Origin: a virus
Reading direction: 5' to 3' (one strand)
Virus record (IMG/VR): IMGVR_UViG_3300030105_000710
Coordinates: 1-25,385 of that record
DNA: 25,385 nucleotides
Shown here: piece by piece, positions 1 through 25,385 of the stretch
Numbering within the stretch: the first letter of the stretch is position 1
How the letters are laid out: each line of letters starts with the position of its first letter
Translations under genes and position numbers: made by a program
The notes under the pieces: generated by a model
The model's input: only the letters and a program-made list of their open reading frames with translations
The model's database searches: none
Told to the model about the DNA's origin: nothing

Positions 1-266
1 AAGCCCGTTTTATCGCCGACATACCGAAGGCCGGATGATACTAATTCAGGAATCGCGCCAAGAGCTTCTGCCCCAGCATCAGTCATGCCCCTTGCGCCGA
101 ACTCAGCCGCCCGCAATGCTTGGTTGCCTATGCTTTGCTCAGGAGCCTTCTGGGGTGCATCAAATTGTTGTTGAAAGTATGACATAACTTCGGCCTCTGA
201 CGCATTGTCAGGAGCAGTTATTTCAAATGCTTCGCCGGATGGGGATGTGATTTCGTATGTTGCCAT
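1..266 (-). CDS. Large internal virion/ejection-type protein, N-terminus only (partial)
   Basis: An open frame starts with ATG at 266 and runs off the left edge after about 88 codons. It begins MATYEITSPSGEAFEITAPD and continues with an S-E-A-E-V-M-S-Y-F-Q segment. This short beta-rich opening (x-Y-E-I-T-x-P-x-G followed by a helix ending YFQ) is, from my knowledge, common at the N-terminus of very large phage internal or ejection proteins and polyvalent proteins. The rest is Ala/Gly-rich helix (FGARGMTDAGAEALGAIPEL). The start overlaps the stop of the upstream gene as TAATG, so translation is probably coupled. Function is inferred from the N-terminal pattern and from its place after two other internal-type proteins; the catalytic part, if any, lies outside the window. 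Confidence 0.75.
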   Translation of the reverse strand, partial: MATYEITSPSGEAFEITAPDNASEAEVMSYFQQQFDAPQKAPEQSIGNQALRAAEFGARGMTDAGAEALGAIPELVSSGLRYVGDKTG

Positions 267-1729
267 TATTTAATCTTTCTAATCCCCCATCCATCTGAAG
301 TTGGCAGGGTGGTATCAGGCACAGCCCCTTGGAACGCTGCCTCAGTAGGTGGCCTAGCTTCCATTTCATCGCGCCCATACTCCTCACGATACCGAGTTGT
401 GGCACTGTCGGCGTTCCTGATATTGCGCTGGTTCAATGCTATTAATTCGCTGATACGTTGCTGGACGAACTTTTCGTCAGTTGGGTTTGCAATTATTTCA
501 TTCCAAATACGCTTTGCGTCCCCCTCTGTCTGGATGCCTTTATTTAGACGCAGGCTTTCATTCCTTAGCCGCTCCAGGTTCGTTATAAAAGCCCCATAAT
601 TTCGGCTTACTTGGTCTGACTGCCCAAAGTATTGACGGCCCTTACTTTCAATATTCCTGAAAAATCCCAAGTCAAGTGTGCCTTCGTCGATCATCTTTGA
701 AAACGCCATCAAGTCGGCGTTAATGCCTTCAGTTGACTTGGAAAAATCAATAGTCGACTCTATTTGTTTTTGTATTGCTGCTGGGATCGGTTTTGCAGCC
801 TTCATTTCCCGTGCTACTCTTGCTTTATATGCAGGTGTTGCCTTCATTGCCTTTTCTTGCTGCGATGCTGCTGCGATTGAAGCTCTGCTAGGCGGGGGGC
901 CATTTGGCGGCAACGCGACCGGCATACCAGTAGGTGCCGCTGATGGTAACGCCGCAGGAGGCGCACTCGACGGCCCTGGAGCCTCCGGCGGTGCATTTGC
1001 CCCCAAATCTACAGGGTTTGGTGCTCGGCCATACCAAGCCGCCATTCCTGGTGCAGCTTTCATATTTAGCAAATACTGTTGGAATTTAGGGTCTTGTAAA
1101 GCCCTTTCATAGTTACGTTGTGCGGTTGTCTTTTTCCCTGCCGAAATTTCAGCCTTTGATATTTCATGCGCTCTTTTTTCTCTAGCGTCGGCAACAGTCT
1201 GGGCTCTCGTATTAGCAGCAACACCACTTGCATAATCTCGACCTTCCCCTAATAGCTTGGCTCTATAACCACGATTTTCATCACGATCCGTCATGGCCTG
1301 CTCTCTAGCCATCAAGTTACTGGATACATCTCGCATCGCATCATTAGCATATCGACTATCCAAGCCGCTAAGGTTCGCCATCAAGCGTTCTTGGTAAGAC
1401 CGGCCTTTATCCACAACAGGTTCCATTTCCGTAGACCCAACATCGGTTTCGGCATCCTCTAGTTCTGGGACATAAGTCGAACCCGCCTCCATAGTAATCT
1501 CTTTATCTTTCTTGAACGCGTCATTGAAGGCTTTAGCCACGTTACTTTGATCCTTGGCATCCATACCAGCAAACAAGCCCTGAAGCCCTTTCTGCAAAGC
1601 ATACGCAATGCCTTGAGTGTTGCCCTTGATGTTGCCAATAGCAGCCGCGTCTGGGGCCAGTGCCGCCGCTAGGCTATTACCTCGACCGTATTGACTACCC
1701 ATGCCGCCAGATGATTTTCCATATGCCAT
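266..1729 (-). CDS. Putative ejection / internal virion protein
   Basis: 487 residues, mostly helical and low in hydrophobic segments, so probably a soluble virion component. Residues 1-20 are Gly/Ser-rich. The middle (about 100-220) is charged helix with coiled-coil character. Residues about 240-290 form a Pro/Ala-rich linker, followed by a more conserved C-terminal helical domain containing LERLRNESLRLNKGIQTEGD and A-K-R-I-W-N-E. I recall this 'LRN-x-SLRLNKG-x-QTEGDA' block from internal or ejection proteins of podovirus-like phages. It is 4 nt downstream of the 318-residue virion protein and overlaps the next large gene by one base (TAATG). A role in DNA delivery is inferred from context and the C-terminal pattern, not from a catalytic motif. 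Confidence 0.75.
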   Translation of the reverse strand: MAYGKSSGGMGSQYGRGNSLAAALAPDAAAIGNIKGNTQGIAYALQKGLQGLFAGMDAKDQSNVAKAFNDAFKKDKEITMEAGSTYVPELEDAETDVGSTEMEPVVDKGRSYQERLMANLSGLDSRYANDAMRDVSSNLMAREQAMTDRDENRGYRAKLLGEGRDYASGVAANTRAQTVADAREKRAHEISKAEISAGKKTTAQRNYERALQDPKFQQYLLNMKAAPGMAAWYGRAPNPVDLGANAPPEAPGPSSAPPAALPSAAPTGMPVALPPNGPPPSRASIAAASQQEKAMKATPAYKARVAREMKAAKPIPAAIQKQIESTIDFSKSTEGINADLMAFSKMIDEGTLDLGFFRNIESKGRQYFGQSDQVSRNYGAFITNLERLRNESLRLNKGIQTEGDAKRIWNEIIANPTDEKFVQQRISELIALNQRNIRNADSATTRYREEYGRDEMEARPPTEAAFQGAVPDTTLPTSDGWGIRKIK

Positions 1730-1733
1730 TTAT

Positions 1734-2690
1734 TTATTTCCCTAAATAATAACCGCCCGCACCTAGTGCCGACCCTCCAAGGCCGTACAGCCCTTGAAGA
1801 TTACTGTTGTACGTTGAAAGGTTGCCTTGATACGCTTGACTATTTCCAGCGTTCTGTTGATTAGCAGAAGCATACGCTGCGCCTTGATAATCAGGTGCTG
1901 CAATCTGGCCTTGCGGCGTGTTGAGAAATGATGGCCCTTGCGGTTGTGATCCTGACGATAAAGTAGCCAATTCTGACAGCGGTTGCGTTCGTTGCATCAA
2001 TATTTCGTTTATTGCTCGATCTCTTGCAGCGGATTGTAGCCCGAAATCGCGGGCAGCTTCGTTCCCTGCGTTAATATCTGCTCCTAAACGGAAGTCATTT
2101 TGCGCACGATTAAATTCATCAAATGCGTTGTCAAACCCTTCAGATCCGGTTACAAATCCTTGATTCGCTAAAGATGTATTTAATGCAGCCCTATCTCTGT
2201 CTGCTTGCGTATTGTTTCTAGCTAAAATTGCGTCTAACGATCTTTGCCGTGATGTTTCATCAAACGTTGGCGCAGCACCTAAAGTACTTAAACTAAACGG
2301 ATTGGCTAAAGTGCTTTGTACCTGCCCTAGCTGACTTTCAGCAGTGTCAGCATATTGTTGAGATACCCGATTTGAACTATCAAATAATGATTGTTGTTGC
2401 GGAGATAATTTCTGTTCTACTTGGAACCTTTGAAAAGGTGCATCGACAAAGTTACCAGTACCGTCATCAATTTTTCCGTAATTTTCGCGCCCCGTTGCTC
2501 CAGCCCATGCTGAAGAAAATTCGTCCTCAACTGGTTTAAATTCAACTGAGCCGCCTGGACTTATTTGATCTATAAAATTTAAATTTCTCGTGTCAACGGC
2601 TGCATTTCTGTTAAATTCTGCTTGTTCAGATGCTACTTGAGGTGCGCTAACAACTACTGGTGCTGGTGCTTGCGGTTTAGATTTGCCCAT
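1734..2690 (-). CDS. Putative internal virion protein (ejection-type, Gly/Ala-rich C-terminus)
   Basis: 318 residues, Gln/Asn/Ala-rich. It opens MGKSKPQAPAPVVVSAP and has a central long helical region with a 'RAALNTSLANQGFVTGSEGF' block followed by an N-A-F-D-E-F-N-R-A-Q-N-D pattern. I recognise this from structural proteins encoded next to tail/neck genes in many P22-like and related podophages. The C-terminus (about 297-318) is a short Gly/Ala/Leu stretch ending YYLGK, which could insert in membrane. The start lies 14 nt inside the end of the upstream GNAT-like gene, so the two are likely co-translated. No enzymatic motif was seen. Confidence 0.7.
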   Translation of the reverse strand: MGKSKPQAPAPVVVSAPQVASEQAEFNRNAAVDTRNLNFIDQISPGGSVEFKPVEDEFSSAWAGATGRENYGKIDDGTGNFVDAPFQRFQVEQKLSPQQQSLFDSSNRVSQQYADTAESQLGQVQSTLANPFSLSTLGAAPTFDETSRQRSLDAILARNNTQADRDRAALNTSLANQGFVTGSEGFDNAFDEFNRAQNDFRLGADINAGNEAARDFGLQSAARDRAINEILMQRTQPLSELATLSSGSQPQGPSFLNTPQGQIAAPDYQGAAYASANQQNAGNSQAYQGNLSTYNSNLQGLYGLGGSALGAGGYYLGK

Positions 2691-3117
2691 CGCAATTTTC
2701 CTTTAAAAATTTATTATAATCAGGGAGTAACATCCTCATTACAACTGCGTGTCGTTTCTTGCCGAATTGGTGAGCTAATATTGCTTCTTGTTTGAAACCG
2801 ATATGCTCGTTTACTTTTAGTGCTTTTATGTTATCCGCTGGGGTCGTTGTAAATATCTTATAACACTTTAACTGTTCAAACGGATACCGTAAAATTTCTT
2901 TTATTGTATTCTTCTTTGCCCAAACGGGACTTGTAGCAGCCATGCTTAGTTGTATAGTTCCAAAATGCGCGTGGTAATCATTAAAAATAAACCCCGCCAC
3001 TATTTTTTCTTTTACTATATATCCAATTCCAATATATTTTTCAAAACCCTCGTACACATGAGGTATATGATTAGATACCCATTCTGCAATTCTTTCATCA
3101 TGCCCATACATTAACAT
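2677..3117 (-). CDS. GNAT-like N-acetyltransferase in the virion module
   Basis: 146 residues with the layout of a phage-type GNAT domain. The core beta strands read YIGIGYIVKEKIVAGFIF. A motif-A-like region around residues 60-85 follows, then the motif-B signature N-I-K-A-L-K-V-N-E-H-I-G-F-K (the family's N-x-x-A-x-x-x-x-x-x-x-G-F element). GNAT proteins transfer acetyl or other acyl groups from CoA to amines; the substrate cannot be read from sequence. It sits between a tail/neck protein (gap about 20 nt) and an internal-type virion protein whose start overlaps its end by 14 nt. The context suggests modification of a virion or host-envelope target, which is inference. The acetyl-CoA-binding loop is degenerate, so activity is not assured. 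Confidence 0.75.
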   Translation of the reverse strand: MLMYGHDERIAEWVSNHIPHVYEGFEKYIGIGYIVKEKIVAGFIFNDYHAHFGTIQLSMAATSPVWAKKNTIKEILRYPFEQLKCYKIFTTTPADNIKALKVNEHIGFKQEAILAHQFGKKRHAVVMRMLLPDYNKFLKENCDGQI

Positions 3118-3137
3118 TTTTTGTTAACAATGTACAT

Positions 3138-4661
3138 TTAAAGCTGGCCACCCCTTACAAATGTAAAATTGGTTGCAATCCAAGATGGTTTAGCAGTTGT
3201 TGTATTTACACGAATGCGTATAGCACCTGACCGTCCTACACCCCGAACACCCCGCCAGCCTTTGTATATTTGTGCCGCTGTCCCCCAAACACCTCTACCC
3301 CATTTGGACACACCCCATATGCCAGATCGTGTCGGAGATGCAGCGGCTATGCCAGTTGGTTCAACTATCTGAAAATCTGTATTTAAATCTACAGCGGCGT
3401 TTGGGTTGCCGTCGCTTTCAAATATAGGCTCAACTAATTTAAAAATTTTCGTTTGGCTTGGGCTTTTAAAATAACTGAACGCTTGCGCTGCATCTGCTTC
3501 GATAGCATTGCCGTTATCAGATGTGCCATCATCAAATTTATATACTACGCCTTCTGTGCTGCCCCACATTAATGAATCATTTACAAGGCCAAAGCAAAGG
3601 GCGTCCATTCCAGTAAATCGACACGGCGCACCTGTGATTGTGTTAAATACATACTGATGCATTGTCTGTGTGGACAAAGGTACATTGAAAACAAGCATTT
3701 GTCCCCTAGGATAGAGTATCGCTTGCCAGCCAAAAACGTCTTTGTAAGAGCGCACCGCATCGTTTACAGCTTTTGATATTTGTTGAGACAAAGCAGCTAA
3801 TTCTGCTTGGCTTCTGTCCATTGTTAGAATTGCAGATAATGGCACAAAGCCGTCTTGAGTTATCAACACAAGGTCACTGCCAGCCTTCACAAAGAACCTT
3901 CTGCCAATCGGCATTCCAATGCTGAATACACCAATTAAGGCCCAAGTATTAACGCTAGCAGGATTTGTTCCAGAATAGACAGCCACTTCACCTTCTGACG
4001 TAACAAATACTGCTACGTCGTCCATTCCGTCTCCAGCATCTCTCGTCCATGTCCCCATTCCAGCTAAATGACCGCCGCGTCTAAACACACCAGCTAAAGG
4101 GAACTCTGTTGCAGCACCTGAAACGTTGTTTACAGCAAGATAATATGCTGACAATGAATCAACTTCACCAACCCATAACCGATTTTGGTGTATATTACCC
4201 CAAATTAATTTTGTTGCAGTCATGCCTGTGCAAGTAATGGCTGTGGTTGCCCAAGTCGTGCCGTTAAATATTAAAGGCGTGTCCTCGCCGTTAAAACATC
4301 GAACAAACTGCCCTGCTCCGGTTCCCATATTTACAAACTGCCAACGATTATTTGAGTGTCCTGTTGAGACAGCACTGCCAACTGCACCTGCTGACGTAAC
4401 GTCATATATATTACCAGCATTAGCCGCAAAAAGCTGACCTGTTCCAGACAGTGGTATATACTCAATTAGCGTTTCAACTGCTCCAGACATTCCAGTAGCG
4501 TGTGCCGTGTTGCCTCGTCGCATAGTTACTTTGTCTGTTGACGGGAACCAATTATCCAGTATTACCGCGTGTGTTTCAGGCATGTCTGCCAAGCTCTCAC
4601 GAGTGTCCCATCCCGCAACGGGCGGCGGCATTGAAATTGAGGATGCTGCTTGCTGTGCCAT
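3138..4661 (-). CDS. Large tail/neck protein (P22 gp10-like position)
   Basis: 507 residues, beta-rich. The N-terminus (PPPVAGWDTRESLADMPETH, then A-V-I-L-D-N-W-F-P) with the following M-R-R-G block is a recurrent opening of a phage structural protein placed after the head-tail adaptor. The body has repeated short beta blades (e.g. NAGNIYDVTSAG, WGSTEGVVYKFDDGT), consistent with a beta-propeller or tail-stabilisation fold. By position and length it fills the role of the P22 gp10 packaged-DNA stabilisation/tail hub protein, but I cannot claim direct homology. The start ATG at 4661 has only a weak upstream GGTAG, and the 108 nt upstream hold a convincing promoter on the opposite strand. Confidence 0.7.
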   Translation of the reverse strand: MAQQAASSISMPPPVAGWDTRESLADMPETHAVILDNWFPSTDKVTMRRGNTAHATGMSGAVETLIEYIPLSGTGQLFAANAGNIYDVTSAGAVGSAVSTGHSNNRWQFVNMGTGAGQFVRCFNGEDTPLIFNGTTWATTAITCTGMTATKLIWGNIHQNRLWVGEVDSLSAYYLAVNNVSGAATEFPLAGVFRRGGHLAGMGTWTRDAGDGMDDVAVFVTSEGEVAVYSGTNPASVNTWALIGVFSIGMPIGRRFFVKAGSDLVLITQDGFVPLSAILTMDRSQAELAALSQQISKAVNDAVRSYKDVFGWQAILYPRGQMLVFNVPLSTQTMHQYVFNTITGAPCRFTGMDALCFGLVNDSLMWGSTEGVVYKFDDGTSDNGNAIEADAAQAFSYFKSPSQTKIFKLVEPIFESDGNPNAAVDLNTDFQIVEPTGIAAASPTRSGIWGVSKWGRGVWGTAAQIYKGWRGVRGVGRSGAIRIRVNTTTAKPSWIATNFTFVRGGQL

Positions 4662-4672
4662 GTTATCTACCG

Positions 4673-4701
4673 TTGCCTTTTGTAATAAAAATGTGTATAA
4701 T
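4673..4701 (+). promoter_or_regulatory. Antisense-oriented sigma70-type promoter inside the virion module
   Basis: TTGCCT (4673-4678), a 17-bp spacer and a perfect TATAAT (4696-4701) on the plus strand, opposite to all flanking genes. A strong ribosome-binding site and a 25-codon ORF follow. The match is better than any seen for the leftward late genes. Whether it fires is inference. Confidence 0.5.
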
Positions 4702-4727
4702 TAAGGGTCTGGAAAAGGGAGGTTACT

Positions 4728-4805
4728 ATGGATAAAAACGAACGCGGCGATTTTGCGAACTTCATTCTTCTACCTCACAATCAATTCATTCTCAGGAACG
4801 TCTAA
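4728..4805 (+). CDS. Possible 25-residue micro-ORF, antisense to the LPD23 gene end
   Basis: ATG at 4728 is preceded by AAGGGAGG (4715-4722, 5-nt spacing), one of the strongest Shine-Dalgarno matches in the window, and by a TTGCCT-N17-TATAAT promoter. The peptide is MDKNERGDFANFILLPHNQF plus five residues, with no recognised domain. Its 3' part overlaps the end of the leftward 4770-6206 gene. It could be a real peptide, a leader, or only the translated head of an antisense transcript. Confidence 0.35.
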   Translation: MDKNERGDFANFILLPHNQFILRNV

Positions 4806-6206
4806 AGTATCCCAAGGCGGTGTTGCTCTGCGTTGTTCCGGCGTGTAATCCATGCGGGTTTGTACGTTACGGGCTTCGGCCTCCCCTGCTAGGCGTTGAT
4901 AGAGTTCAAAGTCTGTGCGCTGGTCATGCGCTTTTCTGAGCTTGTCTATATCTCGCATCTTAGTAGCGGCAGGTTGCAATTTCTCCATTTTACGACCCGC
5001 CTTTAGCGCAGCAGCCTTTGCTTGCTTCCTGTCACCCATAACTGAATTGAATTTATTTATTTGGCTGCTAGTTAAAGACCCGTTCATTTCTTCAAGGTGT
5101 TTATTCCTTAAAAACGCGGCAGCACCTCTAACCCACTCATCTCTTGCGGGGCCTGCCTTTTTAGGCTGTATTCCAATCGTGTCTCTGATTTCTGTAGACC
5201 ATCTATACCAATCCATCGTATTAGTGACCATCGAAGGCTTCGGGTTTGCTGCCTTAGAAAGTTCGTCTAATTTAGTGTAATAATCAGCCTGCATAAACGC
5301 GGCTCTATCTTCTTTGTGGCTGTCGTATTCCTTCTTGTCCCGGTAATGCACCCCAGCGCGACGGTGATAATCAAGGGTAACGCTGTCCCGCGCTGTCTCA
5401 GGATTGCCCCCGCGAGAAAAGTTTTCAGTTTCTTGCGTGGCGTGTTGGAACTCATGGTTTGCCACACTCCTACGCTCTGCATTATCACTGCCCTTCGCTA
5501 CGACAGTCTTGAATGATGGGTCATACTCCCCGCCTATTGGCCCCCTCGATATGCTTTGCTGGGTTGCATCCCACATATCAGGGTATGCCCCCTGCAACTC
5601 ATCATGCTGCAACCGCTGATACCCCTTCGGCGCGCCCGCAGGAGTTTCAAGGAATGACGCACTATCATCAATCTCAAACTTCCATTGCCCATCAACGTCT
5701 TTATACCAACCTGTCTCTTTCCAGACTTGGTTTCTGTCTGCACCCTTCGCCGTCAGGTCTTGGGCTTGCTGTAGGGCTGCTTGATCCGCTGTCTTGGCAG
5801 ACCTGCCGCCAAACATACGCAAGGCACCTTTAGGCACCTCTGAGAAGGCACCTAACCCAGCCATTTCCGCAACAAGCTCTAGGTTAACCTTATTATACTG
5901 GTCAGTCGCTTCCGGTGGTGCCGTGCCACTCATAACCGTTGGGCCAAGAGACAGGCTTGTGTCAATGGCTTTCTTATAACTATCGCCAACCGCCTTCAGA
6001 CCGCTTTCCAGCTTTCCAGGCACATCGGCGTGAAGAAGCTGCAATAGTGAACCTATAGGGCTGTCAACCATTGCTTGCATGGCACTAGTCTTTATTTCAG
6101 GTTTAGCCGTTGAACTGCCCCTTGGCCCCATACCAGACAAGCTCTGTCTATACGGAGTTGGCGTGGCAGCTTTTTCCATGCCTAATATCTGCTCTATAAA
6201 GCCCAC
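4770..6206 (-). CDS. LPD23-type polyvalent domain protein with zincin-like HExxH motif
   Basis: 478 residues. Residues about 155-460 match my memory of the 'large polyvalent protein-associated domain 23' pattern. It has an N-R-Q-V-W-K-E-T-G-W opening (159-168), an 'FEIDDS' strand (177-182), the metal-site-like HEFQH at 251-255 (HExxH form), and the closing block LAGEAEARNVQTRMDYTPEQ followed by R-R-A-T-P-P-W-D-T-L-D. The domain is usually seen inside giant polyvalent phage or conjugation proteins; here it is a separate gene. A metallopeptidase activity is inferred from HExxH plus the later Glu-rich segment and is unproven. Translation seems to start at GTG (6206) directly after the TAA of the adaptor gene, with a GGAGGCGA Shine-Dalgarno about 8 nt upstream; the alternative is ATG at 6179. 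Confidence 0.75.
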   Translation of the reverse strand: MGFIEQILGMEKAATPTPYRQSLSGMGPRGSSTAKPEIKTSAMQAMVDSPIGSLLQLLHADVPGKLESGLKAVGDSYKKAIDTSLSLGPTVMSGTAPPEATDQYNKVNLELVAEMAGLGAFSEVPKGALRMFGGRSAKTADQAALQQAQDLTAKGADRNQVWKETGWYKDVDGQWKFEIDDSASFLETPAGAPKGYQRLQHDELQGAYPDMWDATQQSISRGPIGGEYDPSFKTVVAKGSDNAERRSVANHEFQHATQETENFSRGGNPETARDSVTLDYHRRAGVHYRDKKEYDSHKEDRAAFMQADYYTKLDELSKAANPKPSMVTNTMDWYRWSTEIRDTIGIQPKKAGPARDEWVRGAAAFLRNKHLEEMNGSLTSSQINKFNSVMGDRKQAKAAALKAGRKMEKLQPAATKMRDIDKLRKAHDQRTDFELYQRLAGEAEARNVQTRMDYTPEQRRATPPWDTLDVPENELIVR

Positions 6207-6935
6207 TTAAAAATCGCCTCCATAAGATGCCCGACTAGCTTTAGGCGTTCCGTCAAAGTGCCGCGAGTTCTGCCCAAAGATGTCGGCAACAATAGCCACA
6301 TTTGCTGAAGCTGTTTCATTTCCAACTAAAATATCAAAGTAATCTAGAAAACTCCTGTACGCCGATTGAAATGGCTGACCCTCGGCTGCAAGCCATTCAT
6401 AAACTGCGTATCTGATAATTAGTTCTTCATCTATTAATGGTTTATCAGTATCTATTGTAAATGCTGCTTTCTCGCTACCACCTGCTGCGACTTCGCACCA
6501 ATTCTTTTTAATATATTCAAATGCTACGGTCACACCGCTAGTTATTGCGGGTGCAGTTAACACAGCCCCGCCTCTAAATATAAATTTTTTGTTTTGACTA
6601 GAAAACGTTTGAATTTTTAATCCGTTCCACTCAACTGGGCTGATCGGCCCAGAAATAAGATTGTTGCTACTTCTATCCCACATTGTCTCAGGGACAAATC
6701 GACCAAAGTTTGACGGCATAGCACTAGCTGCAATTAAAGTTTCAACGCCTGGAGCCGTAACCAACTTTTCTACTCGTAGAATATTCCAAGGATATGACAA
6801 AGTAAGTTTCTGACCACACTTGTTAATGACTCTCAGCATATTCTCAGCGTCAGGATTAGCATTGCCAGCTATAGTTGTAGGCTTCGGGCCTTTTGTTTCG
6901 TCTGAAACTGCATTTGCGATAGTTAATAAAGTCAT
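6207..6935 (-). CDS. Head-tail adaptor / connector protein
   Basis: 242 residues. The sequence follows the common phage adaptor pattern: an N-terminal helical pair with 'RVINKCGQKLTLSYPWNILR' (about 35-55), then F-G-R-F-V-P-E-T-M-W-D-R (about 77-88), S-P-V-E-W-N-G-L-K, a beta hairpin with 'FIFRGGAVLTAPAITSG', then FEYIKKNWC and a late D-E-E-L-I-I-R-Y helix. Proteins with this pattern join the portal to the tail and are found after the coat gene in podo- and siphovirus modules; P22 gp4 has the equivalent position. An AGGAA Shine-Dalgarno precedes the ATG. The stop TAA abuts the GTG of the next gene, so the two are probably translated together. Confidence 0.8.
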   Translation of the reverse strand: MTLLTIANAVSDETKGPKPTTIAGNANPDAENMLRVINKCGQKLTLSYPWNILRVEKLVTAPGVETLIAASAMPSNFGRFVPETMWDRSSNNLISGPISPVEWNGLKIQTFSSQNKKFIFRGGAVLTAPAITSGVTVAFEYIKKNWCEVAAGGSEKAAFTIDTDKPLIDEELIIRYAVYEWLAAEGQPFQSAYRSFLDYFDILVGNETASANVAIVADIFGQNSRHFDGTPKASRASYGGDF

Positions 6936-6945
6936 CTAAAATTTC

Positions 6946-7146
6946 CTATTTTGCAGGAATTAATTCATCTGGTATAAAGTTATTTTTACACTTATCTGGC
7001 GAGTCCTGCCACCCGTTTTGAATTGTTTCTGGAAATACGAAATATTCTATAAGTTTCCCTGCATCTCTATAGCCAACTATTGGGCCTTCCGGTTTGTTAA
7101 TCTTAATTGTATTTTGTATTTTTTTATGTTTATTTTTTTTTGCCAT
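6946..7146 (-). CDS. Small lysine-rich protein of unknown function
   Basis: 66 residues when started at ATG 7146, which overlaps the upstream stop as TAATG; a longer reading from 7182 would intrude on the upstream gene. The N-terminus is strongly basic (MAKKNKHKKIQNTIKINK), followed by 'PEGPIVGYRDAGKLIEYFVF' and an acidic/Asn-rich tail. No domain recognised. Its place between a DUF6321-like gene and the head-tail adaptor suggests a minor virion or assembly role, which is inference. Confidence 0.6.
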   Translation of the reverse strand: MAKKNKHKKIQNTIKINKPEGPIVGYRDAGKLIEYFVFPETIQNGWQDSPDKCKNNFIPDELIPAK

Positions 7147-7400
7147 TAAGCCCTCTTTGATTTTGCGCCAGCGCATTTCCATCGTTTACGACTTAACCGT
7201 AATGGAGAATCAGGATTTTTTGCTGCTTTAGGGTGTTTTCGCATTTGACCAGCCGACCTTGCACAATAAGCGTCACCTTTGGATGTTCCTGGCCTTACCC
7301 TTGCGCCGCCGCCTTTAGCTTTACCAGCCTGACCAAAAGAAACACGTTTTCCACTAGCCGTAACTTTTACTCTTGCTTTTCCTTTGCTGGGGGTAGCCAT
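7146..7400 (-). CDS. Small basic Cys-containing phage protein (DUF6321-like)
   Basis: 84 residues, very rich in Lys/Arg/Gly. The body reads G-K-A-R-V-K-V-T-A-S-G-K-R-V-S-F-G-Q-A-G-K-A, then 'RVRPGTSKGDAYCARSAGQM', and ends S-P-L-R-L-S-R-K-R-W-K-C. I recall this pattern, with 'GDAYCARSA' and the terminal 'SRKRWKC', as a conserved small phage family (DUF6321). The two Cys could pair or bind metal. It lies in the head gene cluster, 60 nt after the decoration-like gene and beyond a terminator-like hairpin. Molecular role unknown; a nucleic-acid-binding role is possible from charge only. Confidence 0.65.
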   Translation of the reverse strand: MATPSKGKARVKVTASGKRVSFGQAGKAKGGGARVRPGTSKGDAYCARSAGQMRKHPKAAKNPDSPLRLSRKRWKCAGAKSKRA

Positions 7401-7426
7401 GTTTAGTTCCCTTTTAAAAACTTTTT

Positions 7427-7450
7427 GGGCGGCACTTTAATGCACCGCCC
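7427..7450 (-). terminator. Terminator-like hairpin after the capsid/decoration genes
   Basis: GGGCGG and CCGCCC form a 6-bp G+C stem with a 12-nt loop in the 60-nt gap after the 7461-7718 gene. On the minus strand the stem is followed by AAAAAG and then a run of five T, so it is an imperfect leftward terminator; on the plus strand it is followed by ATTTT. It may attenuate rather than stop transcription into the small basic genes and adaptor. Confidence 0.4.
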
Positions 7451-7460
7451 ATTTTAAAGT

Positions 7461-7718
7461 TTAAGCAGAGCCTTTCATAAGTCCTGCTGCAATAAGGACA
7501 AGTCGCATCTCGTTAACCAATGCAATCATGGTATTACGATGTGCCGCCGTATCATATGCGCCAGCCGTGGCACCTGTGCCGCCAGCAGGAGCCGCTACTT
7601 GAGCAGAACCTGACCTTTGAGCCGCAGGGGTCACACCATAGAAACTAACGAGCGCGTCAACTGACTGACCCACCGAAGTTCCTTCAGGGTTTCCGTCACC
7701 AATATATTCAATAGTCAT
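7461..7718 (-). CDS. Head fibre / decoration-like protein
   Basis: 85 residues. It ends with a short Gly/Ala/Thr segment (GGTGATAGAYDTAAHRNTM) and an amphipathic helix L-V-N-E-M-R-L-V-L-I-A-A-G-L-M-K-G. This C-terminal 'ATAGAY ... helix ... GL-x-KG' arrangement is common in small phage proteins annotated as head fibre or head decoration, placed next to the coat gene as here. The N-terminal 45 residues are polar. A ribosome-binding site (AAAGGAAAA) lies just upstream and the gene follows the capsid gene by 24 nt, so they are probably co-transcribed. Assignment rests on pattern and position, not on a defined motif. Confidence 0.55.
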   Translation of the reverse strand: MTIEYIGDGNPEGTSVGQSVDALVSFYGVTPAAQRSGSAQVAAPAGGTGATAGAYDTAAHRNTMIALVNEMRLVLIAAGLMKGSA

Positions 7719-7742
7719 CTTTTTTTCCTTTCGATTTTTAAA

Positions 7743-8975
7743 TTAAGCAGTACCAGAAACGCGAACTGCAAGACGCTCGTCTATGGTTTTTACGCCATAT
7801 AAAACATCTAAACGGTATTTGCTGATGTCGTTTGTGCCGTCATACACAGGAATAACGCGAACATTAGTTCCTTTATATGATTGGCGAGAAACATCAACCG
7901 CACCTGGAGGCGCAACCAACGGAACACTCACTAGTGCAAATGCATTGTGACAAAACATTAAGTTTTGGCGATAACCAGTGCTATCTGTTCCAGCGACTGC
8001 AATGGCTGCGCCATCGCCAATAGCTGCGGAAACAGTTTGATGCGCCCCGGTAAGAATCGCGGCTGGTGACATTGTAAGAGTAATATCGCCACTTGAGTCA
8101 CTTATTGTAGTAACTACCGTGAACTGTTTAAGGAATGGCAAAGTTGCCTTCGTTATAGGATTCACAGCATTTACTCCAGCAATCGTAAATACGTCTCCAG
8201 CATTAAGTGTGCAACTACCAGATGTCCAACCGTCAGTAATTAAAGTTTGCGTATTCGTATCTTTTGAAGCCGCATAAGTTACTTGCTGGTTAGCACCGTT
8301 AGTAACTGGAGTGCCAGTATTTACGCCAACCGTGTGAGTCGGAACATTTTGCGACATAAACGTATCGACGCCGCCGATTGTACCAAGTGATCCACGCTTA
8401 TAAGCCTCACCAACTAACTTGTCATTTAACAAAGCAGTCTGTGCGCCGACAAGACCCCAATGATCTTCAGGAGATAATACTGCACATCTTCCGTCCATTG
8501 GTGTTGCGTATTCGTCAAGCCTTTGTGGGCCTTTAGCAAAGTCTTGATTGCTGTTAATGACCTGACCAGGAGTTCCAACCCAAGAGCTAACATTTTTATA
8601 CTGTGACATAAGATCAGTATCAATTTGGTTTGCTAGTTGGATCATAGCTGGCTTAATTACACGTTCTGAAAGTTCTTTGATGTCCATTGTCAATTCTTGA
8701 GAAGTGAAAGAGAAATCAATACCTTTTCTTTTATCTACAGAAAGCGTGAATTTGCCTTCAGTGGTATCTTGAACGTCCATTACAGCACCGTCACGAACGG
8801 TAAAGTCCATTGGTCGTTTAACAGAAATTGAAGAACCAACTTCGTATCCATTTACGGATTTTGAAAATTCTTCTTCGTAACCGCGAAAAACTTCTTTCGC
8901 CATTACCAAATTGTTGTCTAGCTGCAATACTGCTGCTTTAGCAATAATTGAAGCTGTTAAGGTCGTATTAGCCAT
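7743..8975 (-). CDS. Major capsid protein, P22 coat family
   Basis: 410 residues, close to the 430 of P22 gp5. The N-terminus (MANTTLTASIIAKAAVLQLD), 'EVFRGYEEEFSK' and the strand pattern G-S-S-I-S-V-K-R-P-M-D-F-T-V-R-D-G follow the P22 coat-protein family (HK97-like fold). The middle segment with 'TPMDGRCAVLSPEDHWGLVG' is the usual P-domain landmark. The gene is preceded by the scaffold gene and followed by a decoration-like gene, the standard order. Its GAAAGGA Shine-Dalgarno lies partly in a small hairpin (TATCC/GGATA, 8981-8995) just ahead of the ATG, which could tune expression. Confidence 0.92.
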   Translation of the reverse strand: MANTTLTASIIAKAAVLQLDNNLVMAKEVFRGYEEEFSKSVNGYEVGSSISVKRPMDFTVRDGAVMDVQDTTEGKFTLSVDKRKGIDFSFTSQELTMDIKELSERVIKPAMIQLANQIDTDLMSQYKNVSSWVGTPGQVINSNQDFAKGPQRLDEYATPMDGRCAVLSPEDHWGLVGAQTALLNDKLVGEAYKRGSLGTIGGVDTFMSQNVPTHTVGVNTGTPVTNGANQQVTYAASKDTNTQTLITDGWTSGSCTLNAGDVFTIAGVNAVNPITKATLPFLKQFTVVTTISDSSGDITLTMSPAAILTGAHQTVSAAIGDGAAIAVAGTDSTGYRQNLMFCHNAFALVSVPLVAPPGAVDVSRQSYKGTNVRVIPVYDGTNDISKYRLDVLYGVKTIDERLAVRVSGTA

Positions 8976-9011
8976 AATTATATCCTTTCGGGATAAAAGT
9001 TAAAATTTCTA

Positions 9012-10019
9012 TTACAAACCAAGATGCTTGCTAAGTTCTGACATGTTCATCTTTTCTGCTTTACGAGTCAGGGTTGCTTTTCCAGTATTCTTAATTCCTT
9101 TTACTGGCTTGGTTTGCGCTAGATGTTTGGTTGGCCGCTTTTTAGTGGCCTGAGTCTGCCGATCATATAACATCGCTTTGTAAGCATACTCAGTGATTAC
9201 CGGGTTCAACGCCCAAGCGTCTAGTTCTCTCTGAGAAATATTTGGATGTTGCTGCCTAACGTGGTTTAGAAGTTCCGGTGCTTTTTCAGTTGAAAAATTC
9301 GGTATTCTTTTATTAAGCATCTCCACACCCTCCGCAGCTATAGTTGCTAATCGCTCTTTCTGTTGAGCGTCGGCAGCTTCTTCTTGCTGTTGGACAAGTG
9401 ACAAAGTTTGTTGAAATTGAGCTTCTTTTGAAGCGATTGCATCTGAAATCTGTCTGGCACGGTCAGGGTTGACTTGCCATTCCTGATTCAAATCAACTGC
9501 TTTAAGTTGCTCTAAGTCCGATCTTTCTTGCAGTCCTCGTGTATAAGTTTCAAGAGCTTCACCGTTCAATTCCGCTATTTTTGCGACGGTTTTTTCTTGA
9601 GTTTGAAGCGTCTTAGCTCGCTCCGCTGTTTCCTGATGCGATTTTGTAGCTGATGACCATACACCTTTCGAGAACTCGTCTATCTTAGTGGCTAGTTCTG
9701 GCGGTATTGCATCAACTGCAAACTCCAGCTTGTTGCCACCAAAATCAAAAGAGCGCATTTCTGGCTCATTAGTTTCATCAGTTTCTTCACCAGTTTCTTC
9801 ACCGCCTTCTTCGACAGCTTCTTCATTGCTTTCGTCGCTTTCTTCCGCTTCGGCTGCAATTTCTTCATGCTCGACTTCAGAATCAGCATTGCTATCTAAA
9901 GAAACTATTTCTGAGCTATCAGACTGAATATCTTCTAATGCAGTGATTAATGTTTCTTCTTGCTCTGCTGGTGCAGCTACGTTTTCTTGGACGTCGGCTG
10001 CGGGTTGTGCGTCAGACAT
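9012..10019 (-). CDS. Scaffolding protein
   Basis: 335 residues. Residues 1-95 are extremely acidic (runs such as EEGGEETGEETDETNEPE). A central region carries 'GGNKLEFAVDAIPPELATKI' then D-E-F-S-K-G-V-W-S-S, followed by a long Gln/Glu/Ala-rich coiled-coil region (about 115-260). The C-terminus is basic helix with K-A-E-K-M-N-M-S-E-L-S-K-H-L-G-L. Acidic body, coiled coil and small basic C-terminal helix are the organisation of P22-type scaffolds, whose C-terminal helix-turn-helix binds coat. The gene directly precedes the coat gene (36-nt gap) and has a strong AAAAGGAG Shine-Dalgarno 8 nt before ATG. Synthesis of the procapsid is the expected role. Confidence 0.8.
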   Translation of the reverse strand: MSDAQPAADVQENVAAPAEQEETLITALEDIQSDSSEIVSLDSNADSEVEHEEIAAEAEESDESNEEAVEEGGEETGEETDETNEPEMRSFDFGGNKLEFAVDAIPPELATKIDEFSKGVWSSATKSHQETAERAKTLQTQEKTVAKIAELNGEALETYTRGLQERSDLEQLKAVDLNQEWQVNPDRARQISDAIASKEAQFQQTLSLVQQQEEAADAQQKERLATIAAEGVEMLNKRIPNFSTEKAPELLNHVRQQHPNISQRELDAWALNPVITEYAYKAMLYDRQTQATKKRPTKHLAQTKPVKGIKNTGKATLTRKAEKMNMSELSKHLGL

Positions 10020-10090
10020 AAAATAAAACTCCTTTTAAGTTATCTAAAATTATCTAAAGTTGTTTTTAAAACTCTGGTTATTTTTCGCCA

Positions 10091-10837
10091 CTAATGCAGG
10101 AAAAAATCGAAGTCTGTTAAATTATCTGTAGGTGAATACAATGTGCTATTGCTTGGGGTAGATAGGTTATTTGCTACCATGCTTCCTAGTTGCTGTGCAG
10201 CAGTTTGCTGGCTTCCAGTACCTACAACGCTACCGGATTGATTAGTCTGCCCAGAAAATCCTTTGCCAAAATTATTTGCAGAATTAAAAGCACCGTAAGC
10301 TGTAGCGGCTAGTCCAATAGGGCCGCCAAGCACTGACCCGATGGTTCCTAATGCGGTCAATGGAGAAAACCCTGTTTCCTCTTGAAAAGTTCCCTGCTCA
10401 TTGATGCCTATTGGCGAAGTAATTCCAAGTATATTGGCAAGCATTGAGCCAACATCATTTTGACTATGTTGGGCTTCTTGAAGGGAAATATCAACGCTAT
10501 CAAGTGTATTCCCTAACTCCGCGTTTGTGGCTACGCTAAATGGCCCTGCTGCAACACCGTCTTTTGGCACTGAAAGATTATATTGTTGGGCATACGCTAA
10601 ATTCTGTATATTAGCTAATTTTTCTGCATCTTTATTAAGTTCAGCATTAAAATCGTCCTCTTCTGCTTGCATATTTACTACATCAGCATTGTTTATTTCA
10701 TCATTAAAACCATCGTCACCACCTGTGCCGTCGTCGTCTCCATCGCCGCCAAAGCACCAATGTTTTATATCATGTTCGTTCAGCCATTCTTCTTGTTTGA
10801 AAAGACCGTCAGACCACATTTTTTTAATTTCTAACAT
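10091..10837 (-). CDS. Unknown virion-module protein, RTX-like nonapeptide; partner of the HlyC-like gene
   Basis: 248 residues, not recognised as a family. Visible parts: residues 1-28 are a short Trp/Lys-containing helix. Residues 30-46 are a Gly/Asp stretch whose first nine residues (GGDGDDDGT) fit the RTX calcium-binding pattern GGxGxDxxx, with an imperfect second copy. Residues 51-90 are acidic helix. Residues 159-184 are Gly/Ala/Leu-rich and moderately hydrophobic (LTALGTIGSVLGGPIGLAAT), followed by Gly191-Lys192, the only lysine after position 92. The C-terminus is Ser/Asn/Thr-rich. It overlaps the HlyC-like acyltransferase gene by 14 nt and precedes the scaffold gene, suggesting co-translation. 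It may be an internal membrane-active ejection protein and acylation substrate; that is inference, and Gly/Asp low complexity could mimic RTX by chance. Confidence 0.75.
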   Translation of the reverse strand: MLEIKKMWSDGLFKQEEWLNEHDIKHWCFGGDGDDDGTGGDDGFNDEINNADVVNMQAEEDDFNAELNKDAEKLANIQNLAYAQQYNLSVPKDGVAAGPFSVATNAELGNTLDSVDISLQEAQHSQNDVGSMLANILGITSPIGINEQGTFQEETGFSPLTALGTIGSVLGGPIGLAATAYGAFNSANNFGKGFSGQTNQSGSVVGTGSQQTAAQQLGSMVANNLSTPSNSTLYSPTDNLTDFDFFLH

Positions 10838-11225
10838 TTTCTAAAATCTTTCCTTTGGCTCTAACTTTTTTTCTGCTGTGGCTTCGTATAAATTTAGCAT
10901 TGTGCAAAAAATCGTATTTTTCAAAGTGCCTAAACATTTCTTTAGTGTGTCCAAATGGCGCAACGAAATCCACGATCCATAAATTATTTCCAGATTGCCA
11001 ATCATTCGGCTGTATCTTTCTTGTTCCATTTTTATATCCATCAGATGATTCATTTGAAAACAAACCAAATGTAAAAAAACCCACCGCCTTATCATCTTGT
11101 TTTAAAAAACCGCATTGCTGCAACTTAATTGGCGGTATAATCAATCTTTCAATGTCTTCAACTCTCCATCTTCTATGTACTTTAGAATGTAGCATTAAAA
11201 ATAATGCGTCTTCTAAATCAGACAT
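10824..11225 (-). CDS. HlyC-family toxin-activating lysine acyltransferase homologue
   Basis: 133 residues, similar in length to the HlyC core. Motifs align by eye with E. coli HlyC: 'KVHRRW' (15-20) with 'PLHRNW', 'PPIKLQQCGF' with 'PAIQANQYVL', N-D-W-Q-S-G-N-N-L-W-I-V-D-F-V-A-P-F-G (74-92) with E-D-W-T-S-G-D-R-K-W-F-I-D-W-I-A-P-F-G, and 'AKFIR' with 'FRAIR'. The predicted catalytic pair is His17 and Asp86, 69 residues apart, the same spacing as HlyC His23 and Asp92. Family members use acyl-ACP to acylate lysines of RTX toxins and have a GNAT-type fold. The gene begins 4 nt after the portal stop and its end overlaps the 248-residue protein by 14 nt. Here it is inside the head cluster, with no hlyBD-like exporter nearby, so the substrate is probably a phage protein. 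Confidence 0.85.
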   Translation of the reverse strand: MSDLEDALFLMLHSKVHRRWRVEDIERLIIPPIKLQQCGFLKQDDKAVGFFTFGLFSNESSDGYKNGTRKIQPNDWQSGNNLWIVDFVAPFGHTKEMFRHFEKYDFLHNAKFIRSHSRKKVRAKGKILENVRN

Positions 11226-11228
11226 TTC

Positions 11229-13562
11229 CTACGTTATTTCAGCAATAATCATGTCCGGCGGGTTTGACGATATAGCCTCTGCCGCTTTTAACATTGCTTC
11301 TTTCGTTGCTTGCTCTTGATCCATCATATGTTCTTGATGCGAAATGTAAACTTTCGCCAGTTCCACTTGCCGATTTTTTTCATTTTCTATAGCCGTGAAT
11401 TGATCCTTTTGAGCTTGCTGCCGTTCTTCGTATTCCCATTGTGCTAACATTCCCGGTTTGTTTTGCAGTTGCAATTCTTCTAATTCAGCTTGACGCTCTT
11501 TTAATGTCAACTCTCTGTCTTTCAACACCAACTCCTCACCTGTTGCCATAGCGTCTGCTTGCGACTTTTTCGCGTCGGCTTCTGCTTTCATCATTTGAGC
11601 TTTTTTGTCTTGCTTAATGGCCTCATTTTCCGCTTTCATCCGTTCGATCTCTTGCATAACTTTTTCTTGCAATTGCTGCATTTCTTGATCTTTAGCTTGC
11701 AGTTGCTGTTGCATAGCCGCCATTTCAGGGTTGTCCGATTTGTTTTCTGCCTCTTCAGCTTGACGCACCTCTGGAGGTAGCAACGATTTTAATCTTTTCG
11801 CCACCATGTCTGCACCCACGAAGTCCATGTGATCCAGCAAAACATCGCCGACGAACGGAGCCGCCGCAGGTACTTGGCGCATAATTTCAATAAGTGTTTC
11901 ACGGGTTTCTTCTCTTTGTGTTGTGTAAGATGGGCCTGATTTTACATTAACGTCATATATGCCAACTGCCAGATTATACAATTCTGGGCCGCCGTCCACA
12001 TTTTCCTTGTTAGAGCCTCCATCTTCTTGAGTTAATTGTACTATTTTTGCTTTGTTATCTTCGCCAAGAATACGTACCGTGCTTTGTTGGGAATAAATTG
12101 AAGGAATTATATCAACTAAAACTTCACCAAGATATGAAATTGCCCGCGACATATTATCAAGGAAATGAAAGTTTGACACATCGCCTTGGCGTTCCCTAGC
12201 CATAATTGCGCGGCCTGATGTTTCGTTTGAACGTGCGCCCAAACTACTATTATAAATTCCGATTATTGATTTTATGTCGTCAATATTAGATGCAGCCTCG
12301 TTTAAAACGCCCGCAGGTACTCCTGCAAATGCTTGTCTTTGCGGTGCGCCACCAGACGCGGCGTTGTACTCTAAATACGCATGACTTCTTGTGTTTGCTG
12401 AAGCCCATTTTGCTTCATCGCCTTTTGGAACAAACCCTTTTGGCCCAATAAAAGGAGTTTTTGGGGCTAATGCCACTAACTCACATGCACTGCTCCTCCA
12501 GTAATTATACATCGATTGACTATCTTTCGTATCACGAATCATAGACCTGAAATGGCGTCTCCCATCAAGGAAAACTTCTTCGCCCCAAACAGGGCAAATC
12601 GGTATTTTTGATCCAGGCCACGCTTGTTCTTCTAAAATTTCGTCACCATTCATAATATAGCGCATAATTTTAGAAGTTTTTACTTCTCTCTCCCGCCTTA
12701 TCTCGCCGCCAGACATTAAAAGAAAAGCACTTATTATTTCGTTTTCTGTATTCATTCCTTCCATCGGAATATTGCCGTTTTCAAAATACCTTTCTGCCAT
12801 TTTAATTATTTCAGTATTTTTTATAGCTTGGTTTTGCTCTTCTCCCGTTTGCGGATCAGCAATAGTTAATTCAGACAACGTATACGAAGTAGCCTCTTTT
12901 TTAAAATATTCTGCAATTCTGACGCTATCTTCTGTTATCCACTGATCTGATGCTTCGTCTCTACTGTCACCTTGAAAATTAGCTAGCGAGGCATCTGGGT
13001 ATTTTGCTTTATATTCATCATTTCCCATAAATTCCGACACGAACGCATAATTCCAATCCGATGCATCAAAGCGAGTTGACGAAGTATCCCAATGTACTGA
13101 AAGCGGATTGGGAATCCGATTGATTCGCGCTTCCAACGAAAAACCCATGTCATGGGTATAATCAATGTCTACTCTAAAAAAACCAAAACCACCCGTCACC
13201 GCACAATCTAGCGCAGTGGAATACGCAACTTCCGCACTAGACCTGCGTTCTATAGATTTTATAATTCCTGCTATAACTTCTGCTGTATTCTCATCGCTGT
13301 CATTATCGCTTGGTGTTATATTTATTGCTGGTCTATTTTGACGACTCTCATTTACAACTGATCTGATAAAGGCCGGAAGCTTGTTTATTACCAACGCTGG
13401 TCTCCCTTCTTGAATCCGACTTTTTAATATCTCCTCTGGCCATTGTTGACTCATACGAGAAAACTTAAAATCTTCATAATAAGATTCTCGATTGAAATCA
13501 CTACCTTGATTGGAATCATAAAATTGTTCCAACGCCTCTTTTAAAATGTCGTCGTCTTTCAT
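11229..13562 (-). CDS. Portal protein, P22-like
   Basis: 777 residues, near the 725 of P22 gp1. It begins with charged helix containing 'FDASDWNYAFVSE'-type core later on, and the landmark 'PALVINKLPAFIRSVVNESR' followed by Q-N-R-P (about 54-77), typical of the P22-type portal family. 'SIERRSSAEVAYSTALDCAV' and the following T-G-G-F-G-F-F-R-V lie at about 107-137. The C-terminal 180 residues are Gln/Glu/Lys-rich coiled coil, fitting the barrel of P22 portals. It forms the dodecameric ring at the packaging vertex and works with TerL, encoded 67 nt upstream. The short gap to the next gene (3 nt) suggests coupled translation with the acyltransferase. Confidence 0.9.
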   Translation of the reverse strand: MKDDDILKEALEQFYDSNQGSDFNRESYYEDFKFSRMSQQWPEEILKSRIQEGRPALVINKLPAFIRSVVNESRQNRPAINITPSDNDSDENTAEVIAGIIKSIERRSSAEVAYSTALDCAVTGGFGFFRVDIDYTHDMGFSLEARINRIPNPLSVHWDTSSTRFDASDWNYAFVSEFMGNDEYKAKYPDASLANFQGDSRDEASDQWITEDSVRIAEYFKKEATSYTLSELTIADPQTGEEQNQAIKNTEIIKMAERYFENGNIPMEGMNTENEIISAFLLMSGGEIRREREVKTSKIMRYIMNGDEILEEQAWPGSKIPICPVWGEEVFLDGRRHFRSMIRDTKDSQSMYNYWRSSACELVALAPKTPFIGPKGFVPKGDEAKWASANTRSHAYLEYNAASGGAPQRQAFAGVPAGVLNEAASNIDDIKSIIGIYNSSLGARSNETSGRAIMARERQGDVSNFHFLDNMSRAISYLGEVLVDIIPSIYSQQSTVRILGEDNKAKIVQLTQEDGGSNKENVDGGPELYNLAVGIYDVNVKSGPSYTTQREETRETLIEIMRQVPAAAPFVGDVLLDHMDFVGADMVAKRLKSLLPPEVRQAEEAENKSDNPEMAAMQQQLQAKDQEMQQLQEKVMQEIERMKAENEAIKQDKKAQMMKAEADAKKSQADAMATGEELVLKDRELTLKERQAELEELQLQNKPGMLAQWEYEERQQAQKDQFTAIENEKNRQVELAKVYISHQEHMMDQEQATKEAMLKAAEAISSNPPDMIIAEIT

Positions 13563-13602
13563 TTTTTTGCCTAATTTCTATATTTATTTTAATTTATCAT
13601 TT

Positions 13603-13619
13603 TATACTTAAAAAGTATA
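13603..13619. repeat. 17-nt palindrome upstream of the portal gene
   Basis: TATACTT and AAGTATA, 7-bp perfect arms with a 3-nt centre, lie in the only sizeable gap between the large terminase and portal genes (13563-13629, very AT-rich). It could be a protein-binding site, an mRNA processing hairpin, or a weak terminator. No convincing promoter pair is seen around it. Confidence 0.4.
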
Positions 13620-13629
13620 TAGCGTTTGT

Positions 13630-14895
13630 TTAGCTCATCCATCCACCTGATGATGGAGGTGGCTGATAATAGTTTTCTTTTTCTCTTGGCTTTCCTTGCA
13701 ATAATTCAGGAAATAATTCTGTAAAAGCCCATATCGCGCTTTCCGCACGATCTGGAGAATCGCTACCTTCGTAGCCCTCAGAAGTAAATTTGCAAAGCTG
13801 ATCTTCTAACTTATCAAATGTACCGACATGACTGACCATATCCAAATTGTACAGTGCGCTGATCGGTTCAGCCCTCACGTGTTTTCCCCTTGTTGCCCTA
13901 ACTTCAATAACTGGGATGTTGTTTCGCACAGTTTGCAAAGTATGCTTGACCATATCCCCGCCTTGATTAATTTCACAAACTATTCCATCTGCGTCAAATT
14001 TATCAAATAACGAAACTGCTCGTCGCGCCCACTCATGCGGCGCGCCACGGGTAGAGCCGTCTGCTATCACGTAGCCCCGCCCATCTGATCCTTTACAGCA
14101 CACTGATATTCCATGTTCATCAGACCTTTCTGTATTGCTTACCGCTGGATCAATTCCAACTAATGTTCTTTCTCGCTCGACTGGCATTATTGATACACGA
14201 TTTGCGTGGATATTCTGACGATTAAAAATAGCATTTTGAGCTTGCGGCTCGTAGTGTCCTAGCCAAATATGGGCGTATCGATCTGGATTTGTCCGCTCAT
14301 CAAATTCTCTTTCTGCCTCTAGTTCAGCAGGAAAAAACTTATTTTGGTCAAAGTTTACTTGCCGGATGATTGCATTTTCAGGTGGTGTAACATTTCTAAA
14401 AAATTTGTCCACTGGATCTGTGGCAGAACGTGGATTCCAAGAGAACCATAATTCTGAATTAGGGGTGCGAATTGTTGGCCGCAGTAATTCTAACGATTTT
14501 TGCGACAACGAAGCACTTTCCTCGCACCATGCAATGTTGAAGCCTTCTAAACTTGTTATTGATTGCGCCGTGTGGTCTTGCAATCCTTGGAAAATTATTA
14601 TGCCGTCTCCGGGTGTTTTTATGCAATCATTTTGGATTTCAAATAAATTCTTTTTACCCATGCTATTTATTTTGTCTTCAAGTAATCTTTTGGCCGATTC
14701 TTTCAAGGACTTTTGAACTTCTCGAACGCATACAGCACGAAATCCTTTTGTTGTGCTAGCATTCGCAATCATAGCTTCTGCGAAAAAATGGGACTTTGCA
14801 GAACCCCTTCCGCCAAACAATGCCTTATATCGGCTAGGTTTCAAAAAATCTTTAAAAATGTCAGCCGCTATTCCGACTTGGTATTCTTTCCCCAT
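13630..14895 (-). CDS. terL: Terminase large subunit
   Basis: 421 residues. ATPase domain: Walker A GGRGSAKS at 28-35, Walker B 'FNIAWCEE' at 119-126 with the catalytic Glu at its end, and the coupling motif 'LWFSWNPRS' at 149-157. Nuclease domain: 'GIDPAVS' (Asp249), 'CEINQGGD' (Glu308) and 'SPDRAESAIWAF' (Asp382), the three acidic sites of the RNase H-like fold. This is the PBSX/SPP1-type terminase_3 arrangement. It cuts concatemeric DNA and drives packaging through the portal encoded next. Its start overlaps the small-subunit gene by 28 nt. Confidence 0.95.
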   Translation of the reverse strand: MGKEYQVGIAADIFKDFLKPSRYKALFGGRGSAKSHFFAEAMIANASTTKGFRAVCVREVQKSLKESAKRLLEDKINSMGKKNLFEIQNDCIKTPGDGIIIFQGLQDHTAQSITSLEGFNIAWCEESASLSQKSLELLRPTIRTPNSELWFSWNPRSATDPVDKFFRNVTPPENAIIRQVNFDQNKFFPAELEAEREFDERTNPDRYAHIWLGHYEPQAQNAIFNRQNIHANRVSIMPVERERTLVGIDPAVSNTERSDEHGISVCCKGSDGRGYVIADGSTRGAPHEWARRAVSLFDKFDADGIVCEINQGGDMVKHTLQTVRNNIPVIEVRATRGKHVRAEPISALYNLDMVSHVGTFDKLEDQLCKFTSEGYEGSDSPDRAESAIWAFTELFPELLQGKPREKENYYQPPPSSGGWMS

Positions 14896-15224
14896 AAAAT
14901 TATTGGCCCTCCCTCTTCACCGCTAATTTCGTTGACAGACGTTTCTTTCCATCCGGCGCGGCAACCCATCCAATATTTCTGGGCCTGGACATCGCCGCCA
15001 ATAGCCTTGTTGTACATTGCCCCGCCGACCTTGGCGTTAGCCTTGATCCAAGCCGTGTCGATCTCCTCACGGTAATACTTCGTTAAAGTTTTAATATCGA
15101 CGCCAATTACCTTGGCAATATTCTCCTGGGATATGCCGACAGCAGCCATCATTGACACGGCTTCAGCTTCCTCATCGGTGCGCTTATGCGGCGGTTTTGT
15201 TAGCTTCTTTGGCTTCTTTGTCAT
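14868..15224 (-). CDS. terS: Terminase small subunit
   Basis: 118 residues. The N-terminus is Lys/Pro-rich (MTKKPKKLTKPPHKRTDEE), then a helix-turn-helix 'AVGISQENIAKVIGVDIKTL' (about 28-47) followed by Y-Y-R-E-E-I-D-T and a second helical part 'KVGGAMYNKAIGGDVQAQKY' then W-M-G-C-R-A-G-W-K-E. This 'HTH plus ALYNxAxGGDxxAxxFWxKxRxxW' arrangement is typical of phage small terminases that recognise pac or cos DNA. The gene directly precedes and overlaps terL by 28 nt. An AGGAAAG Shine-Dalgarno lies just upstream of ATG 15224. Confidence 0.85.
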   Translation of the reverse strand: MTKKPKKLTKPPHKRTDEEAEAVSMMAAVGISQENIAKVIGVDIKTLTKYYREEIDTAWIKANAKVGGAMYNKAIGGDVQAQKYWMGCRAGWKETSVNEISGEEGGPIILWGKNTKSE

Positions 15225-15319
15225 GGTCTTTCCTATGGAGTCGGGAAAATCTATTTAATCTACTGCCCAATATACCTAAACGATGCTGTCAATATCGCCG
15301 CTGAATAAATCTAAAACTT

Positions 15320-15616
15320 TCAGCATATAGACGTCTCAATAAATTTTATGTTTGTCATAAAGCACCCCCGAGTTACAGCAAAAGCCCTTCTGACTAAATA
15401 CGATCTAATAAAACTTGCAACAGTGTATGTCACAACAATTAATAAATCCATTCCCACAGTAGGCTCGTATCCCGTCATCAGAGGCAAAACCCAATGCGTG
15501 AGGGCCATTGATACCACAAAACCAATTGTCGTACTTGTGGCAGTTTCTACAGCAGACATGCTATAGGATTGAACGGCATTAATTTCGTCTGACATGTTTG
15601 GCGTGTGTTTTCCCAT
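15320..15616 (-). CDS. Two-helix membrane protein (DUF7220-like)
   Basis: 98 residues. After a polar N-terminus there is 'QSYSMSAVETATSTTIGFVV' leading into a first membrane helix (S-M-A-L-T-H-W-V-L-P-L), a short loop with 'GYEPTVGMD', a second membrane helix (LLIVVTYTVASF) and 'IRSYLVRRAF'. The spacing S-M-x-E-x-x-T-x-x-x-x-G ... I-x-R-S-Y-x-x-R-R-x-F is a recurrent pattern of small phage membrane proteins (DUF7220). The start at 15616 overlaps the stop of the upstream small gene as TAATG. A holin role cannot be excluded, but the gene lies with replication and packaging genes rather than the spanins. Confidence 0.7.
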   Translation of the reverse strand: MGKHTPNMSDEINAVQSYSMSAVETATSTTIGFVVSMALTHWVLPLMTGYEPTVGMDLLIVVTYTVASFIRSYLVRRAFAVTRGCFMTNIKFIETSIC

Positions 15617-15774
15617 TACCTTTTCTTAGCTGTCTTAGCTGCTGCCTTAAATGACTTAGACGTTGGCGCACCTTTGGTTCCGGGCTTACGCATCCGATCT
15701 ATTGTTTTCCCCGCAGCTTTTTGCGCTTTTATACGCTTTCTTTTTGCATGAATATTGTCGTATAAACCAACCAT
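15616..15774 (-). CDS. Small basic phage protein (52 residues)
   Basis: The peptide begins MVGLYDNIHAKRKRIKAQKA, contains 'DRMRKPGTKGAPTSKSFKAA' and ends K-T-A-K-K-R. I recall this pattern (GLY-x-NI-x-KR-x-RI ... M-R-x-P-G-x-x-G-A-P-T-x-x-x-F-x-x-x-A-K-T) from many phages, always short, very basic and without known function. The ATG at 15774 directly follows the upstream TAA, and the TAA overlaps the next start as TAATG. Nucleic-acid binding is plausible from charge alone. Confidence 0.75.
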   Translation of the reverse strand: MVGLYDNIHAKRKRIKAQKAAGKTIDRMRKPGTKGAPTSKSFKAAAKTAKKR

Positions 15775-16152
15775 TTATTTACCCTCTAATTTTTTTAATT
15801 TGTTACTTTGACTTTTAATTTCATTATTTTCCAATCTCTTTTTTGGTCGGTCATCAATCAAGCAATTATTATCTTGTGCGTCTAGAAGTATGTTGCAACA
15901 AGCGATAACATTTCCCAAATGCGACGCTCCTGTTTCTGGATCGTTGTCTGCAACTTCTTTCCATTCTTGTATGTGTCTTAGCATTGCATTGATATAAACC
16001 ATTGCAGACACATCTTTTTCTCGCCAATTCCAAGCTCCGTATTTTTCTGCCCCGATTTGGTGAGCGGCGGCGGCTGCTTCTAACGCAATTTTTGGAATTA
16101 AACCTAACGACGGTTTTTGTTTTCCAAATTTAGTCTTGGGGTTTTCATCCAT
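15775..16152 (-). CDS. dATP/dGTP diphosphohydrolase N-terminal-like protein (DUF5664, MazG-related)
   Basis: 125 residues. It shows 'KPSLGLIPKIALEAAAAAHQ' then I-G-A-E-K-Y-G-A-W-N-W-R-E, followed by 'AMLRHIQEWKEVADNDPETG' and A-S-H-L-G-N-V-I-A-C-C-N-I-L-L-D. These are the landmarks of the dATP/dGTP diphosphohydrolase N-terminal family, all-helical nucleotide pyrophosphohydrolases related to MazG. Such enzymes alter dNTP pools during infection; relatives (MazZ) act in phages that replace adenine with diaminopurine, but the other Z-pathway genes are not in this window. The C-terminus is Lys/Asn-rich and variable. It is 2 nt downstream of the next replication gene. Confidence 0.75.
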   Translation of the reverse strand: MDENPKTKFGKQKPSLGLIPKIALEAAAAAHQIGAEKYGAWNWREKDVSAMVYINAMLRHIQEWKEVADNDPETGASHLGNVIACCNILLDAQDNNCLIDDRPKKRLENNEIKSQSNKLKKLEGK

Positions 16153-16154
16153 AA

Positions 16155-16730
16155 TTAGCTCATTGACCGGATTGAACTTGATATTGTTTTATCAAAATCT
16201 GATTTTTGCTGCTCTGTTAAATCTGCGTATCTCACCGCCGTATCTTTTTCCTTGCCACGCTTCATATGCTCTTCAAGGTGATCAGTTGCTATTCTCAAAG
16301 CTGCCTTTCTTTCGTTCAACATATTGCTGCAAACGTCAACAACTTCTGATCGGCTTGGCAACCACTTACATGAGCGGGTTAATTCGTCTACAGCGTAAAA
16401 CCCAATGTCCGGCGGCGTTTCATTAAAAATTGAAGTCACCGCCCGCACGAATATATTTTCATCTGCCATTTTGCGTTCTGGATATGATCCTATCAAAACC
16501 TCTGCTTGCCGCGCCGCCGTTTCTAAATCTGCCGGGATTAAAAGCCCCTCTAATTCGCTAACTATTTTTCTGCAATCAGACACGGATATTAACCGCGTCC
16601 ATTCGTCTACCCTTGTTCCAGCAACAGGTGTCAGCACAGATCTGTTTTGATATGCATTGGGTGCCTTTGTGAATTGCTTGGCAACCATGCCAGCCGCAGC
16701 TTTTTGCAATGCTAGTTTTGTTTCACTCAT
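16155..16730 (-). CDS. Probable helicase-loader-like replication protein
   Basis: 191 residues, helical. The central block 'AEVLIGSYPERKMADENIFV' then R-A-V-T-S-I-F-N-E-T-P-P-D-I-G-F-Y-A-V and 'SCKWLPSRSEVVDVC' resembles the small phage protein found after DUF1376 or O-like initiators, with 'LLxxYP ... PExxxxAV ... LxxYPPxV ... KWxPSxxEI'. In such places it usually supplies helicase-loader or replisome-organising function, which is inference by position and pattern. The start ATG overlaps the end of the DUF1376 gene by 4 nt (ATGA). Confidence 0.6.
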   Translation of the reverse strand: MSETKLALQKAAAGMVAKQFTKAPNAYQNRSVLTPVAGTRVDEWTRLISVSDCRKIVSELEGLLIPADLETAARQAEVLIGSYPERKMADENIFVRAVTSIFNETPPDIGFYAVDELTRSCKWLPSRSEVVDVCSNMLNERKAALRIATDHLEEHMKRGKEKDTAVRYADLTEQQKSDFDKTISSSIRSMS

Positions 16731-17599
16731 TTCAAAAACTCCAGATTATTTATTTGTTCTATCTCCCTAGCCTCTGATCTCAAATCGGCAAAGGCATCTT
16801 GCATTTTACTTGCCGAACTCTTTTCTGCTGGCTGCACGTGAGCAATATCATCATTCCAACATTCTCCATTTAACCACGTTGCTGGATGTTTGCAAAATTT
16901 CATGTCTGTCGTGACCTCCGCATACTTGATGGCAGAGTCTACCAATATCGTTGCAGCATCCATATCATCCAATTCGTTAAATGTTTTTAGTGCTTTCATG
17001 TAAGCATCTTCTGCTTTTTTCTTGCCGACCTTCCTTGGATATTCTGACCAGAAAGCATCGAATTTGAGCAATATATCTTCTTCTTTGTCCTGTCCTGTCC
17101 TGTCCTCTCCTGTGGACGCGTTACTAACGCGTGACGAACGCGTTACGCGCTTGTTTGTTTTCAACGCCTTACGGAACTTTTTCGAGCGCACTTTTCCGTC
17201 ACGTCTTTTAGTGTAACTTTTTTCTATTTCTAAATCACACCGTTTATGGCGTAACGTGTTAGTAACGCGTTTGAACATTGCAGTGACATTTTCAGACACG
17301 TTCAGCCAGTCCTCAAGCGTGATACCAAGGATACTTGCCAGAGCCTTATCGTGGCTTGGCAGAGGTCGCTCTGTGTTCATGTAGTGGTCTATAAGAAGGT
17401 TGTATGCGCCATGCTCAGCGAGTGTTAAATGGTAGGTGTCTTCACGGTAGTCTATTGGGTTTTTGGGATACCAGTCCATAGCATCAGTCCTTTCATACCA
17501 GTCCTTAAAAGTGGTGCGCGGCGGGCTGGACTGATGAAGGGCCACGTTGGGGATCAATCCGACGTTTTTTTCACCGCGCATTATATTAAAACTTTTCAT
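16727..17599 (-). CDS. DUF1376 (YdaU-type) replication protein
   Basis: 290 residues. The N-terminal domain is 'AMDWYPKNPIDYREDTYHLT' then L-A-E-H-G-A-Y-N-L-L-I-D-H-Y and 'ERPLPSHDKALASILGITLE' (about 40-100), the hallmark of DUF1376. Basic region 130-150 follows, then a low-complexity hinge encoded by the 17086-17148 tandem repeats. A second domain contains 'FDAFWSEYPRKVGKKKAEDA', a phage replication C-terminal pattern, and 'PATWLNGECWND'. Proteins of this architecture act as phage replication initiators. The gene carries two clusters of 11-bp repeats in its own coding sequence, as the lambda O gene carries the lambda origin. Neighbours are a helicase-loader-like gene and nucleotide-metabolism gene. 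Confidence 0.85.
   Translation of the reverse strand: MKSFNIMRGEKNVGLIPNVALHQSSPPRTTFKDWYERTDAMDWYPKNPIDYREDTYHLTLAEHGAYNLLIDHYMNTERPLPSHDKALASILGITLEDWLNVSENVTAMFKRVTNTLRHKRCDLEIEKSYTKRRDGKVRSKKFRKALKTNKRVTRSSRVSNASTGEDRTGQDKEEDILLKFDAFWSEYPRKVGKKKAEDAYMKALKTFNELDDMDAATILVDSAIKYAEVTTDMKFCKHPATWLNGECWNDDIAHVQPAEKSSASKMQDAFADLRSEAREIEQINNLEFLK
17086..17148. repeat. Tandem 5-bp and 11-bp direct repeats in the DUF1376 gene (candidate origin iterons)
   Basis: Four TGTCC units plus TCTCC and TGTGG fill 17086-17115. They pass directly into three 11-bp units starting ACGCGT at 17116, 17127 and 17138 (ACGCGTTACTA, ACGCGTGACGA, ACGCGTTACGC). Neither 5 nor 11 is a multiple of 3, so the repeats are read in different frames and are not a protein repeat. 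This points to DNA-level selection, such as initiator-binding iterons, or to slippage for the 5-bp part. Confidence 0.6.
17254..17275. repeat. Second pair of 11-bp repeats (ACGTGTTAGTA / ACGCGTTTGAA)
   Basis: Two more units of the ACGCGT-type repeat at 11-bp spacing (17254 and 17265), 116 bp from the last unit of the first cluster and inside the same replication gene. They support the idea of a two-cluster iteron site. Confidence 0.45.
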
Positions 17600-17601
17600 G
17601 G

Positions 17602-18093
17602 TTAAAAGTCAATCGCAGTGATTGGGTGTGACGACGCAATTACTGTATCAGGGCATTTACGGACATCAACAGCCACAAAGTAGGTGCCGTCACCGTTAGG
17701 GGTTTTCTTTAAGCCCAAGCTGTCCTTATCTCGTATTAGTATGGCGCGAAACTTATTTAAGTCTACCAACAACCACCTACAAATTTTGTCTTCCTCAATA
17801 TGACCATAAAATAGCCAATCGCCCCAACCATCCACAATCTTTGAAAGTTCTGTCGTTACCCCCGTATCCCGTTGTGTGCGGATCGTAAAGTCCCAAGGGT
17901 ATATTTCAGCATATCCTGGGCGGCGTAACCTGCAAGCGATAGTGACATTTTTCCCCATAACTACAACAAAGTCGGCGGCTTCTTTTGTATCAACCTCGAA
18001 AGAAGAAACATTTAAAAGGTGAGGGCCAATAATTTCTTTTGCCGCGTCTATAAATTTATCTGACCAGATACGGTCTGTTTTATAATCTGGCAT
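17602..18093 (-). CDS. Conserved phage protein of unknown function
   Basis: 163 residues from ATG 18093, which overlaps the stop of the methyltransferase gene as TGATG; a TTG three bases earlier is less likely. The sequence has 'FEVDTKEAADFVVVMGKNVT' then I-A-C-R-L-R-R-P-G-Y, 'WDFTIRTQRDTGVTTELSKI' then V-D-G-W-G-D-W-L-F-Y-G-H, and 'RWLLVDLNKFRAIL'. I recall this pattern from many phage replication regions, where it is annotated only as hypothetical. The strand-turn with conserved Asp, Arg-rich strand and G-W-G-D-W-L-F-Y could be a nuclease-like fold, but no catalytic set is clear. It sits between the adenine methyltransferase and the DUF1376 gene. Confidence 0.75.
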   Translation of the reverse strand: MPDYKTDRIWSDKFIDAAKEIIGPHLLNVSSFEVDTKEAADFVVVMGKNVTIACRLRRPGYAEIYPWDFTIRTQRDTGVTTELSKIVDGWGDWLFYGHIEEDKICRWLLVDLNKFRAILIRDKDSLGLKKTPNGDGTYFVAVDVRKCPDTVIASSHPITAIDF

Positions 18094-19100
18094 CAATCAT
18101 CATCCTCAAACCTATTAACTTCATTTCCAAAGCCATCAAAGCCGGGGCGGGCCTCACGGGAAAACATCTCTATCCGTGGTTCGTCACAAACCCGACTTAC
18201 AACGTCATAAAAATCATCCGGCTTTCGGCTATGCTCTCGGCGGGGTGCGTCAAAGCAACAAAATAATTGCTTAGTATCTCTGAATTTAGGCGTCCCCTTC
18301 CGGGCATAAAGCACAAACTCACAATTAAATTGCGGCAAGCCTACTGGTTGATACCCACCTGCCTTATGCCAAACAAAGGTGCAAACATATTTAAACCCCC
18401 ATGAATCTAACAAATGAAACGCCATTGGAAGAAATTTGTGTGTTGCCCAAAGAAACATGTGGCAATCATCAGCGGCAGGAATATCAATAGCAGAAAGCTC
18501 ATCCTCATTCATTGTTGGATAATCAAGTTCTGCCTGATTAGGCCGTACATCCCTAGCTATTTTCTTCATCGGCCACGGTGGGTCTATAACAATGCAATGA
18601 TATTTGCGCTCAATCACGGGAAGGGTTTCATTTTCCGCTTTAAGAGCCTCATTTTCTTGTTGTCGCTTTTCTTTTTCGTTGTCCTGAATAACTTTGGTCG
18701 TTGTTATGGCTTTTTTATCAGTGCTTTTTTCATCAATAACAGCGTCAAGGGCTTCTTCAGGAATAATCCCCGCTATTTGCTGCCATTGACTGGACTCCTT
18801 GCGGGTAATTCCCAATTCATCTAGGGTTGGTGTATCATCAATAACCTGTTCTTTTTTGGTACGGGTTTTTTCCGGCCTTCCTCCTTCCGCTCTTTCTGTT
18901 TCTTCAAGCATTTGACCTATGCGGTGTTCGGCCCTGAATTTAATTTTGCCCGCCCAAATAGCCATGTCATTATCATTTGCCTGACGCGCATAGGCCCGCA
19001 TAGCCTCTGCCTTATCCCGAATATCTTTTACCTCATCAACAGAGTGTGCCGCCTGGAGTGCCTGCCGCGCTGCCTCGTATTTTACTAGATCATGTGACAT
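18093..19100 (-). CDS. MT-A70 family DNA N6-adenine methyltransferase with N-terminal helical domain
   Basis: 335 residues. The C-terminal half is an MT-A70 domain: catalytic DPPW at 173-176 ('CIVIDPPWPMKK'), 'ADDCHMFLWATHKFLPMAFH' and the closing 'REHSRKPDDFYDVV' followed by R-V-C-D-E-P-R-I-E-M-F-S-R, where 'RKPD' and 'RIEMFSR' are typical. It would methylate adenine N6 in DNA. The N-terminal 140 residues ('LVKYEAARQALQAAHSVDEV', 'RAEHRIGQMLEETERAEGGR', 'TLDELGITRKESSQWQQIAG') form a helical DNA-binding-like domain often found beside or fused to phage MT-A70 enzymes. A charged hinge (140-162) links the parts. Protection from host restriction is the likely use. The stop overlaps the next gene by TGATG. 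Confidence 0.9.
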   Translation of the reverse strand: MSHDLVKYEAARQALQAAHSVDEVKDIRDKAEAMRAYARQANDNDMAIWAGKIKFRAEHRIGQMLEETERAEGGRPEKTRTKKEQVIDDTPTLDELGITRKESSQWQQIAGIIPEEALDAVIDEKSTDKKAITTTKVIQDNEKEKRQQENEALKAENETLPVIERKYHCIVIDPPWPMKKIARDVRPNQAELDYPTMNEDELSAIDIPAADDCHMFLWATHKFLPMAFHLLDSWGFKYVCTFVWHKAGGYQPVGLPQFNCEFVLYARKGTPKFRDTKQLFCCFDAPRREHSRKPDDFYDVVSRVCDEPRIEMFSREARPGFDGFGNEVNRFEDDD

Positions 19101-19111
19101 ATTTTATTTTC

Positions 19112-19288
19112 CTATTTTTGCATCGTAAAAGCTATTTGGTATTCAAATTCCGCTAATTCTCTGCATTTTGGACAGATGTCTATAGTAGCTAAAATTTTAA
19201 TTTCTCGATCATCTTGATAACGAGTAGAAATAATTTGTGTTTTTTCTGGCAACATTACTTTGCCGCTGCCGCCGCAAACATTACACAT
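19112..19288 (-). CDS. Small zinc-ribbon protein (58 residues)
   Basis: It starts MCNVCGGSGKVMLPEK, a DnaJ-like C-x2-C-x-G-x-G knuckle, and has a second pair D-I-C-P-K-C-R near residue 37-43, so a four-Cys zinc ribbon is expected. The rest is beta-rich and polar. ATG 19288 overlaps the TAA of a 31-codon ORF as TAATG. It precedes the methyltransferase by 11 nt. The role is unknown; many phages have such small C4 proteins in early regions. Confidence 0.7.
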   Translation of the reverse strand: MCNVCGGSGKVMLPEKTQIISTRYQDDREIKILATIDICPKCRELAEFEYQIAFTMQK

Positions 19289-19383
19289 TACGTCCTACCT
19301 ACAAATATTGTAGGTGCTGTTTTTGGCGTTTTGTAAAAATCCTTTTTGTTGCGTTTAAATTTTTGAAAGTCACGTTTTGTCAC
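19288..19383 (-). CDS. Possible 31-residue basic peptide (GTG start)
   Basis: Reading from GTG at 19383 gives (V)TKRDFQKFKRNKKDFYKTP followed by K-T-A-P-T-I-F-V-G-R-T. It overlaps the end of the upstream 69-residue gene by 14 nt, and its TAA overlaps the ATG of the zinc-ribbon gene. The position exactly bridging two genes, and the basic/aromatic composition resembling a phage 'RDFYxTP' opening, favour translation. The non-ATG start and short length leave doubt. Confidence 0.4.
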   Translation of the reverse strand: MTKRDFQKFKRNKKDFYKTPKTAPTIFVGRT

Positions 19384-19579
19384 AGCATAACTCCGCTTTT
19401 AATAAATCGGTCATGCATTTTCGCAAAGCACGTTGGTGCGCTAGTTTAGTTCCATCAATTGCGTTCTGCCGTCTTTTAACAGCCATAGAGTGCGCTTTCA
19501 TAAGTTTTTGGTAGGAACGTGACGCATTTGACTTAAATGTGTTTGTACGTTGCCCTAAACGCTTTGTAGTTTTTTCCAT
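19370..19579 (-). CDS. Small basic protein of unknown function (69 residues)
   Basis: Arg/Lys/Ala-rich helix: 'KRLGQRTNTFKSNASRSYQK', 'MAVKRRQNAIDGTKLAHQRA' and a terminal helix ending C-C-D-K-T. No family recognised. The ATG at 19579 has GGAG at 7-nt spacing upstream and is 4 nt from the VRR-NUC gene stop. Highly charged helices suggest DNA binding or host-protein interaction, without proof. Confidence 0.6.
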   Translation of the reverse strand: MEKTTKRLGQRTNTFKSNASRSYQKLMKAHSMAVKRRQNAIDGTKLAHQRALRKCMTDLLKAELCCDKT

Positions 19580-19583
19580 TAAA

Positions 19584-19919
19584 TTACTCCATTTTTTGTA
19601 AAAGCTCTTGCACGTCCTCTACAGATCGTGCCGTAAATACATCGCCGCCAGCTTTGGCAATTTGTTCATGCACCTCTTTTTGTCTGCGTGAAAGGTAACC
19701 GCCTTCTTTTTTAACTTCAATCCAAATAGTCTTGCCTTTGTGTAATATTAGGATGTCTGGCACTCCTGCCTTCAGCCCCATTTTTTTACTATTTGACGCC
19801 GCTATTATTGTCTTGCTGGGAATCGGATTAATAGCTGTCCAAAAAGAATCGGCTAATAAAACTATGTCCAAATATTGCTTTATCTGCCGTTGGATTTGAT
19901 TTTCTGTGAGTTTAGACAT
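19584..19919 (-). CDS. VRR-NUC domain nuclease
   Basis: 111 residues from ATG 19919 (a TTG just upstream is less likely). The VRR-NUC fold of the PD-(D/E)xK nucleases is visible: N-terminal helix 'TENQIQRQIKQYLDIVLLAD', then 'GLKAGVPDILILHKGKTIWI' with the catalytic Asp, followed by E-V-K-K-E-G-G-Y-L-S-R-R-Q-K (E-x-K motif and R-x-x-Q), and 'ARSVEDVQELL' at the end. Phage stand-alone VRR-NUC proteins probably act on recombination or replication junctions. The HTH gene end overlaps its start by 8 nt. Confidence 0.9.
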   Translation of the reverse strand: MSKLTENQIQRQIKQYLDIVLLADSFWTAINPIPSKTIIAASNSKKMGLKAGVPDILILHKGKTIWIEVKKEGGYLSRRQKEVHEQIAKAGGDVFTARSVEDVQELLQKME

Positions 19920-20103
19920 CAAAAAAATCTGCCAAGTCTAAAATGATGCCTTTCGATTCAGCTAAATTAATAACGCGCACCGCAAATTTGTTGGGCACGC
20001 CCGTTTTCTTCCACTTGGATATGTGGACAGCAGACACATTAAGTGATTCGGCAATGTCCTTTGTCCTTCCCATTTGAACTAAAAACTTTTTATGTAAGTG
20101 CAT
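19912..20103 (-). CDS. Cro/CI-like helix-turn-helix regulator
   Basis: 63 residues with one helix-turn-helix, 'RTKDIAESLNVSAVHISKWK' (about 13-32) then K-T-G-V-P-N-K-F-A-V-R-V-I. This is the Cro/YdaS-like length and layout. It should bind the palindromes at 20122-20136 and 20177-20191, just upstream, to control the divergent early operon; this is inferred from position. AAGGA lies about 9 nt before the first ATG. A shorter start at Met11 would leave the HTH intact. Confidence 0.7.
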   Translation of the reverse strand: MHLHKKFLVQMGRTKDIAESLNVSAVHISKWKKTGVPNKFAVRVINLAESKGIILDLADFFDV

Positions 20104-20121
20104 ATTTTTTTTTCCTTATAC

Positions 20122-20136
20122 AGTAATTTAATTACT
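20122..20136. promoter_or_regulatory. 15-bp palindrome, candidate operator
   Basis: AGTAATTTAATTACT, two perfect 7-bp arms around one base, 19 bp upstream of the HTH gene start and in the divergent gap. Size and placement fit a Cro-type operator. The region is AT-rich, so chance is not negligible. Confidence 0.5.
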
Positions 20137-20155
20137 AATTAATGCAATTTAATTC

Positions 20156-20191
20156 TTTACACAAGGTAAAATTTCGTTTATTGTTAATAAA
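20156..20191 (+). promoter_or_regulatory. Rightward early promoter with overlapping palindrome
   Basis: TTTACA (20156-20161), 17-bp spacer and TATTGT (20179-20184) form a fair sigma70 promoter for the rightward operon. A second 15-bp palindrome, TTTATT-GTT-AATAAA (20177-20191), covers the -10 element, so a bound repressor would block it. GGGAG (20209-20213) serves the first gene. Confidence 0.55.
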
Positions 20192-20222
20192 TAAACAAAA
20201 CACAAATTGGGAGTATTTTAAA

Positions 20223-20363
20223 ATGACACGCACCGAAGCAGAAAAACTAGGCTGGACATTCAAAGGCTCAGACAAAGACACCACCGCAGAGAAGGGTCGC
20301 TTGATCCACATGGGGCCGCTGGCCTTTGTCCTTAAACTAATCTCGATGGTGGAGACAGTATAA
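20223..20363 (+). CDS. Small early protein (46 residues)
   Basis: First gene of the rightward operon. The ATG at 20223 is preceded by GGGAG at 9 nt; an upstream ATG at 20142 lies ahead of the promoter and is unlikely. The peptide starts MTRTEAEKLGWTFKGSDKDT and ends in a hydrophobic helix with 'LAFVLKLISMVETV'. The 'EAEKLGWTF ... EKG' opening recurs in small phage proteins of unknown role. TAATG overlap with the next gene. Confidence 0.65.
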   Translation: MTRTEAEKLGWTFKGSDKDTTAEKGRLIHMGPLAFVLKLISMVETV

Positions 20364-20602
20364 TGGATGTCACATTCACATATATGTTTGGCTCAAACGA
20401 GCTTCTCATAGAAGCCACCGTAGATTCCGACGGCGTTGAGTTTACAGAAGTCACCATCACAAATGGTTGCAGCTTTGTAGACTTTGACTTTGACGGCTTG
20501 TCCATCCAGCGTAGGACAATGAATGCCTTGGCGGTGCCAGTTTATGAAAGTCTGGAAGACGCTCTTATTGAAGCAGCTTTCGCAGCCGCCGACGCAGCAT
20601 AA
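20363..20602 (+). CDS. Small early protein, unknown function (79 residues), with in-frame sense sequence after its stop
   Basis: Beta-rich, starts MDVTFTYMFGSNELLIEATV, then D-G-V-E-F-T-E-V-T-I and ends 'EDALIEAAFAAADAA'. No family assigned, although such 'VxFxYxxGxxxxVxATV' small proteins are common in phage early operons. After the TAA the same frame stays open for 23 codons, D-P-D-D-D-W-G-L-S-D-Y-L-R-D-Q-Q-T-D, and ends in TGA overlapping the next ATG (ATGA). That tail reads like protein, so the TAA may be a recent nonsense change or a readthrough point. Confidence 0.65.
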   Translation: MDVTFTYMFGSNELLIEATVDSDGVEFTEVTITNGCSFVDFDFDGLSIQRRTMNALAVPVYESLEDALIEAAFAAADAA

Positions 20603-20670
20603 GACCCTGACGACGATTGGGGTCTTAGTGATTATCTCCGCGACCAACAAACTGACAGGGAGTCCAGCAA

Positions 20671-20832
20671 ATGAAAGACCTCTGCGAATGGATTGAGAAC
20701 TTTGACAAGGTCTACAACAGACTTTGTGATGCGGGTATGACCTGCAAAGACGCAGCCTCGATAGCGGAATTTTCCGCACGGCATGAAGCCGAAAACAAGG
20801 GAGAAGAAAATGACTACGCCATCCAAGAATAA
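20671..20832 (+). CDS. Small early protein (53 residues)
   Basis: Starts MKDLCEWIENFDKVYNRLCD, continues 'AGMTCKDAASIAEFSARHEA' and ends N-D-Y-A-I-Q-E. It is mostly amphipathic helix and acidic. Its start overlaps the in-frame extension of the preceding ORF by ATGA (20671-20674), with AGGGAG about 10 nt upstream, and its end overlaps the ERF gene by 23 nt. No family recognised. Tight packing and protein-like composition support it. Confidence 0.6.
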   Translation: MKDLCEWIENFDKVYNRLCDAGMTCKDAASIAEFSARHEAENKGEENDYAIQE

Positions 20833-21397
20833 AAACATCGACGAGGCTTTCGTTGCCGCACAGAAGCTAATCGGCGGTGCGCGGAAGACTGCTACCAACC
20901 CGCACTTCAAATCTAAGTACGCAAACCTTGAAGAAGTCCTGAAGGCTTGCTCTGACATCCTGAATGACCATGACATCCATATCACTCAGCCTACCATGCA
21001 GGAAGACAACAAATTCTTTGTCCGTACCATCCTGACGCACACTTCTGGCGAGACGATGGAAGACTATGGCGTTCCGATCCTTGGCTGGGAAGACGCAAAG
21101 AATGCAGCACAGGTTTTTATTGCCGGACAGACTTATGCGAGACGAGGCGGATTGTCTTCATTAGTAGGAATTGCTCCTGCCGATGACGATGGCGAGAGCC
21201 TAACCCAAGCCGCACCTCCGAAGTCCGATAAGATCAGCGCACAACAAGCCGTGCAGCTTAATGACCTAGCCGCCGAGGTCGGTGCCGATAAGGGTAAATT
21301 CTGCGCTTATCTTGGGGTTAAATCTTTTGAGGAAATCAACGCACAACAATTTAGCACTGCAAAGGCTGCGCTTGAAAAAAAACGGGCAACAGAATAA
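20810..21397 (+). CDS. erf: ERF-family single-strand annealing protein
   Basis: 195 residues from ATG 20810, chosen because AAGGGAG (20797-20803) lies 6 nt upstream; 20783 has no such site. Landmarks of the ERF superfamily: 'KTATNPHFKSKYANLEEVLK', then 'ILNDHDIHITQPTMQEDNKF', 'TILTHTSGETMEDYGVPI' and 'AAQVFIAGQTYARRGGLSSL' followed by V-G-I-A-P-A-D-D-D-G. A C-terminal helical domain ends K-A-A-L-E-K-K-R. It anneals complementary ssDNA, working with the YqaJ exonuclease encoded next; the stop overlaps that start as TAATG. Confidence 0.93.
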   Translation: MTTPSKNKNIDEAFVAAQKLIGGARKTATNPHFKSKYANLEEVLKACSDILNDHDIHITQPTMQEDNKFFVRTILTHTSGETMEDYGVPILGWEDAKNAAQVFIAGQTYARRGGLSSLVGIAPADDDGESLTQAAPPKSDKISAQQAVQLNDLAAEVGADKGKFCAYLGVKSFEEINAQQFSTAKAALEKKRATE

Positions 21398-22020
21398 TGG
21401 ATAATATTATTCAAGGGTCTAGTAGCTGGTTTGAGGCGCGTCGTGGCAAAGTAACCGCTTCACGGGTTGCAGACGTTATCGCCAAAACAAAGTCGGGATG
21501 GGGCGCGTCCAGAGGCAACTATGAGGCTCAGTTGATTGCTGAGATATTGACAGGCCAAGTTGCCGACAGCTTTACAAATGCCGCGATGGAATGGGGTACT
21601 GCTACTGAGCCACAAGCTCGAAAGGCTTACGAGTTTCTCAAAGACGTAGAGGTTGAGGAAATCGGTTTTGTAGACCATCTAATAATTAACGGCACAGGTG
21701 CAAGTCCTGACGGCTTGGTCGGTGATGCCGGGATGCTTGAAATCAAGGCTCCGAATACCAAAACTCATATTGAAACGCTATTGAGCCAGAAGGTGCCCAA
21801 AATTTATGACCACCAAATGCAGTGGCAAATGGCATGTGCTGGTAAGGATCGTCTCTGGACGGATTTTGTGTCCTTTGACCCTCGGCTGCCGCAGCATTTA
21901 AATATGTTTCTCCAACGGGTCGAGCGTAACAGTGAGCGCATTGCCGAGCTTGAAGGCATTGTGTCAGATTTTATTGCCGAGATGCACGTTAAGATTAAGG
22001 CGTTGGGTGACTTATCATGA
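21397..22020 (+). CDS. YqaJ-type (lambda exonuclease-like) recombination nuclease
   Basis: 207 residues. The core is clear: 'GSSSWFEARRGKVTASRVAD' (7-26), 'EWGTATEPQARKAYE' (65-79), the catalytic strand 'GASPDGLVGDAGMLEIKAPN' (101-120) with Asp105, Glu115 and Lys117, and 'DHQMQWQMACAG' (138-149) with the conserved Gln residues. It degrades one strand of duplex DNA to give ssDNA for the ERF protein; the two genes form a Red-like pair. TAATG overlap upstream, ATGA overlap with ninB downstream. Confidence 0.95.
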   Translation: MDNIIQGSSSWFEARRGKVTASRVADVIAKTKSGWGASRGNYEAQLIAEILTGQVADSFTNAAMEWGTATEPQARKAYEFLKDVEVEEIGFVDHLIINGTGASPDGLVGDAGMLEIKAPNTKTHIETLLSQKVPKIYDHQMQWQMACAGKDRLWTDFVSFDPRLPQHLNMFLQRVERNSERIAELEGIVSDFIAEMHVKIKALGDLS

Positions 22021-22400
22021 GCAAGCATTACGTCTCCAACGATGTTGTGCGTGGTGATCTGGTAAACCTAATTAACAACCTCGACTTAAAAAAGAAATGG
22101 ATCATCGAAATTAAACGCCAGACTAAAAAAAGGTCAACAGGTCAAAACTCTTGGCTCTGGGCTTGTCATAAGGTCGTTGCAGAGGACACTGGCAATTCGG
22201 TCGATGACATCCACGAGATCGTCAAAAAGGAATTGCTGCCAAAAAAATACGTCGAATTTGATGGCGAGGAGATTGAGATCAACGGCAGTACGACCGGGTT
22301 AACCAGCAATCAATGGAGCGAGTTCATGACAGAATATTCCGCATGGGCTGCACAGTATGGTATAATGCTTCCACATCCAGAGGATCAGGGACGTGATTAG
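22017..22400 (+). CDS. ninB: NinB-family recombination protein
   Basis: 127 residues against about 146 for lambda NinB (Orf). It shows 'KKRSTGQNSWLWACHKVVAE' (about 37-56), 'SVDDIHEIVKKELLPKKYVE' and 'STTGLTSNQWSEFMTEYSAW' followed by A-A-Q-Y-G-I-M-L-P-H-P, the NinB landmarks (R-S-x-x-Q-N, W, and the terminal G-I-x-L-P). Lambda Orf stimulates recombination by acting on SSB-coated ssDNA, consistent with its place after ERF and YqaJ. ATGA overlap upstream, 8-nt overlap with the next gene. Confidence 0.85.
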   Translation: MSKHYVSNDVVRGDLVNLINNLDLKKKWIIEIKRQTKKRSTGQNSWLWACHKVVAEDTGNSVDDIHEIVKKELLPKKYVEFDGEEIEINGSTTGLTSNQWSEFMTEYSAWAAQYGIMLPHPEDQGRD

Positions 22401-22740
22401 ATTGAAACGCCGCAAAGCTAAAAAGTCGGGTCTAAACCCTTCAACCATTATCAAATGTTCTTCACACCTGAAGTGGGTTAGAGGCCACGAGTGCGCCATT
22501 GCCGACAAGCATGACTGTAAGGACAAAATAGAAGCCGCGCACGTTCGGCGAGGTTCTGATGGATACATGGGCGGCAAGCCAAGCGATACCTACGCAATTC
22601 CTCTCTGTTCAGAGGCGCATCGAGAGCAACACGCTATCGGCGAGAAATCGTTTGAAAAGAAGTACGGAATTAAAATGCTGGAAATATCACAAATGTTGGC
22701 CCGCATGTCTCCGCACAAAATAAAATGGCATGTCAAATAA
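22393..22740 (+). CDS. HNH-like small protein (DUF968/Ref-type pattern)
   Basis: 115 residues, starting at GTG 22393 inside the end of ninB. The pattern is a basic N-terminus, C22, 'GHECAIADKHDCKDKIEAAH' (31-50) with C34, C42 and H50, then 'GYMGGKPSDTYAIPLCSEAH' (57-76) and R-E-Q-H with C72, H76 and H80. Such C/H placement with 'AHVR-x-G ... GxKPSD-x-xxIPLC-x-xH' is typical of phage HNH endonucleases near ninB-like genes, which cut DNA or recombination intermediates. No clear Asn of the third HNH position is visible, so activity is uncertain. Confidence 0.75.
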   Translation: MIRLKRRKAKKSGLNPSTIIKCSSHLKWVRGHECAIADKHDCKDKIEAAHVRRGSDGYMGGKPSDTYAIPLCSEAHREQHAIGEKSFEKKYGIKMLEISQMLARMSPHKIKWHVK

Positions 22741-22805
22741 GCATAATACTTTTAAAAAAACTGTTGAAACAAATTGAAACATTAAACGAAAGGCTAAAAA
22801 AATGA
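22725..22805 (+). CDS. Possible 26-residue amphipathic peptide
   Basis: MACQISIILLKKLLKQIETL then N-E-R-L-K-K. It overlaps the end of the HNH-like gene by 16 nt, and its TGA overlaps the next ATG as ATGA, so it fills the otherwise empty 61-nt gap exactly. The Leu/Lys-rich helix would be amphipathic. There is no good Shine-Dalgarno, so this may be only coupling by chance. Confidence 0.35.
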   Translation: MACQISIILLKKLLKQIETLNERLKK

Positions 22806-23059
22806 CTGAATATGACAACACAAATCGAGGCGCGATTTGGGGAAACAAGCGCAAAGAAATTGATACACATCCCGATTTTACAGGATCAATTAATGTTGAA
22901 GGCGTTGAATACTGGCTAAATGGGTGGAAACGCAAGACAGACGCTAGTGAAAACTCTCCGAGCATGTCGTTCTCTGTGCGTAAAAAAGAGGAACAGCAAA
23001 ATAACGAAAATGTTGTTGTTAAAACAGAAAATGACTTAGATGATAACATACCTTTTTAA
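22802..23059 (+). CDS. Small protein with SSB-like acidic C-terminal tail
   Basis: 85 residues. Starts MTEYDNTNRGAIWGNKRKEI, then 'HPDFTGSINVEGVEYWLNGW' and 'SMSFSVRKKEEQQ', and ends D-L-D-D-N-I-P-F. The first part matches a widespread phage pattern (YDNTNxG ... HPDxTGSINVxGxEYWLxxW) that lacks a firm function. The DDNIPF end copies the SSB tail that recruits recombination and replication proteins, so an ssDNA or partner-binding role with ERF/YqaJ/NinB is reasonable but inferred. GAAAGG precedes the ATG. Confidence 0.75.
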   Translation: MTEYDNTNRGAIWGNKRKEIDTHPDFTGSINVEGVEYWLNGWKRKTDASENSPSMSFSVRKKEEQQNNENVVVKTENDLDDNIPF

Positions 23060-23087
23060 GAATTGGCATGGATTAGCGTGACGAAAG

Positions 23088-23134
23088 TGCGCTGGCGGGT
23101 ACTCCCACCTGCGTTTGTCCTAACCCGCCCGCTG
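23088..23134 (+). ncRNA. Possible structured RNA element before the early terminator
   Basis: GGCGGGT (23094-23100) and ACCCGCC (23123-23129) make a 7-bp G+C stem around a 22-nt loop, with more local pairing in the flanks. It lies in a 228-nt stretch (23060-23287) without genes, in an otherwise AT-rich area, just before the terminator hairpin. It could be a 3' UTR stem, an antitermination element or the head of a small RNA. Not matched to any known family. Confidence 0.35.
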
Positions 23135-23163
23135 GCCCCGACGGGATAATATCGGGGCATTTT
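23135..23163 (+). terminator. Rho-independent-like terminator of the recombination operon
   Basis: GCCCCGA (23135-23141) and TCGGGGC (23152-23158) form a 7-bp stem with a 10-nt loop, followed by ATTTT. It follows the last recombination-module gene by about 75 nt, and the U-run is short. Confidence 0.65.
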
Positions 23164-23204
23164 ACGTAACGATTAATGAAAATATAATAATTTCTTTTTT
23201 TTGC

Positions 23205-23247
23205 AATTAATGCTTTACATTCGTTGCCGGATAAGGTAATTTATAAT
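23205..23247 (+). promoter_or_regulatory. Second rightward promoter region
   Basis: TTTACA (23214-23219) with 17 bp to TAATTT (23237-23242), next to a perfect TATAAT (23242-23247). The region shares, in the same order, AATTAATGC, TTTACA and AAGGTAA with the divergent control region at 20137-20170. It would restart transcription after the terminator for the small-gene operon. Confidence 0.45.
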
Positions 23248-23287
23248 CATAAAAAAACCGAGTAACTGATAACGAAAGGACAAAATA

Positions 23288-23419
23288 ATGTCAGTAATTG
23301 AGATTCTAAAAAGTGACATAGGAAGCGGAAGAATAGGCGTAAAAAAAGGCGTTGAAATACTGACGCAGCTTTCAAAACTGCGTGAAGCCAAAGCGTGGCG
23401 GCTTTTGGTGAACCCGTGA
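23288..23419 (+). CDS. Small protein (43 residues), unknown function
   Basis: Starts MSVIEILKSDIGSGRIGVKK and continues G-V-E-I-L-T-Q-L-S-K-L-R-E-A-K. AAAGGA (23275-23280) lies 7 nt upstream and a promoter-like region precedes it, which makes expression likely. Its TGA overlaps a following ATG as TGATG. Helical and basic; no family recognised. Confidence 0.6.
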   Translation: MSVIEILKSDIGSGRIGVKKGVEILTQLSKLREAKAWRLLVNP

Positions 23420-23460
23420 TGGAAATATTTTTTCTTATTTTAAAGATATTGTTATCATGA
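23419..23460 (+). CDS. Possible 13-residue hydrophobic micropeptide
   Basis: MEIFFLILKILLS, joined to the upstream gene by TGATG and to the downstream ORF by ATGA. Nearly every residue is hydrophobic. It could be a membrane micropeptide or just a translational bridge that carries ribosomes to the next start. Too short for firm support. Confidence 0.3.
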   Translation: MEIFFLILKILLS

Positions 23461-23738
23461 GAAGGTTTTGGTGGTGGCGTTGGATTTTCAAACGCAAAAT
23501 GAAACATTACATTTTAATCAAAAATGTGAAAGGAATTAGGATGCACAACAGGCCAACAGTTCAAACCAACAAAAAACAGCGAAAATGTTTGCGGTGCCTG
23601 ATAAAATTTTTAAGCAGTCGCGCAGGTAATCGGATTTGCAAGAAATGCAGTTGTAAAAAAACTGATCAAGATCACGATTATAGCGGCTTCGAAGGAATTG
23701 GTTGGAGCAACAACGTTAAATATAAATATTTAAAGTAG
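23457..23738 (+). CDS. Zinc-ribbon protein with optional Trp/Arg-rich N-terminus
   Basis: 93 residues from ATG 23457, or 65 from ATG 23541. The zinc ribbon 'QRKCLRCLIKFLSSRAGNRI' then C-K-K-C (C-x2-C ... C-x2-C) is a common phage pattern ('KCLxC ... FxSxxxGNRIC-xx-C'). AAAGGA (23529-23534) 6 nt before 23541 makes the short form likely. The longer form begins MRRFWWWRWIFKRKMKHY, a Trp/Arg-rich cationic stretch, with its start joined by ATGA to a hydrophobic micro-ORF. Both forms may be made. Function unknown. Confidence 0.65.
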   Translation: MRRFWWWRWIFKRKMKHYILIKNVKGIRMHNRPTVQTNKKQRKCLRCLIKFLSSRAGNRICKKCSCKKTDQDHDYSGFEGIGWSNNVKYKYLK

Positions 23739-23744
23739 GAAATT

Positions 23745-23792
23745 ATGTTTATAATTATTATCAATATTTATGAATTTCTGGATCATATATAA
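23745..23792 (+). CDS. Possible 15-residue hydrophobic micropeptide
   Basis: MFIIIINIYEFLDHI with AGGA 4-5 nt upstream; its TAA overlaps the next ATG as TAATG. As with 23419-23460, a short hydrophobic ORF leads by stop-start overlap into the next gene. It may be a leader for coupling or a membrane micropeptide. Confidence 0.35.
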   Translation: MFIIIINIYEFLDHI

Positions 23793-23992
23793 TGATATGG
23801 CTGCTGGTAATCTTAATTACGTTGCAACCGAACGAGAAATCGGAAAAACGTGTTGTCAACGCTCAATACCACATGTTTGATAGAGAGTCTGAGTGCAGAG
23901 AAATTGCTAAGAAAGTACGACGTCTCAGAGGACGAAAGCACATGAAGCACGTTTATTCGCAATGTTTTTTTGTTAAAAATAAGGAGGTTTAA
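23792..23992 (+). CDS. Small secreted or membrane-anchored basic protein (66 residues)
   Basis: Residues 1-11 (MIWLLVILITL) form a short hydrophobic N-terminus, followed by a basic, helical part with 'SECREIAKKVRRLRGRKHMK' and H-V-Y-S-Q-C-F-F-V. Two Cys (about 35 and 59) could form a disulphide outside the cytoplasm. This layout (hydrophobic start, one Cys per half, 'YSxC' end) recurs in tiny phage proteins of unknown function. The ATG is coupled by TAATG to the micro-ORF. Confidence 0.55.
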   Translation: MIWLLVILITLQPNEKSEKRVVNAQYHMFDRESECREIAKKVRRLRGRKHMKHVYSQCFFVKNKEV

Positions 23993-24187
23993 ATGCAAGC
24001 AAATTTAAAAACGTGTCCTTTTTGCGGCGATGAGGGCATCAGAGATAGGGAGATAGAAGAGGCAACCCAACGTGTAATGTTTTTTGTACGGTGCAGGAAT
24101 AAATATCAGAAATGTCGTTTACGCCCTCGCACAAAAGGTTATCATTCCAAAGGCACTGCCCCGAAAAATTGGAACAAACGCACATGA
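23993..24187 (+). CDS. Lar-like restriction-alleviation zinc protein
   Basis: 64 residues, ATG 23993 with a perfect AAGGAGG 5 nt upstream. 'LKTCPFCGDEGIRD' gives the first C-x2-C; a strand 'RVMFFVRCRNKYQKCRLRPR' supplies the second Cys pair, and 'GTAPKNWNKR' is the closing W-N-x-R. This is the Lar (restriction alleviation) pattern L-K-x-C-P-F-C-G ... A-x-x-x-W-N-x-R. Lar of the Rac prophage reduces type I restriction by increasing host modification. The pairing with the MT-A70 enzyme suggests layered anti-restriction. Confidence 0.75.
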   Translation: MQANLKTCPFCGDEGIRDREIEEATQRVMFFVRCRNKYQKCRLRPRTKGYHSKGTAPKNWNKRT

Positions 24188-24342
24188 CGTGTAGGAATAC
24201 TGAGACCCCTGCAAAACTTTTATGCCCACATTGCGGTTCTAACCAGAAAACTCCGCGCCAATTAACATGGCACTTAAATTACGAGTGCAAAGGTTGCGAG
24301 TTCTCACGTTCAGAAGATCAAAGTTTTGGTAAGTCTAGTTAA
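24184..24342 (+). CDS. Small zinc-finger protein (52 residues)
   Basis: ATG 24184 overlaps the Lar-like stop as ATGA. It reads 'LLCPHCGSNQKTPRQLTWHL' followed by N-Y-E-C-K-G-C-E-F-S, a C-x2-C ... C-x2-C finger resembling the Ogr/Delta layout, though too divergent to assign. Its 3' end overlaps the convergent gene by 8 nt, so the two operons meet tail to tail here with no clear terminator. Confidence 0.6.
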   Translation: MTCRNTETPAKLLCPHCGSNQKTPRQLTWHLNYECKGCEFSRSEDQSFGKSS

Positions 24343-24988
24343 TTTTATATCCTAGCCTGTTAATATTTACATAACCATTGGCGTCATACCGCCCTGCCAC
24401 CTCGTTTTTAATGTCAATATCTTTGTGATTTTCCCAAACTGGCGTGGCGATTGTGCCAACAGCAAGATCATGCATAAAATCGTTTCCTGTACGAAGATGT
24501 ATTTCGATTATTTTATCCCCTCGCCATTCTACATTTATTTTCTTTACGTCTTTTGGAAGCCAGTTTGGTAGATTATTAACAAAGTTTGGAGCGTTGATTT
24601 TTACCCACATGTTGAATTTTGATAAATTGCTATCGTTTACTTCGCCTTGCATTGCGTCAAAAGGCGTAAACTTTCCATTCTTAAATTCATAGTCTACGCT
24701 GAAATGTTTGCCTGCAAAGTATTCACACCAAAAAGTACCCGGCCTTCCAACTTTGTGGTCGGAAAACAAAAGATTAGGGTTAAGCTCTTTTACGGTTGCC
24801 CAAATACCCATGCCATACAAATTGTAAATCGGCCTTATCACATACTTACCGCTTTGTGTTACAGGAACGACAATAGGCGCAGCGTCGTAGCCTAGTCTCA
24901 AAGCAAGGTCTAATTTGTTAAAAAGCCATCGGTGCTGCGGGTAAAAGCTCCACGCTTCAACATCGTCATTCGCTGTTTTGGTTTTCAT
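24335..24988 (-). CDS. Conserved phage protein, faintly ATP-grasp-like
   Basis: 217 residues. The recognisable block is 'GKYVIRPIYNLYGMGIWATV' (about 47-66) and 'GRPGTFWCEYFAGKHFSVDY' (about 80-99) then E-F. The pair 'V-x-RP-x-x-N-x-x-GMG' and 'PGxFWCExxxGxHxSVDY' is familiar from conserved hypothetical phage proteins and faintly recalls an ATP-grasp strand pair (acidic residues after Trp-Cys-Glu). No sure function. It overlaps the o-spanin gene by 23 nt, so it is transcribed with the lysis genes. Confidence 0.65.
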   Translation of the reverse strand: MKTKTANDDVEAWSFYPQHRWLFNKLDLALRLGYDAAPIVVPVTQSGKYVIRPIYNLYGMGIWATVKELNPNLLFSDHKVGRPGTFWCEYFAGKHFSVDYEFKNGKFTPFDAMQGEVNDSNLSKFNMWVKINAPNFVNNLPNWLPKDVKKINVEWRGDKIIEIHLRTGNDFMHDLAVGTIATPVWENHKDIDIKNEVAGRYDANGYVNINRLGYKIN

Positions 24989-25328
24989 GGTACTTTATTG
25001 TTGCTATTGAGCTTTTCATCCAGTGTGCAATTTCTTTTCTGTAAGCTCTTATATTTATCCAATTTTGCGATGGCATACACATTAAATCCCCTAAAGGATA
25101 ATTTTTTTGCTTCCAATAATTTATAGGAGCGACCTCACTTTTTGGCTGGAGCAACGGGCTTGGAAGCGGGGGGTTTAGGTACACTAATTTTACAATCGGT
25201 TTTGGTGCCTCCAGAAGCGCGGCATACTTCTCGCAAGCTCCTAGCATCAAGAATAGTGGTAACACGACCAGCGCGGGTTGGCTCACGCAAGAGCGCAGCT
25301 TTGAGACTATCGCTTGTATTCCGAACAT
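24966..25328 (-). CDS. o-spanin (Rz1-like outer-membrane lipoprotein)
   Basis: 120 residues. Signal peptide with Lys/Arg near 10-12, hydrophobic stretch 'ALVVLPLFLMLGAC' and lipobox L-G-A-C at 29-32, so mature lipoprotein starts at Cys32 with Glu at +2 (outer-membrane sorting). A Pro-rich segment 'YLNPPLPSPLLQPKSEV' follows, then a helix with 'GDLMCMPSQNWINIRAYRKE', as in many Rz1-like proteins. It should bridge to the i-spanin and fuse inner and outer membranes at lysis. It starts inside the i-spanin gene in another frame and extends past its end. GGAG lies 8 nt before the ATG. Confidence 0.8.
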   Translation of the reverse strand: MFGIQAIVSKLRSCVSQPALVVLPLFLMLGACEKYAALLEAPKPIVKLVYLNPPLPSPLLQPKSEVAPINYWKQKNYPLGDLMCMPSQNWINIRAYRKEIAHWMKSSIATIKYHENQNSE

Positions 25329-25385
25329 TGGTGATCTCCTTTTTAAGAGCAGTGTTTTTCTCTCTAGCTTGCTTAAAATATTCGG
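25135..25385 (-). CDS. i-spanin (Rz-like), C-terminal part only
   Basis: An open frame enters from the right edge and ends at TGA 25135-25137: E-Y-F-K-Q-A-R-E-K-N, 'TALKKEITNVRNTSDSLKAA', 'LLREPTRAGRVTTILDARSL' and R-E-V-C-R-A-S-G-G-T, with a basic Pro/Ala tail. The periplasmic coiled-coil followed by a Cys-containing domain is as expected for an Rz-type i-spanin. The N-terminal membrane anchor is outside the window. It contains the start of the o-spanin gene in the other frame, the common overlapped Rz/Rz1 arrangement, so the pair support each other. Confidence 0.7.
   Translation of the reverse strand, partial: EYFKQAREKNTALKKEITNVRNTSDSLKAALLREPTRAGRVTTILDARSLREVCRASGGTKTDCKISVPKPPASKPVAPAKK

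Follow-up and report, generated by a model that had tools for sequence, protein, structure and literature searches.

The closest described relatives of the gene analysed here are acyltransferases of the HlyC/ApxC family (TAAT, PF02794). As described in PMC8510554 and PMC8953716, HlyC, CyaC, RtxC and CdiC modify lysine. CdiC, a HlyC relative outside RTX toxins, lipidates CdiA of class IV CDI at Lys1467, and, in PMC8510554, this lipidation is proposed to act as an outer-membrane anchor.

Genes of this kind are also found in phages. The Pelagibacter phages HTVC112P, 026P, 111P, 115P, 103P and 104P and the Roseobacter phage CRP-235 carry genes annotated as toxin-activating lysine-acyltransferases, and, given these seven deposited marine phages, the phage hlyC gene itself is not new. 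In the open-access literature, in a search that mostly stopped short of full texts, we found no paper on the function of phage HlyC and no case of fatty acylation of a phage virion protein. In animal viruses, virion proteins are known to carry fatty acyl groups.

We analysed a hlyC-like gene in a 25,385-base virus record (the whole stretch of DNA, referred to below as the window). While HlyC-type genes in phages were already known, its tagged partner, the product of the next gene (here called X), and the existence of lysine-free X proteins are the new content of this study.

Results

A sequence-only reading of this DNA had claimed an HlyC-like gene at 10824-11225, and profile, sequence and predicted fold all agree with it. 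The ORF at this place lies on the minus strand, starts with ATG and encodes 133 aa. The protein scored 100.4 bits against PF02794 (E 8.9e-29; cut-off 25) and, in a sequence alignment, matched ApxC (4whn) with 97 residues against 97 (E 4.4e-12). The predicted model (pLDDT 88.8) had the same ApxC structure as its best PDB match (VIA Z 16.9, rmsd 2.3, 124 residues aligned), with the runner-up at Z 8.5, and Foldseek matched the model to ApxC with an E value of 5e-10. Both sites named by that reading, SKVHRRW and DWQSGNNLWIVDFVAPFG, are present, and the 69-residue spacing between His17 (codon 11175-11177, minus strand) and Asp86 (codon 10968-10970, minus strand) holds. These two residues align with a His and an Asp of ApxC, which we take to be its catalytic His24 and Asp93. 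In PHROGs the protein matches phrog_20210, of unknown function (E 4e-24); a search of NCBIfam gave no match, and there were no HlyC family matches in 14 control genomes. We conclude that the window ORF encodes a genuine member of the HlyC family and belongs to a phage head operon.

The proposed head-gene context was confirmed as well. The minus strand of the window encodes a head cluster of the P22 type, in the order TerL-portal-hlyC-X-putative scaffold-coat, with a terminase small subunit-like gene at 14868-15224, the terminase large subunit at 13630-14895 (PF04466, 4.6e-28), the P22-type portal protein at 11229-13562 (PF16510, 4.1e-174) and the P22-type major coat protein at 7743-8975 (PF11651, 2.3e-58). 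hlyC had been placed between portal and scaffold; the portal gene indeed adjoins it, stopping 3 nt short of the hlyC start, but gene X (10091-10837, minus strand, 248 aa), which overlaps hlyC by 14 nt (10824-10837), separates it from the putative scaffold gene (9012-10019, minus strand), so named from its position and acidic composition and giving no family match at cut-off in Pfam or PHROGs. The flanks of hlyC are thus portal and X, not RTX protoxin or T1SS genes. No RTX or type I secretion gene was found among 20 window proteins between 266 and 19100 (Pfam/PHROGs, ten of them PHROGs only), and neither cdiA nor cdiB was found beside hlyC or among the same 20 proteins.

Three other genes of the window gave matches worth recording. 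A gene in the tail-side region (2677-3117) is of the acyl-CoA N-acyltransferase type (phrog_4470, E 1.3e-28; Pfam GNAT matches under cut-off), and the product of 4770-6206, which adjoins a tail gene, has the polyvalent-protein domain LPD23 (E 4e-23). The product of 15775-16152 matches two families with conflicting names, phrog_2252 ('endolysin; inhibits RNA polymerase', 1.9e-42) and phrog_801 ('dATP / dGTP pyrophosphohydrolase', 3e-27).

We collected HlyC relatives from viruses by two IMG/VR motif scans and homology searches, which gave at least 152 loci with an HlyC-like ORF (L-numbers below are their labels) in at least 17 clusters at 45% identity; the set is a sample, and some of these loci are one contig counted twice. 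Since many contigs are near-identical, locus counts are not independent. All 35 members of a diverse panel matched PF02794 at E ≤ 0.01. The main scans used motif patterns containing W83 and Asp86 (one of them also APFG), so that conservation of these residues is partly by construction. The sequence-only reading had named loss of the His/Asp pair in relatives as evidence against it. Asp86 was Asp in 35/35 of the panel, with Asp built into the search patterns, whereas the His17 column held His in 18, Tyr in 10, Trp in 3 and other residues in 4. However, in the hlyC genes paired with tagged X (see below), His was kept in 66 of 73, replaced by Tyr in 6 and cut short in 1, as read by regular expressions. 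In a published model, as given in PMC8510554, Asp is the base and His-to-Ala enzymes retain some activity; a Tyr-bearing enzyme, therefore, need not be dead.

Some members of the collection are found in other settings. The HlyC protein of L049 is present in 14 plasmid records, 12 of them from E. coli. Two HlyC-like genes lie on a Hyphomicrobiales MAG contig (L208:27-2068), and after each of them comes an unknown gene of 371-379 aa. In L017 (3416-3892) and L043, an HlyC with Tyr for His is encoded directly after a gene whose product starts MC[ML]GGGGDGG and two genes before another, whose product in L017 has a start that seems to resemble that of a T7 gp14-type internal virion protein.

In clusters 0 (which includes the window) and 4, X has an N-terminal tag ending in Cys-[Phe/Tyr]-x-[Gly/Ser]-Asp, followed by a Gly/Asp/Ser-rich stretch, and its gene overlaps hlyC, with overlaps of 8-64 nt among the tagged examples listed. 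The tag comes in two types, W (MW[NST]D...CFxGD, the type of the window) and B (ENRIC[FY]x[GS]D). Comparison of tagged X places the tag of the window protein at residues 1-34 (MLEIKKMWSDG...DIKHWCFGGDGD; 10736-10837, minus strand). It includes Cys28, the sole cysteine of window X and the proposed acceptor (codon 10754-10756, minus strand), and Lys25, an alternative acceptor in the window type (codon 10763-10765, minus strand).

The association of tag and hlyC is specific, with the reservation that its counts, like the lysine enrichment given below, come from the very data that had served to define the tag. Among the matches listed, 78 of the 149 ORFs directly downstream of viral hlyC had the strict tag within residues 1-60 (57 of 119 after ORFs with identical starts were merged), while 71 lacked it, 14 of these being near variants of X. 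By HlyC cluster, again among the matches listed, the tag was confined to 2 of 17 (62/79 in cluster 0, 6/7 in cluster 4, 0 in the other 15). Downstream of bacterial hlyC it was found in 0/28 ORFs (39 hlyC, 11 without such an ORF). Other viral ORFs of at least 200 aa, used as a control, had it in 6/780, all six of which were X by inspection (two truncated by the end of the contig, three with an intervening gene, one with an alternative start); removing them by eye left 0/774. Scanning for the tag alone gave the same picture, with hlyC directly upstream in 32/32 ENRIC loci and in 14/14 evaluable HCCF loci (18 found; L173 and L174 were left out as cut at the contig end, and L172 and L176 as chance matches in short ORFs).

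The pair occurs in several gene orders. L115 shares portal-hlyC-X with the window, and L110 has TerL-(weak holin match)-hlyC-X-portal; in L014, TerL follows hlyC-X at some distance, and in L053 the order is hlyC-X-tail protein. The portal adjacency that other phages might have shared is thus seen in some, with TerL or tail genes near the pair in others. The suggestion that the phage lipidates a virion or ejection protein gains support, as regards a phage-protein target, from so specific a partner across many viral contigs. In L077 (1214-3904), L151 and L167, a gene for a 260-aa hydrophobic protein sits between hlyC and tagged X.

Window X and six other X proteins gave no family match at cut-off in Pfam or PHROGs, and no relatives of window X, L112 X or L021 X were found in 50,697 phage records (E 1 or E 1e-3). 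The AlphaFold (AF2) model of window X, with a pLDDT of 38, was too uncertain to be informative. We considered X as a transmembrane protein and rejected this, as a simple hydropathy limit was passed by 13/109 complete downstream proteins, of which 1/24 W-type and 0/38 B-type.

We compared the conservation of the tag with that of HlyC and of the rest of X. In HlyC pairs at least 95% identical, the tag averaged 98% identity and the rest of X 62% (W-type, 26 pairs) or 72% (B-type, 38 pairs). L003 and L005, for instance, have 400 of 402 nt of hlyC and the whole 34-residue tag in common, against 32% identity in the rest of X. As tag and hlyC adjoin, this co-variation may be in part linkage. Between the window (10820-11300) and L006, hlyC DNA is 96% identical and portal, coat and tag DNA 74-75%, and hlyC seems to pass between related phages independently of its neighbours; both tags keep KHWCFGGDGD. 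Codon differences in the B-type tag are about half non-synonymous (3276 synonymous, 3152 non-synonymous; 143 and 46 in a W subgroup), and the C-terminal region of B-type X is conserved too.

To ask which residue might accept an acyl group, we counted cysteines and lysines in 73 distinct tagged X proteins (41 B-type, 32 W-type; 59 complete, including 35 complete B-type), leaving out residues before the B tag. Three further B-type proteins (L018, L033 and L047, with CYDSSS or CYDSQS and a second Cys at residue 3) bring the B-type total to 44 and were left out of later counts. Cysteine was present in 69/73 tags (31/32 W-type, 38/41 B-type) and nowhere outside the tag in the visible part of the 73 proteins; many W tags have two adjacent cysteines (HCC). 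The four tags without it have Arg (L011, L021, L034) or Tyr (L014), and the HlyC proteins of L014 and L021 still have His and Asp.

Lysine behaves differently. Six of the 35 complete B-type X proteins (328-411 aa) have no lysine at all, their sole cysteine being in the tag; two of them, L082 and L182, would gain lysines if translation began at an earlier GTG, while the other four have no earlier start. The tag lacks lysine in 22/41 B-type and 6/32 W-type proteins, and the 44 B-type X show no lysine column at 50%. B-type X has a K/(K+R) of 0.07 vs 0.41 in other ORFs on the same contigs (lower in 35/35), and W-type X shows weak lysine avoidance (0.46 vs 0.53; lower in 18/24). The few lysines of B-type X are enriched in the tag (17/560 tag residues vs 42/11877 elsewhere; 17 of 59 lysines), and in 9/35 the only lysine is located there, which fits a lysine acceptor in these proteins. 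Likewise, L005 X has two lysines only, both in the tag, and Lys25 of the window is invariant in five near X proteins, but not conserved more widely. An HlyA-like 'Gly-Lys' acylation site, NNFGKGF, was considered in X and rejected, as it is absent from L003 and L005 X.

The idea of fatty acyl chains on internal lysines, carried over from RTX operons by the sequence-only reading, finds no support for X across its relatives, where cysteine is the recurring tag residue. The lysine-free proteins speak against taking the enzyme of the hlyC-X pair simply as a lysine acyltransferase, and the distribution of residues points to cysteine as the acceptor at least in these members.

Discussion

Our inference is that HlyC places an acyl group on the X tag and that, in part of the family, cysteine is probably the acceptor. 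In the explanation that we favour, and to which we give a probability of about 0.5 as a whole, the HlyC-fold acyltransferase would lipidate the tag of the protein encoded by the next gene, X, likeliest on the conserved Cys, and thereby aid DNA entry. HlyC and X would be translated together in the head operon, HlyC just before X; a fatty acyl group, presumably drawn from host acyl-ACP, would be transferred to the N-terminal tag, likeliest to its conserved cysteine (Cys28 in the window), although a nearby lysine may be the acceptor in some members. Once lipidated, X, which for the rest looks mostly disordered, may then associate with the membrane or a portal-proximal structure, the lipid either holding or inserting X at the membrane during entry or placing it near the portal during assembly, and in this way X may help the DNA to enter. 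A more general proposal, which we put forward tentatively, is that many phages encode a protein S-acyltransferase derived from HlyC, whose target would be a dedicated N-terminal Cys tag on a virion or ejection protein that is disordered and, in one branch, avoids lysine.

It is also conceivable, if somewhat doubtful, that HlyC uses its canonical chemistry on X, the acceptor being a lysine (for window X, Lys25, Lys5 or Lys6) and the tag Cys serving recognition or packing. Lysine acylation is the known chemistry of HlyC family members, and the invariance of Lys25 in the five near X proteins and the two tag lysines of L005 X would suit it; lysine avoidance outside the B-type tag could even prevent stray acylation. 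However, such chemistry would have no acceptor in the six lysine-free proteins (in L082 and L182 depending on the choice of start) or in the 22 B-type and six W-type tags without lysine, and B-type X has no lysine column even at 50%. We consider it unlikely that X is not a substrate at all and that its tag binds portal, scaffold or enzyme for assembly, while HlyC modifies, for example, a portal or tail protein. The 71/149 viral hlyC loci without an adjacent strict tag (among the matches listed), the annotation of the next gene in HTVC112P, 026P and 111P as a tail protein and the possibility of linkage behind the co-variation are in line with this, but the pairing of hlyC and X is kept across different gene orders, and hlyC stands at 14/14 and 32/32 evaluable tag matches.

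A change of activity, with the phage enzyme acting on a small molecule, a lipid or the N-terminal amine of its partner, like other GNAT-fold enzymes, seems to us quite improbable. GNAT-fold neighbours do appear in the structure search, Tyr or Trp replaces His in 13/35 panel members, and partners in other lineages often start Met-Gly or Met-Ser-Gly. The window HlyC, though, has retained both dyad and HlyC motif, its match to ApxC (Z 16.9) is much better than that to the next GNAT listed (Z 8.5), and window X starts Met-Leu.

If the more general proposal is true, hlyC and X would make up a viral module for lipidation, and the HlyC family, with cysteine as acceptor, would gain an acceptor chemistry new to it. 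Since the proposed enzyme and substrate are defined and the tag is short, the lipidation question is directly testable in E. coli. The recurrent His-to-Tyr change is, in addition, relevant to the disputed question of which of the two residues, His or Asp, is essential.

Among deposited phages, the window HlyC matches CRP-235, HTVC112P, 115P, 103P and 104P at 24-27% identity, and the HTVC112P protein as a query adds HTVC026P and 111P. Of the six annotated records examined, five resemble the window in having hlyC among late/structural genes, with a gene for a protein of about 417-1102 aa immediately after it; in HTVC103P, hlyC lies among small early-looking genes ahead of replication genes. In contrast to the window, five aligned pelagiphage HlyC proteins lack His at the His17 position and the APFG motif, and the pelagiphage partners are Lys-rich and have no Cys tag. 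Judging from representatives, partners in pelagiphage-type clusters start Met-Gly, followed by a Lys-rich or hydrophobic stretch, and those in other clusters start Met-Gly-Gly-Gly or Met-Ser-Gly-Gly-Gly. Given these different partner starts and the different place of the gene in HTVC103P, lineages may differ in the acceptor and perhaps also in the role.

T7 gp6.7 and gp7.3 are likewise encoded in the neighbourhood of the portal gene, just upstream of it; gp6.7 is annotated as injected from the virion and gp7.3 as required for infectivity. gp6.7 starts MCF, and gp7.3 has a Lys-rich start like the pelagiphage partners. The likeness to hlyC partners, however, is confined to the protein starts.

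With HlyC/ApxC the window enzyme shares the fold, the His/Asp dyad, the DWxSG..W..D..APFG motif and a gene that adjoins that of the presumed substrate. It differs in being a 133-aa protein encoded in a phage head operon, where the 20 proteins scanned in the window include none of an RTX or type I secretion system, and in having a partner some of whose relatives are without lysine. CdiC, as described in PMC8510554, is also a HlyC relative outside RTX toxins whose substrate engages the Gram-negative envelope; CdiA is a bacterial surface effector, whereas the window has a phage gene with a Cys-bearing tag. By analogy, CdiC is the nearest worked precedent for the lipidation that we propose for the phage HlyC-X pair.

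Follow-up and report, generated by a model that had tools for sequence, protein, structure and literature searches.

Helically phased repeats in the linker codons of a phage DUF1376 initiator gene as a probable replication origin

Introduction

Short tandem repeats with periods of 11 and 5 bp lie inside a phage gene predicted to encode a replication initiator. The question raised by this locus is what such repeats do in coding DNA, and whether they form the origin on which the initiator acts. We analysed the whole stretch of 25,385 bp that carries them, referred to here as the window. Its gene content is lambda-like/P22-like, with a P22-type portal, terminase, ERF annealing protein, exonuclease and NinB. 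DUF1376, the domain found in the initiator, is still named as a domain of unknown function, yet phages and prophages commonly carry genes for it.

Results

The repeats are located in a 290-aa gene at 16727-17599 on the minus strand. Its product contains a DUF1376 domain (residues 43-126), a low-confidence linker and a C-terminal domain with an 'FW..YPRK' motif. The protein matched Pfam DUF1376 (PF07120) with E=1.2e-18 and 67.7 bits, against a curated cut-off of 30.1, and matched the PHROGs for primosomal protein (1.5e-31) and replication initiation protein (2.3e-18). By homology, the product is predicted to be a replication initiator. In an AF2 model, the N-terminal part had a helix-helix-helix-strand-strand, winged-helix-like arrangement, the linker had a pLDDT below 50 and coincided with the repeats, and the C-terminal part was helical. 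A fold search with this model returned mostly winged-helix regulators with weak scores (best E 0.076), and profile searches against the PDB gave no matches. The conserved F.AFWSEYPRK motif, at the start of the C-domain, is encoded around 17048-17065 on the minus strand, with the FW codons from 17053.

The next gene encodes 191 aa (16155-16730, minus strand), overlaps the stop codon of the initiator gene, and also adjoins the initiator in the relatives L002-L004. Its product gave no confident family, PDB match or structure model and was not recognisable as a helicase loader; it is a possible partner of the initiator, for example in loading a helicase. A short protein encoded at 15775-16152 matched the N-terminal domain of dATP/dGTP diphosphohydrolase (PF18909, E=2.9e-26) and may have a bearing on nucleotide pools or modified bases. 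An MT-A70-type adenine methyltransferase is encoded at 18093-19100, two genes upstream of the initiator.

On the coding strand of the initiator gene, three 11-bp iterons are followed by four to six 5-bp units (AGGAC) and then by a moderately AT-rich stretch. All three elements lie in codons for the linker that joins the DUF1376 domain to the C-domain and is predicted to be disordered. The linker coding strand reads GTAACGCGTTC GTCACGCGTTA GTAACGCGTCC ACAGG AG AGGAC AGGAC AGGAC AGGAC A, then AAGAAGAAGATATATTG, and then the FW..YPRK motif. Iterons 1 to 3, detected by TRF, occupy 17136-17146, 17125-17135 and 17114-17124 on the minus strand; the first is also found in L003 and L004 and the other two also in relatives. 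Their 11-bp consensus on the coding strand, GTMACGCGTYM, is near-palindromic. The 5-bp array at 17086-17113 (minus strand; TRF score 49, 5.6 copies, 91%) has its perfect copies at 17087-17106. Its coding strand is T-free and G+C-rich, and a matching array occurs in other phage initiators. The AT-rich stretch, a candidate unwinding region, lies 3' of the arrays at 17040-17085 (minus strand). A distal iteron pair, AAACGCGTTAC / TAACACGTTAC, is located about 115 bp farther 5', at 17251-17272 on the minus strand.

The initial annotation had described three ACGCGT-type units at 11-bp steps (17116, 17127 and 17138), and this was borne out by TRF, which called a period of 11 at 17116-17147 (2.9 copies), and by the positions of ACGCGT, found at these three sites, at 17265, and only once elsewhere in the 25 kb (1516). 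The TGTCC-type units that it listed comprise four perfect copies together with degenerate ones. Its remark that the protein lacks a repeat holds only approximately, since the 5-bp repeat encodes a 5-residue pattern (EDRTGQD).

Two ACGCG cores at 11-bp phase gave six matches in the window, all at the linker, where 0.21 were expected. These six correspond to three sites, because the iteron is near-palindromic (TAACGCGTTA core) and matches on both strands are one site. None of 100 shuffles contained at least six phased double-core matches. We also re-coded the gene synonymously, leaving the protein unchanged, 5000 times under each of two nulls. No re-coding reached the period-11 score under either null; the period-5 score was reached by none under the codon usage null and by 3 of 5000 under the within-gene permutation null. 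Among 5- and 7-bp repeats, the period-5 array was the strongest in the window. A single stronger repeat of 10-12 bp exists, TTCACCAGCTTC at 9774-9825 (4.3 copies); it has a period of 12 and is therefore in frame, a protein-level repeat unlike the putative origin arrays. No rival array was found in two other regions of the window searched for repeats. These results demonstrate that the linker repeats are non-random and not due to chance.

The initial annotation had named loss of the repeats in near relatives as a refuting outcome; instead, they were conserved in close relatives. L002 was identical to the window over its own length. L003 shared 86% amino-acid identity with the window in the N-part and 68% in the C-part. 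In L004 the C-part was 98.5% identical and the N-domain, at 57%, was a different version. At the DNA level, L004 was 63% identical to the window on one side and matched at 388 of 390 positions on the other, with the switch at the iterons. L002, L003, L004 and L005 all carried the linker trio and the pentamers, and the three 11-bp units and pentamers stayed while the spacer residues varied (SS, DK or YE). The two extra 11-bp units of the initial annotation are present in the window (TRF 17251-17271, 1.9 copies) and in L003, but are missing from L004, where the N-domain is swapped, so the conserved core is the linker trio with the pentamers. A small ORF, HNH endonuclease-like by eye, was seen in L005 (4300-5284) and in L004 upstream of 1827. 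It directly precedes the swapped DUF1376 domain, in place of the first 40 codons of the window version, and may have driven the domain exchange.

For a survey of the family, we gathered initiators from the genomes of viruses and bacteria, using the C-domain alignment as the sole criterion and ignoring repeats. A protein scan of bacterial genomes with a single sequence gave nothing, but the C-domain alignment scan did give matches. The best 80 loci of each scan yielded 119 genes, of which 73 were left after similar N-parts were dropped. Frame-breaking arrays, defined as TRF arrays with a period that is not a multiple of three and dependent on the TRF thresholds, occurred in 35 of the 73 genes within the 250 bp that precede the FW motif, against 3.0 when synonymous codons were permuted. 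Among 545 other genes at these loci, 10 had such arrays and 9.4 were expected. No array at a score of at least 36 was found in 11 of the 73 initiators. The match excess was high at lags of 11 and 22 bp between -150 and -60 bp from the FW motif, and at lags of 5, 6, 7 and 14 bp between -90 and -30. The long-period array was 5' of the short array in 17 of the 18 genes having both. Across the family set, the coding strand of the short arrays was 53% A and 12% T.

In the L010 initiator (ORF 5731-6540), the linker contains ACGTACCGMAA 11-bp units followed by a 5-bp GGTTA array. Units reading GGTAA and GGATA interrupt this array and may keep in-frame stops out of it. Because GGTTA repeats have stops in all frames, a search for perfect arrays of this unit led mostly to non-coding places. 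In L074, L077, L078 and L079, initiator-like N-domain ORFs of about 140 aa have their stop codon within a perfect AGGTTAGGTTAGG array (...EVRLG*); it looks as though the putative origin array splits the initiator, with the N and C parts made as two proteins.

The initial annotation had deduced DNA-level selection from the periods of the repeats. Between the window and L003, 2 of 17 codons differed synonymously; this pair is too short to prove suppression, and we therefore compared 28 independent initiator pairs. Pooled over different clades and drawn from the best 80 loci of each scan, codons for the same residue differed at 19 of 319 positions inside arrays and at 1316 of 4703 outside, or about 6% versus 28% (Mantel-Haenszel odds ratio 0.16). 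The synonymous change was lower inside arrays in 26 of the 28 pairs (sign test p 3e-6). The amino-acid difference was alike, with 22% inside arrays and 21-23% outside. Along the gene, synonymous change was about 30% except between -120 and 0 before the FW motif, where it was 6-13%. Arrays in other genes, treated by the same procedure, showed no drop (37% vs 36%). Suppressed synonymous change with equal amino-acid change is the signature of a cis-acting element in coding DNA. These results demonstrate directly, for the family, that helically phased repeats inside the initiator gene are selected as DNA.

An exact scan of IMG/VR for AGGACAGGACAGGACAGGA returned 52 loci. In 36 of these, the longest ORF over the array was read on the AGGAC strand, and most of these ORFs had (D)RTGQDRTGQ in mid-protein; DUF1376 was present in 13 of the 36. 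Twenty of the AGGAC-array proteins were checked singly, two of them being alternative frames. Fifteen matched replication-initiation, primosomal, DnaD-like or O-like PHROGs, four had no PHROG match, and one matched another DNA-binding protein. In many loci, iterons of unrelated sequence with periods of 9-12 or 21-24 bp lay directly 5' of the array, for example CGTAACGAYGAY, GTGACGCACCACCGTCACGGGGTG, TGATCACGANA and ATCCGGATG. One second element is thus paired with many different first elements. In L061, the iterons just 5' of the array, GTCACGCGTGACGTAACGCGTGAC, are close to the GTMACGCGT units of the window, and the N-domain looks unrelated. The matches in L045, L052 and L015 were simple-repeat DNA outside the initiator context. 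A blastn search of phage GenBank entries with the repeat region and with the pure AGGAC array gave no match, simple repeats being filtered there. Since AGGAC recurs with unrelated N-domains and unrelated iterons, its reader may be a shared partner or common C-terminal machinery rather than the iteron-binding domain.

Discussion

Judging from sequence comparison, the linker repeats are probably a phage replication origin inside its own initiator gene, of the lambda/SPP1/TP901-1 type extended to DUF1376 initiators; we put the probability of this reading at roughly 85%. The best-surviving alternative, although improbable, is that the repeats are an operator. They would bind a regulator, perhaps the initiator itself, and act in transcription control or as a roadblock. 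Near-palindromic, helically phased sites fit a dimeric regulator, and our evidence is that of sequence comparison. However, the sites are more than 300 bp inside the gene, the short array is nearly always on the same side of the iterons, and demonstrated origins occupy a matching position in genes of this kind. An RNA-level element, in which the synonymous constraint stems from a pausing signal or a structure in the initiator mRNA, is less probable still. The inverted repeats could form hairpins, and the repeat RNA folded slightly better than shuffles (z -1.94), but the fold was only weakly above chance (z -1.94 and -1.33), helical phasing is a property of double-stranded DNA, and A-rich, T-poor short arrays offer few pairing partners. 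The least probable explanation is functionless repeats made by slippage as low-complexity DNA in a tolerant linker: tandem repeats are slippage-prone and the linker is predicted to be disordered, but this is already contradicted by the synonymous test, a four- to fivefold reduction with equal amino-acid change that argues strongly against it for the family as a whole, and also by the lack of any synonymous drop in the arrays of other genes, the clustering of periods at 11 and 22 bp, the fixed array order, and the absence of enrichment of frame-breaking arrays in other genes.

For the origin reading, we infer the following mechanism. The winged-helix-like DUF1376 domain would bind the near-palindromic 11-bp iterons, probably as dimers, with the sites on one helix face. 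The complex may then spread onto the neighbouring 5-bp array and hold its T-poor strand, and the AT-rich DNA beyond the array would open. The C-domain, possibly together with the product of the neighbouring gene, would recruit the host helicase. Sites in a disordered linker would leave the DNA free to change without harm to either folded domain, and placement within the gene would keep the origin and initiator together through phage recombination.

The role of the pentamers is the most speculative step. The mean nearest-neighbour step was -1.227 at 17040-17085, -1.347 over the window and -1.535 in the arrays. The candidate unwinding region is mildly unstable but not exceptional in the window, the site is not the least stable DNA there, and the stable pentamer array lies between it and the iterons. 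The pentamer array, G+C-rich and more stable than average, does not fit the classic AT-rich unwinding element, and strand capture may be its function. GC skew, a check proposed in the initial annotation, gave no support, with its minimum at 21045 near the change of gene direction. It is conceivable, though less likely than not, that a large class of phage initiators carries a two-part origin in the linker codons, with one- or two-turn iterons followed by a 5-7-bp A-rich, T-poor strand-capture array as a counterpart of the DnaA-trio. If the origin reading is true, the origins of hundreds of uncultivated phages could be located from sequence through the initiator-gene linker, and the 5-7-bp array would be a concrete, mutable element for studying DNA opening by such initiators. 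Profiles of synonymous suppression are in addition a general means of finding hidden sites in coding DNA.

The initial annotation had compared the locus with lambda, and the comparison held against the annotated lambda iterons. In lambda O, used as a positive control, these are 20-24 bp apart inside the gene, and next on the coding strand comes an array of 7-bp AAAAGAA units. As in the window, the lambda iterons are mid-gene, in codons between two protein halves, with an A-rich coding-strand tract directly 3'. They differ in being 18-19 bp at about two turns, versus 11 bp at one turn in the window, and the second lambda element is AT-rich whereas that of the window is the G+C-rich AGGAC array. 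Lambda O is not known as a DUF1376 protein. The O genes of lambda and Stx phages are an experimental precedent for an origin within an initiator gene (PMC7466680, PMC5043065), and in O of this type the iteron number alters the protein length (PMC7466680). Lambda O and SPP1 gp38 assemble on iterons in their own genes, open the adjacent DNA and bring the helicase (PMC5043065, PMC7466680, PMC6316719). The oriL of SPP1 lies in gene 38, where direct repeats bound by the gene product adjoin an AT-rich unwinding element (PMC6316719). SPP1 resembles the window in having direct repeats within the initiator gene, but the initiator itself is different, and a second origin, oriR, lies far from oriL in SPP1, with no candidate counterpart in the 25-kb window.

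The replisome organizers of TP901-1 (ORF13) and Tuc2009 (ORF16) bind direct-repeat regions in their own genes, and these regions have been shown to be origins (PMC8965321). They have in-gene direct repeats in common with the window, with other initiators and other hosts. The E. coli Rac prophage has an active origin, oriJ (PMC3945230), for which the ydaU linker is a candidate place. Like the window gene, ydaU encodes a DUF1376 protein, and in its linker a 6-bp array (ATAAAG/GATACA) comes after repeats of the GTGTTCAAACA type, but the region after the linker is without the same FW..YPRK motif. In the basal unwinding system of bacterial oriC, DnaA-boxes, which are bound as double-stranded DNA, are followed by strand-asymmetric, short-unit DnaA-trios (PMC10721633). 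The window does not belong to this system, since its protein is DUF1376 and its units are 5 bp, as against an unrelated protein and 3-nt units; the analogy is one of layout only. An in-gene origin has also been proposed for the Francisella phage KIRK (PMC7924643).

In titles and abstracts, we found no paper on an origin that joins DUF1376 with replication; few subscription papers were covered, and an earlier description is possible. The principle of an in-gene origin is already established in lambda, Stx phages, SPP1, TP901-1 and Tuc2009. What is possibly new is that DUF1376 initiators follow it too, with iterons one turn apart and AGGAC as a shared second element, and that this second element belongs to a 5-7-bp, A-rich, T-poor kind of which AGGAC is one version.
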